Assembly (NCBI RefSeq): GCF_023558375.1
Contig: NZ_CP083761.1
Span: 3,032,001 to 3,096,000, forward strand
Reading direction: 5' to 3'
Source: Chroococcidiopsis sp. CCMEE 29
Lineage (GTDB): Bacteria; Cyanobacteriota; Cyanobacteriia; Cyanobacteriales; Chroococcidiopsidaceae
DNA length: 64,000 bases
In this document: positions 1-64,000 of the stretch, piece after piece
Layout of the letters: the number at the start of each line of letters is the position of its first letter
Numbering within the stretch: the stretch's first letter is position 1
The notes under the pieces: model-generated
The model's database searches: none
The model's input: the letters and a program-made list of their open reading frames with translations, nothing else
What the model was told of the DNA's origin: nothing
Position numbers and translations under genes: made by a program

Positions 1-386
1 GACTGTCCTTGAAGCGGCTCGACTGCTAGATTCGTGTGCAGAATCAGTCCGTTACCGCCATTGCCAATCGGACCATAACCATCCCGTTTGGCAATAATCT
101 GCTTGTAATCGAGATAAGTCGTATCTCCTACAGCCAGCACCACTGGTAGCATGCTAGCCTCCGCCGCCGTCTTCCGGCGATGCGGTTGAGTTAGGAGGTT
201 GAACTGTGCTTTGGGATTGGTCAAAAATTCATCCGCCCGTTTCAGGGGGTTCTCTTCTTGAAAAATCATCGATAAGGCTTGACCAAATCCTACAACTAGC
301 GCTTTACCAATTTCCAGTGCCCGGCGATTCAAACGCTTGTCACCCAATTGACAATCGGCAAAATTCTCGCTCCCCCACCTCTCCAT
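1..386 (-). CDS. IS4-family transposase, N-terminal part (cut by window edge)
   Basis: An open frame runs leftwards from an ATG at 386 to the window edge without a stop, about 128 residues. The start of the protein (ENFADCQLGDKRLNRR) is the hallmark N-terminus of IS4/Tn5-like transposases, which bind DNA with this region. Near the edge, VGDTTYLDY looks like the strand carrying the first catalytic Asp of the DDE domain. The rest of the catalytic domain lies outside the window, so intactness cannot be judged. Its start lies about 70 bp from the truncated tnpB end, which suggests this element landed in or beside the older tnpB element. Family assignment rests on motif recognition. Confidence 0.8.
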   Translation of the reverse strand, partial: MERWGSENFADCQLGDKRLNRRALEIGKALVVGFGQALSMIFQEENPLKRADEFLTNPKAQFNLLTQPHRRKTAAEASMLPVVLAVGDTTYLDYKQIIAKRDGYGPIGNGGNGLILHTNLAVEPLQGQ

Positions 387-457
387 CCTCGTGTCCTCAA
401 CACCCGATTGGCTCACTCTATCGGATACTGGCATTTATTGCCAAAACTTCTACTCCA

Positions 458-1132
458 TCAGCATTTGCAGACTTGTCGGGAAAAGTCAGGTCTAAGCTTG
501 CGACACAACCGTTCAAAATGCTTAGGATTAGCAACATTAACCCCATCGCTAGTAGTAACCAGACTGGTAATACCAGCGTCCAGTCCGACTTTCTTATCGG
601 TTGCTGGCAGTGGTTGAATCGTGTAGTCTTCCACCAACAACGAGACAAACCAGCGCCCAGCCGCATCCAGTCACACAGTTATAGTAGATGGCTCACACTC
701 CTCTGGCAGCAACCGACTCCAGATTATGTTCAGGGGTTGAGTGCATTTAGCCAACCATACCTGCCCATCTCTCCACTTAAAAGCAGAACGAGTAAACTCG
801 GCACTACCACCAGAGCGTTTCTTCTTAAAGCGAGGGAATTTAGCTCGTTTCTTAAAGAAGTTACCAAACGCTGTTTGCAAGTGTCGCAACGTCTGTTGCA
901 AAGGTACACAGCTAACTTCGTTAAGAAACTGCAAATCCTCTTGCTGCTTCCAACTAGTCAACAGTGCCGAAGTTTGTCCGTAGTTAATACTTTCCTGTCG
1001 CTCCTCCCAAGCTTCTCTACGGGAAGCCAACGCTTTGTTATAGACCAATCGCACACAACCCAAAGTACGACGCAAGAGTGTTTCTTGTTCCGGTGTCGGG
1101 GTAAACCTGTAGCGATAGGCTCTTTGTATCAT
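458..1132 (-). pseudogene. tnpB: TnpB (IS200/IS605 accessory nuclease), decayed
   Basis: From the ATG at 1132 the frame reads a typical TnpB N-terminus (YRYRFTPTPEQETLLRR, then FPRFKKKRSGGSAEFTRSAF). An in-frame TGA at 671-673 interrupts it after STITV. The same frame then continues with LDAAGRWFVSLLVEDY and VGLDAGITSLVTTSDG, the RuvC-I strand of TnpB with its catalytic Asp. Soon after NPKHFERL the homology stops and the frame closes at 458. The second half, with the catalytic Glu, the zinc finger and the last Asp, is missing. It is therefore a nonsense-mutated and 3'-truncated copy that should be inactive. The neighbouring IS4-type transposase may have caused the truncation. Confidence 0.88.
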
Positions 1133-1165
1133 GTCTTAGATTATACCACATTCGCAGTAAACCTA

Positions 1166-1552
1166 TACGGAGGCGCGGCTTTCCTCCCCTGCTTGAAAGC
1201 GAGGGGTCTCCAGCCGCGAATATTTGATGATTCAAATTTGAAAGGCACGGGAGTTGAGGAATTGGAAGTTCCTCAGGGATTAACTGTTAAAAAACAGGTT
1301 GGGATTGTCGCCGAAATTTCATAAAACGGTAACGAGGCTTGCTCCAGAGAAAGCTTGCTGCACTGTCTGCCTTGGTCACGAGCGCGAGCTGGGATGGGCA
1401 ATCATTCTCCTCTTCTAGCAAACAAGCGAGAAACAGGCAGCACCAACTGGGGCAGCAGTGGATCGCTGATCGAGCCGTTGCTCCAGATGGTCTGTGGCAA
1501 GTGACCTGCACGGAAGACACTCACCGATTTAGCCTTGAGGTCTACCACCCAC
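1166..1552. repeat. 387-bp tandem duplication, copy 1
   Basis: Positions 1166-1552 are repeated at 1553-1939 with no difference that I could find by reading. The unit joins the hairpin end of an IS200/IS605-type element (1174-1218) to the last 151 bp of the adjacent Uma2 gene. Copy 1 therefore carries an orphan Uma2 C-terminal fragment on the minus strand (1402-1552), with no start of its own. Confidence 0.97.
1174..1218. mobile_element. IS200/IS605-type end hairpin (copy 1)
   Basis: The arms CGCGGCT and AGCCGCG enclose an inner stem CCCCT/AGGGG, and the sequence resembles the subterminal hairpins of cyanobacterial IS605-type elements. It lies just upstream of the decayed tnpB start, so it probably marks that element's left end. 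An identical copy sits at 1561-1605. Confidence 0.6.
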
Positions 1553-1939
1553 TACGGAGGCGCGGCTTTCCTCCCCTGCTTGAAAGCGAGGGGTCTCCAG
1601 CCGCGAATATTTGATGATTCAAATTTGAAAGGCACGGGAGTTGAGGAATTGGAAGTTCCTCAGGGATTAACTGTTAAAAAACAGGTTGGGATTGTCGCCG
1701 AAATTTCATAAAACGGTAACGAGGCTTGCTCCAGAGAAAGCTTGCTGCACTGTCTGCCTTGGTCACGAGCGCGAGCTGGGATGGGCAATCATTCTCCTCT
1801 TCTAGCAAACAAGCGAGAAACAGGCAGCACCAACTGGGGCAGCAGTGGATCGCTGATCGAGCCGTTGCTCCAGATGGTCTGTGGCAAGTGACCTGCACGG
1901 AAGACACTCACCGATTTAGCCTTGAGGTCTACCACCCAC
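1553..1939. repeat. 387-bp tandem duplication, copy 2
   Basis: Direct repeat of 1166-1552, immediately adjacent, beginning TACGGAGGCG. Its right part is the true 3' end of the Uma2 gene, so this copy is continuous with the intact gene, and copy 1 is the added segment as seen from the gene side. Perfect identity implies a recent event or ongoing homogenisation. Confidence 0.97.
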
Positions 1940-2349
1940 AGGCGATCTACTCCAGCCAACAAATAATCCGTTGACTTCTCGGTCATGCCGCCAAAGGTTT
2001 GACCAGGAGAAATAATTTCCACAACTAACTCGGGAATTCCTGGGCAAGGTCCCTCTCCATCCCAATCTGCCGGAATTCTATTAGAGGAAATGTAAGTCAA
2101 GTCTGGTACTGGAGCCCAATCAACGCCATTACGTTTCAGGGCAACTGTCCACTCTGGGTTGACTTCACCCTGAGCTGTCTGTTCACACCAATCATCGATC
2201 AGTCTCAGTAGTCGCTTTTGAGTGCGACTGTGAGGGCTAGTTGGAGCCATTTTAGGGATAAGCTCTCCATCAACAAGTTCGAACTGATCGTTGCTCTCTG
2301 ACAAATCCAAAAACTCTTGCAGGCTAAGTTTACTAGCGGTGCGACTCAT
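1789..2349 (-). CDS. Uma2-family (DUF820) putative endonuclease
   Basis: This 186-residue protein belongs to the Uma2/DUF820 family, which has a PD-(D/E)XK-like restriction endonuclease fold and is greatly expanded in cyanobacteria; its substrates are mostly unknown. Visible family features are the N-terminal FLDLSESNDQFELVDGEL, the central PVPDLTYIS, and the core PELVVEIISPGQT followed by TDYLLAGVDRLWVVD. Length and C-terminus are normal for the family. The last 50 codons lie inside copy 2 of the 387-bp duplication. A GCGATCGC site sits just upstream of the start. Confidence 0.9.
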   Translation of the reverse strand: MSRTASKLSLQEFLDLSESNDQFELVDGELIPKMAPTSPHSRTQKRLLRLIDDWCEQTAQGEVNPEWTVALKRNGVDWAPVPDLTYISSNRIPADWDGEGPCPGIPELVVEIISPGQTFGGMTEKSTDYLLAGVDRLWVVDLKAKSVSVFRAGHLPQTIWSNGSISDPLLPQLVLPVSRLFARRGE

Positions 2350-2675
2350 AGCGATCGCCGTTAATTTTGCTCGGTTGCTCTAATTGCCTATAGCTGATTG
2401 GAAAAAGCACTACCAGCGCACGCCCCTAAGAATAAACTGATAAGAAATGACGCCATTTGAAAGCCGCGTTGTTAAGTCATTAAGGGTGAGGGTAGACTAT
2501 TCAATCTCTTCAGGAAAATTTATTTAGCTTACCACTTCTTCAGTTTTTGCAACACAACCCTTATCTAGGTCTACAACCTCCAGCAGTAAGCCATTACCAG
2601 CTACGATAGTTGGAGCTCAGCTCCTTAGATAGGTTCGCGTTGACGAGTTTGATAAATCCCACAGCTAACTCGATA
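2350..2675. other. intergenic, no gene seen
   Basis: This 326-bp stretch separates the Uma2 gene from the 3' end of the pPIWI-RE gene. I see no convincing reading frame, RNA gene or element end. It would hold the promoter of the Uma2 gene and any terminator of the island. Confidence 0.5.
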
Positions 2676-3512
2676 CTACTCTGGAGAAGCAAAATCCTCA
2701 TCCTTAAGGGAGATCGCATAATCCCTGGTATGTTTAGCATAAGGGAAAGGAAAAGGCAAAGAAGTTGTTCCAGAAAAATAGGCCCAGCGGTTTCTGAGTT
2801 TTTCTAGAAATCTAATCAACGCCAAAGTCTCGATCCTGGAATGAACCACGTCGTATTCCAGCAGCGGCGGATTACCAGCAGGACTTTTGCCGTTATCTAG
2901 CCGAGATTGATTCACCCTTAAAAGGTCTTGTTCAGTGTTTAGCGTTTCTCTTAACCTCAAATAAATCTCTTGTTTGGGATCGTCGCAAACATTTTTCCAA
3001 GCATACAAACCATAATGGCGACTACCAGGGTTTTTTCCTATAGGATTCCAAGGAGGCGTTTCTAAGGTGCTACCTTTTGTTAGACAACGAACAATATGCA
3101 AGCGCTTTTGACGCTCTTGTAACTGGATATGTCTTCTAAGTTCACTAGGAAGCTCCCCACACCTTAAATTAGGGTTTTGCAACCACTTAAAAGTTGAGCG
3201 TGCATTCTGTCCATCCATGATTAAGAGGACATGAGGCTTAGTTTCATTTTCTATGGAAGTGACTAAACAGTCGTTTAAACAGCTAGCTAAAAATTGGTTT
3301 AACAACCTTTGGTTGCGTTCTTCTTCTTCCGTTTCTTCTGTACTTAAGTTTTCTTCACCAAAATTTTCATAAAGTTGAGAATCCCAATTCTCTGTTAAAA
3401 GATGATTGTAAATTTCCCATGATGAAACCCATCCCCTATTACCTCTGTTTTGATTTTTCAGAGAAGGTGTTGTAAATTCTACTTCTCCCGCAACAGGATT
3501 AACTCTGACCAC
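2676..3512 (-). CDS. pPIWI-RE protein, C-terminal RNase H/PIWI part (after a frameshift)
   Basis: This frame encodes the C-terminal part of a pPIWI-RE protein, a prokaryotic PIWI family named for conserved Arg and Glu residues. LLIMDGQNAR (Asp100, Arg105 of this frame) fits the first RNase H strand with the family Arg, and PPLLEYDVVH (Glu219) fits the conserved Glu region; HYGLYAWKN lies between. The frame has no natural start: upstream it stays open through RRTSTTTWSRLPSLVVVVVRVNP, joining the 603-codon frame at about 3570 if one base is restored. Together the two parts make about 900 residues, the expected family length. Family knowledge suggests nucleic-acid-guided defence with a helicase and a nuclease. 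Confidence 0.82.
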   Translation of the reverse strand: MVRVNPVAGEVEFTTPSLKNQNRGNRGWVSSWEIYNHLLTENWDSQLYENFGEENLSTEETEEEERNQRLLNQFLASCLNDCLVTSIENETKPHVLLIMDGQNARSTFKWLQNPNLRCGELPSELRRHIQLQERQKRLHIVRCLTKGSTLETPPWNPIGKNPGSRHYGLYAWKNVCDDPKQEIYLRLRETLNTEQDLLRVNQSRLDNGKSPAGNPPLLEYDVVHSRIETLALIRFLEKLRNRWAYFSGTTSLPFPFPYAKHTRDYAISLKDEDFASPE

Positions 3513-3568
3513 TACTACAACGAGAGATGGTAATCTCGACCAAGTTGTTGTTGAAGTGCGACGTATAA

Positions 3569-5374
3569 CTAAATTCGCGTAGGAACAGAATCATCTTCTT
3601 TAATAAAATACTGCTCTGGTAAAACTCCTGCTTGTGATAATAAATCGGCAACAGAATTTTTGACGCGAGATTCGTCTGCGTCTTGTTCTTCATCCCCTTC
3701 TAAAGGATGAATTCTTTGATTGACATAACCGATCTGCATCAAGGCAATTTTAGATGCTTGGTAGGGATCGCCATTTTCAGGATAAAAGTTTGGCTGAAAA
3801 ATTTCTAAAATAGCTCCACTCCGTCCTACAGGTTGTGGTAAAACTCTTTTGAATAACTTAATTCTTTCTTTGGCTGCTTCTATTGCTCTTGCGTCTGAAA
3901 TTCTATTTACATCTTCCAAATTCAGCGGTTTGACTAATTCTCTTCCATCTAGAGTTTGAATTCTTATCCGAAATAAATCACCCAGTTCGCTAGCGTATTC
4001 AACTGTCCTCATCATTCCTAAAGAAGTCTCGGTTTCAAAAACTTCTACTTCTCGATTCAACTGGAGAACAGCGCGTATTTCTTCAATTAATTTGTCTGTT
4101 GTCCTGGGGTATATGTAAAGAATTAGAAGAGTCTCTAGTGGAAAGCGAGACATAAATAAACTTCTACTCGCTACCGAGGGACGATGCATAAAAACATTTG
4201 ATTTTTCTCGATTTTCTGAAGAGATACATTGAATTTTGTTAATAGGGATAGGGACTATTTCGCCAGCAGATCTTAAAGGTAAATGTTGTGCGATATGAGC
4301 ATTTAATGTTCCTATATCTTTGATAGCCACTCCAGGCTTGCAAGGATGTTTGCCTAAGCGGGAATGGTAAGCGATCGCTGTTATGAGACCTTCAGGATTA
4401 CCTTCCCAACTGCCAGGTAGTGAATTAGATGCAATGTCTACAGCACTGGGTAGATAGTTTGTGTCTCGAATCAGTTGTGACAATGCTCTGTGCAGATAAG
4501 GAACTTCTCCTCCACGATATAGTTTGATTGGGATAACACTTAGCTCTTGTTCTTCCCCATCAAGCCAGCGAAATCGATTCCCAGCATAAACGGTAACGCC
4601 ACTTCCAGGAACTCTATTAGGACTCTCATTGTTTGCAAGCCATAAAGGATATGTTAGCCATCTTCTTACCCCAAGTCCGCAGTAAATAAGAGGCGCTGTT
4701 CTCCCTTGCAAAGTACGCAATCTAATTTGAATAACAAAAGAAATATATCTAGGAAATCTACTATTACTATCGCCTGTAGCTCTTGGTGAAAAAGATATCA
4801 AATCGGCTCCCGGCCCGCAAGTAGCCACGCGGTAAAAATTTAAAGGTTGCTGCTCGGTGGTAAACTGAATTTGCCGATTTGCGTCAAACAGCCTAGCCAA
4901 ATAATTTGGAATTGCCTGGTAGAGGATGTCATCAGGAGGTAGTTCACGATTGAAATTAAGGGGAACATCTGCATAGTTCCATTCAACGTCTCTTACTCTG
5001 TCTAGAAAATCCTCTACACAATCAGACCCTAACGAACAGTTAAACTCTTCTCTCAACCATTCTCTTACCAAAAAACCTAAATTTTCGAGCGCTGCTAGTG
5101 TTGGCTGTTGTGTTGTGTAAAGCCAGGTTCCCCCACGACTCCAACTTCCTGGGACAGTATGAAAAGTTGAGTTCCATGCAGCTACTACCAGCGGATTTAA
5201 TGACCGGACTGGTGGAGATGAGTTTCTGTTTCGCATTCTGGCTAATTGCCATGCTACATCAATGTATTCTTGAGGAGGAGTAATTGAGTAAATTTCTTGA
5301 TTTATCGCTTCGGTAAGTTCCCAAGCTCCCAAATCAATCGGCTTAGTTTGATACCAGTTGCTTTTATTTGTCAT
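3569..5374 (-). CDS. pPIWI-RE protein, N-terminal X (DUF3962) and MID-like part
   Basis: This is the first two-thirds of the pPIWI-RE protein. I take the ATG at 5374 (MTNKSNWYQTKP) as the start; it overlaps the helicase stop by 11 nt, so translation is probably coupled. The first 400 residues match the family X domain (DUF3962) in character, for example GSWEGNPEGLITAIAYHSRLG and HRPSVASRSLF, and the later part would hold the MID-like domain. The frame ends at a TAG (3569-3571) right after SVPTRI, while the homologous protein continues in another frame. A single lost base near CGAATTTAG explains this. Without recoding, the product would lack the RNase H domain. Confidence 0.82.
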   Translation of the reverse strand: MTNKSNWYQTKPIDLGAWELTEAINQEIYSITPPQEYIDVAWQLARMRNRNSSPPVRSLNPLVVAAWNSTFHTVPGSWSRGGTWLYTTQQPTLAALENLGFLVREWLREEFNCSLGSDCVEDFLDRVRDVEWNYADVPLNFNRELPPDDILYQAIPNYLARLFDANRQIQFTTEQQPLNFYRVATCGPGADLISFSPRATGDSNSRFPRYISFVIQIRLRTLQGRTAPLIYCGLGVRRWLTYPLWLANNESPNRVPGSGVTVYAGNRFRWLDGEEQELSVIPIKLYRGGEVPYLHRALSQLIRDTNYLPSAVDIASNSLPGSWEGNPEGLITAIAYHSRLGKHPCKPGVAIKDIGTLNAHIAQHLPLRSAGEIVPIPINKIQCISSENREKSNVFMHRPSVASRSLFMSRFPLETLLILYIYPRTTDKLIEEIRAVLQLNREVEVFETETSLGMMRTVEYASELGDLFRIRIQTLDGRELVKPLNLEDVNRISDARAIEAAKERIKLFKRVLPQPVGRSGAILEIFQPNFYPENGDPYQASKIALMQIGYVNQRIHPLEGDEEQDADESRVKNSVADLLSQAGVLPEQYFIKEDDSVPTRI

Positions 5375-6920
5375 ACACAAGAAAGTCTGTTTCTTTCAGT
5401 AGGCATAAAAATATTCTCCATAATTCTCTTGCTATTGTGACTTCCCAAGGAGTATCAGAACTCATCCAAAATTCAAGTGTTTTGATAATCGCAACCAGGA
5501 GCGAACTTGTTTCATCATCTTGGTTATTATCTGCGGACTGGGGAGCAAAGCTTTTGTCGAGCCAGTGAACATTTATCGGCACATTACCCCTTACACCTAT
5601 ACCAATAACTTGCCAAATAGAAACAACTTGGTTAGCGCATAATGCCAATCGTTCTTGGCGATTTAAGTCACTAAAATACACAGTTTTGCTAGTTAGCTTC
5701 ATTAACTCAATCCACGCTTCACGGGCAAAATAATCTCCCTGCATCTGTAATGAAGAATATTGATGAATTGGTTGATTTGGCTCAAATTGTTGTAATGCCC
5801 AACTATTGAGTCCCTTCACAACTTCATCCCAATCATGGGGAACTGGCATAGGTCGCTTGATAAATAAAATCGTACCAAAGGCAGCTTTTTTTTCATCATT
5901 GAGGGGATTATGACCCCTTTCCATTGCGCCTAATACTCCTATAAGTAACTGAATAATTGATTCAGCTACTTTGTCAATTTCCCCTCGCTTCAAGCCAGGA
6001 TACAAATGGTCGCGATTATCTGCGTCTCGACGTAATGGTTGAATAGCATTAACATCGCCCACAGGATGAGGATAGCGCGATCGCAATTCTTGTATAATCC
6101 ACTCAGCCTGGTCATAGCTTCCGGTAACTCCCAAGATTCTTTCTCTGTCTGACCAAAGCGCTGGTTCTTGCTGTGCTAAATCTTTCAGTTCTTCAAAGCG
6201 ATCGTCTAAGAAATTTGGATACAATCCAGTAATCGCCTTTGCCATTTCCCGGTAAGCCTTTTCAGTTTTGTGTTGTGGAACGCCAGAAATAGTGATATGT
6301 TTACCTTTTTCATTTAGTTGAGGAGAAAAGACAAACTTCCCTTGCAAAATGGGGTCAGTGGGTGATTTTGATTTGAGTAGTAAACTGGGACGAATCGGAA
6401 TATGAAAAGCACTGCTTCCGGGTGCATAACTGGTTCCCGATACTAAAACTGTATGGGCGCTATCCCAGCCGTCAATTTCCAGCAACTTGTCAAAATTTAA
6501 CAACAAGCTTTCCCCTACACCTAAATATCGGAAGTATTTCAGAATTCCACCTCCCTCTTTGTTGGGATAGTACAAGAAACCTAAAAGGTTTCCAACAGGA
6601 GATTCAGGAATCATTGCTAGATACTCTTTTAGCGGTCTTTGAATTAACGGAAAAGCATTATTGTCAAAGGCTTGTAACTTTAAATACGCAACCTTATTGT
6701 CTACTAACTTTTGAAGGTTATCGCTTAAAATTGCCAGTAAAATTCCAAATCTAAACTTTTCCAGTAATTCATCTAAACTCTCGCTTGGACAAAACAAGCC
6801 TTTTTTATGAAGCCAATCTAAACACCAAATCCGCAAGTCATCTACAGCTAAATTGCTCGTTCCTAATAAAATTAATTCACGAGCAATGTTGGCAATTTCA
6901 CCTCCTTTTCGTCTATCCAA
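5364..6920 (-). CDS. pPIWI-RE island DinG-like helicase, C-terminal part (after a frameshift)
   Basis: This frame gives the second half of the island helicase. VSGTSYAPGSSAFHIPIRPSL and the later TILFIKRPMPVPHDWDEVVKG and GIGVRGNVPINVHWLDKSFAP fit the second RecA domain and extension of the DinG-related family. The nominal start is a TTG at 6920, but that codon lies inside the preceding frame. Reading FIDNLWIDEKGGEIANIARELI across the join needs one extra A in the AAAA run near 6910, so the start is probably not genuine. The stop overlaps the pPIWI-RE start. The function inferred from the family is unwinding of target or invader nucleic acid for the PIWI and nuclease partners. Confidence 0.78.
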   Translation of the reverse strand: MDRRKGGEIANIARELILLGTSNLAVDDLRIWCLDWLHKKGLFCPSESLDELLEKFRFGILLAILSDNLQKLVDNKVAYLKLQAFDNNAFPLIQRPLKEYLAMIPESPVGNLLGFLYYPNKEGGGILKYFRYLGVGESLLLNFDKLLEIDGWDSAHTVLVSGTSYAPGSSAFHIPIRPSLLLKSKSPTDPILQGKFVFSPQLNEKGKHITISGVPQHKTEKAYREMAKAITGLYPNFLDDRFEELKDLAQQEPALWSDRERILGVTGSYDQAEWIIQELRSRYPHPVGDVNAIQPLRRDADNRDHLYPGLKRGEIDKVAESIIQLLIGVLGAMERGHNPLNDEKKAAFGTILFIKRPMPVPHDWDEVVKGLNSWALQQFEPNQPIHQYSSLQMQGDYFAREAWIELMKLTSKTVYFSDLNRQERLALCANQVVSIWQVIGIGVRGNVPINVHWLDKSFAPQSADNNQDDETSSLLVAIIKTLEFWMSSDTPWEVTIARELWRIFLCLLKETDFLVYDK

Positions 6921-7783
6921 AGGTTATCAATAAATAGTTTCAATTCATTAAAGATTGCTCGAAATGAATCTTTATCTACTATGCCAGAGCGATCTAGCAG
7001 TTCTTGCACTATCCTTGAAAAAATACCATAACTGTGAAAAGTTATTCGTTCCAACCAATCTACTAACAGTGGATTACTATTTAATTGCCTGTACAGTGGA
7101 GGGATAGTTAATTCAACCAGGTTGTAACAAGCAGCAAACTTCTCCCAAGATTTATATTTGGTTTGAGGTCGATGAGAATCATTGAATTTACTGATTTCTA
7201 TACCAGTCTGATTAATTAAACTATCTTTCGACGCAATTAAGTTGGCATCTGGGGCAAACACACTATTTAATCTGCCCTTCATTAAGTCAGCTTCATCAAC
7301 AAATAAAAACTCGCATTCTCTAGCAACAAATTCTGCAAAGCGAATGTTATCAAGCGATACACTTCTAGGAACTTCGGTATGAACAAAGCTTTCTGGCGTT
7401 AATACCCACACCAACCCTTCAGCAATGTCACGTTCTATTTGGTGTCGAGGGCAAGTATAGTAATAAGGACAGGTGCTATCTACATTTGATTTCTTTTTGG
7501 CATTTGGCTCTTTTTGATAAAGTTTGTGGCAAGGTTCTTCGCCAAAATCCCAAATGTTGTCACCTTTAACATGATAAAGCAGAGGACATGATTCATTGAA
7601 CCATTCCCTTACTGGATGTATCGCCCCTTGTGCTACATCACTTCCTATGGCTTGAAGTATAGGCTTACTAATTTTCTCTAAGTGTTCTACTCGGTTTTGA
7701 CCTAGTATTGGTGCCGCAGGAATTCCTAAAAGATGTTTGAAAATACTAGCTTTTTTGACTGCTGAAACTACATCGCTGACCAT
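6872..7783 (-). CDS. pPIWI-RE island DinG-like helicase, N-terminal ATPase part
   Basis: This carries the first RecA domain. The frame stays open upstream of the first ATG (7783) to about 7955 and there encodes a P-loop, GLLNVGKSTF, so the ATG is not the true start. Downstream, FLFVDEADLMKG is a DEAD-type Walker B. Between them are spaced cysteines (CPLLYHV, EEPCHKL, CPYYYTCPRH), as in Fe-S cluster helicases of the XPD/DinG group. The frame ends at 6872 with a scrambled tail (KEVKLPTLLVN) caused by the next one-base shift. It links upstream to the 7927-8649 frame through a similar shift near 7955. Confidence 0.8.
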   Translation of the reverse strand: MVSDVVSAVKKASIFKHLLGIPAAPILGQNRVEHLEKISKPILQAIGSDVAQGAIHPVREWFNESCPLLYHVKGDNIWDFGEEPCHKLYQKEPNAKKKSNVDSTCPYYYTCPRHQIERDIAEGLVWVLTPESFVHTEVPRSVSLDNIRFAEFVARECEFLFVDEADLMKGRLNSVFAPDANLIASKDSLINQTGIEISKFNDSHRPQTKYKSWEKFAACYNLVELTIPPLYRQLNSNPLLVDWLERITFHSYGIFSRIVQELLDRSGIVDKDSFRAIFNELKLFIDNLWIDEKEVKLPTLLVN

Positions 7784-7926
7784 TAATGCACAGCGTTTGG
7801 CATTTTTACCTCTAGAGACTAAATTAAAAATAACGACATCAATAAATGTTGATTTACCTACATTTAACAGCCCAACAATATGCTCTAATTGATCTAGAGT
7901 GAAAATAGTATCTTCTGAAAAATCGT

Positions 7927-8649
7927 TTAAAGACTGGTTGTAAACATATAAAGCGATATCCCGAAACGTTCGTAGTATTTCAAATCTGTTCCGAGCTGTG
8001 CCAGTCGGCGATCCATTTCTTTTGCACTTAATAAAAGCGACTTGAAGGTAAAAGTATAAGCTGGATTAGAGTGAATTCGAGTTCTGACAAAGGGAACGAT
8101 TAAATTTTTAGGTAAATTTAATACAGTTTGAGGAAGAGTGATAACAACAGGTTCTTCTTTTCCTTCAATTTGAGCTAGCCATCGTCCTTGTCTCGCTAAC
8201 TTTACCTCTCGTTGCTTAACTGCGGGAGATGCCCGCAGGACATGACTATATGCACGGTATCGATAGTCATAGGCATATTGTTTGAAAGCAGGAATTTGTT
8301 CAGCCTCAGCTAAATCAAAAGCTTTGAGATCATCGGGAATGTCTTTAATGTATTCATTTAGATAAGATTCCCAATCACTACCTTTGTATTCCAGTAGATA
8401 AAATCTAGCTATTTTACAAGTCAGCCATCTATTTCCAATTGCTGGAAAACGATATCCTGAGATTAAATGTCTGACTTCTGTTGCGGGTTGTGTAGGTGCT
8501 ACTTGCAAAAGCAGGGATAAACCTAACTCCACATGAACAATTAACCTCGCTATTCTTCCTCTTTCTTCTTCTGCCCATCTTTGAACTACATCAGGGTCTT
8601 GCTTCAATTGTTTTACTAAATTTTGACACCAATCGGTTGTATCTCTCAT
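7927..8649 (-). CDS. pPIWI-RE island Z-type domain, N-terminus of the helicase gene
   Basis: This 240-codon frame starts with an ATG 2 nt after the upstream nuclease stop, a typical coupled arrangement. The all-helical protein (CQNLVKQLKQDPDVVQRW, then a basic segment KQREVKLARQGRWLAQIEG) has no enzymatic motif. It fits the accessory Z domain described at the front of helicases in pPIWI-RE islands. The true protein probably continues as YYERF-RDIALYVYNQSLNDF into the helicase frame if one base is restored near 7955; the present frame ends shortly after in FTTSL. Intact, the fused gene would be about 1,095 codons. Confidence 0.65.
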   Translation of the reverse strand: MRDTTDWCQNLVKQLKQDPDVVQRWAEEERGRIARLIVHVELGLSLLLQVAPTQPATEVRHLISGYRFPAIGNRWLTCKIARFYLLEYKGSDWESYLNEYIKDIPDDLKAFDLAEAEQIPAFKQYAYDYRYRAYSHVLRASPAVKQREVKLARQGRWLAQIEGKEEPVVITLPQTVLNLPKNLIVPFVRTRIHSNPAYTFTFKSLLLSAKEMDRRLAQLGTDLKYYERFGISLYMFTTSL

Positions 8650-8651
8650 TT

Positions 8652-9731
8652 TTAGACTATTTCCTTTGCTGCTTTGATAACTTCACCGATTGTCTTTAGC
8701 TGTAATCCCTTAAGGGCTTGAGGTTGAAATTTTTTTCTTTTCCGAATAGCTGGAATGTTTAAATCATTTTCATCAGGAAAAACTACAAACGTTGCATCAA
8801 CATCTGGTTGACATTTAACTTTTGATAATCTTTCTTCGCTGACATAAGACCAATCTTTCACATCAATTGCCCATTTTTGGGTAGGCAACTCTACAAGTAA
8901 GTCGTATCTGTCAACTTGAGGATAAAGAGTTACTTTTGCGCCTAATTCAACCAATTTGTCTCGCAGAAATAATTCCCAGATACCTGGAATAGTTCCATAG
9001 CGATGCACTCCAGGAGTGACAGCTACCCACTCGCTAATTTCCTCAGCAGAAATAACCCGAATATTTTTTAACTTTTGCTTACGTACAATTAATTCACAAG
9101 ATTTCTTGCGGCAGATATATTCTCCTTCCCACAGCCGCTGGAAATATCCACATCGAGGGCATAGGCGATATTCTATTCCTCCAAATAAATCTGTTACTGG
9201 TCGATAAAATCCCTCGTCGTCGAACTTGAAAAAATCTCTAACTTTTGCTAGTTCTTTTGTATCAAGCTTTTTACGGAGTTGAACGAGCTTCAAGGCTGGC
9301 TGAATACCAATCAACTCGCGAGCTTTTCTATAAGATTCTTCAAGCTGATAGCGATCGCAGAACTCTTTGAGTTCTACAAGAATTAACTCTTGGTTTTGGT
9401 GGATGCTGTCTTTGCCAGATAATGCCCACTCTCTAGCAAAGTCAGAAACCAACCCATCCTCTATCAGAGTTGCGTTGTCAGGAATAGTTGACAAAGTTTT
9501 GGCAGGCTCCCACCAAGATTTAATTGGACTGGCAGCTTTTTTAAAGAATTCAGGAAGCGTTGTAGGAACTGGTTTTCCAGATAATGCAGCAGCTGCATAC
9601 ATTCTAGACATTCCCAGCCGCAAGGCTTGAGGAATTTGATCGCGTTTATCTGGCGGTGTTTCCTCCCACGCAACTAACCCTGTTGCCAAGTATTGAAGAG
9701 TGTTTTTTATATCTTTGCTTGATGAACTCAT
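8652..9731 (-). CDS. pPIWI-RE-associated REase: zinc finger plus PD-(D/E)XK nuclease
   Basis: This 359-residue protein is the nuclease of the three-gene island and the only uninterrupted frame in it. A helical N-terminal domain is followed by a zinc-binding cluster (Cys191, Cys194, Cys207, Cys212; CPRCGYFQRLW...ICRKKSC). The C-terminal restriction-endonuclease fold has RYDLLVE (Asp277) and WAIDVKDW (Asp290-x-Lys292), matching a D...DxK active site. It is the first gene of the island, beginning 6 bp after the stop of the LPG-synthase-like gene, so it may be transcribed from that gene's promoter. The inferred role is cleavage of invading DNA or R-loops located by the PIWI partner. Confidence 0.85.
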   Translation of the reverse strand: MSSSSKDIKNTLQYLATGLVAWEETPPDKRDQIPQALRLGMSRMYAAAALSGKPVPTTLPEFFKKAASPIKSWWEPAKTLSTIPDNATLIEDGLVSDFAREWALSGKDSIHQNQELILVELKEFCDRYQLEESYRKARELIGIQPALKLVQLRKKLDTKELAKVRDFFKFDDEGFYRPVTDLFGGIEYRLCPRCGYFQRLWEGEYICRKKSCELIVRKQKLKNIRVISAEEISEWVAVTPGVHRYGTIPGIWELFLRDKLVELGAKVTLYPQVDRYDLLVELPTQKWAIDVKDWSYVSEERLSKVKCQPDVDATFVVFPDENDLNIPAIRKRKKFQPQALKGLQLKTIGEVIKAAKEIV

Positions 9732-9737
9732 ATTAGT

Positions 9738-10679
9738 CTACGACCCAGCACAGCGGCGTTCATCTAGCCAAGCTAGTCCGGCACCAGCAGCTTCAGCAAG
9801 AATGCTAACCAAGCGATATAGAGCGATCGCACTGATTACTAAAGCAGGAGAAAAACGTTGCTGCAAAAGCGCGATCACCGTGACTTCAAACACACCCAGA
9901 CCACCAGGTGCACCTGGAATAACCATACCCAATAGCCATGCGAGACTGAAAGCCCCCAGTAATAAAGGAATTTGACTTATTTCCACAGGGCTAAAGGCTA
10001 ACAACGTTAACAAAAACCCAGTGCCACGGAGTCCGATAAAGCCCAACTCTCCTAATAAGGGTCGGAGGGGGTAGCGTTTTACTCGAAAAGCACTGGTATT
10101 AACTGCATTTGAGTTATTTGGTTTTAACTTGAGCCGACCGAGAAATCGAATTGCCAAATTCAAAAACCGGGGATGAACTGTCATCAACACAGCAGCCAAA
10201 ACGAGTATTAGCAATCCCTGGATATTGCCAGAACTGTTAATTGCCACCGATTGAACCCCCAGTAAAACGATCGCGATCGCGGCAGATGCCATTAGTAGCG
10301 GTTCCAACAACACGCTGAGAGTTGCCACACTGGCAGAAACCCCAGCAGTTTTAGCAGCAGCAATTCGACCGTAGTAATGCCAGACATTGCCGGGTAAATA
10401 CTTGGCAATATTAGTTTTTAGGTAAACCTGGACGAATTGGGAATTATTAACCGGTTGATTCAGTTCGGAGAGAATCCAAGTCCATACCCATCCAGACCAA
10501 ATATGAGCTAGTAAGGTTACACCCAGTGCGATCGCGAGGGTTGCCCATCCGATCGCGCTGATATTGATGACTGCAACTTCCTGCCAATTATTCTTAAGGG
10601 TCTTTGCCAAAAAAAACAGTGTCCCACCTAAAACTAGCCAGCGACAGTAAGGTTTTATGCGCGACCAAACTTGCTTCAT
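9738..10679 (-). CDS. lysylphosphatidylglycerol-synthase-like transmembrane protein (UPF0104)
   Basis: A 313-residue polytopic inner-membrane protein of the LPG_synthase_TM/UPF0104 family, related to the flippase half of MprF but without the aminoacyl-transferase half. Motifs include TNIAKYLPGNVWHYYGR near residue 90 and MVIPGAPGGLGVFEVTVIALL near 255, both typical of the family, with about eight hydrophobic segments. The substrate is unknown in cyanobacteria; lipid or glycolipid transport has been suggested for the family. The gene reads directly into the pPIWI-RE nuclease, leaving room for no terminator between them. Confidence 0.88.
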   Translation of the reverse strand: MKQVWSRIKPYCRWLVLGGTLFFLAKTLKNNWQEVAVINISAIGWATLAIALGVTLLAHIWSGWVWTWILSELNQPVNNSQFVQVYLKTNIAKYLPGNVWHYYGRIAAAKTAGVSASVATLSVLLEPLLMASAAIAIVLLGVQSVAINSSGNIQGLLILVLAAVLMTVHPRFLNLAIRFLGRLKLKPNNSNAVNTSAFRVKRYPLRPLLGELGFIGLRGTGFLLTLLAFSPVEISQIPLLLGAFSLAWLLGMVIPGAPGGLGVFEVTVIALLQQRFSPALVISAIALYRLVSILAEAAGAGLAWLDERRCAGS

Positions 10680-10959
10680 CAGGTTTGTATGTGAATCTCT
10701 CTAGAGTTAGAAACCAAGAGCTTGGCAGCGTTAGAAAAATGTGACCTTTGCTAGAGGCAGCGATCGCATGTTTCTTCCTAATATCAGCTACTGGTGGCTA
10801 AATAATAGCTAACCAAAACAATAGCGCCAATTCGCTCTTCCGCCTAGATGTTCAGTCTGATTAGAGCATGCATACTTTCTGAGAATGTGATTTTAAGCCC
10901 ACAGCTTTGGTTCGGAAGTCTTAGCACATTTGGCTTGCTTGAAGTAAAAGGAGGATTTT

Positions 10960-11529
10960 GTGAACAGATTGATGGCTTTCTTTAAGAAACTGCGACTACG
11001 CCAAATTCTAACTGTCTTTTTGGCAGGTGTATTGCTGATTTTTAGCACAGCTTGTAATGGTGCAACTAATGCCCAAGGCGCAAATCCAAACAATCCCGCT
11101 GTTCAAGCTGGCGGTGCAAACAATCCTTACAAGAATGGTGGAGACAGTTACACCAACTTAAGGATGTCTACAGATCCTAAAGTAAATAACAAAAAAGCTA
11201 AATCTCAGAATGACCAAGCTAGCCTGGAGCTAATTTCCCAGCCGTTGATTGCTGCTGCCAATACAGAAGAAATTCTTTATCCTGGTGCTGAGGAACCAGC
11301 AGGAAGAGCAAAGAAAGAGGCAGCACTTCCAATAAAAACCAATAAAGACTTCATGCAGCCTGAACCCGGTGGTTTAAATCAACGCAATCCAGATTTAGGC
11401 GAAAGAATTGAAAATAGAATTGAGCAGGCACAAGAGGCTTTTAAAGAAGCCACTGAATTTGCCAGAGAAAAAGCAGATGAGGCAGGACAAAGACCTGAAG
11501 CGCAAAGTAACCCTGCTTTACACAAATAA
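10960..11529 (+). CDS. small lipoprotein, paralogue of the next gene
   Basis: Starts at a GTG (10960) placed behind AAAAGGAGG. The 189-residue product has a basic N-terminus, a hydrophobic stretch (ILTVFLAGVLLIFSTAC) and a lipobox Cys near residue 31, so it should be a membrane-anchored lipoprotein. The mature part is polar and low in hydrophobics, ending in a charged helix (ERIENRIEQAQEAFKEATEF). The N-terminus closely resembles that of the following gene, indicating duplication. Similar small lipoproteins are widespread in cyanobacteria; I know no function for them. Confidence 0.8.
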   Translation: MNRLMAFFKKLRLRQILTVFLAGVLLIFSTACNGATNAQGANPNNPAVQAGGANNPYKNGGDSYTNLRMSTDPKVNNKKAKSQNDQASLELISQPLIAAANTEEILYPGAEEPAGRAKKEAALPIKTNKDFMQPEPGGLNQRNPDLGERIENRIEQAQEAFKEATEFAREKADEAGQRPEAQSNPALHK

Positions 11530-11657
11530 AAACTGTTTTTGCCCCAATGACATAATTTTGCTGAAACCAGAATTTTAAATTCAAACCAAAATTCGAAATC
11601 GAAAAGGCTTGGGGCAGATTTTGATTCACGTTTAATTCACTCAAAAGGAGTATTGGT

Positions 11658-12359
11658 ATGAACAAATTCATAGCTGCCACGAAAAAAATTCGCTTGGGTC
11701 AAATCATCATGACTTTCCTGGCAGGAATTTTGTTATTTGTCACCACAGCTTGCAATGCAGTGCAAGCCAAAGATTCTGGAGCGGTAACGGGTTCCAGACA
11801 AGAAACTCCGGCTGGAAAACTAGCCGTGCCAGGACAGAAGAATCCCCGACCAGAAGTTCCAGGGGGTACTGTGACTTCTCCCAGCAGTGATGTGATTAAT
11901 CGCTTTCAGGGGGACAGTATGAATGAGTTCAGTGATGTAGACCCCAGAGCTGAAAAGCTTGATGCTGCTGCCAGACAGAGAGGTCAGCAACTAAAGGAGA
12001 ATTCAGCGCAGAACTTAGAAAAGAGGGCTGACAGCGTTGATAAATATGTCCGAAATTATCGGGAAGGTACACCTTTTGGTGAAAGAGTTAAGAACCTTGG
12101 CGAGGATGTGGGCAGTTCAACTCAAGAACTGACAGATCGGACTCAGCGAGGAGTTGAAAACCTCAAAGGAAATGCCCAGGATGCAACCAGAGGTGTGACT
12201 AAGAGTGCTAGCCGTGCCACTGAGAATGCCGCGGAAAACACCAAGGCGTCTGGCAAAAACATAGTTGACTCTGCTCAACGAGCAATTGAAAACGCTAGTG
12301 AGGCTGTCAAGCGGCAGACAAATCAAGCTGCAGACAGTACAAAGCGAGCTTTAGACTAG
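11658..12359 (+). CDS. lipoprotein with LEA/apolipoprotein-like amphipathic repeats
   Basis: Starts at an ATG behind AAAAGGAG. A 233-residue lipoprotein with a signal helix and lipobox (FLAGILLFVTTAC). The C-terminal half consists of amphipathic repeats rich in Ala, Lys, Asn, Thr and Glu (for example RGVTKSASRATENAAENTK, KNIVDSAQRAIENASEAVK), similar in style to the 11-residue repeats of group 3 LEA proteins. Such sequences are natively disordered and fold on membranes or on drying, so a role in envelope or desiccation protection is possible but unproven. It lies 128 bp behind its paralogue, with its own ribosome-binding site. Confidence 0.78.
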   Translation: MNKFIAATKKIRLGQIIMTFLAGILLFVTTACNAVQAKDSGAVTGSRQETPAGKLAVPGQKNPRPEVPGGTVTSPSSDVINRFQGDSMNEFSDVDPRAEKLDAAARQRGQQLKENSAQNLEKRADSVDKYVRNYREGTPFGERVKNLGEDVGSSTQELTDRTQRGVENLKGNAQDATRGVTKSASRATENAAENTKASGKNIVDSAQRAIENASEAVKRQTNQAADSTKRALD

Positions 12360-12431
12360 GTGAGTAAAGCTATTAGGTATACCATTGATTAATTTGCGTG
12401 AATCTAGCTGAATCGATACTCATCTGGATTT

Positions 12432-12487
12432 AAAAGTCAGGAAAGTCAGGAAGTTTGAATCTTAATGATGCAGCTTACCTGACTTTT
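12432..12487. terminator. convergent terminator hairpin
   Basis: The inverted repeat AAAAGTCAGG/CCTGACTTTT has an A-run on its left and a T-run on its right, so it can stop transcription from both sides. It lies between the plus-strand lipoprotein gene and the minus-strand larC, and its right arm overlaps the last larC codons. Confidence 0.7.
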
Positions 12488-13766
12488 CTATTTGATTCTC
12501 AATATGTCCGGGAAAACGGTTTTGTTCATCCCAGGTGTGCAGCACTAACCGATGAATTTCGCGCCAGGAGATGTTGTGTTGTCGGGCTAATTCAGCGCAA
12601 TCTTCATATTCTGGCTGCACGTTTGTAATCTCTCTCTCTTGCTCTTTTCCCATCCAAGCAATCTTCACCCGCACTGCACCATATTCAGTTTCAACTTGTT
12701 GAATCTCGCGTTGCAAAATGGCTCGTTGCTGGATAGAGCGACGAATTCCTAACGTAGTAGTCTCCCGAAACAGAACCGCTTCACAACTGGACAATTGCTC
12801 AGGATGGCAAATAATGGTCAGCAAAGTTCCTGGACGGGATTTCTTCATCCCAATTGGCTGGGTGAATACGTCTACAGCACCAGCAGCAAATAATGCCTCA
12901 AATACGTAACCAATGGCTTGAGGACTGAGATCATCAATTTGGGTTTCTAGTACTGAGATAGTTTCTAAGGCGGGGCTAGTATCACCAAGATCAATTAATT
13001 CTGCTCCCTGACCCCTGACCCCTGACCCCTGACCCCTACTCTCACCTAGCCAGAGCCGCAAAATGTTAGGAATCGGTAGATCGCGAGAACCAGCTCCCAA
13101 TCCCACCCGCTGGAGAGACATTGCTGGCGGGGAACCAAAATCTGTAGCCAGGGTAGTGGCGATCGCTGCCCCGGTTGGCGTTACTAGTTCTCGCTCAATC
13201 CCATTACTATAAACCGGACAGCCACGCATTTCCCACAACTTCAACACCGCTGGGACTGGAACCGCCATTTGACCATGTGCTGCCCGAATTGTACCTCCGC
13301 CCGTTGGTAACGCCGAGCAGTAGATTTGGTCAATCCCCAGCCAATCCAATCCCAAACAAGTACCGACGATATCCACAATTGCATCGACAGCACCTACTTC
13401 GTGGAAGTGAACTTGTTCTGGAGGAACGCCGTGTACTTTCCCTTCTGCTTCTGCCAACTGCTGGAACACGGCTAAACTCCACGCTTCTGCCCGTGGAGGC
13501 AACTCAGCTTTTGTAATCAATTGCGAAATCTCTGGCAGGTGCCGACCGTGGTGATGATGCTCAGCTAATAAATCGACATGAACTTTTGTTGCCAGTTGAC
13601 CATTGCGGTGGACGGATGCAGCACGTAAATTGTATTCCGGCTCAATTTCCAGTCTTTTAAGCTTTTCAATTAGGTACTCTAAGGGAACACCAACATCAAC
13701 GAGTGCGCCTAGGCACATATCACCAGCAATGCCTGTTGGACATTCTAGATAAGCTAGCTTTGTCAT
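12462..13766 (-). CDS. larC: nickel-pincer cofactor biosynthesis protein LarC
   Basis: A 434-residue LarC/DUF111 protein, which inserts nickel into the pyridinium bis-thiocarboxylate cofactor of lactate racemase-type enzymes. The N-terminus LAYLECPTGIAGDMCLGALVD, the His-rich segment AEHHHHGRHL, VHFHEVGAVDAIVDIVG and VTPTGAAIATTL are family hallmarks. No larB, larE or larA is visible in the window, so the recipient enzyme is unknown. Near residue 245 an inserted SRGQGSGVRGQG is encoded by four CCCTGAC heptamers (13006-13033), a repeat invasion of a surface loop that keeps the frame open. Confidence 0.93.
   Translation of the reverse strand: MTKLAYLECPTGIAGDMCLGALVDVGVPLEYLIEKLKRLEIEPEYNLRAASVHRNGQLATKVHVDLLAEHHHHGRHLPEISQLITKAELPPRAEAWSLAVFQQLAEAEGKVHGVPPEQVHFHEVGAVDAIVDIVGTCLGLDWLGIDQIYCSALPTGGGTIRAAHGQMAVPVPAVLKLWEMRGCPVYSNGIERELVTPTGAAIATTLATDFGSPPAMSLQRVGLGAGSRDLPIPNILRLWLGESRGQGSGVRGQGAELIDLGDTSPALETISVLETQIDDLSPQAIGYVFEALFAAGAVDVFTQPIGMKKSRPGTLLTIICHPEQLSSCEAVLFRETTTLGIRRSIQQRAILQREIQQVETEYGAVRVKIAWMGKEQEREITNVQPEYEDCAELARQHNISWREIHRLVLHTWDEQNRFPGHIENQIEKSGKLHH
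13006..13033. repeat. heptanucleotide repeat (CCCTGAC)x4 inside larC
   Basis: Four perfect copies of CCCTGAC, flanked by partial ones. On the coding strand they give the Gly/Gln/Arg-rich insertion in LarC. Confidence 0.95.
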
Positions 13767-13835
13767 AAATGGGCGAGGGGTGAGAGGCGAGAGATCGGAT
13801 TTGCGCTCACCAATATCCTACACTTAACACCAACT

Positions 13836-14522
13836 ATGGCTAGAATTTACACACTCCATCCTGATAATCCCCAAATCCGCACTATAGAACAGGTTAGGGA
13901 CGCACTCCAGGATGGTGCGGTGATGCTTTACCCCACTGATACAGTCTATGCGATCGGTTGCGATCTGAACGAAAAGCCAGCATTGGAACGGGTGCGTCAG
14001 ATTAAGCGGCTATCGAATGATAAGCCACTGACATTTTTGTGTCCCTCTCTTTCTAATGTGGCAACCTATGCGCGGGTGAGTGATTCAGCTTATCGGATTA
14101 TGAAGCATTTAGTTCCAGGTCCATACACTTTTCTCCTACCTGCCACGAAGTTAGTGCCACGCCTAGTTCAAGATCCAAAGCGCAAAACTACTGGGATTCG
14201 GGTGCCAAAACAGCCAGTTTGCTTGGCTTTGTTGGCGGCGTTGGGCAATCCAATTATTTCTACTTCGGCTCACCTTCCCCAAGACGAGCAAGGGCAATCG
14301 AGCGAAGGGAGGATGCCGACAGGCTCAGCCCTCTCAGGCGAAACAGAAGGCAATATCTCGCGGGTGGAACTGTTTGACCGTTTAGATAACTTGGTAGATG
14401 TGATTGTGGATAATGGTTCGGAACCAAGTTATCAAGTTTCTACCATTCTTGACTTAACGGGAGAAGAGCCTGTCATCACTCGGCGAGGTATCGGATGGGA
14501 AGAAGCAGCAACTTGGGCTTAA
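13836..14522 (+). CDS. TsaC/Sua5/YrdC-family threonylcarbamoyl-AMP synthase-like protein
   Basis: A 228-residue protein of the Sua5/YciO/YrdC family, which makes threonylcarbamoyl-AMP from threonine, bicarbonate and ATP for the t6A modification of tRNA. Recognisable parts are VMLYPTDTVYAIGCDL near residue 30, KRLSNDKPLTFLC, VPGPYTFLLPATKLVP and TGIRVPKQP. Cyanobacteria often carry more than one homologue, and the YciO branch may do something else, so the exact role is open. Residues about 150-172 (EQGQSSEGRMPTGSALSGET) look like an in-frame insertion of dispersed repeat sequence. Confidence 0.88.
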   Translation: MARIYTLHPDNPQIRTIEQVRDALQDGAVMLYPTDTVYAIGCDLNEKPALERVRQIKRLSNDKPLTFLCPSLSNVATYARVSDSAYRIMKHLVPGPYTFLLPATKLVPRLVQDPKRKTTGIRVPKQPVCLALLAALGNPIISTSAHLPQDEQGQSSEGRMPTGSALSGETEGNISRVELFDRLDNLVDVIVDNGSEPSYQVSTILDLTGEEPVITRRGIGWEEAATWA

Positions 14523-14793
14523 GCAGAGGCGAGGGGCGAGTGAATGTTGTCTCCTATCTCCTCAGGTAGCTTTTATTCATTTCATCAATAGGAAATTCTC
14601 ATGAGCACACTCATGGCTAACAAGGTTTTGTTTTGCTAAGTTAGTCTTAACATAATGAAAAGAAAACTTTACCCATCATGCCTCTTATTGCTACTGGCTT
14701 TCGGTTGAAATTATCTGCGGTCATCGCTATACAGACTTTTCAGGACAGTGTTTTAAAGTGAGTAGACGAATGTGCATTCGTTCAGAGGCGGTT

Positions 14794-15486
14794 ATGGCTG
14801 TTAATTGTGCTCAGACTTCTGCTTCACCAGAGCTTTTGAAGCAAGTCTTCCAGACTATTCATGCAGAAAGTTGTCCCAGATCTTTTAATTTCCACATGCA
14901 TACTGTCTATTCCGATGGCAGGTTGCAGCCAGAAGAATTGATAGAACAGGCGATCGCTATTGGCTTGAAGGGGTTTGCCATCACCGATCATCATACCGTG
15001 GGCGGCTACCAAATTGCTCAGCACTGGCTAGAAAAGTGGCAGAAGAGTAACCGCCAGCAGGAGAACAGCGCTCCTCATTTCTGGAGTGGGGTTGAAATCA
15101 ACGCCGACTTGCTCGATACCGAGGTTCACATTTTAGGTTACGCCTTCGATCCATCACACCCCTGCTTACAGTGCTATTTACAAAAACGTACTACCAGTGG
15201 CGAAGATTATCGTGCAGCTAACGTAATTGCAGCGATTCATCAAGCCGGAGGATTAGCGGTACTAGCTCACCCAGCTCGTTACAAGCGATCACAGTTTGAG
15301 CTGATTCCCGCTGCTGCTCAAGTGGGTATTGATGGTGTTGAAACCTACTATGCTTACAATAACCCTACCCCTTGGCGACCCAGCTCAATAGAAACTGAAC
15401 AAGTACAGCAGCTAGCTGCAACTCACAGTTTATTAAGTTCTTGTGGCACCGATACCCACGGTCTTAACCTGCTCCAGCGCCTCTAA
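14794..15486 (+). CDS. PHP-domain phosphoesterase
   Basis: A PHP-family metallo-phosphoesterase of about 230 residues. The metal-binding motifs are FNFHMHTVYSDG, FAITDHHTVGGY, the GVEINA region, VLAHPARY and a final CGTDTHG. Related proteins hydrolyse 3',5'-bisnucleotides or nucleotide monophosphates; the substrate here is unknown. I choose the ATG at 14794 (MAVNCAQTSASPE) because homologues begin near there; an upstream GTG at 14758 would add 12 residues. A hairpin follows 50 bp after the stop. Confidence 0.85.
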   Translation: MAVNCAQTSASPELLKQVFQTIHAESCPRSFNFHMHTVYSDGRLQPEELIEQAIAIGLKGFAITDHHTVGGYQIAQHWLEKWQKSNRQQENSAPHFWSGVEINADLLDTEVHILGYAFDPSHPCLQCYLQKRTTSGEDYRAANVIAAIHQAGGLAVLAHPARYKRSQFELIPAAAQVGIDGVETYYAYNNPTPWRPSSIETEQVQQLAATHSLLSSCGTDTHGLNLLQRL

Positions 15487-15536
15487 AACAAGCTTAACGC
15501 TGCCTTTGAAAGCCCTTTGATAGAAAAAAATTAAGA

Positions 15537-15557
15537 TCGCTGTTTCAATAGCAGCGA
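15537..15557 (+). terminator. hairpin after the PHP gene
   Basis: TCGCTG and CAGCGA can pair around a short loop, followed directly by a second small palindrome (CCTAA/TTAGG, 15558-15569). There is no long T-run, so termination is likely but not certain. Confidence 0.45.
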
Positions 15558-15630
15558 CCTAAAATTAGGCAGTTGAACACTCAAAACCCAAGGGTATATA
15601 AAGTTGTATTACAAGAATTAGAAGTCGAGC

Positions 15631-15735
15631 TTAAAACACATTCATTAGAGTGATGATGCCAGCGCTCGTCAGGACTAGTAAAACTCCTAGGGAAATTGAT
15701 TCACCCAGATGTTTTGGAGATTTTAAAACTTTCAT
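15631..15735 (-). CDS. possible 34-residue single-span membrane protein
   Basis: An ATG at 15735 opens a 34-codon frame: basic N-terminus (MKVLKSPKHLGES), then one hydrophobic span (ISLGVLLVLTSAGIITLM), ending at TAA (15631-15633). Cyanobacteria have many such short membrane proteins, including photosystem and NDH subunits, but I do not recognise this one. The ribosome-binding site is weak. It sits alone in a 590-bp region between the PHP gene and a regulator remnant. Confidence 0.4.
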   Translation of the reverse strand: MKVLKSPKHLGESISLGVLLVLTSAGIITLMNVF

Positions 15736-15879
15736 GGTTCGTTATGAGTTAATTATTAAGGTTGTTATTAAACCTATCAGAATGATTGCATCTGTCAACA
15801 AAACCTGAGAAAAACTTAAATAATTGTAAATTTTCTTAATAAATAAACTAGTAAACACTTCTAGGCGGGCTCTGCCACT

Positions 15880-16062
15880 CTACTGGGCTTGATTCAATTC
15901 ACTGATGATAATGAAGTAAATCGGGCTATCAATGAGGCGATCGCGCTCCATCGGCAAAATCTCGCCATGCAGCACCTCTAAAATCACGAAATACACTAGT
16001 GAGCCCACAATCACTCGCGCAGTAGCTTCCGGATCAGGCAGGTTCAGCTCAGGAAGATGGCG
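15880..16062 (-). pseudogene. TetR-family regulator, C-terminal remnant
   Basis: On the minus strand a 60-codon frame with no start reads RHLPELNLPDPEATARVIVG, then VYFVILEVLHGEILPMERDR, then YFIISELNQAQ and stop. This has the character of a TetR ligand-binding domain end. A TAG (16063-16065) lies immediately upstream in frame, and no DNA-binding half is present before the response regulator stop at 16081. It appears to be a leftover of a deleted regulator. Confidence 0.55.
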
Positions 16063-16080
16063 CTAGATATTGACGACCTA

Positions 16081-16776
16081 TCATTTGGCAAGACCATGTT
16101 CGAGAGCAAAGCGAACTAATTCAGTCCGGCTATTAGTACCAGTTTTACTAAACAAGCGACTAACATACTTTTCCACATTGCGGACGCTAGTTTGTAATCG
16201 ACGGGCGATTTCCTTGTTCATTAGCCCTTCAGTCACTAAATTTAAAACACTCTGTTCTCTGGGTGTCAAGTCAATTTTGATTGGCGAAGGAGTTTGGACG
16301 AGCGCATTTTTCTGGGTTAACAGCGCCTTAATTTGAGCAATTTGATTAGCTAAAGCAGCAATGTCAGGTGTTTCACCGCTCTCATCTGTAGCTTGAGTCG
16401 CTGCTGCGCGCCGCTCTAGGATATTTTCAACAATTGCCACTAACTCATCTGGATCAAACGGCTTGGGCAAATAGGCATCAACACCCGCTTGATAACCTTG
16501 GATGCGATCAGTTGTCATGCCTTTAGCAGTTAAAAACACTACTGGCAGCGTCTTAAAACGGGGGTCTTCCCGCAGTTGCTTAAGAAACTGATAGCCATCC
16601 ACCTGAGGCATCATGATATCTGAAATTACCAAGTCAGGTGTATTTTGCTGCACCAACTCCCAGCCATCATGAGCGTTACTGGCAACTTGAACAGTGAACC
16701 CACTCTCTTGCAGATAATCTTTGACGGCTTCACGCAGTCCCGGTTCATCGTCAACCAGTAGAAGTTGTGCTGGCAT
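16081..16776 (-). CDS. NarL/FixJ-type response regulator
   Basis: A two-domain transcription factor. The receiver domain (residues 1-125) has the acidic pair VDDEPG, the phospho-acceptor Asp53 (VISDIMMP) and the conserved Lys in YLPKPFD. A LuxR-type helix-turn-helix follows (LTPREQSVLNLVTEGLMNKEIARRL, then VEKYVSRLFSK). I place the start at the ATG at 16776 (MPAQLLLVDDEP), behind GAAAGAGGA, and not at the longer upstream start. No partner kinase is adjacent. Its architecture resembles the Ycf29-type regulators of cyanobacteria, but I cannot assign it firmly. Confidence 0.9.
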   Translation of the reverse strand: MPAQLLLVDDEPGLREAVKDYLQESGFTVQVASNAHDGWELVQQNTPDLVISDIMMPQVDGYQFLKQLREDPRFKTLPVVFLTAKGMTTDRIQGYQAGVDAYLPKPFDPDELVAIVENILERRAAATQATDESGETPDIAALANQIAQIKALLTQKNALVQTPSPIKIDLTPREQSVLNLVTEGLMNKEIARRLQTSVRNVEKYVSRLFSKTGTNSRTELVRFALEHGLAK

Positions 16777-17004
16777 TGCGGTTCCTCTTTCACTATTCTT
16801 TTCAATGTAGCGAAAGATTGACAAAACGATGGGTGAGGGGTGAGGGGCGAGAAAAATTGCTGACTGAACCAAGGGTGAGGTTTTAAGCGATGCAAAAATT
16901 GAAAGATGCTACCCACAAACACTATAGGCAAGATGCAGAGGGAAGACAACCAGAGACTAGGAAAGTACTACTGATCCTCTTTATCTTCCCCTCATTCCTC
17001 ACTT

Positions 17005-18321
17005 TCATCGAATGCTTATCCGCTTCAACACCTGATTTCGTGGCGATTCAGCAAAGGTATTGGTTGTTAAAACTGCGATCGCGCGTGCATATTGCGGATC
17101 ATTCTTGGTTCCAACTAGTGCTGGATTAGATGCTAACTGACGCTTCTGGGCATCTGATAAGTCTATCTTGACATCAGGGGTAATTCCCTTGTGGCTGATA
17201 TCCGTTCCTTTGGGGGTGTAGTAATGGGCAACTGTCACTGCTAACCCCGATCCATCCGAAAGTGAATGAACTGACTGAACTAACGCTTTCCCAAAGGTTT
17301 GACTGCCAACAACCATTGCCCGGCGATGATCCTGAAGCGCACCCGCTACAATCTCACTAGCACTGGCTGAATTTCCATCCACTAGCACTACCAGGGGAAG
17401 TTTAGTTAACGCTGTGTGATTAGCGGTCAAATCATCACTTTGCCCTTTGCGATCTACCGTGCGAACGATTGAGCCATCATCTATCCACATTCGGGCAATC
17501 TCAATTCCTGACTGTAACAACCCACCCGGATTACCGCGCAGATCCAAGACAAACCCATCAACCTGTTGGCGGTTGAGATCCTGAATTGCTCGCTGCATTT
17601 GCTCTGCTGCATGAGCACTGAATTCTTCTAGGCTAATATAGCCAACGCGCCTGTTACCTTCCTGCTTGAGGTTATAAGCCACTGTTGGCACCTCGATGTT
17701 AGCGCGTGTGACCTTCATGTCAACAACAGGTTGCCCTGGTCTATTAATCCGTAGGGTAACAAGCGTACCTGCTTTACCGCGAATCAACTTGGAAGCAGCC
17801 TGCACATCCATTCCATAAGTTAGTTTGCCATCAATTGCCACAATCTCGTCTCCAGCTTTAATCCCAGCTTTAATAGCAGGAGAATTCTGGATTGCTTCTA
17901 CAACAGTCAGGCGCTGAGTTTTTTCGTTCAGCTCCATCCGAATGCCAACCCCCGAGAGTTCCCCAGATGTTTGGCTGGTCAATATTTCGTACTGTTTGGG
18001 GTCTAGAAAGCGAGTATAGGGATCTTCTAGCTTTTCTAAAGCTTCTCGAATGGCAGTGTAGGCTTGTTCCTGGGAGGTATAGTTTTTGCTCAACAGGCTG
18101 AGTCTGGTTGCTTGCCAGTCAACCTTATTAAAAGTTGTATCAACATACTCGCGGGCAACAAGTTGCCAAACTTCATCAACTACAGCTTTCGGACTATTCT
18201 GTAGGGCAGCGCGAACAGATTTACACCAAACGGGGTTTAATGAAAAAGTGGCAGTTGTGGCGATCGCTCCACCAAATAAGGCAACTTGGAGCAACGAGAA
18301 GCGTCTTAAAGATTGCAGCAT
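17005..18321 (-). CDS. ctpA: C-terminal processing peptidase (S41 family) with PDZ domain
   Basis: A 438-residue exported serine protease. The N-terminus is a signal or anchor sequence (FSLLQVALFGGAIATTATFSL). A PDZ domain (about residues 105-190: SGVGIRMELNE, AGIKAGDEIVAIDG) precedes the S41 catalytic domain with the nucleophile Ser in VDGNSASASEIV and the general-base Lys in SQTFGKALVQ. Cyanobacterial Ctp enzymes trim the C-terminus of photosystem II D1 or other lumenal proteins. Several paralogues occur per genome, so CtpA, CtpB or CtpC cannot be told apart here and the symbol is provisional. Confidence 0.9.
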   Translation of the reverse strand: MLQSLRRFSLLQVALFGGAIATTATFSLNPVWCKSVRAALQNSPKAVVDEVWQLVAREYVDTTFNKVDWQATRLSLLSKNYTSQEQAYTAIREALEKLEDPYTRFLDPKQYEILTSQTSGELSGVGIRMELNEKTQRLTVVEAIQNSPAIKAGIKAGDEIVAIDGKLTYGMDVQAASKLIRGKAGTLVTLRINRPGQPVVDMKVTRANIEVPTVAYNLKQEGNRRVGYISLEEFSAHAAEQMQRAIQDLNRQQVDGFVLDLRGNPGGLLQSGIEIARMWIDDGSIVRTVDRKGQSDDLTANHTALTKLPLVVLVDGNSASASEIVAGALQDHRRAMVVGSQTFGKALVQSVHSLSDGSGLAVTVAHYYTPKGTDISHKGITPDVKIDLSDAQKRQLASNPALVGTKNDPQYARAIAVLTTNTFAESPRNQVLKRISIR

Positions 18322-18615
18322 TGAGATTGGCTCTCACTAGTTGGAAGTTTGATAGCTGTCTCATTCAGAGCCTTGAGTCACCGCCCTGAGTATTAATTGC
18401 TCTTAAAATATACACTTGGCAATTAATTTATGCCAGTAAAGACAAATTGAGGTCTCAATTTTACTCCTGCCTGAAACAATATTCTTTAAAATACTCAGAT
18501 CGATTGAGCCGGCAACAAGTATTTTGTGACAGTTTATCTAGTGTCTAAATCACCTGCATAGAGAGTTTGAGTGTTAAATTTAAATACCAAATCTTGACTT
18601 TCAAAATGAATTCAG

Positions 18616-21018
18616 TTAATCACAGATTGTTTGAGCAGCAATTGCTTGAATAGTAGGCAGGGGAACTTCGTAGAAATACTGTCGCTGGAATTGTTCTTCT
18701 CGCACAGCTGCCAGGAAGTTTTCAATTGCTTGCAGACAAGCAACATCCGAAACTGTTGGTTTGACTACTAAAGTGGCGCTAATTTTAAAACCTCGTTCTT
18801 GAAAGCTAACTTTGAAGCCTAAACAAGAAAGTGCTTGAAACCCCAATTGCAAAGGTTGGTTGCTAATACCCAGCTTTTGAAGGAGTTGCACGCGGGTAAC
18901 ACTTTGACCAGTGCGATTGAGATATTTGGCAATTCCAACGAGTTGTTGCCAGATTTGGATAGGTGAGACTAGTTGTGGTGCTGCCCAAGCGATCGCCAGT
19001 TGTTTTTTCTCAAATTGCGATCGCCGAATCCAAGCCCGTAAATCATCCCAGCTAGTAGGACACTCATGTACTATTAGTGCTGAGTGTTCCTCAATTGTGA
19101 CATGCCGCCAGTCGAGAATTTGAGGGTTAAGAGGGAGCCAGTCCCGTACGGGGGGTTCCGTCGTTGAGGGAACTGGTATTGAAGGATGAGAAGTTAGGGA
19201 TGAGGAGTCAGGTTTGGTTCTGATGGCAATCAGGCGGATTTCGTAGCGCTTTTTGAATGTGTTGTAATCTAGTTCTGCTATGCAATCACACCGTCCCGGT
19301 GGTAATTCATCTTTGTAGTGTCCCCACCATACACCAGGAAAGCGGCTGCCAGTGGAGTCATCTCGAATGTCAAATTCTGTTTTAATGTACTGAACCTTTT
19401 TCCCCTGCCAATCCTGTTGATTGCGATGCCAAGCATTTTCAAACCAGCAGTTTTGAATCAGCAGTTTCGGGATAGGATTTCCCATGCCGCAAGGTTCCAG
19501 CAGTTTCAGTTCCCGGAATAGTTCTTTTCCCAATTCCGCCACCGTCACCATCAGGTCTGCTTGCACCACTGGCATAGTTAGCCCACTTCCCTGCTGCCGT
19601 AGTCGCTGGTTAATTGCCTGTGTAAACAAAGCAATATTCTCAACTGGCAAACTTAATCCAGCTGCAAAGGGATGTCCTCCAAAACGATGCAACAGATGTG
19701 CTTGATCTTTAACTAACTGGTACAAATCAACTTGATTCACCGAACGGGCTGAACCACGAGCTAAGGGGCGAGTCTCCCCCTGCTTCCCCTGCTCTTGCTC
19801 TCCAAAAGTCTCTGTACTTAATAGAATTGTCGGTCGTCCGGTTTCTTGCGCTACTTGTCCAGCCACTAAGCCTAATACACCTGGGGGCCACTGGGCATCT
19901 TCTAGGACAATGACGCTGGTTGTTGATAAGTCCATCTGGGTTAGCTTTTGTGCTACTTGCTGGGAAACATCCTTTTGTAGGGATTTGCGACGGGCGTTTG
20001 CCAGTTCTGTATCTTGAGCTAACTGATTTACATGTGCTCGATCGCGGCTAGTGAGTAGTTCTACACAAAACCTAGCATCGCCTTGAATACGGCTAACGGC
20101 ATTAATTCGCGGACCAACACCGAAAGAAATATCTGTAGGGCGATCGCCACTTTTCTGGCACAGTTCCAGTAATCTTCCGATCCCAGGTCGTCGTCGTTGA
20201 CTGGCTGGTTGTTTAAAATCCTGTTGCATTTGCTCAATCCCTAATTGAGCCAAATAGCGACAATCTCCACTTAATTGCACCAAGTCCGCAATTAGACCAA
20301 TCGCCACCAAATCTAATAAGTCCTCTAGCGGCTGTTGAGGTACATGCGACAGCGTTTGATAAAGGGCTTCTACTAGCTTGTAGGCAACAGCCACCCCTGA
20401 AAGATGAAACATCTGGTGGCCTGGAGGCAAATAGCGAGGATTAATAATAGCTGTGACTGGTGGGCGCTCAGCAGGTAGAGTATGGTGATCGGTAATGATT
20501 ACATCTATCCCTAAGTTATTTGCATAATCAATTTCATTCAGGTTTGTACTGCCAGTATCACAAGTAACAATTAGATTGACTCCACTCTGAGCCAGCTCGT
20601 CAATGCCTTGGCAGTTGAGACCGTGTGATTGTGTTAGACGATTGGGTATGTAGTAACAAAGCTGGCTAGTTTGAGGAAAAAACTGACCTAAGCCATCCCA
20701 TAAAACAGCAGTTGATGTAATGCCGTCAGCGTCGAAGTCTCCCCAGATAGCGACTTTGTGGTGGCGATCACGTGCTAATTGCAGTCTTTCTACCGCCAGT
20801 TGCATTTCCTGCCCAAATTCAAACGGGTTGGCTGGTTTATACAGTTGAGGATTCACAAACCCCGCCAGGTGTTGCAAGTCTTGAATTCCTCGTTGCCATA
20901 ATAGTTGAGCAGCGTAATTCCCAGCTAAATCTGGGGCATAATTGCCCACAGCTTGAATAAACCACCCTGGCGGCTGAGATGCTGGTACAAGCATCCATTG
21001 CTGCTGTTGCTCAGGCAT
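18616..21018 (-). CDS. recJ: single-stranded-DNA-specific exonuclease RecJ
   Basis: An 800-residue RecJ-type 5'-3' exonuclease for recombination and mismatch repair. The DHH phosphoesterase motifs are visible: IWGDFDADGITSTAVLWD near residue 95, VTCDTGSTN, VIITDHHTLP, the DHHA1 motif FGGHPFAAGLSL, and an OB-fold region after it. A C-terminal extension of over 150 residues is typical of cyanobacterial members. Near residue 420, EQEQGKQGETRPLARGS looks like an in-frame insertion of the Gly/Glu-coding low-complexity repeat found elsewhere in the window. Confidence 0.93.
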   Translation of the reverse strand: MPEQQQQWMLVPASQPPGWFIQAVGNYAPDLAGNYAAQLLWQRGIQDLQHLAGFVNPQLYKPANPFEFGQEMQLAVERLQLARDRHHKVAIWGDFDADGITSTAVLWDGLGQFFPQTSQLCYYIPNRLTQSHGLNCQGIDELAQSGVNLIVTCDTGSTNLNEIDYANNLGIDVIITDHHTLPAERPPVTAIINPRYLPPGHQMFHLSGVAVAYKLVEALYQTLSHVPQQPLEDLLDLVAIGLIADLVQLSGDCRYLAQLGIEQMQQDFKQPASQRRRPGIGRLLELCQKSGDRPTDISFGVGPRINAVSRIQGDARFCVELLTSRDRAHVNQLAQDTELANARRKSLQKDVSQQVAQKLTQMDLSTTSVIVLEDAQWPPGVLGLVAGQVAQETGRPTILLSTETFGEQEQGKQGETRPLARGSARSVNQVDLYQLVKDQAHLLHRFGGHPFAAGLSLPVENIALFTQAINQRLRQQGSGLTMPVVQADLMVTVAELGKELFRELKLLEPCGMGNPIPKLLIQNCWFENAWHRNQQDWQGKKVQYIKTEFDIRDDSTGSRFPGVWWGHYKDELPPGRCDCIAELDYNTFKKRYEIRLIAIRTKPDSSSLTSHPSIPVPSTTEPPVRDWLPLNPQILDWRHVTIEEHSALIVHECPTSWDDLRAWIRRSQFEKKQLAIAWAAPQLVSPIQIWQQLVGIAKYLNRTGQSVTRVQLLQKLGISNQPLQLGFQALSCLGFKVSFQERGFKISATLVVKPTVSDVACLQAIENFLAAVREEQFQRQYFYEVPLPTIQAIAAQTICD

Positions 21019-21117
21019 GTTGTTAGCCTCATCTCTTTCTCGCTATTGTGCCGCAATGCTGCCTTTCACGGTATTTGTGTTACAAAAATCATTTACAAAC
21101 ATTTGGAATCCAAACAG

Positions 21118-21149
21118 AAAACGGTAAGCCATCAACGACTTACCGTTTT
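21118..21149 (-). terminator. strong terminator hairpin
   Basis: A perfect 11-bp inverted repeat, AAAACGGTAAG and CTTACCGTTTT, around a 10-nt loop, ending in T residues on either strand. It lies 18 bp beyond the stop of the Gly/Asn-rich gene and should end its transcript before recJ. Confidence 0.85.
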
Positions 21150-21166
21150 ATAAAATTGTGAAAAGG

Positions 21167-22453
21167 CTATGCCCCAAAATTAAAAGTGTAATTCGGGTTG
21201 TCATAGCCTGGATTTGCAGTGGCGGATGCTGTGAGATCGGGGCTGCTAAGTAAACCGCCTACGCTACTGCTGATATCAAAGCCGATCGCTTGGCTGGGGG
21301 TACTACTACCAAGGGAAGTCAAATTGCTAGTAGTGTCGCCACCCAGGGGGAAAGCCCAACCTTCGTTACCAACAAATGTTTGGTCATCACTACTGCCTTC
21401 AATGCGATTTCCAACGAAAGTGCTGCCACTAACATCGGAAGTATTACCACTACCAAGGATGTCGTTGCGATCGCCAGTGGGTCTGTTGGCATTACCGAGG
21501 ATGTCGTTTTCATTACCTAACTGCCAGTTGCCATTCCCATCGATTGTGTTGTCACTGCCAAAGTTCCAGTTACCATTCCCACTGGTTGTGCTATCGCTAC
21601 CGTATGACCAGTTGCCATTCCCATCGGTTGTGTTGTCACTGCCAAAGTTCCAGTTGCCGTTACCATTGGTGGTGTTGTCACTACCGAAGTTCCAATTGCC
21701 ATTACCGTTGGCAGTGTTGCCAGTAGCATTTGCACCATCTAAATTTTGAATATCAGATATCCAATTGTCACTGCCATAAGGTACGGGTAAACCGTTGGTG
21801 CCAGTTTCTGGTAGGTCGCTACCAGTTTCAAGGGAAGGGGGAGTGTTACCAAATGGTAAGTTACCAGGAATGTCACTACCATCTGATGCTGAGCTACCGT
21901 CACCACTGGGAGTACTACCACCAGCCGCGAAAGGATTGTTACCACCACTGAACGGCAAGTTACCGGGGACGTTACCGCTACCACTGGAGTCGGTGCTATC
22001 ACTAGCGGATGCGTCGCCACCAGCAAACGGATTGCCACTGCCATCACCACCAAACAGATCCTCGAAGCCGTCAATACCGGGTAGCTCAAAGAGGGGATCG
22101 AAGGGGGTTCTCATCGGGAGACCGCTACTATCGAAATCATATTCGTAGCCCTCAGCAGGTGCAAGTGGGTCGCCAAAGATGCCACCACCGAAGCCGCTGG
22201 CACTACCACCAGCAAAAGGATTGCCACCACCACCGGATGTATCACTATTACCAGCGAAGGGATTTTCACCAGCGGATGCATTGTCATCACCGCTAGGCAA
22301 GCTACCACCACCGAAGGAGGGTTGATCGCCGATAGGTCTACCATCACTGGACTGCCATTGACCATCTCTAAATTCCCAGTTGCCACTACCAGTGATATTG
22401 TTGTCATTACCACTGGATGCGTTGCCATTATCAATGGGTTGAGTGGTTTCCAT
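21167..22453 (-). CDS. Gly/Asn/Ser-rich repeat protein of unknown function
   Basis: About 428 residues, very rich in Gly, Asn, Ser and Asp, with almost no Lys or Cys. I start it at the ATG at 22453 (METTQPIDNGN) behind AGGAG. The N-terminal half repeats GNPFAGG and PGNLPFG motifs. The middle has about five tandem 14-residue units of the form NGNGNWNFGSDNTT, encoded by 42-bp DNA repeats (about 21530-21725). The periodic Asn-Gly pattern suggests a beta-solenoid or an extended glycine-rich structure. No signal peptide, lipobox or transmembrane span is visible. A terminator follows. I do not recognise the family. Confidence 0.75.
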   Translation of the reverse strand: METTQPIDNGNASSGNDNNITGSGNWEFRDGQWQSSDGRPIGDQPSFGGGSLPSGDDNASAGENPFAGNSDTSGGGGNPFAGGSASGFGGGIFGDPLAPAEGYEYDFDSSGLPMRTPFDPLFELPGIDGFEDLFGGDGSGNPFAGGDASASDSTDSSGSGNVPGNLPFSGGNNPFAAGGSTPSGDGSSASDGSDIPGNLPFGNTPPSLETGSDLPETGTNGLPVPYGSDNWISDIQNLDGANATGNTANGNGNWNFGSDNTTNGNGNWNFGSDNTTDGNGNWSYGSDSTTSGNGNWNFGSDNTIDGNGNWQLGNENDILGNANRPTGDRNDILGSGNTSDVSGSTFVGNRIEGSSDDQTFVGNEGWAFPLGGDTTSNLTSLGSSTPSQAIGFDISSSVGGLLSSPDLTASATANPGYDNPNYTFNFGA

Positions 22454-22941
22454 TAGAAACAATTCTCCTATTGCTCACAAAAATTTTACAGACAGAGAAA
22501 CATCAAAAAGCTGCTGTCTTTTTGACTTGCATTTAACCCATATCAAAGGCAGATATTAGTTAAATGCAGAATTTATTTGGCTAGCAAATTAAGCTTTAGC
22601 TACGATACTTTTGTCTTTTAGTTACTACCTAAAACAGGGCAAAGACGAAACAGTAATAAACGCCCCATGCACCACAAATCCTATAAGATATAGCTTGCAG
22701 TTAAAATAGAATTTTTTTTGATTGAATTGTCAATTATTTTGATTTTGTTCATGTAGAACATCTGTATTCAATCAACAACTCTGGGATCCCCCGACCACCC
22801 CTCCAGCAAAATAGAGTGACCGGAACAGCGGTGTCCAAAGTAACAAAAAAGTTTGGGTGATGAACTTAGCATGATTCATGCAAAAAGCATGATTTCTGTG
22901 AAGCAACCCGGTTAAGATCAACGCCGAACCTTATTCAACTA
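22454..22941. other. intergenic region before the IscB element
   Basis: AT-rich sequence containing the upstream region of the Gly/Asn-rich gene and the left flank of the IscB element. No further reading frame or RNA gene was recognised. Bases just left of 22942 would supply the guide part of the omega-RNA if the element follows the usual IscB arrangement. Confidence 0.4.
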
Positions 22942-23150
22942 CCCCGCCCTGAAGAGGGACGGGGATTGTAAACAGCCAGGTTTACAACGCAAGTGTCGAA
23001 TAGCCCATCGAGCCAAACAATCTCACATACTTCCGGTTACTTCTCTAGACCGGATTATCTGTAAGCCTCCTGGTTAGAAGGCGTTGGGAAAGCCAAGACA
23101 TAGTTTGTTTGGTGGGTGAAGAGACTCAAACTCGCAAGAGGTTTATCACA
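22942..23150 (+). ncRNA. IscB-associated omega-RNA (HEARO-like) region
   Basis: Directly upstream of the iscB start lies about 200 bp of structured sequence. It opens with a GC hairpin (22942-22964, CCCCG.../...CGGGG), continues through several short stems and ends GTGAAGAGACTCAAACTCGCAAGAGG before the ATG. Position and style match the HEARO/omega-RNA that guides IscB, whose guide lies at its 5' end. Exact ends and pairing were not computed. Confidence 0.65.
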
Positions 23151-23699
23151 ATGTTACAAGTTCCAGTTGTATCACCTGATAGCAACCCGCTCATGCCAAC
23201 CAAGTCCAGTCGCGCCCGTCGCTGGATTCGGGATGGTTTGGCGGTTGGAAAATGGTCAGATTTGGGCGTGTTCTACGTTCAATTGATTCAACAGCCATCC
23301 GGGGCAGAAACACAGCCTATCGCGGTTGGTGTTGACCCTGGGAAATTGTATTCCGGCATTGGTGTTCAATTTGCAAAAGCGACACTGTTTTTGGCACACT
23401 TGATTCTGCCATTTCAGACGGTCAAGGACCGGATGGAGCAACGCCGAATCATGCGACGTGGACGTAGAGGGAGACGAATCAACCACAAGGTTGCTTACTC
23501 CAAGCGTGCCCATCGACAAAAACGGTTTAACAACCGCAGACAGAACAAACTGCCCCCCAGCTACGAAACTGCCAATCCCAGAAATCAACTGGGATTAGTC
23601 AAGACCAAAGACAAATCAGCTCAAACTTCTGAGAGTCATGCCGTTGATGGGGCATCGAACCCCACTCAACCACTACTCCTATCCCTCCCCGCCGTATAG
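23151..23699 (+). pseudogene. iscB: IscB, internally deleted
   Basis: A 182-codon frame with the IscB N-terminus: PLMP motif at residues 13-16 (NPLMPTKSSRARRWI), the RuvC-I Asp62 in AVGVDPGKLYSG, and the Arg-rich bridge helix (RRIMRRGRRGRRINHK). After KLPPS it jumps to YETANPRNQLGLVKTKDKSAQ and SHAVDG, which is the RuvC-III end of IscB. The RuvC-II Glu and the whole HNH domain are gone without loss of frame. It may still bind its RNA but should not cut DNA. An upstream TTG at 23109 is open too, but the ATG at 23151 matches the family start. Confidence 0.85.
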
Positions 23700-23709
23700 A
23701 CGGACGGGG
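23687..23709. mobile_element. right-end hairpin of the IscB element
   Basis: CCCCGCCGT-ATAG-ACGGaCGGGG forms a stem with one bulge. It overlaps the iscB stop and echoes the CCCCG/CGGGG hairpin at 22942, so the pair likely marks the two ends of a roughly 770-bp element. The next gene starts 18 bp later. Confidence 0.6.
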
Positions 23710-23726
23710 TTTCTCGGAGATTTCTG

Positions 23727-25163
23727 ATGAGTATTGATGAAAATGTTTTAGAGCGCCCAGAATCAAGTCCCCCAGGAAGTACACCACCTAAAGGTTGGCA
23801 AGCAGCGATCGCCCGCTACTTCAAATTTGATTACTACAAAACTAACTTGCGCACAGAAATCCTAGCAGGTATCACCACTTTCATGACGATGGCTTATATC
23901 TTGGTGGTGAATCCGCTGATCTTATCTGATGCCATTTTCCTTAACCAACCAAGGGATCTTTTTTCTGAACTAGTAATTGCCACAGCCGTTTCGGCAGCGA
24001 TTGGTACGCTCGTAATGGCTCTAGTTGCCAAATATCCCTTTGCCTTAGCACCTGGAATGGGAATCAATGCTTTCTTTGCCTACTCAGTGGTTATAGGGCT
24101 GAAGATTGACTGGCAATTGGCGCTGGCTTGCGTATTTGTGGAGGGGCTGATCTTTATTGCACTCACTATCAGTGATATTCGTCGCCACCTGATTACGGCT
24201 GTTCCAGATTCAATCAAGATGGCAACAACCGCTGGCATTGGCTTATTCTTGGCATACGTCGGTCTGAGTGGTAGTACCGAAACCGGAGGCGCTGGACTGA
24301 TTGTCTCTAGTGAGGTGACGGCAACTGCTTTCGGTAGCTTTAGGCAACCCCAGACGCTGATGACAGCATTCGGGATCTTTCTCACAGCGTTTTTCATGGT
24401 GCGTCGCATTAAAGGCGCGTTGCTGTGGGGAATTGTGGGAACTGCATTACTAGGCTGGGTTCTAGGCGTTGCAGCTGCCCCCAATGGTATCCTGGCGTTG
24501 CCGTCGTTTCCCTCTCATTTATTCGGTGTGGCAATTACAGGGATTGCTGGCATCAACGGGAGCAACTTTTTAGACTTCATTGCCGTACTCCTAGTGTTTT
24601 TATTCGTGGATATGTTTGATACTATCGGCACGCTGTCTGGGGTAGGTACGCAGGCAGGCTACATCGACGAGCAGGGCGAATTGCCAAGAGCTAATCAAGC
24701 TCTGTTTGCCGATGCTGTTGCAACTGTCACTGGAGCGGTAGTAGGAACATCGAGCGTCACGACATTTGTCGAGTCAGCTGCTGGTATTGCTGAGGGGGGT
24801 CGAACTGGATTTACCTCTGTTGTGGTGGCAGCTCTGTTCATGGGAGCTTTGATATTCACGCCAATTTTTGAAGCAGTTCCTGCCTTCGCTACAGCACCCG
24901 CACTAGCGATCGTGGGCGTGTTAATGATGATTAGTGTCACTAGTATAAAATGGCAAGATTTGACCGAGGCAATCCCGGCCTTTTTGACCATCTTTTTTAT
25001 TCCGCTTGGTTTCTCTATTGCTGCAGGATTATCTGCGGGTCTAATTGCTTATCCCATTCTTAAAACTTTTCAAGGTAGAGCTAGCGAAGTTCCCTTGATA
25101 ACATGGCTTCTGGCTGCTATCTTCGTTGCCAGGTTCATTTTTATGACAATCCGCTTTGGTTGA
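23727..25163 (+). CDS. NCS2-family purine permease (AzgA type)
   Basis: A 478-residue polytopic membrane transporter of the NCS2 family, AzgA branch, which imports adenine, guanine or hypoxanthine with protons. Characteristic segments are EILAGITTFMTMAYILVVNP near residue 48, KYPFALAPGMGINAFFAYSV, VPDSIKMATTAGIGLFLAYVG and VDMFDTIGTLSGVGTQAGY, followed by GTSSVTTFVESAAGIAEGGRTG. The IscB element ends just upstream, so this gene may have lost or changed its original promoter. Confidence 0.92.
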   Translation: MSIDENVLERPESSPPGSTPPKGWQAAIARYFKFDYYKTNLRTEILAGITTFMTMAYILVVNPLILSDAIFLNQPRDLFSELVIATAVSAAIGTLVMALVAKYPFALAPGMGINAFFAYSVVIGLKIDWQLALACVFVEGLIFIALTISDIRRHLITAVPDSIKMATTAGIGLFLAYVGLSGSTETGGAGLIVSSEVTATAFGSFRQPQTLMTAFGIFLTAFFMVRRIKGALLWGIVGTALLGWVLGVAAAPNGILALPSFPSHLFGVAITGIAGINGSNFLDFIAVLLVFLFVDMFDTIGTLSGVGTQAGYIDEQGELPRANQALFADAVATVTGAVVGTSSVTTFVESAAGIAEGGRTGFTSVVVAALFMGALIFTPIFEAVPAFATAPALAIVGVLMMISVTSIKWQDLTEAIPAFLTIFFIPLGFSIAAGLSAGLIAYPILKTFQGRASEVPLITWLLAAIFVARFIFMTIRFG

Positions 25164-25201
25164 GGAGACGAGAATTACATATGGCAAGCGTTGATGAAAA
25201 A

Positions 25202-25861
25202 TCAAATTGGGGTGTCCCCAGCTTGAGCTTGAGATTCACGCGTGAGGGAATTAAGGGCGACTTCACCAGCAATTCCTTCCGGCTTGCGTGACAGCATAGC
25301 AGGACGCGATCGCTTGTATCCAGCCCTTTCAGCTTTTTGGCGCTCGTAAGCAATTAATCTGCCATAGTATTCGTGCTTGCTTAAATTCATTGACAAGAAA
25401 ATGTGCTGGCGGCTATTACCAAAACCTTTCCTGGTAAAAAACTTCACCGCTGGAGTATTAGCAGGATCGGTATCAACCAACATGAACCGTGCTCCATCTT
25501 CGACCATCCGTTCTACCAGTGTGTCAACGAGTTTGTCCCCTACGCCTCGGCGCTGAAATTGGGGACCGATTCCCAGCCAGATAATATAGCCATACGTCCA
25601 TGACCCCTTACTGATAACAGTTCCCAAGATGAATCCAGCAAGTTGACCTTCTATTTCAGCAACAAGACAATATTCGGGATCGGTGTTGTAAAGTCCAATC
25701 ACCTCCCACTCGTCCCAAGTGCGGTATAAATAAGGATACAAATCGCTAGTAAACAGCTCCTCTCCTAAATGGTACACAGGAGCAAGATCGTCAATTTCTA
25801 ATTCGCGGACATACACAGCAGAATAGGCGTGTAGTGTCGGATCGCTTTTATCAGAGTTCAT
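25202..25861 (-). CDS. GNAT N-acetyltransferase
   Basis: Around 219 residues with a GNAT fold. The acetyl-CoA-binding loop is the segment IGPQFQRRGVGDKLVDTLVE, and the later ANTPAVKFFTRKGFG is the usual end of the fold. The N-terminus (VYVRELEIDDLAPVYHLGEELF) matches cyanobacterial GNAT proteins of RimI-like type. The basic tail of about 50 residues is not part of the catalytic fold. I prefer the ATG at 25861 (MNSDKSDPT) to the start five codons earlier. The substrate is unknown. Confidence 0.85.
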   Translation of the reverse strand: MNSDKSDPTLHAYSAVYVRELEIDDLAPVYHLGEELFTSDLYPYLYRTWDEWEVIGLYNTDPEYCLVAEIEGQLAGFILGTVISKGSWTYGYIIWLGIGPQFQRRGVGDKLVDTLVERMVEDGARFMLVDTDPANTPAVKFFTRKGFGNSRQHIFLSMNLSKHEYYGRLIAYERQKAERAGYKRSRPAMLSRKPEGIAGEVALNSLTRESQAQAGDTPI

Positions 25862-25891
25862 CACACAAATAGTCAAGAAGTTCTAAGTCGT

Positions 25892-26674
25892 TTAGAGAGA
25901 CACTTCCTGAATAGTTCCTAAATTTGACAGCCAGTTTTTATCAATCGTCTCTTCTCTACTGTAGCGCTCGCGATCGCACCTAACGGTAAATTGACACCCA
26001 TCGCAGTGAGCGCTACCTTCGGCTACTTGCGGAAATGCTTCTGCCTGCTCGTAAAGTTGCAGCCAAGTGGTAAGCTGGCTCAATAGGCGATTAAGTCTCT
26101 GTCCACTTTGCTGGTGCTGAGCGTTGTTATAAGTAAATTTCAGGCTTTGGGGCTTATCCTCAGACTGGACAAACCAGTAAGTCATGGAAATCTGTTCCGG
26201 CAGGTAATCGCTGGTTTCAGCCAATACATATAAATAGAGGCGTGTCTGCCAGTTTTGTTCTAACTTACGTTTGTTGGGAGGTTTAGAATAAGTTTTCCAG
26301 TCGAGGATTTGGGCTTGGCGATCGTCTGCAATCAATAAGTCATAAATCACCGTCAGCAAATAGTCTTGAACTTGCAGAGTGCGGCAATGTTCGCTTTTGC
26401 GGAATGTTTGGCTATTTGTGTCAGGAGTCAAAATCTCAGGTGCTGCACTAGCAAAGGCTGTCATCCAGCGTTGCAATTGTTTGTCTTCTTGGACTAGGGA
26501 TTCAATTGGCAAGCCTAGTTCTCGTTGCTGCATTAGCAGGTGAAAGCGACTTCCCCAAATCTGCCGTTCCTGGTGTTCTGGGGTAGTAGGGGAACCAAGT
26601 TGATCTAAATAAGTGTGTTGAAACTGACGCGGGCAACGTTCTAGCAAGTTCAGCTGCCCTTGGGATAATCGCAT
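25892..26674 (-). CDS. PD-(D/E)XK (RecB/Cas4-like) nuclease
   Basis: 260 residues with the layout of a RecB-family exonuclease domain. It begins LSQGQLNLLERCPRQFQHTYL, has GSRFHLLMQQREL (His of motif I), AQILDWKTYSKPP (catalytic Asp and Lys), the Q-Y type motif QTRLYLYVLAE, and C-terminal cysteines HCDGCQFTVRCDR. The Cys near residue 15 plus the three at the end are compatible with an Fe-S cluster as in Cas4 and AddB. No CRISPR array or cas gene is nearby, so a DNA-repair role is more likely than adaptation. It lies 24 bp downstream of selD on the same strand. Confidence 0.88.
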   Translation of the reverse strand: MRLSQGQLNLLERCPRQFQHTYLDQLGSPTTPEHQERQIWGSRFHLLMQQRELGLPIESLVQEDKQLQRWMTAFASAAPEILTPDTNSQTFRKSEHCRTLQVQDYLLTVIYDLLIADDRQAQILDWKTYSKPPNKRKLEQNWQTRLYLYVLAETSDYLPEQISMTYWFVQSEDKPQSLKFTYNNAQHQQSGQRLNRLLSQLTTWLQLYEQAEAFPQVAEGSAHCDGCQFTVRCDRERYSREETIDKNWLSNLGTIQEVSL

Positions 26675-26697
26675 AGAGCTATTAGTTTTTCACTTTA

Positions 26698-29016
26698 TTA
26701 GAAGATAATATTAATTGGCTTTGTCAGCTTGCCTTTGGGAACTACGCGCCCAATCAAACTGCTACACGAATAACCATAAGCTTTGAGTGCGTCTAAACAA
26801 GTAGCAGCTTGTTCTGCTGGAATGGCAGCGATCAGACCTCCAGATGTTTGAGGATCGAATAGCAGAGGATAGTTGGGATTACGCTCCACCTGGTCTAGAT
26901 TGCTGATATAGTGTGAAACCTGTAAATTTTCTGGTTGTAGCGAACTAACTATTCCCTTTTGCAGTGTCTCTCGTACTCCTTCCAGAATGGGTATAGCTTC
27001 AAGCTTCAACTCAACTGCAACGTGGGAAGGTTGAACCATTTCCATTAAATGTCCCAGCAACCCAAAACCTGTAACATCAGTACAAGCAGTAGCTCCGTGC
27101 TGCAATAAACAAGCCGCTGCCGCTTGGTTGGATAACAGCATCGACTCAACAGCACCATCAATCCAATAACCTTTGGCTTGCTGACGCATATCAGCGGCAA
27201 AAAGTGTTCCCGTCCCTAATGCTTTAGTGAGAATTAGCACTTGACCTGGTTTCATTCCTCCTTTAGTTAATAGCTTGCCAGGAGCAGCTAAACCATTGCA
27301 AGATAAACCCAATCCCAGTTCTGCTCCCTCGGTTGTGTGTCCACCGATCAGAGGCGTATGAGCTTGGTTGAGCGCTTTGAGTGCACCTGATAATAATTGA
27401 TAAAGAGTTTCTTCGACTTTTGCTGCTGCAGCGTAGGGTATGGTGGCGATCGCCAGCGCACTCTGGGGCGCTGCTCCCATCGCAAAAATATCACTCAAGC
27501 AGTGATTAGCACTAATTTGCCCAAAGATAAACGGGTCATTAATTAAAGCGCGAAAATAATCAATCGTATGTACCATCAGTTGACCTGCTGGCACTTTTAC
27601 CACAGCAGCATCATCCGGTGCATCTAGACCAATGAGGATATCCTCGCTGTTAGGAAATTGGTTGTGTTGTTCCTGCCTAATCCGGTGCAACACGTTCTCT
27701 AAAACTGTAATGCCGACTTTAGAACCACACCCAGCGCAGCGTATGGTAGAGGGGCGAGGGGTGAGGAAGAGGACACGGGGACGCGGTGACGCGGTGACAC
27801 GGGGAATTTCTCCCCCTGCTTTGGAAAGCTCCCCTGCTTCCTTGCTCATTTCTGGGAAGTTGTTGAAGCGATTCATGAATTGGCGATCAATCGAATCTTT
27901 CCAGCGCCACAACAATTGGGTAGGACCAAAGCCGAATTTACTCCAGGCGGTGATCGCTTTGCCATTTCCTGTACCAATTAAGCTTAAATATTTTTTTTGC
28001 GGTTTATAAGGTTTTAGCGGTTGTCTTAATAAACTCCGCCGCAAGTTCTTAAACAGTGGCTTACCCTGCCTGACAGCAAACACCCCAGCTTTAGGACGGG
28101 GATGATTAACCATTGTGGCAATATCACCAGCCGCAAACACATCAGGATGAGAGATGGACTGTAAGGTGTCGTGTACCACAATAAAACCTTTTGAGTCGGT
28201 TGCTAATCCAGCTGTTCCTATCCATGCCGGTGCTGATGCTTGTGTTACCCAGAAAATGCGATCGCACTCTACTTTGAGTCCAGATTCACACTTCACCTTC
28301 TGCGGTTGAACTTCAGACACCGTTTCCTGAAGGTGTAGCTGAATCCCGCGCTGGATCAAAATATCTTTAAAGCGACGCCTTACCCACGAGTTATAGTTAG
28401 GCATCAATTCCGCATCTCGATGGAACAAGTGGATTTCTAGGTTATTTAGTGGCTGCTGAGCTGCTTTGAGTATCTGATGCAGATGGCTTTGGATTGCCAG
28501 TGCCAATTCCACACCGCCAGCGCCTCCACCCACAATTCCAAGGCAAATCGGTTTTTGAGGAGTTTGAATCACACTGTCAACCAGTTGATTCCATTGTGCC
28601 AGTAGCTGAGAAACTGGTTTAGCCGGAATTGCATATTCTGCTGCACCTGGTACAGATGTTTTGGCTGGAGTGCTACCAATATCGATGGATAAGAGGTCGA
28701 AAGCTACAGGAGGACGGTTAGCACAGAGAACTTTTTTGTTTGTCAAATCCAGACCAATCACTTGGTCAATATACAACTGAGCTTGGGCAAATTGGGCTAA
28801 GGGACGCAGATCAATATGAGATTCATCTCGACTATAGAAGCCTGCTATATGACCGGGTAACATCCCCGAATAGGGCGTATCTGATGCTTCAGTAATCAGC
28901 GTGATGCGTACTCCTGATAGCGGTTGCATACCGAACATTCTCAGGGCAATGGCATGGCTGTGACCACCACCAACCAGCACTAAATCTTTAACAATAGGAG
29001 CTGAAGCCTGCTGCAT
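26698..29016 (-). CDS. selD: SelD fused to a pyridine nucleotide-disulfide oxidoreductase domain
   Basis: A 772-residue fusion. Residues 1-370 are an FAD/NAD(P) oxidoreductase (DLVLVGGGHSHAIALRMF; GIVGGGAGGVELAL; VFAAGDIATM). The second part, from about residue 420, is selenophosphate synthetase, with active-site RCAGCGSKVG, DAPDDAAVV, and C-terminal TDVTGFGLLGHLMEM and FDPQTSGG. It makes selenophosphate from selenide and ATP, used for selenouridine in tRNA or for selenoproteins. The fusion is common in cyanobacteria. The linker (EAGELSKAGGEIPRVTASPR) is encoded by a dispersed GC-rich repeat (27772-27830). No other selenium gene is visible here. Confidence 0.95.
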   Translation of the reverse strand: MQQASAPIVKDLVLVGGGHSHAIALRMFGMQPLSGVRITLITEASDTPYSGMLPGHIAGFYSRDESHIDLRPLAQFAQAQLYIDQVIGLDLTNKKVLCANRPPVAFDLLSIDIGSTPAKTSVPGAAEYAIPAKPVSQLLAQWNQLVDSVIQTPQKPICLGIVGGGAGGVELALAIQSHLHQILKAAQQPLNNLEIHLFHRDAELMPNYNSWVRRRFKDILIQRGIQLHLQETVSEVQPQKVKCESGLKVECDRIFWVTQASAPAWIGTAGLATDSKGFIVVHDTLQSISHPDVFAAGDIATMVNHPRPKAGVFAVRQGKPLFKNLRRSLLRQPLKPYKPQKKYLSLIGTGNGKAITAWSKFGFGPTQLLWRWKDSIDRQFMNRFNNFPEMSKEAGELSKAGGEIPRVTASPRPRVLFLTPRPSTIRCAGCGSKVGITVLENVLHRIRQEQHNQFPNSEDILIGLDAPDDAAVVKVPAGQLMVHTIDYFRALINDPFIFGQISANHCLSDIFAMGAAPQSALAIATIPYAAAAKVEETLYQLLSGALKALNQAHTPLIGGHTTEGAELGLGLSCNGLAAPGKLLTKGGMKPGQVLILTKALGTGTLFAADMRQQAKGYWIDGAVESMLLSNQAAAACLLQHGATACTDVTGFGLLGHLMEMVQPSHVAVELKLEAIPILEGVRETLQKGIVSSLQPENLQVSHYISNLDQVERNPNYPLLFDPQTSGGLIAAIPAEQAATCLDALKAYGYSCSSLIGRVVPKGKLTKPINIIF
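27772..27830. repeat. dispersed 50-bp repeat inside selD
   Basis: The segment starting GAGGACACGGGGACGCGGTGACGC and ending AATTTCTCCCCCTGC is nearly identical to 40083-40130 at the 3' end of rsmG. It contains octamer units of ACGCGGTG type, also seen at 36399-36424. Confidence 0.9.
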
Positions 29017-29114
29017 CTGAATCCGTGAGCAATATTTTTATAGATAACGACGGCATAAAAGAAAGCCCGCTTGCCTTTAGGCGTGGGAAGTTAGCGATCG
29101 CTTGTTCTGTTGGA

Positions 29115-30368
29115 TCAGCGACAAAACCTTTCAACGCAACGAACGAACATCTCCACACCCATTCCCAGTGCTGTTTCATCAAAATCAAAGCGGGGATGGT
29201 GGTGAGGATACGCTAGATTTTTGTCTGGATTGGCAGATCCCAGGAAGAAATAGCAACCAGGTACAGCCTGAAGAAAGAACGACATGTCCTCACCACCCAT
29301 CGTTTGGCATTCCGGTACAATCCCAACTGGCGTTTCTATCACTCCTGCTGCTACAGAACGCACTAGTTCAGTCATGCCAGGATCATTAATTACAGGTGGG
29401 TAAAGTCGCCAATACTCTAAATCGTATTTTGCACCGTGACTTTGGCAAATGCCAGCAATCATTTGCTCGATCCGTTGTCCAAAATAGTCTTCAAAGCTGG
29501 GATTAAAATACCGCACAGTGCCGCTTAACCACGCCGTACCAGCAATCACGTTTAATGCCGTACCAGCATGAAGTTCGCCGACAGTGACTACGGCAGATTC
29601 TAAAGGATCGACATTACGCGCCACAATTGTTTGTAAGGCATTCACGACTTGGGCTGCTACCACAACCGAATCAACGGTTTGATGCGGCATCGCACCATGT
29701 CCCCCCTTGCCCAAAATTGTGCAGCGAAAGCATTCAACCGCTGCCATTAATGCCCCACTACGAACGCCTACTGTCCCCAGGGGAAGATTGTTCCACAGGT
29801 GTAAACCAATAATTGCATCAATGTCTGGGTTTTTGAGTACCCCAGCTTCAATCATCGGCTGTGCGCCTCCAGGTCCTTCTTCGGCGGGTTGGAAAATAAT
29901 TTTGACGGTTCCGGCAAAGTCGTCTCGATGCTGGGAAAGGTAGTAGGCTGTACCAAGAGCGATCGCCGTATGCCCATCATGACCACAAGCGTGCATCACT
30001 CCATCATGTTGCGATCGGTAAGGCACCTCGTTTTCTTCCTGGATCGGTAAGGCATCCATATCTGCCCGAATCGCCAACACTTTCAATTTTGGATTAGATT
30101 TTTCTAACCCCTCGCCCCTCGCCCCTCGCCCCTCGCCCCTTATCGTGGCAACAATACCCGTTTTGGCAATCCCAGTTTGATGCTCAATTCCCCATTCCTG
30201 CAATTTTTGGGCAATAAATTCAGCCGTCAGCTGCTCTTTGAAACCTAGTTCTGGTCGTTGGTGCAGTCGGCGCCGCCAGTCCACCAATTGAGGTTGTATT
30301 GCCTGAATTTCTGACCGTACACGGGATAGGTCAACAGAAAGAGGATTTAAGTAAGGGGAGGAAATCAT
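29115..30368 (-). CDS. M20 family metallo-amidohydrolase (N-acyl amino acid / IAA-amide type)
   Basis: About 417 residues, a zinc amidohydrolase of the M20D group that releases amino acids from N-acyl or indole-acetyl conjugates. Motifs include LHQRPELGFKE, AIRADMDALPIQE, HACGHDGHTAIALG (metal-binding His and Asp), QPAEEGPGGAQPMIEAG and GEDMSFFLQAVPG. I start at the ATG at 30368 (MISSPYLNPLS) because the longer frame gives no recognisable sequence. Residues EGRGARGEGLEKSN after the first domain are encoded by four CCCCTCG heptamers (30108-30135), an expanded surface loop. Confidence 0.92.
   Translation of the reverse strand: MISSPYLNPLSVDLSRVRSEIQAIQPQLVDWRRRLHQRPELGFKEQLTAEFIAQKLQEWGIEHQTGIAKTGIVATIRGEGRGARGEGLEKSNPKLKVLAIRADMDALPIQEENEVPYRSQHDGVMHACGHDGHTAIALGTAYYLSQHRDDFAGTVKIIFQPAEEGPGGAQPMIEAGVLKNPDIDAIIGLHLWNNLPLGTVGVRSGALMAAVECFRCTILGKGGHGAMPHQTVDSVVVAAQVVNALQTIVARNVDPLESAVVTVGELHAGTALNVIAGTAWLSGTVRYFNPSFEDYFGQRIEQMIAGICQSHGAKYDLEYWRLYPPVINDPGMTELVRSVAAGVIETPVGIVPECQTMGGEDMSFFLQAVPGCYFFLGSANPDKNLAYPHHHPRFDFDETALGMGVEMFVRCVERFCR
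30108..30135. repeat. heptanucleotide repeat (CCCCTCG)x4 inside the M20 gene
   Basis: Four perfect tandem copies of CCCCTCG. They code for the Gly/Arg/Glu-rich insertion in the M20 protein. Confidence 0.95.
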
Positions 30369-30393
30369 TTTTCTCAGCAAATATAAAAAACAT

Positions 30394-30690
30394 TCAAACA
30401 CGCCTTTCGGCTGCACTATAAGCAGCATCATGCAAACCAACTGCTAATATTTCAACTGCATCTCTTGCCTCAAGAATTCTAAAAATCAACCTCCAAGTAT
30501 TACCTTTCACTGTAAAATTTAAAGCTCTACATGATTTAAGTTTTCCTTTCTTTTTTGGAAACTTGTAAGGCTCCTCAGTTAGTATTTTTAAATATTCCTT
30601 AAATTCAGTTGCAAACTCTAAATTCATTCGTAATAATTCTTTGGCTTCTTTAGCTGCTTTAGGATGAAACTCAATACTAAACGTCACCAC
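30394..30690 (-). CDS. RelE/ParE-superfamily toxin-like protein
   Basis: 98 residues with the RelE/YafQ-like fold pattern: FSIEFHPKAAKEAKELLR, then the basic KKKGKLKSCRALNFTVKGNTWRLIFRI with the expected Arg and hydrophobic strand, and EILAVGLHDAAYSAAERR. Toxins of this group cleave mRNA at the ribosome or inhibit gyrase. It overlaps the upstream gene by 14 nt in the normal antitoxin-toxin order, so the two are translationally coupled. The partner is not a typical small antitoxin. Confidence 0.8.
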   Translation of the reverse strand: MVTFSIEFHPKAAKEAKELLRMNLEFATEFKEYLKILTEEPYKFPKKKGKLKSCRALNFTVKGNTWRLIFRILEARDAVEILAVGLHDAAYSAAERRV

Positions 30691-31447
30691 CTTGCTCCAG
30701 CTCAGACAGCCAATTTAAAAATTCTTCTCCAGAAACGTTTTTAGCGCTACCCTCCAGAATTCTTTCATAAGCATTTTGTTCAACAGCACCCCAGTCTTGG
30801 CTTGCTGCCTCATTTTCCTGCGTAATTTTATCTAATCTTGAAAATACATCAGAAATAATGGCTTTTGTTTCAGAAACTTGTTTTTGATCGGGAGCAAGCG
30901 TTATACCTAGTATTGAACCACTTGGTACACTAGTCAAAGCTACATCGAAAGCATGGCTAATGTTGGTCAGACCTTCCTCTATACCGAAAATTAAATTATC
31001 AGGTAACTGTTCGTTGAAAGTTAAAACAAAGTAATGAGCGATACTGGCTATTACAGACATCCACGCAAGAAGCCGTGCAACCAATTCTTTTATATGGATT
31101 AGTAAATTAATATATTCAATTATTTTTGTTGAGTTATTTATCGAAATTTCCTGTCCTACCTCAGGAGTAAGTTCGTTAATTTGAGAAGCATAGTGTTCAA
31201 TTTGTTTTGCTCCTTCAGTAATTACTTCATCGAGCGTTGCTACCTGGAGGTGGAGCATTGCTGCTGTAAATGTGACATTTGTACTCTGCTGTTCAGACGA
31301 AGGCACTACGGGTGGTACAGCAGCAACAGAAGCCGTTGATTCTTGCTGAGCATTGACCGACTTTTGTTTTGAGCCAGTAGTTTTTTTCGTGAATCCCTTT
31401 CCGCTGGCTGTAGAGCCAACTGTACTTGTTTTTCTCTGCTTGCTCAT
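30677..31447 (-). CDS. unrecognised 256-residue partner of the RelE-like gene
   Basis: I start at the ATG at 31447 (MSKQRKTSTVG); an earlier start at 31471 is possible. The N-terminal 55 residues are basic, Ser/Thr-rich and disordered. The middle is helical (LHLQVATLDEVITEGAKQIEH, then a hydrophobic KELVARLLAWMSVIASIAHYFVL). The C-terminus GEEFLNWLSELEQGGDV is acidic and overlaps the toxin start, as antitoxin tails do. No DNA-binding fold is evident. It is either a long, membrane- or scaffold-associated antitoxin or an unrelated gene fused to an antitoxin tail. Function is unknown. Confidence 0.6.
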   Translation of the reverse strand: MSKQRKTSTVGSTASGKGFTKKTTGSKQKSVNAQQESTASVAAVPPVVPSSEQQSTNVTFTAAMLHLQVATLDEVITEGAKQIEHYASQINELTPEVGQEISINNSTKIIEYINLLIHIKELVARLLAWMSVIASIAHYFVLTFNEQLPDNLIFGIEEGLTNISHAFDVALTSVPSGSILGITLAPDQKQVSETKAIISDVFSRLDKITQENEAASQDWGAVEQNAYERILEGSAKNVSGEEFLNWLSELEQGGDV

Positions 31448-31542
31448 TGCTAGCTTACTAGCTATATACATTAAATTGACAGTAGTCTTATTTCAACCTA
31501 ACACGCTGTCAAATTTTCAAATCAAAATCGAGCGATCGCCCT

Positions 31543-32280
31543 TTAAGCAGTCTCTATCTGTTGCCTAACCCAATCGCGGAAAGCTCGCCGTATGGCTTTT
31601 TTCCCCGCTGCTCGATGTTGCTGAATAAATGGAACAATTTGCTGTACTGGAAATGTGGGAAAGGCAAGACTAGTGCTAGTTTCAACATATGCCTTACCCT
31701 GAAGCTGATAAATTTTGATTTGTCCCTTTTCATAACGCCAAATTTCTGGAAACCCTAACCGTGCATAAATTGGCAGCCTGTCCAGAGATTTACTAGTAAC
31801 ATCAATTTCTAAAACCAGATCGGGTGGCGGATCTTGGCTGAGGTCAAAGTCTAGCTTGCCACGAATAACTCTCTCATTCTGGAAGTAGAAACAGTTATCT
31901 GGTTCCACCCCAGTAAGCAAGTCTTGCCGTTTCCAAGTGGTTGAGCCAAGAGTTTCGTAATCAATATCTACTACATCTGCTAAGTCTTGTACTAAAACTG
32001 CGATCGCTTCCTTATAATACTCATGCTCCGTCAGGGGAACCATAATTTCCAGTATTCCTTGGTCATAGGCAACTCGGGCGGCGCGATGCTCTCCCAGTTC
32101 AACCAGCAATGTTTCAAATGCCTGCCAGCTAACGTTCTCTAGCAAAACACTTTTCCCATTCGGAATAGTTAACAAAACTTCAGCACTCGGCTTTGGGGCA
32201 GCTGTATCTGGGGCAACTAGATGTTTGAGGGCAAGCTGCATAGGACTTCTGTTCCTCGCTCGGTTCTTCCATGATGGCAT
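31543..32280 (-). CDS. Uma2-family (DUF820) putative endonuclease
   Basis: 245 residues of the same broad family as the gene at 1789 but a different subgroup. Core motifs are FETLLVELGEHRAARVAYDQG, ILEIMVPLTEHEYYKEAI, EPDNCFYFQNE and PPDLVLEIDVTSKSLDRL (probable catalytic Asp/Glu region), followed by YARLGFPEIWRYEKGQ. The start ATG at 32280 lies one base after the bioD TGA, so the two genes are translationally coupled; a start at 32241 (MQLALKHLV) is also possible. The biological role of the family is unclear. Confidence 0.9.
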   Translation of the reverse strand: MPSWKNRARNRSPMQLALKHLVAPDTAAPKPSAEVLLTIPNGKSVLLENVSWQAFETLLVELGEHRAARVAYDQGILEIMVPLTEHEYYKEAIAVLVQDLADVVDIDYETLGSTTWKRQDLLTGVEPDNCFYFQNERVIRGKLDFDLSQDPPPDLVLEIDVTSKSLDRLPIYARLGFPEIWRYEKGQIKIYQLQGKAYVETSTSLAFPTFPVQQIVPFIQQHRAAGKKAIRRAFRDWVRQQIETA

Positions 32281-32281
32281 T

Positions 32282-32989
32282 TCAACCTGAAAAGGGCTCA
32301 GAGGTTAGGGAGCAGGGCATTAATCTCTCCAGGTCTAAATTTGCAGCAACTTGAGCTAATTTAGCCACGTCAGTTGGTTTAGCAAGGTGGGGGATGAGTC
32401 CTAGAACCGGAATGTTAGTTAGAGATTGGATCAATTCAGCAGGTGCCCAATCAGCAATTTCTTGCTCTGAACGCGGTTGAACACAATTAAGCACAATGCC
32501 TTTAAGATGAACCCGAGATTGCCGCGCCAGGGCAACATTAGCTACTGCTTGAGCGATCGCACCCAACCTTACCGGCACTACTAACACAGCTGGTAACCGC
32601 CACTCTGCGGCTAAATCTGCTACTGTGAGTTCGTCAGTCACTGGTGTTCCTAAACCTCCCAGTGCTTCTACCAGTACCCAGTCTCTTGACAAACGCAGAT
32701 TTTCCAAAGCTTGCCAAATAATGCCCAACTCAATCCTACGTCCTTCTCGGGCTGCTGCTATGGGAGGAGCCAAAGGGGCAGAAAAATACACTGGTGTGAT
32801 TTCTTCTAAAGATTGCTCCAGCGCAAACAACTGAGTATATAGTTCGCGATCGCCTGTTCCAGCCTGAATTGGCTTCATAATCGCAAACCGGCGACAGCGC
32901 TGGTATGTCTGCCAGTAGGCAGCTAGTGCTGTTGTCAAGATTGTTTTACCAGCCTCAGTATCAGTGCCTGTAATCAGTAAGGTGTTCAA
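32282..32989 (-). CDS. bioD: dethiobiotin synthase
   Basis: 235 residues, an ATP-dependent carboxylase that closes the ureido ring of dethiobiotin from 7,8-diaminononanoate in biotin synthesis. The P-loop is GTDTEAGKT at residues 7-15. Further family features are AIMKPIQAGTGD, the PLAPPIAAAREG segment, LVEALGGLGTPVT (family Gly-Gly-Leu motif) and VPVRLGAIAQAVANVALAR. No other bio gene is adjacent. It is coupled to the downstream Uma2 gene. Confidence 0.93.
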   Translation of the reverse strand: MNTLLITGTDTEAGKTILTTALAAYWQTYQRCRRFAIMKPIQAGTGDRELYTQLFALEQSLEEITPVYFSAPLAPPIAAAREGRRIELGIIWQALENLRLSRDWVLVEALGGLGTPVTDELTVADLAAEWRLPAVLVVPVRLGAIAQAVANVALARQSRVHLKGIVLNCVQPRSEQEIADWAPAELIQSLTNIPVLGLIPHLAKPTDVAKLAQVAANLDLERLMPCSLTSEPFSG

Positions 32990-33016
32990 AACAGGTAATC
33001 TTTATTACATTTCCAA

Positions 33017-34924
33017 CTATTGTAAATCGCTATAGCTGACGTTCAAAGTAAAGTCAGTGTTTTGGTCTTGGTTAGCAACCACATCAATTTGATAATTACC
33101 AGTTTGAGGAACTCTAGCTTGCCAGTTCAGCAGGTTGGAAGCATCTTCAAAGGGTTGACCATTGGGGTCACGAATTGTCAACGTTACTGCACCTTGGTCA
33201 ACTGCAACCGATAGCTGCTGACCCTCTTGCAGGTTGACTAGGTAGCGCTTGATCTGCTGGAGTCCGGTTGTCCCGGAAACTTCTACTGCTGTTTCACCGG
33301 GGGGAAAGCTGATCGATTCTACTTCTACAGTGGGAGCCGGTGTAAGCGTGGGTAAGGGGGTTAGCGTGGGTGAGGGTATCGGTTCAACTGGATTTTCCAA
33401 GCGCAGATCAAGTTTATAGTTGCTCTCGACAACTCCCTGGACAGGACTGAGCTGAACGGTATACTCACCACTAAAAGGCAGTGTTCCTTGGTAGCGCGTT
33501 ACTCGTCTAGCTCCTTCTTCTATCGGTTTTTGATTGGGTCCCAATACGGTCAGCAAAACCCCCTCTTCCGCCAGTGTTGCACTTAACTGTTGCCCTTGTT
33601 CGCCACTAAAGGTGTAATTAACGGTGGCATTAGCTTTTAGACTACTCTCAACACTAGTGGTTTCACCTGGCACTAAACTTAAAGATTGGCTATAGGTGGT
33701 TGGTTCATCGGTTGGTGTCGGCGTAGGCGTGTTGAGAGGCGTGGGTGTAGGCGTAGGACTTTCATTTACAAGTGGTGAGGGAAAAGTCTGCGGTACTGGA
33801 CGTTGATTGTTAAGAATGGCAGTCATTATTGCCCAACCACCAACTCCAGCCACTAAAGCGACAGCAAGGATGATTGGAGCGATCGCCCAGGGGTTATCCC
33901 AGATTTCGCGGGTTTTAGGTGCTGGAATGACTGGATCGGGTCGGTTTGATTTACTGGTGCTAGGCTGAATCAAATCAGGACGGCGATTGACTGCAATTGT
34001 TTGAATCTGGGATAATTCAGCTGCCGCAGGCTGACGATTCAGAGTTGGGAGTTGGGGGTTAGTTTGGTGATTCAGCGACTGCAGAGCCTTAGCCACTTCA
34101 GCGACCGATTGATAGCGATCGCTCGGCTTGTAACTCAACATCCGATTCAACACCTGTTCTAATTCTGGAGACACTGACACCCAGCGTTGCCAATCCCAAC
34201 TCAAATTGGTGTCATCAAACAATTCTTGTGGCTCTCGACCAGTAAGCAGTACCACAGATGTAACCGCTAGTGCATAAAGATCGCTACTGGGATAAGCTCT
34301 TCCAGTTTGGATTTGCTCGCTCGGCGCATAACCCAATTTACCCACTGTTGTTGGTTGAGGGTAATTGGCATCTGGCGATTGAAACCGAGTAGCCAGTTCT
34401 TTAACGACCCCAAAGTCGATTAACACTGGTTTCGCATCGCTTTCTCGCAAAATAATATTGTCTGGTGAGATATCCCGATGAATAATCCCTCGATTGTGAA
34501 TATGCGCTAGCACTGGCAACAACTGCCGCAACAGTTTTAGCACCTCTGCTTCCGAAAAGGTTTGACCAGCCACCTTGCGCTCATCCAGCAGCGTGTGATA
34601 AGTTTTACCCTCAACGTAGTCCTGTATCAGAAATAAGCGCTGATCCTGCTCAAACGTCGCTCGGAACTGAGGAACTTGTGGGTGCTGAATTTGATAGAGG
34701 ATACTTGCCTCTCGTTGGAAAAGCTCTTTTGACTTTTCCAGAACGTAATTTTCTGTTTGGGATGGAATCAGTTCCTTCAGGGCACACAGTTCATTAAAGC
34801 GCCCTTGGTCTTCTGCCAAATAGGTGCGCCCAAATCCCCCCTGACCTAAAATCTTAACTATGCGGTAGCGGTTTTGCAGGATAGTGCCAAGTGGGATTGG
34901 TGGTTGCATGTTCGATTGATTCAT
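33017..34924 (-). CDS. membrane Ser/Thr protein kinase with pre-peptidase-like C-terminal domains
   Basis: A 635-residue Hanks-type kinase. The kinase domain spans about residues 15-285: glycine loop ILGQGGFGRTYLAED, catalytic loop IIHRDISPDNIIL, and VLIDFGVVKE in place of DFG. One transmembrane helix (WAIAPIILAVALVAGVGGWAIM, about 345-370) is followed by a Pro/Thr-rich stretch and two repeated beta domains resembling bacterial pre-peptidase C-terminal domains, which would lie outside the cytoplasm. The design suggests a receptor kinase sensing an extracytoplasmic ligand. It is 28 bp upstream of bioD on the same strand. Confidence 0.9.
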   Translation of the reverse strand: MNQSNMQPPIPLGTILQNRYRIVKILGQGGFGRTYLAEDQGRFNELCALKELIPSQTENYVLEKSKELFQREASILYQIQHPQVPQFRATFEQDQRLFLIQDYVEGKTYHTLLDERKVAGQTFSEAEVLKLLRQLLPVLAHIHNRGIIHRDISPDNIILRESDAKPVLIDFGVVKELATRFQSPDANYPQPTTVGKLGYAPSEQIQTGRAYPSSDLYALAVTSVVLLTGREPQELFDDTNLSWDWQRWVSVSPELEQVLNRMLSYKPSDRYQSVAEVAKALQSLNHQTNPQLPTLNRQPAAAELSQIQTIAVNRRPDLIQPSTSKSNRPDPVIPAPKTREIWDNPWAIAPIILAVALVAGVGGWAIMTAILNNQRPVPQTFPSPLVNESPTPTPTPLNTPTPTPTDEPTTYSQSLSLVPGETTSVESSLKANATVNYTFSGEQGQQLSATLAEEGVLLTVLGPNQKPIEEGARRVTRYQGTLPFSGEYTVQLSPVQGVVESNYKLDLRLENPVEPIPSPTLTPLPTLTPAPTVEVESISFPPGETAVEVSGTTGLQQIKRYLVNLQEGQQLSVAVDQGAVTLTIRDPNGQPFEDASNLLNWQARVPQTGNYQIDVVANQDQNTDFTLNVSYSDLQ

Positions 34925-35291
34925 TTGACTAAAAGCAGGGACTGATTTTAAACTGACCAGGTTTTATCTACTTGATTTTGCCACTTTGCCCTTTGGATCT
35001 GCTTTCGCCTAGCTTGATCGGATCGTGTTTTTCTTCTGGTGAATGCACTTTGTTTCCAATTTTTCGGTAGAATATAGAACTAATTATTCAACTCCATAAT
35101 TCACTTTGTTTTATTTTAAACTAAGCAATTTTACTTATCATTTGTTGAATAGAATAGAAACGAGAGTAGCAGGTTGTTTCCTTGGCTATTTGAATCCGTA
35201 AATTATCTACTATAATTGAGAACTTCAGACAAATTTAATGATTAAATTTCATAAAAATTTTGCAGTAAATTGCTAAATCTGTGATGGTAAG
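34925..35291. other. divergent promoter region between the kinase gene and prs
   Basis: A 367-bp AT-rich region that must contain the promoters of both genes. A TATAAT at 35211-35216 fits a prs promoter. No reading frame or RNA gene was recognised. Confidence 0.5.
35190..35216 (+). promoter_or_regulatory. candidate prs promoter
   Basis: A perfect TATAAT (35211-35216) with TTGAAT at 35190-35195, a 15-bp spacer and hence a weak -35. A start site near 35223 would give a leader of about 70 nt before prs. Confidence 0.4.
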
Positions 35292-36314
35292 ATGGCGATG
35301 AAAGCGCTTCGAGGGTCTGCCGTGCTACGTTCTGCAACTTTAAAGCTGCAGCCAGCTCCAACAGCGGTGGCTGATAACAACCGACTGCGACTGTTTTCTG
35401 GCTCTGCTAACGTACCGTTATCCCAGGAAGTCGCTCGTTACCTGGGTATGGACTTAGGACCAATGATCCGCAAACGGTTTGCGGATGGCGAACTTTATGT
35501 TCAAATTCAAGAGTCGATCCGTGGCTGTGATGTTTACTTGATCCAACCATCTTGCCAGCCAGTCAACGATCACTTGATGGAATTGCTGATCATGATTGAT
35601 GCTTGTCGTCGAGCTTCGGCGCGGCAAATTACGGCAGTGATTCCCTACTATGGCTATGCCAGGGCAGACCGCAAAACAGCTGGGCGAGAGTCGATTACTG
35701 CCAAGCTGGTGGCAAATTTGATTACTGAGGCGGGAGCTAGCCGGATTTTAGCGATGGATTTGCACTCAGCACAGATCCAGGGTTATTTTGATATCCCCTT
35801 CGATCATGTTTATGGTTCGCCGGTTCTGATTGATTATCTAGCGAGTAAACAGCTATCTGATATTGTTGTTGTCTCGCCAGATGTAGGTGGTGTGGCAAGA
35901 GCTAGAGCTTTTGCCAAAAAGTTGGATGATGCACCGCTAGCGATCATTGATAAACGTCGTCAGGCTCATAATGTTGCCGAAGTATTGAATGTAATCGGAG
36001 ATGTGGAGGGCAAAACAGCAGTGTTAGTAGACGACATGATCGATACGGGTGGCACCATCTCAGAAGGAGCTAGGTTATTACGCCAGGAGGGTGCGCGTGA
36101 AGTGTATGCCTGTGCTACTCATGCAGTATTTTCGCCTCCGGCAAGTCAGCGGCTAGCGAGTGGTTTATTTGAAGAGGTTATCGTCACGAATACGATTCCT
36201 GTTGCTGGAGAAAATCGCTTTGAGCAACTGACAGTGCTTTCAGTGGCGAATTTGGTAGGCGAGACGATCTGGCGGATTCATGAAGATAGTTCTGTCAGCA
36301 GCATGTTTCGTTAA
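35292..36314 (+). CDS. prs: ribose-phosphate pyrophosphokinase
   Basis: A 340-residue PRPP synthase that makes phosphoribosyl pyrophosphate from ribose 5-phosphate and ATP for nucleotide, His and Trp synthesis. Hallmarks are RKRFADGELYVQIQESIRG, PYYGYARADRKT (ATP-binding flexible loop), MDLHSAQIQGYFDIPFDHVYG, and the PRPP loop VLVDDMIDTGGTISEGA. The first 30 residues (MAMKALRGSAVLRS...) form an extension seen in cyanobacterial enzymes. It stands alone, with rpiA, which makes its substrate, about 6 kb away on the other strand. Confidence 0.96.
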   Translation: MAMKALRGSAVLRSATLKLQPAPTAVADNNRLRLFSGSANVPLSQEVARYLGMDLGPMIRKRFADGELYVQIQESIRGCDVYLIQPSCQPVNDHLMELLIMIDACRRASARQITAVIPYYGYARADRKTAGRESITAKLVANLITEAGASRILAMDLHSAQIQGYFDIPFDHVYGSPVLIDYLASKQLSDIVVVSPDVGGVARARAFAKKLDDAPLAIIDKRRQAHNVAEVLNVIGDVEGKTAVLVDDMIDTGGTISEGARLLRQEGAREVYACATHAVFSPPASQRLASGLFEEVIVTNTIPVAGENRFEQLTVLSVANLVGETIWRIHEDSSVSSMFR

Positions 36315-36398
36315 ACCCTGAGCGAAAAAGGGGTCAGGGGTCAGAAGAGAAACTTACCCCTGCTCCCTAGTGTTAAGCTAATCGGCATTCAAATTGCA

Positions 36399-36424
36399 TC
36401 CCCGCGTCACCGCGTCACCGCGTC
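36399..36424. repeat. short GC-rich tandem repeat downstream of prs
   Basis: CCCCGCGTCACCGCGTCACCGCG contains octamer units (CGCGTCAC) that match, on the opposite strand, the repeats at 27772 and 40083. Another run, GGGGTCAGGGGTCAG, lies just upstream near 36332. Confidence 0.8.
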
Positions 36425-36463
36425 TTCCAGAACTCTGAACGTGCAACTTAAAGGCACATCAGC

Positions 36464-36898
36464 TTATTTCTCGCAATATGCCAAAAACTCCTCTGGCACC
36501 AGATGCAATTCCCCAGATTTAAAGCGGTCAATTTCTACCCAAAGAGCTGTTTTTTTCCGCTCTCCCTCAGCAAAAACTATCTGCTCTAACTGATAAAATT
36601 TAGGGTCAACAAAATCACATTGATAAACTTGCAGGATTTCATGACCCTGCTTTCCGTTGAAAGTAAATAGATTTTCTATACAACCCAGGTACTTGATATT
36701 AGTTAATTCTGCCTGAATTTCTTCTTGAAATTCTCGTTGTAAGGCATCACAGCTGGTTTCACCAAAGTCAACACCGCCACCCATTGCCCGATAAAACTTT
36801 TGTTGCTTTGCTGGATCGTAGCCTTCAGAGATAAATAGGCGATCGCCATCGCGAATTATCCCCAAGGCTAAAACCCGAATTTCACCTGGTTTGTGCAT
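36464..36898 (-). CDS. NUDIX hydrolase
   Basis: 144 residues with a full Nudix box beginning GGGVDFGETSCDALQREFQEEI at about residue 40, which binds the metal and hydrolyses nucleoside diphosphate-linked compounds. Flanking sequence (IRVLALGIIRDGDRLFISEGY; EILQVYQCDFVDPKFYQLEQ) fits the general Nudix fold and does not fix the substrate. It lies 8 bp downstream of the DUF3531 gene and is probably co-transcribed with it. Confidence 0.92.
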   Translation of the reverse strand: MHKPGEIRVLALGIIRDGDRLFISEGYDPAKQQKFYRAMGGGVDFGETSCDALQREFQEEIQAELTNIKYLGCIENLFTFNGKQGHEILQVYQCDFVDPKFYQLEQIVFAEGERKKTALWVEIDRFKSGELHLVPEEFLAYCEK

Positions 36899-36906
36899 CG
36901 TTATTG

Positions 36907-37365
36907 CTAATTTCCATCGTAGGTAAAGCTAGAAGAAGAGCTTTCGCTATCCTCTACAGGCCAGTCTTCATTCTCGCCACCAATGCACAAAAGTTCAATG
37001 GTGACATATTCTTTACTTAACTGTTTGAGGGCATTAATCAAAATATCGAGCGCGATCGCATCACTCGTTCCTAAGTCAAACCAGCAACGCGCCCATATCC
37101 CCTGATACTCAAATTCACCCATGTTGTGCATCAACGCCATCAAGCTGTTTTCAGCCATCTCTTCGTCATAATTCATGTAGCTGAGATCAAGCCCCTCTTC
37201 TTGAACTTGAAGATTTTCAGCATTAAATGCCCCCAGCTTGCCTAGAAAAAACCAGGATTGGAAAGCCTCTTCAACATATCGTTTTTCCAAATCAGAAGGA
37301 ACAGTGCTGAACTGCAACCATATCCACACATCAAACGGGTTAAACTCGCGGAACTGTACCTGCAT
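36907..37365 (-). CDS. DUF3531 family protein
   Basis: About 152 residues. MQVQFREFNPFDVWIWLQF and the strongly conserved WFFLGKLGAFNAENLQVQEEG and YQGIWARCWFDLGTSDAIALD match DUF3531, a family found in cyanobacteria and plastids without a known biochemical role. I start at the ATG at 37365; the longer frame adds four residues. The acidic Ser-rich tail (EDSESSSSSFTYDGN) is not conserved in character. Confidence 0.85.
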   Translation of the reverse strand: MQVQFREFNPFDVWIWLQFSTVPSDLEKRYVEEAFQSWFFLGKLGAFNAENLQVQEEGLDLSYMNYDEEMAENSLMALMHNMGEFEYQGIWARCWFDLGTSDAIALDILINALKQLSKEYVTIELLCIGGENEDWPVEDSESSSSSFTYDGN

Positions 37366-37390
37366 TGTGTCTAATATCAATTCAATAAAA

Positions 37391-37426
37391 GTAAAGGGGT
37401 TAGAGGTTAGGGGTTAGGGGTTAGGG
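37391..37426. repeat. heptanucleotide repeats (GGGGTTA type)
   Basis: A run of GGGGTTA-like units (AAAGGGGTTAGAGGTTAGGGGTTAGGGG...) lies between the DUF3531 and TPR genes. It is the same class of short tandem repeat as those found inside larC and the M20 gene. Confidence 0.85.
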
Positions 37427-37475
37427 AATGAAAATATATCTCCCCCTGCTCCCCCTGCTTCCCCTGCTCTCTTCC

Positions 37476-38393
37476 TCACTGCTTAGCAACGCCCAAGTGC
37501 TCTGCGGTTCTATGGCGCTCCCGCTCAATTTGTTTAACTAAACTAGCTGGGAGCTGGGTTTTCTTGGCGATCGCTTGGTCGAAATTCTTAACCGCTTCCT
37601 GCAACATCAATTTGTTGTTTTGTTTTCTACCCTGTTCTGACTGAATTTGTGCTTTGAGATAAAACAACTCTGGGTTATTAGCTGTAAATTGCATGGCTCG
37701 ATCCACAGCTGCCAGCGCCTGGGGATACTGGTCTAAATCTCGGTAAGCGATCGCAATACCCCGATAAGCTAAATACTTAGGTCCAGCAAATTTTTCTAAC
37801 CGTTGAATTGCCTGCTCTGGGTTGGAAAAAGGCAGATTTACGGCGAGCAGTAAATCCATGTAGCCTCGCAGTAAATTCAGTTCTGGATCGGTAGAGGAAA
37901 CTGCTTCTGCTTTGTCTAAATATTCATAAACCTGCCTCAGTGCAGATAAGGCTTGGGGTGCTCCCTTCACTGTCCCTTCACGCGATAAGGCAGCAGCACC
38001 CTGCAAGAACCGACCCACAGCAGCGTATAAATTCCCTCGCAAGGGGTCAGTAGTCATCAGCCGGTTAGCAGCTTCCACTGTTTTTTTGCCGTAGGAGTCC
38101 AGTGAGTTGAAGTCTTGATTTTGGCTATAAGCCAAGGATGCCTTCATCGCGTATGCCAATGGCTCATTCGGCTCATTTGCTTCCGCTTGTTGTAAATAAC
38201 GCTCTGCCGCTACGTAGTCTCCTTGTTCGAAGACGGCTCTAAAAGCGGCTTCTGTTTTGTCACCAATCATGCGTCTATTGGTAGCACGAAAGGGGTCTTG
38301 AGCGAAGGTTGGGCTAATCAGGCTTAGTGTGAGTACAGTGGCACTAGCGATTGCACCTATCATCTGCCTAGCAGTAGAAAATTGATGTTTCAT
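37476..38393 (-). CDS. secreted TPR protein (Sll0314/Alr1548 type)
   Basis: About 305 residues with an N-terminal signal peptide (MIGAIASATVLTLSLISPTFAQDPFR, likely cut after FAQ). The mature protein is built of tetratricopeptide-like helices: FEQGDYVAAERYLQQAEANEPNEPLAYAMKA, LYAAVGRFLQGAAAL and the typical repeats LAYRGIAIAYRDLDQYPQALAAVDRAMQF. This organisation matches a cyanobacterial TPR family of unknown function, probably periplasmic or lumenal and protein-binding. I start at the ATG at 38393 (MKHQFSTARQ). Confidence 0.85.
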   Translation of the reverse strand: MKHQFSTARQMIGAIASATVLTLSLISPTFAQDPFRATNRRMIGDKTEAAFRAVFEQGDYVAAERYLQQAEANEPNEPLAYAMKASLAYSQNQDFNSLDSYGKKTVEAANRLMTTDPLRGNLYAAVGRFLQGAAALSREGTVKGAPQALSALRQVYEYLDKAEAVSSTDPELNLLRGYMDLLLAVNLPFSNPEQAIQRLEKFAGPKYLAYRGIAIAYRDLDQYPQALAAVDRAMQFTANNPELFYLKAQIQSEQGRKQNNKLMLQEAVKNFDQAIAKKTQLPASLVKQIERERHRTAEHLGVAKQ

Positions 38394-38652
38394 ATTTGCC
38401 TTTAGAAGAATCATGCTTGTTAGTAAGTTGTCTATTAAGTCCTAAATACTATGGCTCAACAATTAAGCTGATGTCACCGTTCGGTTTTGTAACGAAAATC
38501 TCCAAAAAAGTGATTCTCTCAAGGTTTGACGTTAATACTGGCACTAGGTTGCAGCGCCTAGCCATTTGTTTCACCCTTTTTGCCAGAATAGTAGGCAGAC
38601 TGACTTTTGGCGCTGTCGTATGAACATGAACTTTTTCTGATACTGTTAACAG

Positions 38653-39312
38653 ATGCTTTATCTCCGAAACCTGATTTATCACCCTCCAGCTAGCCCAACA
38701 GCTATTTTAAAATCTATCAACCTGGAATTGGCACCACAGCAGCTAGGATTAATTGTTGGTCCGAGTGGCTCTGGCAAAAGTACGTTACTAGAAATTTTGT
38801 CTGGGCTGGTCGAAGCAACATCTGGCAGCGCTTTCTGGCGAGAGCAGGAACTCACACCTGAACACCTGCAACAGCTGGGCGGGTTGGTGTTTCAGTTTCC
38901 AGAGCGCCATTTCTGTGGTGGTACCATTTTAGAAGAATTGCGGTTAGGTCATCCAGAGTTAGGCGCAGAGCGAGTTAAGCACGCTCTGCGCGAAGTAGGG
39001 CTGGATCGTTTACCACTACATACCCCGCCTCACGCTTTGAGTGGGGGGCAGCAGCGCCGTTTGGCTTTGGCGGTGCAGTTGATTCGCCAACCCCATTTGC
39101 TACTGTTGGATGAGCCAACCGCTGGCTTGGACTGGTCGATGCGACGGCAACTGGTGAGTTTATTGGCGACACTCAAAAAAGATTGGACGCTGTTGGTAGT
39201 GACTCATGACGCTGGCGAGTTGGTGGCGATCGCAGACCGATGTTGGACGATCAAGCACGGTGAATTACACCCTACTTTACCTTACTCCGCTGAGCCACTT
39301 TCTGTGGCGTGA
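38653..39312 (+). CDS. ABC transporter ATP-binding protein (ECF/CbiO-like)
   Basis: 219 residues with all ABC motifs: Walker A GPSGSGKST near residue 36, Q-loop VFQFPERHFCGG, signature LSGGQQRRLALAVQL, Walker B LLLLDEPTAGLD and the switch His in VVTHDAGEL. The QFPERHF Q-loop is typical of the ECF/CbiO group that energises vitamin or metal uptake. No membrane partner is adjacent. Its stop overlaps the rsmG start by 4 nt. Confidence 0.92.
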   Translation: MLYLRNLIYHPPASPTAILKSINLELAPQQLGLIVGPSGSGKSTLLEILSGLVEATSGSAFWREQELTPEHLQQLGGLVFQFPERHFCGGTILEELRLGHPELGAERVKHALREVGLDRLPLHTPPHALSGGQQRRLALAVQLIRQPHLLLLDEPTAGLDWSMRRQLVSLLATLKKDWTLLVVTHDAGELVAIADRCWTIKHGELHPTLPYSAEPLSVA

Positions 39313-40103
39313 ACAGCAAGATGCCTGAGACAGACACACCACTATTGCCTGAGATGAGCCAATTGTGGCAGCAAAGCTTGAATTGGCAGCCCACTACCCA
39401 ACAGCAGCGACAATTCCAATGCCTTTATGAATTGATCCTCGCAGGCAACCGCCAATTGAATTTAACTCGCATCACTGACCCCCTGGAGTTTTGGGAAAAA
39501 CACTTATGGGATTCTTTGCGGGGGATTGCGCCTTTGTTAGAGGGGCGAGGGATAGAAGAGCAGGGGGAGCAGGGGAAAATTACAAATTCATCCTTCATCC
39601 TTCATCCTTCATCCTTCAAAGTTATCGATATTGGGACAGGTGCAGGATTTCCGGGTATTCCTGTAGCGATTGCTTTGCCTGACTCGAATGTGATTTTGCT
39701 GGATTCAACCCGGAAGAAAATTACTTTTCTTAACACGCTAATAACCCAGCTAGGCATTCAAAATATGAATACTTTGATTGGCAGAGCTGAAATCGTGGGT
39801 AAGCAACCCCAGCATCGACAAACCTTTGATATAGCTCTGATTCGAGCTGTAGGTTCAGCTTCTATCTGTGCCGAATATGCTTTACCCTTCCTGAAGGTTG
39901 GGGGTTTAGCGGTCCTCTACCGAGGTAATTGGACAACAGATGAGACAGAAACTCTGCAAACCACGGTTAAACAGCTAGGTGGTGTGATTGAAGCAGCAGA
40001 AGGTTTTACAACTCCTTTGAGTCAAAGCATCCGACATTGTGTATATCTACGAAAAGTTGCTCATACCACAAGGAGTGAGGAAGAGGACACGGTGATGCGG
40101 TGA
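39309..40103 (+). CDS. rsmG: 16S rRNA m7G527 methyltransferase RsmG
   Basis: 264 residues, a SAM-dependent enzyme that methylates N7 of G527 in 16S rRNA. Family parts are NRQLNLTRITDPLEFWEKHLWDSL, the SAM-binding VIDIGTGAGFPGIPVAI, and FDIALIRAVGSA. The GTG start at 39309 overlaps the preceding stop (GTGA). An insertion between residues 78 and 102 (LEGRGIEEQGEQGKI, NSSFILHPSSF) comes from low-complexity repeats, including four TTCATCC heptamers. The C-terminal residues SEEEDTVMR and the stop come from another dispersed repeat. Confidence 0.93.
   Translation: MNSKMPETDTPLLPEMSQLWQQSLNWQPTTQQQRQFQCLYELILAGNRQLNLTRITDPLEFWEKHLWDSLRGIAPLLEGRGIEEQGEQGKITNSSFILHPSSFKVIDIGTGAGFPGIPVAIALPDSNVILLDSTRKKITFLNTLITQLGIQNMNTLIGRAEIVGKQPQHRQTFDIALIRAVGSASICAEYALPFLKVGGLAVLYRGNWTTDETETLQTTVKQLGGVIEAAEGFTTPLSQSIRHCVYLRKVAHTTRSEEEDTVMR
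39587..39614. repeat. heptanucleotide repeat (TTCATCC)x4 inside rsmG
   Basis: Four perfect tandem TTCATCC units inside the coding region, adding a Ser/His/Pro-rich loop just before the SAM-binding motif. Confidence 0.95.
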
Positions 40104-40130
40104 CGCGGTGACGCGGGGAATTTCTCCCCC
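40083..40130. repeat. dispersed 50-bp repeat at the rsmG 3' end
   Basis: Nearly the same sequence as 27772-27830 inside selD (GAGGACACGGTGATGCGGTGACGC ... AATTTCTCCCCCTGC). It supplies the last codons and the stop of rsmG and runs into the intergenic region. Confidence 0.9.
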
Positions 40131-40172
40131 TGCCTCCCCTGCCTCCTCTGCTCCCCCTGCTTGGCGATCGCT

Positions 40173-40961
40173 TCAAACTGTTTTGCTAGCTTGTGCAAAC
40201 CGCCTGTTAATCTCATCCCAGTTAACAACATTCCACCAGGCATCCAAATAGTCAGCGCGGCGGTTCTGGTACTTGAGGTAATAAGCGTGTTCCCACACGT
40301 CGTTGCCCATGATCGGATAGTTACCCTGCATTAACGGGCTGTCCTGGTTAGCTGTAGTTGTAATCTGGAGTCTGCCGTTCTGATTGCGGACTAGCCATAC
40401 CCAGCCGCTACCAAAACGATTTTGTCCAGCCTCGTTAAACTGTTTTTTGAAAGCTTCAAAGTTTCCGAAGTTCTTATTGATAGCAGAGGCGATCGCGCCA
40501 GTTGGTGCTCCACCACCCTTAGGTCTCATGATCCGCCAAAACATACTGTGGTTCACATGACCACCACCATTATTCCGCACCGTTGTCCGAATATCCTGTG
40601 GGACACTGTTGAGGTTTCGCAGCAGCTGTTCAGCGCTCCTACCTTTTAACTCTGGGTGTTTCTCCAAAGCGGCGTTCAGGTTTTTGACGTAAGTTGCATG
40701 GTGTCTGTCGTGATGAATCCGCATTGTTTGAGCATCGATGTGTGGTTCCAGCGCATTATAGGCGTAGGGTAAAGCTGGCAACTGGAAAGCCGTTTTGTTT
40801 TGAGCAATAGTCGTACTGTCCTCTTGATAGGGGTCAGTTGCTGATATGGAGGTTGTTGATGTGGCAGTATTTCCTTCCCCAGATGCTTGGCAAGCTCCTA
40901 GGGCATAAGTAGTGGCACTCGCTCCTAGTAGCAACAAGAAATTTCGACGATTAAGAGTCAT
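40173..40961 (-). CDS. sodA: exported Fe/Mn superoxide dismutase, probably Mn-type
   Basis: 262 residues. Residues 50-262 are a Fe/Mn [49 protein letters not shown] and the C-terminal [21 protein letters not shown], which hold the metal-binding His and Asp residues. The N-terminus [21 protein letters not shown] has a twin-Arg pair and a lipobox-like LGAC, so the enzyme is likely exported by the Tat route and may be lipid-anchored. Mn preference is inferred from the motif style. Confidence 0.93.
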
Positions 40962-41041
40962 ATGTAGTTAACGTGACTGAAAGGCATTTTTTATTTTCAC
41001 CGCCAGAGAGTAATATTACAGACATTTTTTGCTTAACTTTT

Positions 41042-42226
41042 TTATTGCTGTGACAATCGCTTAACAACTTCACCACCTAACAGCTGGTGAGCTTCCTGAA
41101 GTAAGGCTGGAATTTTGTCAGCGTGTGGACTGTTAGCTAGACATTGCCGCAGGTTGAGTTGGTTAACTCGCTCTGCCTTATTACCAGGAAACCAATGACC
41201 GCCGTTGCCTAGGAGGTTGTAGCGTACTTTGGCGTATTCAGTCATGTCGTAGGCGATCGCTAAATTTCTCAGCCACAAAATAACTGGAATATTCACATTA
41301 CCGGGTGTTTCGTCATACTTGGGCAAACCGAAATGCCAAGTTTTCACCCAATCTTCTCCAAAGCAGGCGATCGCTGCTTGTTCTAGCCGTGTCAAGATCG
41401 GCGGTAAAATCTCATCGGCGCGATCTAATATTTCTAAAGTCTTTAGGTGTTCATCAAAATCCTGCGGTCGTGATGCCCCGACACTGAGCGTATGCACTTG
41501 GGAATGACTCAGACAAAACAGATCGTTAAACACCATTGGACGGAGGGGAGTGCAGAGATCTACCAACTTTTGTGGTGGTTTGTAAAGCATCCCGCCTTTA
41601 TCCGAAGGACTGATAATAAACACGCCCATATCGTGGCGGTTGGCAGCTTCAATGGCAGACCAATTTAATTGATTAATGTAGTACCAATGTAGGTTAACGT
41701 AGTCAAAATGATCAGTGGCGATCGCCTGCTCAATAATCTCGGTTGGACCATGAGTAGAAAAGCCGATAAACCGGACTTTTCCTTGCGCTTGCAGTTGCTT
41801 GGCGACTTCCAGGCAGCCACCAGGACGAACACTGTGGTGCAGTGTCTCGGTATTGTTAATACCATGCAACCCCAGAAGGTCAACATAGTCTAACCGTAGA
41901 TTTCGTAGTGACTGCTCAAACTTACGCCGAAACTCTTTCGGGTTTTCGTCGGGGCTAACTTTGGTCTGGACGATTATCTGGTTACGGGGAAAAGTGGGCA
42001 GAATCCGACCTAGCTGAACTTCAGAAGTACCATAGCCACGGGCGGTTTCAATATGATTGATGCCAACTTCTATTGCCCGTCGGATAGTAGCTTCGAGATT
42101 CTGTTGGTTTTTCCAGGAAATTTGCCATGCCGGGACATCCTGCCACTTGAACTGATAGCGCATACCGCCGCAAGAAAATAGCGGCATTTGTAATTGGGTG
42201 CGCCCAAATCGTCTGTATTGCATCAT
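41042..42226 (-). CDS. aldo/keto reductase
   Basis: 394 residues. The N-terminal 270 residues form the AKR barrel: YRRFGRTQLQMPLFSCGGMRYQF, INHIETARGYGTSE (catalytic Asp/Tyr region), IIVQTKVSPDENP, DYVDLLGLHGIN (catalytic His context) and KVRFIGFSTHG. A cyanobacterial C-terminal extension of about 110 residues (ACFGEDWVKTWHFGLPKYDETPGN) follows, containing few cysteines. The substrate is unknown. A starting ATG pair (42226/42223) leaves one residue of uncertainty. ATTTTGG repeats lie just upstream. Confidence 0.9.
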   Translation of the reverse strand: MMQYRRFGRTQLQMPLFSCGGMRYQFKWQDVPAWQISWKNQQNLEATIRRAIEVGINHIETARGYGTSEVQLGRILPTFPRNQIIVQTKVSPDENPKEFRRKFEQSLRNLRLDYVDLLGLHGINNTETLHHSVRPGGCLEVAKQLQAQGKVRFIGFSTHGPTEIIEQAIATDHFDYVNLHWYYINQLNWSAIEAANRHDMGVFIISPSDKGGMLYKPPQKLVDLCTPLRPMVFNDLFCLSHSQVHTLSVGASRPQDFDEHLKTLEILDRADEILPPILTRLEQAAIACFGEDWVKTWHFGLPKYDETPGNVNIPVILWLRNLAIAYDMTEYAKVRYNLLGNGGHWFPGNKAERVNQLNLRQCLANSPHADKIPALLQEAHQLLGGEVVKRLSQQ

Positions 42227-42232
42227 TGGGAT

Positions 42233-42262
42233 TTTAGATTTTGGATTTTGGATTTTGGATTC
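42233..42262. repeat. heptanucleotide repeats (ATTTTGG)
   Basis: About four ATTTTGG/ATTTTAG units between rpiA and the aldo/keto reductase gene. The same units recur at 51116-51147, where they form the end of the homogentisate dioxygenase gene. Confidence 0.9.
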
Positions 42263-42282
42263 ATCCTTAATCTAAAATTGCT

Positions 42283-42993
42283 TTACATTTCCCGCACTAC
42301 TGGCTGCCCGTCTTGCACTTCACCGACTAAAACTAAATCTGTGACACCGACAAATATACCGTTTTCTAGAACGCCGGGAATGTTGTTTAGGGTTTTTTCT
42401 AGTTCAGATGGGTTGTCAATTGAGTCGAATTTGACATCAATTACCATGTTGCCTTGATCGGTGATGACGGGTCCTGCTTTTTTGACTCCCATGCGGAGTT
42501 CTGGTTTGCCACCTAGTTTCTCAATTGATCGCATCACTGGGGCGATCGCCATTGGTATTACTTCTACAGGGACTGGAAAAGTTGAACCTAGCCGATCTAC
42601 TAGCTTGGAGCTATCTACAACGACGATAAATTGGTCTGCTAGGTAATCTACAATTTTTTCACGGGTATGTGCCGCTCCGCCGCCTTTGATCAAATTCTTT
42701 TGCGGATCGACTTCATCGGCTCCATCAATGGCAATATCGATGTGGTCAACTGCATCCAAGGTAGTTAGAGGGATGCCGTACTGTTTTGCCAGCACTTCTG
42801 CTTGAAATGATGTAGGGATACCTTGGATATCTTTGAGTTCACCAGATTTGAGGCGATCGCCCAAAAACTGAATAGTATATGCGGTTGTCGAACCGGTACC
42901 GAGTCCCACAATTGAATCAGATTGGACGCGATCGGCGGCGGCTTTGCCTACTTCCTGTTTCATCAATTTAACTGGATCTGCTGCTGCGGTCAT
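42283..42993 (-). CDS. rpiA: ribose-5-phosphate isomerase A
   Basis: 236 residues; converts ribulose 5-phosphate and ribose 5-phosphate in the pentose phosphate and Calvin cycles. Recognisable are [17 protein letters not shown] (phosphate-binding), [11 protein letters not shown]-like [23 protein letters not shown] with the catalytic Asp residues, [20 protein letters not shown], and [14 protein letters not shown]. Length is standard. It is monocistronic here. Confidence 0.95.
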
Positions 42994-43122
42994 GCTAAAA
43001 CCTTCTAAATGCCGTGTTTAGTATAATAGGTGCCGGGTGCTATCTAGATAGTTGACCAACACCGATTGCTTGAGTGATATCTTTTTGCCTAAGTTCGCTC
43101 ATTTATATTCAGGTGAGAAGCG

Positions 43123-43918
43123 ATGGCTTATCTTGCTCGGATTGCGATCTACCCTATCAAGTCACTGGATGGGGTTACTGTTACCGAAGCACCAGTGCTA
43201 AAAAGTGGAGCGTTACAGCATGACCGGGAGTTTGCCATCTTTGACCAACAAGGTAGGTTTGTGAATGGCAAGCGCAATGCTAAAGTCCATCTACTACGCT
43301 CCTCGTTTGATTTAGTAGCTGGAACGGTAGCGCTGCAGGTTCAGGGTACAAATCAACAACAGGTTTTTCAGCTTCATCAACAAACAGAAGAGCTAGAAGC
43401 TTGGTTGAGGGACTATTTCGGCTTTCCCGTTAAATTTGTACAAAACTCCCTGACTGGATTTCCAGACGACACCAATGCTTCAGGACCGACCGTGATTAGC
43501 ACTGGAACGCTAGAAGCAGTTGCTTCGTGGTTTGCTGATATCAGTGTAGAGCAGATACGACTTACGTATAAGAGCGAATATTGAAATCGGCGGAGTCCCG
43601 GCATTTTGGGAAGATCAACTGTTTACTGAAGCTGGCAAATTAGTTCACTTTCAAGTGGGAGAAGTGCTATTTTCAGGTGTTAATCCCTGTCAGCGTTGTG
43701 TTGTCCTCACCCGCGATGCCGTAACAGGGGAAGCTGACCGAAGTTTTCAAAAAGAGTTTATGGCAAAGCGAAAAGCAACCTTGCCCTCCTGGGTAGAGTT
43801 GTCTAGATTCAATCACTTTTTTCGGCTGAGTGTTAATACACGAGTGCCTGAATCGGAAGCGGGGAAGGTTTTACAGGTAGGCGATGAAGTTAGGATGCTT
43901 GAGTTGAAGTCCGATTAG
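43123..43918 (+). pseudogene. MOSC-domain protein, frameshifted
   Basis: The first frame (43123-43584) encodes a MOSC N-terminal barrel (ARIAIYPIKSLDGVTVTEAPVL, then REFAIFDQQGRFVNGKRN) and then runs out as TYKSEY-stop. The homologous end (RIRANIEIGGVPAFWEDQLF, then VNPCQRCVVLTRDAVTG with the MOSC Cys, then VGDEVRMLEL) continues in another frame to 43918. One surplus base around CTTACGTATAAG (about 43565) explains it. MOSC proteins transfer sulfur to molybdenum cofactor or reduce hydroxylamines. The 3' end overlaps the convergent MFS gene by about 29 bp. Confidence 0.85.
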
Positions 43919-45491
43919 ATTTTTCCCGTTTCTTGAGCGTTAATGCGGCAATCAGCGCGCTTACCAGCGCTAGCCCAACGGCAATGAAAATAACTAAGCG
44001 AAAACTATCCACAAATGACTCAGCGATCGCCCGCCGTAGCACTGCACTGAGTTCATTACTTAAACCAGCAGGAACCTCAGCCCCAGCCAACTTGATGCGC
44101 TGTTGATCGAGCACTTGTTGCACCTCAGGTGGGATCTTCAGCGGTGCCAAGCGCCGATCGAGACCGAAATTAAAAGCACGCAGAACAATGATGCTTAGTA
44201 CTGCAATTGAGAGTAGTCCGGCTGTTCGGGCAACGGCATTGTTAATCCCCGAAGCAATACCCGCTTGGCGCACCTCCACCGCGCCCATTACTGTTGTTGT
44301 CAGCGGTGCGACAGTAATCGCCATGCCCAGCCCCAATACAAACACTGCCGGAAAAAAGGTTGTCCAGTAACTACCGCCAATTCCTGGGATAGCAAATAAT
44401 CCAAACCCGATCGCCGCAATAATTGGACCAATTGTCAAAGGGCATTTAGCACCATAACGACCAACCAACCCACCCGACCAGCGCGACAGCAGGAACATAA
44501 TTAAAATAAGAGGCAGGAAGGCAGAACCAGCAGCAGTAGCCGAGTAGCCTTGCACCTGAATCAAATTGAAAGGAAAAAAGAATAAGACACCGCTCAAAGC
44601 TGAATAAAGCAGTAGTGTTAGTAAGTTTGCCCCACTGAAGGTGCGAGAACGAAACAGGGTGAGCGGCATCATCGGTGCTCGGCTGTTGGCTTCTACAAAG
44701 ATAAATGCCAGCAGTGCTACGACGCTTACTGCGAGGGCGCTGATTACCCTTGGGTGAGCCAAGCTCAAATGTGACGATTCAATTAGTCCATAAACGAGTG
44801 TTCCCAAGCCTACCGCTGCCAGCCCTGCGCCCCACCAGTCGAGTTTGGTCGCAGTTCCTTCTTCGTCGAAGTCTGGCATACGCCAGAGCGCGATGCTCAG
44901 CACGATCGCTGCCAGCGGCACATTTAGAAAAAAGATCCAGCGCCAAGAAGCATTTTCAATTAACCAGCCACCCAGCACCGGACCTAACGCTGAGGTGATG
45001 CCTGTGAAGCCCGACCACGTACCAATTGCTTGTCCCCGTTGTTCAGCACTGAACGAGGCACTGATAATCGCCAAACTGCCTGGTACTAGTAATGCGCCAC
45101 CGATTCCCTGAACAGCACGGGCGATAATCAGTTGATTCACATTTGGAGCTAGACCACACCAAACTGAGGCTGCGGCAAACAGAGCTACACCATAAGCAAA
45201 AATCCGCCGTCTTCCGAAGCGATCGCCTAACGACCCACCAACCAGGATGAGGGCGGCGAGAAACAGTGCGTAGGACTCAACAATCCACTGTACATCAGCC
45301 GCTGTTGCGTTCAATACCGTTTGCAGGACTGGCAGTGCCACATTGACAACAGTGTTATCAATCATTGCCATGCTGGAGCCGAGGATCGTAGCTGCTAGAA
45401 TCCAGGATCTGAGGTTGCGGCTGCAAGGTTCAATACAGGGTTTAGACCGGATTACCCCTTCATCACATGGCTGTTTGACTATGTTTGCCAT
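43890..45491 (-). CDS. MFS drug exporter, DHA2 (EmrB/QacA) family
   Basis: About 533 residues and 14 predicted membrane spans. Motif C-like ILGSSMAMIDNTVVNVALPVLQ opens the protein, followed by ADVQWIVESYALFLAALILVGGSLGDRFGRRRIF (motif A) and VLGPVLGGWLIENASWRWIFFLNVP. These define the DHA2 proton-driven exporters of drugs or metabolites. I start at the ATG at 45491 (MANIVKQPCDEG); the longer frame adds 32 residues without homology character. No regulator is adjacent. Confidence 0.92.
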   Translation of the reverse strand: MANIVKQPCDEGVIRSKPCIEPCSRNLRSWILAATILGSSMAMIDNTVVNVALPVLQTVLNATAADVQWIVESYALFLAALILVGGSLGDRFGRRRIFAYGVALFAAASVWCGLAPNVNQLIIARAVQGIGGALLVPGSLAIISASFSAEQRGQAIGTWSGFTGITSALGPVLGGWLIENASWRWIFFLNVPLAAIVLSIALWRMPDFDEEGTATKLDWWGAGLAAVGLGTLVYGLIESSHLSLAHPRVISALAVSVVALLAFIFVEANSRAPMMPLTLFRSRTFSGANLLTLLLYSALSGVLFFFPFNLIQVQGYSATAAGSAFLPLILIMFLLSRWSGGLVGRYGAKCPLTIGPIIAAIGFGLFAIPGIGGSYWTTFFPAVFVLGLGMAITVAPLTTTVMGAVEVRQAGIASGINNAVARTAGLLSIAVLSIIVLRAFNFGLDRRLAPLKIPPEVQQVLDQQRIKLAGAEVPAGLSNELSAVLRRAIAESFVDSFRLVIFIAVGLALVSALIAALTLKKREKSNRTSTQAS

Positions 45492-45737
45492 CAGAATTTT
45501 TCTTAGATTTACAATAGTGGTTTGGTTGCCAAAAGTTGTAGATCTATCCTCCTGGGTATAAGAGTGTGACGAAAGCAATCGGAACAATTTCTTTCAAGCG
45601 GTAGCAGACAGGAGAGCATTTTATAGTTTATCTTTAACTTTGCTCAGCATCTCCCTAAGCAGGAGTGCCACTCGTTGCCAAACCAGATAGGGGGAGCAAA
45701 CATGAGTTCTCGTTTTCGCTTCTTCCAAACACACTAG

Positions 45738-47774
45738 ATGTTCCGTATCCTTCTAATTGATGACAACCCGGATGATCGCTTTTTGGTCATTCATCAGTTG
45801 AGGCATGAATTTTCTGACTTCCAAGTAGAGGAAGTTATAGAACAAGTTGGTCTCAACAAAGCGTTACTAACAGGCAATTTTGATCTAGTCATCACCGACT
45901 ACCGACTACGCTGGAACGACGGGTTGACCGTTCTACGTGAAATCAAGTCACGCTACCCTAACTGCCCGGTGATTATGTTCACGAATAGTGGAAACCAGGA
46001 GGTTGCGGTTGAAGCAATGAAGACTGGGCTAGATGATTACATTATCAAGTCTCCCACGCATTACGTTCGTCTGCTAGTGGCAGTGCGCTCAGCCTTAAAA
46101 CAAGTTGAGTCTGAGCAAAAAGCAGGTCGTTTAGAGATGCGTCTACAAACTCTGCTGAATCGGTTGAATGTAGGTGTTTTTCGGGCAACTTTAAACGGAC
46201 ACTTACTGGAGGGGAACGCCTCGTTTCTGCATTTATTAGGTGTCAATTCTCTCCAAGAAACTCAAGCCTTAGATTTGCATGAACTGTTCTTACAACCGGA
46301 ATCGAGCGACCAACACTTGAACCAGGAACGCGAGGTGCAGTTACATCGAATTGATGGCAGTTCTATCTGGGTTTCATTGAGCCAGACCCTCAGCTACTCT
46401 GAAACTGAGCCTGTGATTGAAGGACTGATAGAGGACATCACCTCGCGCAAGCAGGTGGAAGTAGACATGCAGCAACTGTATCAACAAGTGCAGTCACTCA
46501 ACACTACCCTGGAGCAACAGGTACAGGAGCGCACTGCTCAGTTACAAAAGGCTCTTGAGTTTGAAGCAACACTCAAACGCATTACTGATAAGCTGCGCGA
46601 TAGCCTCGACGAAAGCCAAATTTTGCAAACTGCTGTGCAGGAATTAGTCTTTGTACTAGGCGTTAGCTGTTGTAATACAGCTTTGTACAACTTGGAGCAA
46701 GGCACTTCTACCATCCGCTACGAGTATGCCACCTTAAACCCTATGGCTCAGGCTCGCTTAATCCACATAGCTGCCTTTCCTGAGGTTTACCAGCAGCTTT
46801 TGCAGGCTCAATACTGCCAATTTTGTTCCCTCATTCCCAACCCTGTGCGGGGTCGAGTGGCGATGCTTGCCTGTCCGATTTTTGACGACCAAGGAGTGCT
46901 GGGTGACTTATGGTTAATCAATCAGCAGCACCATATTTTTAATGAGTTGGAGATCCGTTTAGTACAGCAGGTTGCTTCCCAATGCGCGATCGCCCTTCGT
47001 CAAGCCCGACTTTACCAAGCAGTCCAGGCACAAGTCGAGGAACTAGAAAAACTTAATCGCCTCAAAGACGACTTCCTGAGTACAGTTTCCCATGAGTTGC
47101 GTACACCGCTGTCTAACATCAAACTGGCAACCCAGATGTTAGAAGTCATTCTTAAACAAGTGGGCGTGCTTCACTCAGAGTCTAGCAAAGCAGCTCGATA
47201 CTTTCAGATTTTAAATTACGAGTGTGAGCGCGAAATTAGTCTGATCAATGACCTGCTGGAGCTTACCCGTCTTGACGCCAAACCTAATTTCTTGCTGACC
47301 CGGATCGATCCACAAGTCTGGATTCCCCGAATTATAGAACCTTTTGAAGAGCGGGTTCGCAGCCAACAGCAGCGCTTACAGGTTAACATTTCGGCTGAAT
47401 TGCCCCCCTTGACTACTGACCTAACTGCTTTAGAGCGTATCCTAACTGAATTACTGAATAATGCGTGCAAATACACTCCCTCCAGAGAAACAATTTCTGT
47501 GTCTGTTCATGCGACAGCAGAAATGTTGCAGTTGTGCGTTAGCAACTCTGGGGTTGAGATTGCTGCAAGTGAACTCTCACAAATTTTCAATACGTTCTAC
47601 CGCATTCCTAACAATGACCCGTGGAAGCATGGTGGGACAGGGTTAGGATTAGCATTAGTCAAGAAACTAGTAGAACGTTTAGGAGCCACAATCCAAGTAG
47701 AGAGCGCTGCTGGTCAAACAACTTTTACTGTGCAATTCCCAATCACGTCTCCCACTATCCAAGCTCGACTTTAG
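45738..47774 (+). CDS. hybrid histidine kinase (REC-PAS-GAF-HisKA-HATPase)
   Basis: 678 residues, no membrane span. An N-terminal receiver domain (ILLIDDNPDDR; phospho-acceptor Asp54 in VITDYRL; Lys in IIKSPTH) is followed by a PAS domain (about 135-235), a coiled coil rich in Gln, a GAF domain (about 290-430), the dimerisation domain with His452 in TVSHELRTPLSNIKLA, and the ATPase domain with ELLNNACKYTP and GTGLGLALVKKL. The receiver at the front suggests it relays from another kinase. A light- or redox-sensing role is possible, but no bilin Cys is evident. It is monocistronic. Confidence 0.92.
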   Translation: MFRILLIDDNPDDRFLVIHQLRHEFSDFQVEEVIEQVGLNKALLTGNFDLVITDYRLRWNDGLTVLREIKSRYPNCPVIMFTNSGNQEVAVEAMKTGLDDYIIKSPTHYVRLLVAVRSALKQVESEQKAGRLEMRLQTLLNRLNVGVFRATLNGHLLEGNASFLHLLGVNSLQETQALDLHELFLQPESSDQHLNQEREVQLHRIDGSSIWVSLSQTLSYSETEPVIEGLIEDITSRKQVEVDMQQLYQQVQSLNTTLEQQVQERTAQLQKALEFEATLKRITDKLRDSLDESQILQTAVQELVFVLGVSCCNTALYNLEQGTSTIRYEYATLNPMAQARLIHIAAFPEVYQQLLQAQYCQFCSLIPNPVRGRVAMLACPIFDDQGVLGDLWLINQQHHIFNELEIRLVQQVASQCAIALRQARLYQAVQAQVEELEKLNRLKDDFLSTVSHELRTPLSNIKLATQMLEVILKQVGVLHSESSKAARYFQILNYECEREISLINDLLELTRLDAKPNFLLTRIDPQVWIPRIIEPFEERVRSQQQRLQVNISAELPPLTTDLTALERILTELLNNACKYTPSRETISVSVHATAEMLQLCVSNSGVEIAASELSQIFNTFYRIPNNDPWKHGGTGLGLALVKKLVERLGATIQVESAAGQTTFTVQFPITSPTIQARL

Positions 47775-47996
47775 CCATCAGGCAGCATAGCAGAGCAAGC
47801 CAGCGCAACCCACTGGTTTTAACAAAGTGGCTGTCACTCGAACGAACAGGGTCACGGTAAATCCCTCTGACCGTAATCCGCTTGCCTCATCGCCGTTCAA
47901 GAACATATTGAGACAATAACAACACCATACAAGACTAAAGGCTTTGACTCGCCTAGCCTACCAAAGGCATAATTTTGCCTAACTCTTTTCCTCTGC

Positions 47997-48512
47997 TTAA
48001 TCCAATGGCAGTGAGGTCGAAGTTTTGATTTCATTGAGGACAATACTGGTACGAATCCTATCCACGCCTGGGATGCGGGTGATTTTCTCGGATAGGAACT
48101 TTTCTAAGTGCTGGTGGTTAGGAACGACCACTTTCAATAAGTAGTCAAATTCACCGCTGAGATGATGGCATTCGAGAACCTCCGGCAAACCCTGCACGCG
48201 ATCGCAGAAGTTTCCGACGCACTCAGGCTGATGGTGGGCTAGGGTTACCTGTGCAAAACAAAGCAGATCTAAACCCAAAGCCTCGCGGTTAACCAAAGTA
48301 ACGTAGCGTCCGATCACACCGTTTTCTTCCAGCTTTCTCAGTCTTTTTTGCAGCCCAGGCGCTGAGAGATTAACCTGACGAGCCAATTCAGCGCTGCTCG
48401 TTCGACTATTCTCTTGTAACATGCACAGAATTTGTCGATCTATGTCATCCAACTGTTGGAGTGGCTCCGAGTTCCTCAGAGCTGGCTTCACCTTGACGTT
48501 ATTCCGTGGCAA
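47997..48512 (-). CDS. Lrp/AsnC-family transcriptional regulator
   Basis: 171 residues. The helix-turn-helix is LDDIDRQILCMLQENSRTSSAELARQVNLSAPGLQKRLRKLEENGVI (about 22-70), and the C-terminal ligand-binding domain starts around LDLLCFAQVTLAHHQ and ends with the typical HLSGEFDYLLKVVVPNHQHLEKFL. Such proteins sense amino acids. It is divergent from the eight-gene aromatic cluster across an AT-rich 323-bp region, so it is the natural candidate for its regulator, perhaps responding to tyrosine, phenylalanine or tryptophan. Confidence 0.92.
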   Translation of the reverse strand: MPRNNVKVKPALRNSEPLQQLDDIDRQILCMLQENSRTSSAELARQVNLSAPGLQKRLRKLEENGVIGRYVTLVNREALGLDLLCFAQVTLAHHQPECVGNFCDRVQGLPEVLECHHLSGEFDYLLKVVVPNHQHLEKFLSEKITRIPGVDRIRTSIVLNEIKTSTSLPLD

Positions 48513-48835
48513 CCTATCTCTCCAGCTATATTTGCTATGGTTTCTAAGGGTAGCTTAGTTGATTATATGTTCTAAATAAGTATTATTTGTTAATAATTAA
48601 TCAGTTAATAAAGCTATAAATGTTTTTTATAATCTTACTAGGGGCTATTAGTTAAAAATACAAACTAAAAGCTAGTTACTAAAAGACAGATTTGGCTCCT
48701 CAGCAAGAGGGAGTGGGGAAGTGACGTTTCTTCCTAACCGCGATCGCTGGGTAGCGGCAGGTAAGTCCTGGAAATAGCTGCGTTTAAGCTTCCCCAACTA
48801 CCCGCTGGAGAAGCTTCTAGAAAGGAGGAATCCAA
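48513..48835. other. divergent regulatory region of the aromatic cluster
   Basis: The left half (48550-48690) is very AT-rich with dyad-like TTAATAATTAATCAGTTAATAA sequences, suited to Lrp-type binding. The right half is GC-richer and contains a long hairpin-forming leader (48712-48799) before a strong AGAAAGGAGG ribosome-binding site. Confidence 0.5.
48605..48633 (+). promoter_or_regulatory. candidate promoter of the aromatic cluster
   Basis: TTAATA (48605-48610) and TATAAT (48628-48633) are separated by 17 bp. This would give a leader of about 195 nt before the first gene. Confidence 0.4.
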
Positions 48836-49939
48836 ATGAGCGACTTTTGCCCCATGAACGGATTCGACCACCTTGAGTTCTACGTCGGCAACGCCAAGCA
48901 GGCAGCACTCTTTTATTCAAAGTGTTTCGGATTCATCAATACGGCTTACAAAGGCTTAGAAACGGGCAGCCGCGAAACAGCTTCTTATGTGATGGAGCAA
49001 GGAGATCTCCGCTTTATTTTAAGTACAGGGCTGAGTCCAGACCATCCCATCTCCAAAAGTGTGCTCAAGCACGGTGACGGAATAGCCATCATTGCCCTAG
49101 AAGTAACAGATGCCGCCAGCGCTTACAAAACATCAACTAGCCGAGGTGCCATTGGAGCCATTGCTCCGACTGAAGAGGAAGACAAACACGGGATTTGGCG
49201 CTACTCTGCCATCCACGCCTACGGCGACACGTTAATTAAGTTTGTTGAGCGCACCAATTACTCAAATGTATTTGCTCCTGGCTTCGAGCCAAGGTATCAG
49301 ACTGATGCCAACAGTAATGGGGTGGGACTCAAGACCATCGATCACGTCGTCGCCAACGTTGAGCTGGGCGAGATGAACCGCTGGGTTCGATTTTTCGCCG
49401 ACACGATGGGCTTTAGCTTGTTAGTGCATTTTGACGATCAAGCAATTTCTACCGAGTACTCAGCTTTGATGTCAAAGGTAATGCAGGACAGCACTGGCAA
49501 AATCAAATTGCCAATTAACGAGCCTGCTCCAGGCAAACGAAAATCTCAGATTGATGAGTACTTGCAATACAACTACGGACCCGGAATTCAACACGTTGCC
49601 TTCGCGACTGACAACATCATCAAGTCCGTCACCCAGCTCAGGGCGGCAGGAGTCGAGTTTCTGCACGTACCGCAGATGTATTACGAGAACTTGGAGGAGT
49701 GGGTAGGAAAAATTGATCAGCCAATCGACAAGTTGGTAGAGCTGGGAATCTTGGCGGATCGGGATGAAGACGGGTATTTGCTACAAATTTTTACCCAGCC
49801 CGTGCAGGATCGACCGACGCTGTTCTTTGAGGTGATTGAGCGCCACGGGGCGGAGGGCTTCGGTGAAGGTAACTTCAAAGCCTTGTTCGAGGCGATTGAG
49901 CGCGAGCAGGCGGTACGGGGAAATCTCGTCAGCGTTTAG
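48836..49939 (+). CDS. hppD: 4-hydroxyphenylpyruvate dioxygenase
   Basis: A 367-residue non-haem Fe(II) enzyme that converts 4-hydroxyphenylpyruvate to homogentisate. Two vicinal-oxygen-chelate domains are present (GFDHLEFYVGNAKQAALFY; TIDHVVANVELGEMNRWV). The iron ligands are His170 (TIDHVV), His253 (IQHVAF) and Glu332 (FFEVIERHG). The C-terminal gate helix GFGEGNFKALFEAIEREQ is complete. A strong AGAAAGGAGG precedes the ATG. As first gene of the cluster it defines homogentisate as an intermediate, for catabolism or for prenylation by the UbiA protein. Confidence 0.95.
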   Translation: MSDFCPMNGFDHLEFYVGNAKQAALFYSKCFGFINTAYKGLETGSRETASYVMEQGDLRFILSTGLSPDHPISKSVLKHGDGIAIIALEVTDAASAYKTSTSRGAIGAIAPTEEEDKHGIWRYSAIHAYGDTLIKFVERTNYSNVFAPGFEPRYQTDANSNGVGLKTIDHVVANVELGEMNRWVRFFADTMGFSLLVHFDDQAISTEYSALMSKVMQDSTGKIKLPINEPAPGKRKSQIDEYLQYNYGPGIQHVAFATDNIIKSVTQLRAAGVEFLHVPQMYYENLEEWVGKIDQPIDKLVELGILADRDEDGYLLQIFTQPVQDRPTLFFEVIERHGAEGFGEGNFKALFEAIEREQAVRGNLVSV

Positions 49940-49953
49940 CAGCGGGGTGAAAC

Positions 49954-51138
49954 ATGACTTACTACTACAAGATGGGAACTATCCCCCACAAGCGGCACAC
50001 TCAATTTCGTCAACCCGACGGCTCTTTATATCATGAAGAGTTGATGGGAATTCATGGCTTCTCAGGTGTTCAATCCCTGCTCTACCACCTGCATCCACCC
50101 ACCCAGATTCAGAAAATTGTGCTGGAGAAAACGGTGGACTATGCCTATGAAGAACAGGGTTCCTTGCGTCACCGCCACCTGCGCACGGCGACTGTGACGG
50201 CGGGAGGTAATGCTGTAGAAGCGCGTGTTCTCCTGATGGCGAACGCAGATATCTGCATCTCAGTAGCTCAGCCTACGGAACCTATGCTTTATTGGTATCG
50301 TTTTGCTCATGGTGATGAGCTGATTTTTATCCACGAGGGGAGCGGTGTATTAGAAAGCCAGTATGGAACACTTCGCTATCGAGCAGGCGATTATTTGGTC
50401 ATTCCAGCGGGGGTACTCTGGCGTATCCTTCCCGATGCCGGAAGCGGGCAACGGATGCTGGCGATCGAGGCTTACGGGCATATTGAGCCACCAGAGCGCT
50501 ACCTTAATCGTTACGGTCAATTTCTGGAAACCGCTCCTTACAACGAACGCGACATTCGCCCGCCGGATCAGCTGATGACTCACGATGAACAAGGAGAGTT
50601 TGAGGTTCGAGTCAAAGCCCGAAACCGAATTACTAGCTACCTCTATCGCCATCATCCTCTAGATATTGTGGGATGGGATGGGCATCTCTGGCCGTTTGCA
50701 TTCAACATCGAGGACTTTGAACCGATTACGGGGCGCATCCACCAGCCCCCTCCGGTACATCAAACTTTTAGCGGTCCTGGATTTGTCGTGTGTTCCTTTG
50801 TGCCGCGACTGTTCGATTATCACCCCTTAGCGATTCCAGCCCCATATAACCATTCCAACGTCGATTCAGATGAGGTCATCTACTACGTTGAGGGGAAGTT
50901 TATGTCGCGCAAAGGAATTGAGCGGGCGTCAATTACTGTTCACCCCGGTGGCATTCCCCACGGTCCCCACCCTGGCATGTACGAGGAATCAATCGGTAAG
51001 GAACGAACTAACGAACTTGCCGTGATGGTTGACACCTTTCGCCCACTGAGGCTTACCCAGAACGCTCTGTCATTGGAGGACAAAGACTATCCATACAGTT
51101 GGTCGGCATCTAATCCGATTTTGGATTTTGGATTTTAG
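49954..51138 (+). CDS. hmgA: homogentisate 1,2-dioxygenase-family protein
   Basis: 394 residues with the double-cupin architecture of homogentisate dioxygenase. It begins YYKMGTIPHKRHTQFRQPDGSLYHEELMG and has YNHSNVDSDEVIYYVEG and VHPGGIPHGPHPG, where the iron-binding His and Glu residues lie. The sequence belongs to the shorter bacterial branch, so ring cleavage of homogentisate is likely but the substrate could be a relative. It starts 15 bp after hppD. Its last residues (NPILDFGF) and its stop codon are made by ATTTTGG repeats. Confidence 0.88.
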   Translation: MTYYYKMGTIPHKRHTQFRQPDGSLYHEELMGIHGFSGVQSLLYHLHPPTQIQKIVLEKTVDYAYEEQGSLRHRHLRTATVTAGGNAVEARVLLMANADICISVAQPTEPMLYWYRFAHGDELIFIHEGSGVLESQYGTLRYRAGDYLVIPAGVLWRILPDAGSGQRMLAIEAYGHIEPPERYLNRYGQFLETAPYNERDIRPPDQLMTHDEQGEFEVRVKARNRITSYLYRHHPLDIVGWDGHLWPFAFNIEDFEPITGRIHQPPPVHQTFSGPGFVVCSFVPRLFDYHPLAIPAPYNHSNVDSDEVIYYVEGKFMSRKGIERASITVHPGGIPHGPHPGMYEESIGKERTNELAVMVDTFRPLRLTQNALSLEDKDYPYSWSASNPILDFGF

Positions 51139-51147
51139 ATTTTGGAT
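51116..51147. repeat. ATTTTGG repeats forming the end of hmgA
   Basis: Tandem ATTTTGG/ATTTTAG units overlap the hmgA stop at 51136-51138. The same heptamers occur at 42233-42262. Confidence 0.9.
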
Positions 51148-51233
51148 CGGTAAAGGCTCACTGTTTAGAGAAATTCAAATGTAGCAGCCATAAAAGGAAA
51201 TGGTATCAAGCCATTTCACAACAGGAGTAATTT

Positions 51234-52154
51234 ATGACTCAAATTCTTGCAGCACCTCGGAGTCCGACCATTTCCTCGCGGATCGAGGAACGCTTGCGCC
51301 AGGGCGAACTGACTCAGGAGCAGGTGGACGACTTCCAAGACTTCCTCGCCGAAGTTGATCGCGAATTCTTCCAACACCGCATTATTACCAACAATGCCTA
51401 TACCCGTTGGTTTCGCGAAGGCACAGCCACAGATGAAGAACTGCGGCACTTCATCCGGCAATTCTCGGTCTTCTCCAACCAGTTTCTGATTGCCGCTCTA
51501 CAGAAAGTTATTAACTCCCCGACGCTGCAACAGTCACGTGCCAGCAGGGAGATTTTACTGAACGAGCTAGGTGTAATCTACCGCCAGCTTGGACAGCCAG
51601 TCGGGAATCGCGTTACTCAGACAGAGGAGGAAAAGGACCGGGAAGGAGATCCCGAACTTGTCAGCACCGAGGGGACGGTAGATGGCGGTGTTTGCCGTTT
51701 CCGGGCTGCCCATTTTGAATGGTTGACTGATGTGGCTGCGGGGCTGGGCCTGGACTACGCAGGTATCGGCAAGCGCAACCACGGCAGACCGACAACCTTG
51801 CACTTCTGCGATCGGTTAATCTGCCTCTACGGCAGTGACGACCCGCAGATTGCCGAGGGCGCTAGCTTTGCAGTCGAGAACTGGGCAGCATCTGGCTTCT
51901 GGCAAGAACTAGAAGATGGTCTGACCCGTATCAAGCAGACACGCTACCCGCACCTACGCTTAGCATTTTTCACCTGGCACAACCGCGTCGAGGCACAGCA
52001 CGCCGGACATACGCTGGCGGAACTTGAGGAAGTCTACTTCAACCCCGACTTTGATCGAGCCAAATTCATCCAGGGAGGTCGAGAGATCCTGGATGCGATC
52101 GCCGTTTTCTGGGACGGGCTGAACAGCGATCGCCTCAACCACATCTACACGTGA
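51234..52154 (+). CDS. haem-oxygenase-like (PqqC/TenA-fold) metalloenzyme
   Basis: 306 residues, predicted all-helical. YTRWFREGTATDEELRHFIRQFSVFSNQF, then EILLNELGVIYRQLG, AHFEWLTDVAAGLGLDY and FTWHNRVEAQHAGHTLAELEEV contain the spaced Glu and His residues typical of haem-oxygenase-like iron enzymes, including di-iron oxidases and desaturases. These proteins perform diverse oxidations, decarboxylations and N-oxygenations. Nothing identifies the substrate. It is the third gene of the cluster and has its own ACAGGAG ribosome-binding site. Confidence 0.75.
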   Translation: MTQILAAPRSPTISSRIEERLRQGELTQEQVDDFQDFLAEVDREFFQHRIITNNAYTRWFREGTATDEELRHFIRQFSVFSNQFLIAALQKVINSPTLQQSRASREILLNELGVIYRQLGQPVGNRVTQTEEEKDREGDPELVSTEGTVDGGVCRFRAAHFEWLTDVAAGLGLDYAGIGKRNHGRPTTLHFCDRLICLYGSDDPQIAEGASFAVENWAASGFWQELEDGLTRIKQTRYPHLRLAFFTWHNRVEAQHAGHTLAELEEVYFNPDFDRAKFIQGGREILDAIAVFWDGLNSDRLNHIYT

Positions 52155-52158
52155 GTAG

Positions 52159-52212
52159 GGGCGGGTTTAACCAAAAGATATCTTTTAGCAAGGATTTGAG
52201 CCAAACCCGCCC
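52159..52212 (+). promoter_or_regulatory. nested palindromes between cluster genes
   Basis: GGGCGGGTTT (52159-52168) and AAACCCGCCC (52203-52212) form a perfect 10-bp stem. Inside it, AAAAGATATCTTTT (52173-52186) is a perfect 14-bp palindrome. The structure sits between the haem-oxygenase-like and UbiA genes and could stop or adjust read-through, or be a small mobile repeat. Confidence 0.6.
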
Positions 52213-52250
52213 TTACCGTTCTTCCAGCAATCTTACCTGCGAGGTCAATT

Positions 52251-53135
52251 ATGACTAGCACTTCCTCCTCTCCCCACTCGATTGACTGGATAAGTACCAT
52301 TGGAGCCTTTGCTCACCTTTTCCGGTTGCCAGTCAGCATGCTTGCAGCTCTAGCAGGCTGTGCCACGATCTATGCCCTCAATGCTGCAACTCCACTCCAG
52401 CAATACCTGCTGACGGCAACTATCTTAATCGGTATGACCTCCGCCGCCTGCGCGATCAATGACTACTGGGATTTGGATAAAGACCGAATCGATCACTCCG
52501 ATCGACCACTGCCATCCGGTCTCCTTTCACTTCAGCAAGCTTGGTGGGCTGCTGTGATTCTGTTTGGCTGCGCGCTGAGCGCTGCCGTCCCTCTAGGGCT
52601 TTATCCCTTCATCCTGGTTACTGCCAGCACTGTTTTGCTCTGGAATTACTCGCATTTGCTAACCTACAGCGGCATTGTCGGGAATGTGGTTGTCGCCGCG
52701 ATCGTTGCCGCTCTCATTTTTCTGGGGAGTTTGGTTGCTGACCGCCCATTCGCGATGCTTTACCCAACCTGGTTTTTATTCTGCTATGCCTTGGCTAAGG
52801 AAATTATCTGGGATGTGCACGATGCCGAAGGCGATCGCAGTCAAGGGATTGTCACCGTTGCCAATCGGTGGGGAGCCCCAGTGGCTTTCTCAATCACCTG
52901 GGGATTGCTGGGTGTGTTAATGGGGTCAATTCCTGTCGCGCTTCACCTACTGCCAATGGCGCATCCCCTATTGTTTGCAGTGTTCTCCTTGGTCGCGTTG
53001 TTGAGTCTCGCGACGGCGCTAGCACGCTATCAACAGCAACCCAGTGCGATCGCTTACCAAAGGCTTGTCCTCTGGGAGCGTTTAAGTGTGGTATTCGGAG
53101 TGTTAGCACTGTTAGCGACCGCTCCACCCTTATGA
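52251..53135 (+). CDS. UbiA-family prenyltransferase
   Basis: A 294-residue integral membrane enzyme. The two Mg-diphosphate motifs are visible: AINDYWDLDKDRIDHSDRPLPSG near residue 70 and IIWDVHDAEGDRSQGIVTVA near 185. About eight membrane spans follow the family pattern. UbiA enzymes attach a prenyl chain to an aromatic or other acceptor, and in cyanobacteria homogentisate is one such acceptor. In this operon homogentisate is the obvious candidate acceptor, but the sequence does not look like the usual homogentisate phytyltransferase, so acceptor and donor are open. Confidence 0.88.
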   Translation: MTSTSSSPHSIDWISTIGAFAHLFRLPVSMLAALAGCATIYALNAATPLQQYLLTATILIGMTSAACAINDYWDLDKDRIDHSDRPLPSGLLSLQQAWWAAVILFGCALSAAVPLGLYPFILVTASTVLLWNYSHLLTYSGIVGNVVVAAIVAALIFLGSLVADRPFAMLYPTWFLFCYALAKEIIWDVHDAEGDRSQGIVTVANRWGAPVAFSITWGLLGVLMGSIPVALHLLPMAHPLLFAVFSLVALLSLATALARYQQQPSAIAYQRLVLWERLSVVFGVLALLATAPPL

Positions 53136-53161
53136 AACTGGAACGGAAAAGGAGGTAAGTA

Positions 53162-55234
53162 GTGGTGGTTAAGCAACTGTCGCTGGAACAGATTGTTAAC
53201 TGTGGTGTTGATAAGGATACCGCGATCACAATCCTACCCCAGATCAATCACTGGCTTGCTTCTTTACCTGCTGCTGAGTGCTGGCAACATCTCACCCAAC
53301 ACAGCATCAAGCCCGACCATCCCTTTCCACTGCACCAACTCCTCTACAAAATCACCTTCTCTGACTGGGACACAAGGCAGGGACCGCCTCCAGCCTGGTT
53401 TCCTTCTCAAGAACAGATACAAGCGACCAATATCGCTGCTTTAATGAATCAGTTGAATATCGCTTCTTACCCAGAACTCCATAATTGGTCGGCACAAAAT
53501 CGCTCCGAGTTCTGGGATTTAATGATTCAACGACTAGGTATTCGCTTTAGAAAAAATTACACTAAAATTGTTGAACTAGCGCAGGGAGTGGAGTCTCCCC
53601 AATGGTTGATAGGTGCGCGTTTCAACATCGCTGAAAGTTGTTTTCAAGCGCCTGAGAACGACCCTGCTATTGTCTTTCAGCCGGACAGGGGTTCGCTTTC
53701 TACCCTCACCTATGGAGAACTCCACGCCTGGACTAACCGGGTTGCCAATGGACTGGTGGACGCTGGCTTGCGTCCGGGTGATGCGATCGCGATCGCCATG
53801 CCCATGACTGCGGAATCCATAGCAATTTACCTGGGAATTATCAAAGCTGGTTGCACGGTCGTCTCGATTGCCGATAGTTTTGCTACCAGTGAAATTGCCT
53901 CACGATTGCGTATATCTAGAGCAAAGGCGATTTTTACGCAGGACTACATTCAGCGGGGTGGCAAACAGTTACCTCTTTATCCCAAAGTCGTTGATGCTAA
54001 AGCGCCTACAGCGATTGTACTGTCATGCAATTCTGCTCTATCGATTGAACTGCGCCAGGGAGATCTGAGCTGGGATAAATTCCTTAGTCCGAGCGATCAC
54101 TTTGACGCAGTTCCTGCCGATCCATCTGCTCACACCAATATCTTGTTCTCCTCAGGGACAACGGGAGAACCGAAGGCAATTCCCTGGAATCAGACTACAC
54201 CGCTCAAATGTGCAGTTGACGGACATCTACATCACGACATTCACCCTAGAGATGTAGTGGCTTGGCCAACTAATCTGGGATGGATGATGGGACCGTGGCT
54301 GATTTATGCCAGCTTGATCAATCGGGCAGTGATCGCACTTTACTATGGCGCACCGATTGAGCGGGGATTTGGTCAATTCGTTCAAGATGTCGGTGTGAAT
54401 GTGCTGGGGGTAGTACCCAGTCTGGTCAACATCTGGAAGACAAACAACTGTATGCAAGGACTAGATTGGAGCGCGATTAAAGCTTTCAGCTCGACTGGGG
54501 AGTGTTCTAATCCCCAGGATATGCTCTTTCTCATGTCCCGGGCAGGATACAAGCCGATTATCGAATACTGTGGCGGGACTGAGATTGGTGGAGGATATAT
54601 CACTGGCACGCTGGTACAGCCTGCTGCTCCTGCGATCTTCACGACCCCTGCCTTGGGACTGGACTTTGTAATTTTGGATGGCAATAGAGATCTCAGCGAC
54701 AAAGGCGAGGTGTTTATTATTCCTCCCTCAATTGGGCTTTCCACCGAATTGCTCAACTGCGATCACCAGCGGGTATATTTCGCTAATACTCCCCATCTGC
54801 CCTGCTCCTCTATTCCCCTGCGTCGCCACGGCGACCAGATGGAGCGTTTATCCAATAACTACTATCGTTCCCACGGTCGGGTAGACGACACGATGAACCT
54901 GGGTGGCATTAAGGTCAGTTCCGCCGAGATTGAACGCGTCCTTAGTACGGTAGAGGAAGTTTATGAGACTGCGGCGATCGCTGTATCTCCTGCAGCAGGA
55001 GGTCCAAGTCAGTTAATCATCTATGCAGTGGTCGCACTAGATAGGCAAGACAAAGAAGCACTCAAGACTGACCTGCAAAAGGCGATCGCCCAGCATCTAA
55101 ATCCCTTGTTCAAGATTTACGACCTCATATTCATCGATGCCTTGCCCCGCACGGCTTCCAATAAGGTTATGCGCCGCGTGTTACGCGACCAGTACCAGGC
55201 TCTTGCAATCCTTGATAAAAAAAACGAATTATGA
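53162..55234 (+). CDS. acyl-CoA synthetase (AMP-binding, acetyl/acetoacetyl-CoA synthetase-like)
   Basis: 690 residues of the adenylate-forming superfamily. Core motifs are NILFSSGTTGEPKAIPWN (P-loop), IEYCGGTEIGGGYITG (A5-like), HGDQMERLSNNYYRSHGRVDDTMNLGG (with the adenylate-binding Asp and hinge) and PRTASNKVMRR with the catalytic Lys. The long N-terminal part resembles the plant AAE17/18 and acetoacetyl-CoA synthetase group. It should activate a carboxylic acid, possibly a product of the aromatic pathway. Start GTG at 53162, behind AAAAGGAGG. The stop overlaps the next start (ATGA). Confidence 0.88.
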   Translation: MVVKQLSLEQIVNCGVDKDTAITILPQINHWLASLPAAECWQHLTQHSIKPDHPFPLHQLLYKITFSDWDTRQGPPPAWFPSQEQIQATNIAALMNQLNIASYPELHNWSAQNRSEFWDLMIQRLGIRFRKNYTKIVELAQGVESPQWLIGARFNIAESCFQAPENDPAIVFQPDRGSLSTLTYGELHAWTNRVANGLVDAGLRPGDAIAIAMPMTAESIAIYLGIIKAGCTVVSIADSFATSEIASRLRISRAKAIFTQDYIQRGGKQLPLYPKVVDAKAPTAIVLSCNSALSIELRQGDLSWDKFLSPSDHFDAVPADPSAHTNILFSSGTTGEPKAIPWNQTTPLKCAVDGHLHHDIHPRDVVAWPTNLGWMMGPWLIYASLINRAVIALYYGAPIERGFGQFVQDVGVNVLGVVPSLVNIWKTNNCMQGLDWSAIKAFSSTGECSNPQDMLFLMSRAGYKPIIEYCGGTEIGGGYITGTLVQPAAPAIFTTPALGLDFVILDGNRDLSDKGEVFIIPPSIGLSTELLNCDHQRVYFANTPHLPCSSIPLRRHGDQMERLSNNYYRSHGRVDDTMNLGGIKVSSAEIERVLSTVEEVYETAAIAVSPAAGGPSQLIIYAVVALDRQDKEALKTDLQKAIAQHLNPLFKIYDLIFIDALPRTASNKVMRRVLRDQYQALAILDKKNEL

Positions 55235-56430
55235 ATCCTCTTAACCAGAAAGAACGCATTTTAACACCCCTTAGCCTTGCGGATTACGAGGTGAGTCCAG
55301 AAGCTGGTTTTTTACCGATGCACTCTCCAGCCAAGGCTCAACTAACAGAGGTCTTTTGGCAAGTGCAACAGGCTGCTACCCTGCTACCTAAGTGGATGAC
55401 TACTGGGAAGATTCGTCAGCTAATCGAGAGTTTACCCGAAGTGGATGTGGATCGAGAAGCGTTGGACGAGAGGCAGTTGCGTCGAGCCATGCTGGTGTAT
55501 TCCTACCTAACTCATGCTTATGTCTGGAGCAAACCAACACCCGCTAAAGTGCTGCCGCGCAACATCGCTGTGCCGTTCTACCAGATTGCTCAAAAACTGG
55601 GGCGACCGCCAGTGCTGTCGTATGCGTCTTATGCTATGGATAACTGGGTGCGAATTAATGAAACCGAACCCATCGAAATCGGTAACATCCTTATATCGCA
55701 GAACTTCCTGAGCGGGCTGGATGAAGACTGGTTTATTCTCATTCACATTGAAATCGAAGCCAAAGCTGCGCCCGCAATCGCGGCAATTCCCACAATTTTA
55801 GAGGCAGTTGCTCAAGATGATATTGCTACTCTCATCAGTGCTTTAGAAGCCATTAAGGACGCTTGGATAAACATCAACACTACGATGAGTCGGATGCCAG
55901 AAGGTTGCGACCCCTATATTTACTACAATCGAGTACGCCCTTACATTCATGGTTGGAAAAACAACCAAGCACTGCCAGCAGGACTGATTTATGAAGGTGT
56001 AGAGGCTTACGGCGGAAAACCCCAGCAGTTTCGTGGTGAAACAGGAGCACAAAGCGCGATCGTCCCCACGATGGATGCCCTGTTCCATATCATCCACAGA
56101 CATGACCCCTTGCGGGAATTTCTGATAGAACTGCGGGATTATATGCCATTGAAACATCGTGCCTTCGTAGAAGAAATAGAAAGATGCTCAACGCTACGCG
56201 ATTTCGTTAAAATTCACATGGAGCGAGTACCTAAATTGCGGGATTTATATAACGATTGCGTATCCCTGATCGAAAAATTCCGTACCCAGCACTTAGAGTT
56301 TGCTGCCCGCTACATCCACAAGCAGGCTGGTAGTATCAACAACGACCCAAACGTCGGCACCGGCGGTACACCATTTATGCAATACCTGAAGAAACATCGT
56401 GATGAAAGCAGCCAGCATCTTTTGAACTAA
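55231..56430 (+). CDS. indoleamine 2,3-dioxygenase-family haem protein
   Basis: 399 residues, mostly helical. SYASYAMDNWVRIN, FLSGLDEDWFILIHIEIEAKAAPAI, YYNRVRPYIHGWKNN, FRGETGAQSAIVPTMDALF, RTQHLEFAARYI with the proposed proximal His, and the GTGGTPFMQYLK end are the pattern of the IDO superfamily. IDO opens the indole ring of tryptophan, and relatives such as PrnB do other haem chemistry on tryptophan. Its presence beside homogentisate genes is the most unusual feature of the cluster. Coupled by a 4-nt overlap to the synthetase. Confidence 0.88.
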   Translation: MNPLNQKERILTPLSLADYEVSPEAGFLPMHSPAKAQLTEVFWQVQQAATLLPKWMTTGKIRQLIESLPEVDVDREALDERQLRRAMLVYSYLTHAYVWSKPTPAKVLPRNIAVPFYQIAQKLGRPPVLSYASYAMDNWVRINETEPIEIGNILISQNFLSGLDEDWFILIHIEIEAKAAPAIAAIPTILEAVAQDDIATLISALEAIKDAWININTTMSRMPEGCDPYIYYNRVRPYIHGWKNNQALPAGLIYEGVEAYGGKPQQFRGETGAQSAIVPTMDALFHIIHRHDPLREFLIELRDYMPLKHRAFVEEIERCSTLRDFVKIHMERVPKLRDLYNDCVSLIEKFRTQHLEFAARYIHKQAGSINNDPNVGTGGTPFMQYLKKHRDESSQHLLN

Positions 56431-56455
56431 ACGCCCCTACCCCACAGGCTCAACT

Positions 56456-57466
56456 ATGCCCAAATTCAATGTGTTGGTTACTCGTCGTCTTCCTATCGCC
56501 TTCGATCAACTAAACCAGATTGCCTCGGTCGAGATCTGGCCGGAACGTCAACCACCTCCTTACAAGGTATTACTGGAAAAAATCAAGGCGATTGATGGAT
56601 TGCTGTGCCTACTTACTGACCAGATTGATCGTCAACTGCTTGAGACAGGAACATCATTGAAGGTGATTAGCCAGATGGCAGTTGGCTACGATAACGTTGA
56701 CATCCAGACTGCCAATGCACGACATCTCCCTGTAGGTCACACACCCGATGTTCTGACGAATGCCACCGCAGACTTTGCTTGGACATTGCTGATGGCAGCA
56801 GCACGGCGAGTCGTAGAGGCAGATCGGTTTGTGCGCGGCGGTCAGTGGCAGACTTGGGAACCGGACTTATTGCTGGGACCTGACATTACAGGAGCCACTC
56901 TAGGTATCGTTGGCTTAGGACGCATTGGTCAGGCAGTTGCTCGACGTGCAAAAGGGTTTGAGATGCGGATTCTATATGCAAACAAACACCAATGCGATCC
57001 AGAAGTGGAACAATCTCTGAATGCAGAGTTTGTGACGTTTGATCGCCTGCTGCAAGAATCAGATTTTGTTACGATTCATACTCCTTTGACTGAAGACACC
57101 TATCACCTTTTTAGTGAGCAGCAATTTGAGCAGATGAAGCGATCGGCAATTCTCATCAACACGGCACGGGGACCGATTGTAGATCTAGATGCTCTGTATC
57201 AAGCGCTGAAGAGTCATCAAATCGCTGCCGCAGCCATTGATGTTACCGATCCAGAACCCATTCCAACTCAGAGCTTGTTACTGACACTGGATAACCTAAT
57301 TATTACGCCCCACATTGCCAGCGCCAGTCGTCAGGCACGGGAAAAAATGGCAAGGATGGCGATCGCGAACCTGATTGCTGGACTCCAGGGCAAGCGTCTA
57401 CCGCATTGTGTTAATCCTGAAGTATATCTAATAAGCTCAGAGCGTGAAGATTGCTCGATGTCTTAG
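56456..57466 (+). CDS. D-2-hydroxyacid dehydrogenase
   Basis: 336 residues. The Rossmann motif is LGIVGLGRIGQAVARRAKG near residue 148. The catalytic set is Arg in NTARGPIVD, Glu in DVTDPEPIP, and His in ITPHIASAS. The N-terminal part (VLVTRRLPIAFDQLNQIASVEIW) and VGYDNVDIQTANARHLPVGHTPDVL match the glyoxylate/hydroxypyruvate reductase group. In the cluster it could reduce an aromatic 2-oxoacid made by the aminotransferase, such as hydroxyphenylpyruvate or indolepyruvate. That is inference from position. Confidence 0.9.
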   Translation: MPKFNVLVTRRLPIAFDQLNQIASVEIWPERQPPPYKVLLEKIKAIDGLLCLLTDQIDRQLLETGTSLKVISQMAVGYDNVDIQTANARHLPVGHTPDVLTNATADFAWTLLMAAARRVVEADRFVRGGQWQTWEPDLLLGPDITGATLGIVGLGRIGQAVARRAKGFEMRILYANKHQCDPEVEQSLNAEFVTFDRLLQESDFVTIHTPLTEDTYHLFSEQQFEQMKRSAILINTARGPIVDLDALYQALKSHQIAAAAIDVTDPEPIPTQSLLLTLDNLIITPHIASASRQAREKMARMAIANLIAGLQGKRLPHCVNPEVYLISSEREDCSMS

Positions 57467-57502
57467 AAGAACAGCATAAAACGCGCAAAACAGGTGATTC
57501 GT

Positions 57503-58675
57503 ATGCAATTTGCAGAGCGCATGAATCGTTTGGGAACTGAATCAGCTTTCGATGTCTTAGCCAAAGCAAAAAAACTAGAGGCTCAGGGCAGAGATATTAT
57601 TCATCTCGAAATTGGTCAGCCTGACTTTCAAACGCCCATAAATATTTGTGAAGCAGCATTCCGAGCGATGAAAGATGGGTATACCGGGTATGGTCCTGCT
57701 GCTGGGCTATTGCAGTTGCGCGAAGTTATCGCCGAGCATATTTCAACAACAAGAGGTATTGAAGTTCATCCAGACGAAGTTGTTGTCACGCCTGGCGCTA
57801 AACCGATCATCTTCTTCACGCTTCTAGCACTGGTTAATCAAGGAGATGAGGTGATTTATCCCGATCCAGGTTTTCCCATTTATGAATCTGTGATTAACTT
57901 TGTCGGTGCAAAAGGAATTCCCCTACCGTTACGAGAGGAAGTTGACTTTCGCTTTCATATTGATGATTTAGTTGATGCAATTTCGGAGCGGACACGCTTG
58001 TTAATTCTCAATTCTCCTCAAAATCCAACGGGCGGTCTTTTGAAGCAAGAGTTGGATGCAATTGCGGATCTGGCAAACAAGCACGACTTTTATGTTCTCT
58101 CGGATGAAATATACTCCCGCATTCTCTATGAAGGAGAGCATCAAAGTATCATCCGCTTTCCTGGCATGAAAGCACGGACAATTCTGCTTGATGGTTACTC
58201 CAAAACCTACTCGATGACTGGATGGAGATTAGGCTATGGAGTAGCTCCTCAGCCAATCGTCGATCAAATTGTGCGACTAATGATCAACTCGAATTCCTGC
58301 ACCTGTTCGTTTACTCAAATTGCCGGGATTGAGGCTTTGACGGGATCTCAAGATTTTGTTGCTCAAATGGTGTCTGAATTCAAACGGCGGCGAGATGCAG
58401 TTGTAGATGGTCTGAATGCGATCGCCGGAATCACTTGTCTCAAACCCGCAGGCGCGTTTTATGTGTTCCCTAACGTGAAGCAGATTCCCCTCTCCTGTGA
58501 GGCATTTGCCGATTATCTATTAGAGGAAGCAGGAGTTGCCCTACTCGCGGGTACATCGTTTGGAAAATTTGGCGAGGGATACTTAAGAATTTCCTATGCG
58601 AATTCTCTAGAGAATATCCAAGCAGCGTTGGAGCGAATTCAGGAGGCGGTTAGTCTCTGCATTATCGATTGTTAG
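57503..58675 (+). CDS. class I/II PLP-dependent aminotransferase
   Basis: About 390 residues, aspartate/aromatic aminotransferase type. Motifs are HLEIGQPDFQTPINI, GYTGYGPAAGLLQLREVIAEHI, NSPQNPTGGLL, VLSDEIYSRI, and the PLP-binding Lys in DGYSKTYSMTGWRLGYG; the tail FGEGYLRISYANS has the carboxylate-binding Arg. I prefer the ATG at 57503 (MQFAERMNRLG) over a GTG at 57494. As the last gene it could supply 4-hydroxyphenylpyruvate from tyrosine to the first gene, which would make the cluster self-contained. Specificity is inferred. Confidence 0.9.
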   Translation: MQFAERMNRLGTESAFDVLAKAKKLEAQGRDIIHLEIGQPDFQTPINICEAAFRAMKDGYTGYGPAAGLLQLREVIAEHISTTRGIEVHPDEVVVTPGAKPIIFFTLLALVNQGDEVIYPDPGFPIYESVINFVGAKGIPLPLREEVDFRFHIDDLVDAISERTRLLILNSPQNPTGGLLKQELDAIADLANKHDFYVLSDEIYSRILYEGEHQSIIRFPGMKARTILLDGYSKTYSMTGWRLGYGVAPQPIVDQIVRLMINSNSCTCSFTQIAGIEALTGSQDFVAQMVSEFKRRRDAVVDGLNAIAGITCLKPAGAFYVFPNVKQIPLSCEAFADYLLEEAGVALLAGTSFGKFGEGYLRISYANSLENIQAALERIQEAVSLCIIDC

Positions 58676-58736
58676 CACATAGTAGCAAGAACACTGTTGC
58701 CGCCATGCCCCGCTAGTTTTTGCAGATCAAATTCGT

Positions 58737-60506
58737 TTAGTACCCGATTGCAGCTCCGTCTCCGCGCGGATCGGCTCCACCAAACTTCATATTAGTTGCC
58801 TGGTCGATGAGAATTGCACCTGCATGCCCCATTGTATCTGTGTAGTTGTCCACAACTTTGACTGGATGACCTCTCTCAATCAACGCTTGAATCACAGTTG
58901 GCGGTACTCTCCCTTCAATCTTGAGGTCATTGGCGGAAGCTCCCCAGGTGCGTCCTTGCAGCCATCTTGGTGCTTCAATTGCATCTTGAACGCTAAATCC
59001 AAAATCAACAATTCGAGTCACAATTGCCGCCTGGGTTTGTGGTTGTCCCTCTCCCCCCATTGTTCCGTAGATCAAATAAGGCTTTCCATTCTTAAGTAGC
59101 ATTGCTGGATTTAAGGTATGAAAAGTTCGCTTCCCTGGTTGCAAGCGATTGACATGTTTTGGTTCTAGCGAGAAGAAACTTCCGCGATTTTGCAGCAGAA
59201 CTCCAGTATTGCCAGCAACAATTCCCGAGCCATAGTCATGGTATATACTTTGGATTAAAGATACTGCATTGCCATCTTTATCAACCACACCCAACCAAAC
59301 AGTATCCCCTTTCGGATCGAGGGCTTTCCTTTCCTTAACAGCAACTTTCATATCAATGCGAGTTGCCAGTTCTTGACCATGCTTTTTAGATAGAAGCATG
59401 TCCAGAGGGATTTTAACGAAGGCAGGATCGCTGAGATATTTATCTCGATCGACAAATGCCAGTTTGGTTGCTTCTACAATTGTGTGATAGTAATCTGCTG
59501 TTCCCTCTCCCATTTTCTTGAGATCGAAATTGTTGAGGATGTTGAGAATGCTTAAAGAAGCCATTCCTTGAGTATTGGGTGGGAAGTTGTGTGCTTTATA
59601 CTGACGGTAATCAGCTGAGATTGGCTCAACCCAATCAGCCTTGTGTTGTGCAAAATCTTTGAGAGTTAAAAGTCCTCCATTGGCTTGCAAGTCTTTAACA
59701 ATATTTTGGGCAATTTCACCTTTGTAAAACTCAGCAGCACCTTGTTGAGCAATTGCTTCTAAGGTTTGAGCAAGCTGTGGTTGTTTAAAAACTTCGCCTA
59801 CTTTGTATGACTCACCATTTGGTTTAAGGTAAGTTTGTTTGAAGCTTTGAAAACGTTGCAGAGCGCGGAGATCTTTATCTTTCTGCTCAAGACTTATATT
59901 GATATTCGTCCAATGTTCCTGGCTGGGAGTGACTGGAGTGCCATTCTTTGCATAACTGATGGCAGAGCCAAGTAGCTTGCTCCAAGGTAGACTATTTCCC
60001 ATACTCTGTTGAGCATATTTGTAGGCTTCTTCCCAACCTGAAACCACACCCGGTACTGTATTTGCTGCCAAATAACCTCTATAAGGAATTTTTTCGTAAC
60101 CTTTAGCTCGATAAAAATCAATTGTTGCTTTCTCACCTGCTCTCCCACTGGCATTTAAGGCTTTCAATTCATTAGTTTTAGCATTATAAATTAACCAAAA
60201 GTTATCCCCTCCAATGCTGTTCATATGAGGATAAACTACTGCCAATTTAGATGCAGCAGCGATGGCAGCATCAACTGCATTTCCACCTTGCTTGAGAATG
60301 TCCAAAGCTGCCTGGGAAGCTAAGTAATGAGGAGCTGTCACCATACCATTCATTGCCATTGTAGTTGGTCGGTTGGCAGCGCTGGCGGTAGAAGTTTTTG
60401 CCGGATCTAGCCTATCTGTAAATGTAGGAATAAAGACGGCTGCTAAACTGAATACACATGTCAAAGCAGTCGTTGTCACTCTTTTCCTAATTAGAGTCAT
60501 TTCCAA
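58737..60506 (-). CDS. ggt: gamma-glutamyltransferase (exported)
   Basis: 589 residues of the Ntn-hydrolase family, synthesised as a precursor that self-cleaves. A signal peptide (VTTTALTCVFSLAAVFIPTF) leads into MVTAPHYLASQAALDILKQGGNAVDAAIAA, IGGDNFWLIYNAKTNELKALN and the processing site KGDTVWLGVVDKDGNAVS, where Thr402 is the probable nucleophile. Near the end, MGGEGQPQTQ and PRWLQG are conserved. Such enzymes hydrolyse glutathione or gamma-glutamyl amides in the periplasm. It converges on the aromatic cluster without sharing its strand. An ATG at 60500 is an alternative start. Confidence 0.93.
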   Translation of the reverse strand: MEMTLIRKRVTTTALTCVFSLAAVFIPTFTDRLDPAKTSTASAANRPTTMAMNGMVTAPHYLASQAALDILKQGGNAVDAAIAAASKLAVVYPHMNSIGGDNFWLIYNAKTNELKALNASGRAGEKATIDFYRAKGYEKIPYRGYLAANTVPGVVSGWEEAYKYAQQSMGNSLPWSKLLGSAISYAKNGTPVTPSQEHWTNINISLEQKDKDLRALQRFQSFKQTYLKPNGESYKVGEVFKQPQLAQTLEAIAQQGAAEFYKGEIAQNIVKDLQANGGLLTLKDFAQHKADWVEPISADYRQYKAHNFPPNTQGMASLSILNILNNFDLKKMGEGTADYYHTIVEATKLAFVDRDKYLSDPAFVKIPLDMLLSKKHGQELATRIDMKVAVKERKALDPKGDTVWLGVVDKDGNAVSLIQSIYHDYGSGIVAGNTGVLLQNRGSFFSLEPKHVNRLQPGKRTFHTLNPAMLLKNGKPYLIYGTMGGEGQPQTQAAIVTRIVDFGFSVQDAIEAPRWLQGRTWGASANDLKIEGRVPPTVIQALIERGHPVKVVDNYTDTMGHAGAILIDQATNMKFGGADPRGDGAAIGY

Positions 60507-60983
60507 CTTCCTTATTAAACATCCAATCTACATATTTCTTCATTATGTGAGGATTGTTGTTGAGAAAATCAGTAATGAAAAATACAAATTAGATCTTGAG
60601 AGATTTCTGTCACTCCCATGAGATTAGCTGTTAGATAGTGCCTCAGCAAAGCGTGGGATAGTTGGGCTAAGAAGGCGATCCACCAATTTCCAGCAACGAG
60701 TTCCTTTGGCAAACAATGCTTTTGTTTTTTCGACAAACGATCGCATTTCATCTGCACGCTTTGGCATTTGTGTCAACAGATTGAACTTGTGCATTGTGAA
60801 CGAGTTGTGCTTTTTAACTTGCCGCTCGGATGAGGCTGACTCTAGTGGTGTAGGACACTCCACTAATTCGACTCATACCACGCAAGCTGTTTCCCTCTCT
60901 CTGACTTGCCCCCGATAGTAAATTGTGTCAAAGGTATCAGTAGACGTTTGCTTGCTGTTTGGGCAGTGACAGCGTTGACACCT
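60507..60983. other. intergenic, only short unsupported frames
   Basis: This 477-bp stretch separates the ggt start from the acetyltransferase stop. Minus-strand frames of 62 and 79 codons exist (for example RSFVEKTKALFAKGTRCWKLVDR), but neither has a ribosome-binding site or recognisable family. They may be gene fragments. Confidence 0.4.
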
Positions 60984-61439
60984 TTACAGTTCCCTAGCCA
61001 TGAAAACACTGTTTGGGTCTTCCTTGTATGTGGAAAAAGGCGCGCAGTTCCGAAAGCCGTATTTCGCATATAAATTGCGTGCCGGATCAAAAAATGGCAT
61101 TGAGCCAGTTTTCAGACTGATACGTCGATAACCTCGTAGCTTTGCTTCCTTCAAAATATGCTGAAGTAGCATCGATGCAACGCCTTTCCCTCGATATGAG
61201 GCAGCCGTTCGCATCGACTTAATTTCAGCATGGTCTGCGCCTAATTCTTTAATTGCTCCACAGCCTATTAAGCGACCCTCATCCCAAACCGTCCAGAAGG
61301 TAATTTCCGGTTTTCTCAATCCTTCTAAATCTAGGGCGTGCTTACTTTCTGGAGGCGAAACGGACTTCATCTCTCTTATATGTTCCTTAAGAAATTCAGC
61401 AATCTCACACCCACGAAGATCATCAATCTTCATTTCCAT
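60984..61439 (-). CDS. GNAT N-acetyltransferase
   Basis: About 151 residues. The acetyl-CoA loop is MRTAASYRGKGVASMLLQHIL near residue 85, and FFDPARNLYAKYGFRNCAPF and the final NSVFMAREL match PhnO/YafP-like GNAT proteins. I take the ATG at 61439 (MEMKIDDLRG) behind GAGGAG; a long frame extends to 61526 without a ribosome-binding site. It lies just downstream, on its strand, of an attC-like hairpin, so it may be a former integron cassette. Its substrate is unknown. Confidence 0.85.
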   Translation of the reverse strand: MEMKIDDLRGCEIAEFLKEHIREMKSVSPPESKHALDLEGLRKPEITFWTVWDEGRLIGCGAIKELGADHAEIKSMRTAASYRGKGVASMLLQHILKEAKLRGYRRISLKTGSMPFFDPARNLYAKYGFRNCAPFSTYKEDPNSVFMAREL

Positions 61440-61526
61440 GTGTCTCCTCACTTTTGCTCTAATCGCATAAAGCTTAACGGCACAGTTGAGCGGCGGCAGA
61501 TAACCTTGTATACTTGCATTAGCCAT

Positions 61527-61886
61527 TCCTGTTGGCTACTGACGTGAGCTGCTTGAACAAGGCTTCCTCAACCTCGTAGGAGGTGAGACTTGATGTAGCT
61601 CCTGTTGGTACTTCTTTAAGTTTATGCAAAATGAGAATTAGATAGCAAAAACGAAATTGTCTTTCAAAGACGACCTCCAGGCTATGCTCCCACCGAGAGA
61701 TTGAGGGCTAACGACCCAAATCAGCGGTTGCAAAAACCCCCGAACTTAGTAGAAAGTCGTGGGTCAATCCGCTGCGCTGAGTTTGTTAGACCGAGCCTTG
61801 CAAATTAATTGGCGCTACTTCATTCAAGGCTCCAACCGTAACAAAGTTACCTTCAACCGCCTGAATCTGAATTATAAGAGAATGTT
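61527..61886. other. intergenic region with attC-like hairpin
   Basis: No reading frame was recognised in this 360-bp stretch. Its main feature is a long imperfect inverted repeat at 61705-61792. The segment 61800-61886 adjoins the broken end of the PLD-helicase remnant and may derive from a different locus. Confidence 0.5.
61705..61792 (-). repeat. attC-like imperfect inverted repeat
   Basis: On the minus strand the ends read GTCTAAC (matching RYYYAAC) and GTTAGCC (close to GTTRRRY), about 88 bp apart. Inner segments (AAACTCAGCG/CGCTGATTT; CAGCGG/CCGCTG) pair with unpaired bases as in integron attC sites. No integrase is visible in the window. Confidence 0.4.
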
Positions 61887-62564
61887 CTATTCTTCTTGGC
61901 TACTAATATCAACCAGCAACTGACGGATCTGTGTAGCCTCATTAATTGCAGTAGCAGCTACAATAAGCGCACCACCATACTCATTAGCTTGGCGAAGCGC
62001 ACGCGCGATTACGCCCTTCTGATAATAGATAGGGGTATATGCTCCCATAGACACAGGGGAGTCAACCAGATTATTCAGTATAAAAAGTGCTTTGAGATAT
62101 ACGTCAAATGGAGTTGCGAGATTAAGCCAATCCTCCAGCTTTTTGATTAACTCAGCAAGTAAATCACGAGCATTCTGGGCAACATCATCATACCAATTTG
62201 TAAACATACAAATTTGCCTAGGATCTCGGCTCATACTTACTTGTTCGGCAGATAGGCTAAGTCCTTTGAAACTGTAATTAGATGATCCATGCCATATTAA
62301 TCTAGAATCACAAATATAAAATTTACAATGGAAAGGCACACTAAGCTCACGAGCGTCGCGGATAATGAAACGTCCAGATTTCATGCGCTCAACCAATTCA
62401 AAAACTGTCTCCCAAAGATCTGTTTCACATTGCCCTAAATCAGCCACAATCTCATCAATGACAGCGGCATGAACATTCCTACCTTCCTCCTTGCCGACTA
62501 AGATGTGAAATTGAACTTCCGGTGCTACATATTCCCGTCCCAATTTGTACCCACGCAAAGTGAA
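61887..62564 (-). pseudogene. PLD-domain/SNF2-type helicase, fragment
   Basis: On the minus strand a frame beginning inside the TnpB element continues with LRGYKLGREYVAPEVQFHILVG, then the phospholipase D motif PFHCKFYICDSRLIWHGSSN (HxKxxxxD) and YQKGVIARALRQANEYGGALIVAAT. In intact relatives the next residues form a Walker A and a SNF2-like helicase. Here the sequence departs right at that point (about 61945) and ends as AINEATQIRQLL...SSQEE. The 5' end is cut by the TnpB element at 62565. The remnant is broken on both sides and cannot act as a helicase. PLD-helicases are often defence-related. Confidence 0.8.
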
Positions 62565-63841
62565 TTGACACCCTCCCACCACTGATTCGGAGTACCGAAT
62601 GCAGTGGGGGATTCCATAGAGTCGCCTCTAGGATTTCCTGGTTCCACGAGTCTACTTAACCAACCGAAGTTACCCTCGACTAGCCAGAGGTGGTTCTCTC
62701 CCCAGGCGTGAGTTTCTGGCTGCCCACCAGTACTTTTTTCTACTCCCAAAACCTCTAGTCCTTTGACTAGAATGTTCTGGGCAGCATTATGATCGCGATG
62801 TATTTTCAGTCCACACTTCAGGCACTGATGAGTACGTTCACTCAAAGTCTTTTGAACTCGATGACCACAACCACTACAGTCCTGACTTGTGTATTGAGGT
62901 GGAACTGCCACTGTCACAATCTTGTGCAGCTTGGCAAAATACTCTACCCACTCAATGAACATCGACCAAGATGCATCTGATATCGACTTAGCTAACTTAT
63001 GGTTTTTGACCAGATTTCGCACTTGCAAGTTTTCATAGGCAATGAGGTCATAAGACGCTACTAACGCACCCGCCGTCTTTACAGCAAAGTCTTTACGCTG
63101 CCTACTCACTTTCAAGTGCTGTCTTGCCATTGTGTTGATGGCTTTTGTGCGGTTTTTACTGCCTTTGTTCTTTAAAGAAACTTTCTTTTGTAGCCGTTTG
63201 AGACGCTTCTCAGACTTCCTTAAACGGCGTGGGTTAGCTACTGTTTGCCCATCAGAATCTGTATAGAACAATTCCAGTCCTAAGTCAATGCCGACTATCG
63301 AGCCTGTATATTCGTGTTCGATTTCTCTGTCTACATCAACGCAAAACTGAGCATAGTAGCCATCGGCTCTACGCACTACTCGAATTCGTTTAATCTGAGA
63401 TATTTGATAGAAGTTGAGGTCCCGTGTACCCCACATTTCAAAAGTCCCAGCAGCAAAACCATCGGTGAAAGTTATTGATTTGCGGTCATCCGAAAGCTTC
63501 CAGCCTGACGTTTTATACTCAACTGAGCGAGTATTTTTCTTGAAGCGTGGGAACCCTTTCTTCCCAGGTTTTTTCTTCTTGCAGTTGTTGTAGAACCGAG
63601 CTATTGATTGCCAAGCACGTTCAGCACTGGCTTGCCTTGCCATTGAGTTGAGCTTACCTGCAAACTCAAACTTTTTGGCTAAAACCGCACATAACTTTGA
63701 TAAGTCTCCTTTCCCTACGTTTTGATTGTCCATCCAATACCTGATACAACTATTTCGCACAAATTGAGCAGTACGGATGGCTTCGTCTAGCCGCCCATAC
63801 TGCTCGTTCGTGCTTTTTAGCTTGGTTTCAAGTACTATCAT
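62525..63841 (-). CDS. tnpB: TnpB RNA-guided nuclease (IS200/IS605 family)
   Basis: 438 residues and apparently intact. The RuvC residues are Asp186 (IVGIDLGLE), Glu270 (LIAYENLQV) and Asp350 (IHRDHNAAQNI). The zinc finger has Cys322, Cys325, Cys340 and Cys343. TnpB cuts DNA guided by an RNA made from the 3' end of its own gene and element. The element's right end appears to be TGTCAA (62565-62570), but the frame runs about 40 bp further into the interrupted gene, adding about a dozen host-derived residues (SLCVGTNWDGNM). No tnpA is present in the window, so mobility would need help from elsewhere. Confidence 0.93.
   Translation of the reverse strand: MIVLETKLKSTNEQYGRLDEAIRTAQFVRNSCIRYWMDNQNVGKGDLSKLCAVLAKKFEFAGKLNSMARQASAERAWQSIARFYNNCKKKKPGKKGFPRFKKNTRSVEYKTSGWKLSDDRKSITFTDGFAAGTFEMWGTRDLNFYQISQIKRIRVVRRADGYYAQFCVDVDREIEHEYTGSIVGIDLGLELFYTDSDGQTVANPRRLRKSEKRLKRLQKKVSLKNKGSKNRTKAINTMARQHLKVSRQRKDFAVKTAGALVASYDLIAYENLQVRNLVKNHKLAKSISDASWSMFIEWVEYFAKLHKIVTVAVPPQYTSQDCSGCGHRVQKTLSERTHQCLKCGLKIHRDHNAAQNILVKGLEVLGVEKSTGGQPETHAWGENHLWLVEGNFGWLSRLVEPGNPRGDSMESPTAFGTPNQWWEGVNSLCVGTNWDGNM
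62565..62720 (-). ncRNA. probable TnpB guide (omega) RNA scaffold region
   Basis: The tnpB 3' part and element right end include hairpins, for example GGAATCCCCCACTGCATTCGG with its complement near 62580-62620, ending TGTCAA. This is where the scaffold of the TnpB guide RNA normally lies. The guide would be the next roughly 16-20 bases (62564 downwards), taken from the PLD-helicase gene. Boundaries are estimates. Confidence 0.5.
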
Positions 63842-63902
63842 GTATAAATTATAACTTATCTATTTTTGTTTTGGATAAGATGTTGAGTACCATAGATCCT
63901 GT

Positions 63903-63955
63903 CCGCGATTCATCTCACCGCCAAATCAAAGATTATGGCGGGAGCCTTCTCGCGG
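63903..63955. repeat. long hairpin upstream of tnpB
   Basis: CCGCGA (63903-63908) pairs with TCGCGG (63950-63955), and CTCACCGCCA (63914-63923) pairs with TGGCGGGAG (63936-63944) with one mismatch. It may be an end structure of the TnpB element or of a neighbouring element cut by the window edge. Confidence 0.55.
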
Positions 63956-64000
63956 TTGAAGGTAAGCACTAGCAAGGCGGATTACGTTTTGAGCCTCCGG

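Follow-up and report, generated by a model that had tools for sequence, protein, structure and literature searches.

The window, a 64,000-nucleotide stretch of contig NZ_CP083761.1 from the cyanobacterium Chroococcidiopsis sp. CCMEE 29, carries at 48836-58675 a plus-strand block that is very probably an amino-acid catabolic operon, acting mainly on tyrosine, with fumarylacetoacetase (FAH) and an unnamed protein that we call c2 encoded at a distance and with acetoacetate probably activated. Degradation of tyrosine via homogentisate is a textbook route. In the scheme we propose, the aminotransferase would yield 4-hydroxyphenylpyruvate, 4-hydroxyphenylpyruvate dioxygenase (HPPD) would convert it to homogentisate, and a short-form homogentisate 1,2-dioxygenase (HGO) would open homogentisate to give maleylacetoacetate; c2 would isomerise this product and FAH would split it into fumarate and acetoacetate, both from genes 0.94 Mb from the block. 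The acyl-CoA synthetase would probably activate the acetoacetate, and the indoleamine 2,3-dioxygenase (IDO) homologue may let the same regulon attack tryptophan. Gene identities (assigned by family), linkage, and the co-occurrence of HGO, c2, FAH, and a haem-oxygenase-like (HO-like) gene are observed, whereas the substrates and the c2 step are inferred.

ORF calls combined with Pfam and NCBIfam models give eight ORFs in the block (Table 1), separated by successive gaps of 14, 95, 96, 26, -4, 25, and 27 nt. The earlier note's description of eight closely spaced plus-strand genes was thus borne out: the ORFs are real and form a single tight block, and the UbiA, AMP-binding, IDO, 2-Hacid_dh, and Aminotran_1_2 domains all score above their Pfam cut-offs. 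Conservation of the eight-gene order, a check proposed in that note, did not hold beyond one of 22 loci (L032); six of the eight genes are kept in three relatives from the same family.

Table 1. Features of the block and its upstream region (positions in the window)
Feature	Position	Strand	Evidence
Lrp/AsnC-family regulator, divergent from block	47997..48512	-	Pfam AsnC_trans_reg 87 bits, over cut-off
323-nt intergenic region, presumed control region	48513..48835	.	between Lrp/AsnC gene and HPPD
HPPD, 4-hydroxyphenylpyruvate dioxygenase	48836..49939	+	TIGR01263 429 bits, cut-off 277
Short-form HGO, homogentisate 1,2-dioxygenase	49954..51138	+	HgmA_N over Pfam cut-off
HO-like (CADD/BesC-type fold), putative non-haem diiron oxygenase	51234..52154	+	weak PF14518
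UbiA-family prenyltransferase, optional member	52251..53135	+	Pfam UbiA 117 bits
Acyl-CoA synthetase, probably acetoacetate--CoA ligase	53162..55234	+	NCBIfam best model, below cut-off
IDO homologue, optional member	55231..56430	+	Pfam IDO 334 bits, cut-off 26
D-2-hydroxyacid dehydrogenase, glyoxylate-reductase-like	56456..57466	+	Pfam 2-Hacid_dh_C 216 bits
Class I aminotransferase, probably aromatic	57494..58675	+	Pfam Aminotran_1_2 238 bits

Family assignment agrees with the view, already taken from the sequence, that the aminotransferase, HPPD, and HGO are enzymes of tyrosine degradation. The HGO is a divergent short form, scoring 52 bits against the TIGR01015 cut-off of 511 and 31.4 against 20.2 for Pfam HgmA_N; it is 57% identical to plasmid genes annotated as homogentisate 1,2-dioxygenase, and the spacing of its putative Fe ligands His300, Glu307, and His336 equals that of His298, Glu305, and His334 in Bacillus thuringiensis HmgA. 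Mutant work in PMC6193087 shows that a 390-aa HmgA, 24% identical to human HmgA, consumes homogentisate. Homologues of the aminotransferase with 77-80% identity occur in 3 of 15 cyanobacterial loci. Like the hmgABC/hpd pathway of Pseudomonas putida, this genome as a whole encodes HPPD, a putative HGO, and FAH, but here the HGO is the short form, no maleylacetoacetate isomerase (MaiA) exceeds its cut-off, an Lrp-type gene lies beside the operon, and HO-like, UbiA, IDO, ligase, and dehydrogenase genes are added. The short HGO type is shared with the hppD-fahA-hmgA operon of the Bacillus cereus group, which differs, as far as the papers' descriptions go, in having three genes with no c2 named.

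The suggestion that the pathway lacks its last enzymes applies in part. FAH is indeed absent from the window but present in the genome, at G000:C1:4029417-4030688, about 0.94 Mb from the block and outside the eight-gene operon (about 547.5-547.7 bits; cut-off 375.3), and its gene overlaps by 4 nt that of c2, a protein of 289 aa. MaiA, by contrast with FAH, stays below cut-off genome-wide: the best match to the model reaches 87.7 bits vs a cut-off of 171, with nine weakly matching glutathione S-transferases (GSTs), and no MaiA over cut-off was found in 60 relatives, 22 loci, or 119 Acidobacteriota.

Nine of the 60 relatives carry HGO, c2, and over-cut-off FAH, always the same nine, and eight of them also have HO-like. 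The ninth (G059) lies on a contig that shares 97.3% identity with a Priestia plasmid over 7.9 kb; we took it as contamination and left it out of the co-occurrence count. All four genes are therefore found together in 8 of the 60 related genomes, and 51 have none of the set; since the relatives share kinship, these are not eight independent events. The sequences of G043 and G060 (L018) match and apparently come from the same organism, so the sets of 60 genomes and 22 loci overlap at least there. Within the cyanobacterial loci themselves, FAH is present in 10 of 15 and c2 in 11 of 15.

The c2 gene adjoins fahA across Cyanobacteria, Acidobacteriota, Actinomycetota, and Bacillota. It lies directly 5' of fahA in Kovacikia and in all seven annotated plasmid regions examined, out of 23 matches, and a Streptomyces plasmid has the order HGO-c2-fahA-CoA transferase A/B. 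Among Acidobacteriota, 18 of 119 genomes have c2, and 15 of these 18 have FAH at the same locus. Other neighbours over curated cut-offs are threonine ammonia-lyase, glycine C-acetyltransferase, L-serine ammonia-lyase, thiolase, and phenylalanine 4-monooxygenase. When the HGO-genome set was searched with c2, 13 of 18 matches were the query's own rows; at the thresholds used, both c2 and MaiA are missing from 4 of 22 HGO genomes (G069, G076, G079, and G080). Nor is c2 universal, since the B. thuringiensis operon is reported in PMC6193087 as hppD, fahA, and hmgA only; the maleylacetoacetate isomerase gene of Bacillus is described as unidentifiable in that paper and in PMC4457819.

We rejected the reading of c2 as a member of a named family: Pfam and NCBIfam searches with five c2 sequences returned nothing over cut-off (best E 0.012 and 0.27) and no GST match, and no hit of a PDB profile search fell below E 0.17. 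Its predicted structure (pLDDT 86) is a TIM barrel whose nearest fold is deoxyribose-phosphate aldolase (DERA; Z 14.0, rmsd 3.4, 209 residues), VIA being the sole source of the pointer to DERA; Foldseek matches are weak, the best (E 0.0087, TM 0.33) being to TIM, not DERA. An hhalign comparison of c2 with DERA (P 0.088; 20 input rows, with L095 and L102 dropped for internal stops) placed Lys156 and Lys188 opposite Lys167 and Lys201 of the Escherichia coli enzyme in a single weak segment. These lysines fall on model strands 154-158 and 187-190 and, with Cys291, are invariant in 32/32 aligned sequences, an alignment that includes near-duplicates (L050/L129; L132-L134) and from which L102 was dropped for an internal stop. 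DERA is the closest fold of the c2 model, and in that segment the two lysines may correspond to the Schiff-base Lys on strand 6 and the second Lys on strand 7 of DERA, but c2 differs in the invariant Cys291 and in having no sequence-family match.

We lean towards c2 being a maleylacetoacetate isomerase that works without glutathione and has an aldolase-like TIM barrel with an invariant catalytic Cys and two Lys. Cys291 would take the part that glutathione plays in MaiA, adding reversibly to the maleylacetoacetate double bond, and with the assistance of Lys156 and Lys188 the bond would rotate to give the fumaryl form. The step proposed for c2 is that of the zeta-class GST MaiA, from which the candidate differs in its TIM-barrel model and its invariant Cys and two Lys. 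Text searches of the literature, mostly of open papers, turned up no paper that names an isomerase of this kind.

It is possible, though we tend to doubt it, that the isomerase of this tyrosine pathway is another thiol-dependent enzyme, either a diverged GST or, in Actinobacteria, a mycothiol-dependent enzyme of the maleylpyruvate-isomerase type, and that c2 has a different role in the pathway. GSTs weakly matching the MaiA model are plentiful in all 60 relatives, and in L025 a GST follows HGO at a distance of 541 nt, so the isomerase could be another GST; moreover, three of the seven annotated plasmid regions encode, less than 5 kb from c2, proteins annotated with a maleylpyruvate isomerase N-terminal domain. 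However, by the labels used here the remaining loci show no GST linked to the block, and the neighbour of fahA in all four phyla is c2, not a GST. We regard as unlikely a direct hydrolysis of maleylacetoacetate to maleate and acetoacetate, with c2 handling maleate or assisting FAH: FAH-family enzymes are versatile, which favours it, but the linked FAH scores over the fumarylacetoacetase equivalog cut-off (547.7 vs 375.3). A hydrolase of this sort has been named for some Bacillus species, in a report cited in PMC4457819.

The earlier note had proposed a new metabolite or quinone pathway, on the premise that FAH and the isomerase were absent. With FAH elsewhere in the genome beside a candidate isomerase, and with UbiA and IDO optional, that proposal is unsupported and was dropped as the main reading. 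In such a biosynthetic cluster, UbiA would prenylate homogentisate, the HO-like and IDO-like enzymes would modify it, and the ligase would activate an acyl unit, giving a new quinone or meroterpenoid; we consider this very unlikely. The UbiA protein does carry both Asp-rich motifs (residues 70-79 and 188-195), with DGGGP synthase as its closest solved relative, and its gene lies inside the block here, in three same-family genomes, and in L032. Yet only 4 of 60 relatives, all of one family, and a single locus among the 22 have it, and it fails the homogentisate phytyltransferase model NF009525 (43.5 bits vs a cut-off of 226). The IDO homologue, which has the YMPxxHR and GAQS motifs, is likewise optional among relatives and loci, its gene being in pieces in two genomes. 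Furthermore, HGO destroys homogentisate, and the block occurs together with FAH and c2. A product of UbiA and the HO-like enzyme may still exist; in favour of a biosynthetic role are the HO-like fold, which includes the natural-product enzymes BesC, AetD, and PolF, and an HO-like homologue found outside the HGO context in Gloeothece, beside a 2OG-Fe dioxygenase.

Returning to the catabolic reading, the acyl-CoA synthetase scores higher with the NCBIfam acetoacetate--CoA ligase model (249.8 bits; cut-off 639) than with that for acetate ligase (226), and its closest solved relative is an acetate ligase. Its substrate is probably acetoacetate, although the sub-cut-off score and the solved relative count against this. 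The closest solved relatives of the D-2-hydroxyacid dehydrogenase are glyoxylate reductases.

The HO-like gene scores 22.7 with PF14518, under the Pfam gathering score of 28.9; the 8 of 60 relatives that carry it are those with a native HGO. Its predicted structure, of low confidence (pLDDT 63, with four of five models at about 40), matches the haem-oxygenase-like fold, and its conserved residues E111, H160, E215, H249, E253, and H256 form a ligand-like pattern as in haem-oxygenase-like diiron oxygenases. The low-confidence model shares its fold with such enzymes (CADD, BesC, UndA, and PolF), whereas a profile search of the PDB with the HO-like protein gave no significant sequence match. The slot after HGO holds HO-like in cyanobacteria and phenylalanine hydroxylase in two acidobacterial loci. 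HO-like could be an oxygenase of amino acids that channels phenylalanine to the tyrosine route, an idea we hold to be improbable. The Gloeothece homologue mentioned above, on a plasmid of strain PCC 7822, lies away from HGO, which argues against a strict tie of HO-like to the pathway.

A link between an Lrp-type gene and the block, also proposed at the outset, recurs in four of the 15 cyanobacterial loci and in both acidobacterial ones, where a homologue lies about 3 kb or less upstream of HPPD (L018, L019, L020, L026, L035, and L036). The block may be under Lrp-type control, by a protein that probably senses an amino acid. The intergenic region contains a promoter-like TTAATA-17-TATAAT at 48605-48633, which is no evidence of function because the scan found fewer such sites (8) than shuffled sequences (11.8). 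Regulators of tyrosine degradation known elsewhere, as described in PMC5343134, are local ones of the IclR, LysR, MarR, and TyrR families.

The HO-like gene is tied to the pathway in 8/8 native relatives. If our reading of c2 is true, it would fill an unidentified isomerase step in Cyanobacteria, Acidobacteriota, Planctomycetota, many Actinomycetota, and some Bacillota, and it would correct the annotation of many operons in which the c2 gene is called hypothetical. The c2 family, which neither Pfam nor NCBIfam names and which sits beside fumarylacetoacetase in several phyla, makes that gap testable with a single purified enzyme. The catabolic reading, if true, would mean that some cyanobacterial lineages can use aromatic amino acids as a source of carbon and nitrogen.

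The eight open reading frames of the block lie on a single strand at the positions that the earlier note had assigned to them, separated by gaps of 14 to 96 nt with one 4-nt overlap, and a divergent Lrp/AsnC gene begins 323 nt 5' of the block. HPPD, UbiA, the AMP-binding ligase, IDO, the D-2-hydroxyacid dehydrogenase, and the class I aminotransferase exceed the curated Pfam cut-offs, and HPPD also exceeds an NCBIfam equivalog cut-off. UbiA carries both Asp-rich motifs and has DGGGP synthase as its nearest solved structure; the dehydrogenase resembles glyoxylate reductases; and the ligase, for which the best NCBIfam model is acetoacetate--CoA ligase at a score below the cut-off, has acetate ligases as its closest solved structures. 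HGO, a short and divergent form, has homogentisate dioxygenases as its only sequence-detected solved relatives (E 1e-6 to 3e-5), and plasmid-borne homologues sharing 57% identity with it carry the annotation homogentisate 1,2-dioxygenase. The spacing of its His300, Glu307, and His336 equals that of the ligands reported for Bacillus thuringiensis HmgA, a 390-aa protein that shares 24% identity with its human counterpart; cells in which the Bacillus enzyme is disrupted secrete homogentisate (PMC6193087). A gamma-glutamyltransferase gene is convergent with the end of the operon.

Coordinates of the block and of related features
Feature	Location	Strand
Eight-gene block	window:48836-58675	+
Haem-oxygenase-like (HO-like) gene	window:51234-52154	+
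Gamma-glutamyltransferase gene	window:58737-60506	-
FAH, same genome	G000:C1:4029417-4030688	
Plasmid-like contig C230 of G059	L145:1-9710	
Partial threonine ammonia-lyase copy	L022:13157-13537	
Glutathione S-transferase gene, Nostoc desertorum	L025:11699-12310	
IDO in pieces, cyanobacterium PCC 7702	L030:14340-15519	
IDO, fragmentary	G041:C60:2873-3341	
Five consecutive genes, Neomarinimicrobiota MAG	L037:7784-13915	
HO-like homologue and neighbors, Gloeothece verrucosa PCC 7822 plasmid Cy782201	L150:10001-12896	

The absence of fumarylacetoacetase (FAH, fahA) proposed in the earlier note does not hold genome-wide: a gene scoring 547.5 bits against TIGR01266 (cut-off 375.3) lies ~0.94 Mb away from the eight-gene operon. 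Upstream of it, with a 4-nt overlap, is an unnamed gene of 289 aa, c2, that matched no family in Pfam or NCBIfam. The best match in this genome to the family of MaiA, the known GST-type maleylacetoacetate isomerase, reaches 87.7 bits, short of the 171-bit cut-off. Across 60 related genomes HGO, c2, and FAH over its cut-off each occur in 9, the identical set, with HO-like present in 8 of these; MaiA exceeds its cut-off in none of the 60, all of which have weaker GST matches. A glutathione S-transferase gene of Nostoc desertorum, 541 nt 3' of HGO in the usual place of HO-like, is a competing candidate for the isomerase. The genes of the ninth genome (G059) sit on a 9.7-kb contig that is best taken as probable contamination of the cyanobacterial assembly, because 7.9 kb of it matches, at 97.3% identity, a Priestia megaterium plasmid carrying hppD-c2-fahA-hisC-HGO. 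Without G059, all four genes are found in 8 genomes and none in 51; the eight are not fully independent, since they span only five families and six genera.

Beyond this set, c2 is present in 18 of 22 genomes with HGO, of which 13 are rows of the query itself and 5 are new. No MaiA match at E <= 1e-30 occurs in any of the 22; neither gene was found in a Pseudanabaenales MAG, an Anaerolinea MAG, and two small Neomarinimicrobiota MAGs (loci L037 and L038). These last two encode consecutively an aminotransferase, HPPD, HGO (47% identical), a flavin-reductase-like protein, and an acyl-CoA synthetase. Among 119 Acidobacteriota genomes, 18 contain c2 and none MaiA over its cut-off; in 15/18 the c2 locus, 2.4 to 3.9 kb long, also contains FAH, the remaining three holding phenylalanine hydroxylase and HGO, an HPPD-like gene, and no sought gene, respectively. 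We identified 23 c2 matches in 72,556 plasmid records (21 labelled hypothetical protein, 2 unannotated), and c2 is directly 5' of fahA in all seven annotated plasmid regions examined from these matches, as it is again on an unannotated Kovacikia plasmid. One Streptomyces operon reads HGO, c2, fahA, CoA-transferase A, CoA-transferase B; the transferase pair fits acetoacetate as end product, with the cyanobacterial ligase as its counterpart.

An AlphaFold2 model of c2 (13 sequences) is a TIM barrel with pLDDT 86 and pTM 0.87. Foldseek gave weak matches only, the best being a triosephosphate isomerase (E 0.0087), and VIA placed deoxyribose-phosphate aldolases top, at Z 14.0 with an rmsd of 3.4 across 209 residues; no other barrel scored above 12.1. 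Glu110, Glu135, Lys156, Arg158, Lys188, His194, and Cys291 are invariant in 32 sequences from five phyla. Aligning c2 with seven deoxyribose-phosphate aldolases in hhalign yielded one segment, not significant (P 0.088), that sets Lys156 and Lys188 opposite Escherichia coli Lys167 and Lys201, the Schiff-base and helper lysines of that enzyme. From its genomic context we lean towards c2 being the maleylacetoacetate isomerase, the simplest reading because it is always beside fahA, lies several times between HGO and FAH, and has a nucleophile set, and because, the Nostoc gene aside, there is no other candidate. Two papers on Bacillus report that no isomerase gene could be identified there (PMC6193087, PMC4457819).

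The eight-gene order is little conserved: among 22 HGO loci from a search of one genome per species, the full order occurs only in Leptolyngbya sp. FACHB-8 (L032), where c2 and FAH lie upstream of the block and divergent. The 15 cyanobacterial loci have HPPD (15), HO-like (13), c2 (11), FAH and ligase (10 each), IDO (3, one in pieces), aminotransferase (3), and UbiA and dehydrogenase (1 each). In three genomes from the family to which the window belongs, HPPD-HGO-HO-UbiA-ligase-dehydrogenase is retained but IDO and the aminotransferase are missing, and the broken IDO copies in PCC 7702 and G041 suggest that IDO is dispensable. In other species the region 3' of HO-like contains L-serine ammonia-lyase (L018), threonine ammonia-lyase (alone in L023; together with glycine C-acetyltransferase plus an epimerase-type dehydrogenase in L021, L022, and L024), or thiolase (L028, L031); tested representatives exceed NCBIfam cut-offs except for the epimerase-type dehydrogenase, thiolase doing so at subfamily level. 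L022 also has a second, partial copy of the threonine ammonia-lyase C terminus, 97% identical, 3' of the complete gene. Two acidobacterial loci run HGO, phenylalanine 4-monooxygenase, c2. This variety is an amino-acid breakdown landscape, and UbiA's slot is a place that different lineages fill with differing genes.

HO-like belongs with the pathway in cyanobacteria, and is likeliest a putative amino-acid oxygenase. On the Gloeothece verrucosa plasmid, where no HGO was found, its homologue (69.5%) precedes a 2OG-Fe dioxygenase and a cysteine-desulfurase-like gene, neighbors that are a possible clue to its chemistry. A pathway to an undescribed tyrosine/tryptophan-derived metabolite or quinone, as the block had been read, is not supported; the useful result of the analysis is the c2 family.
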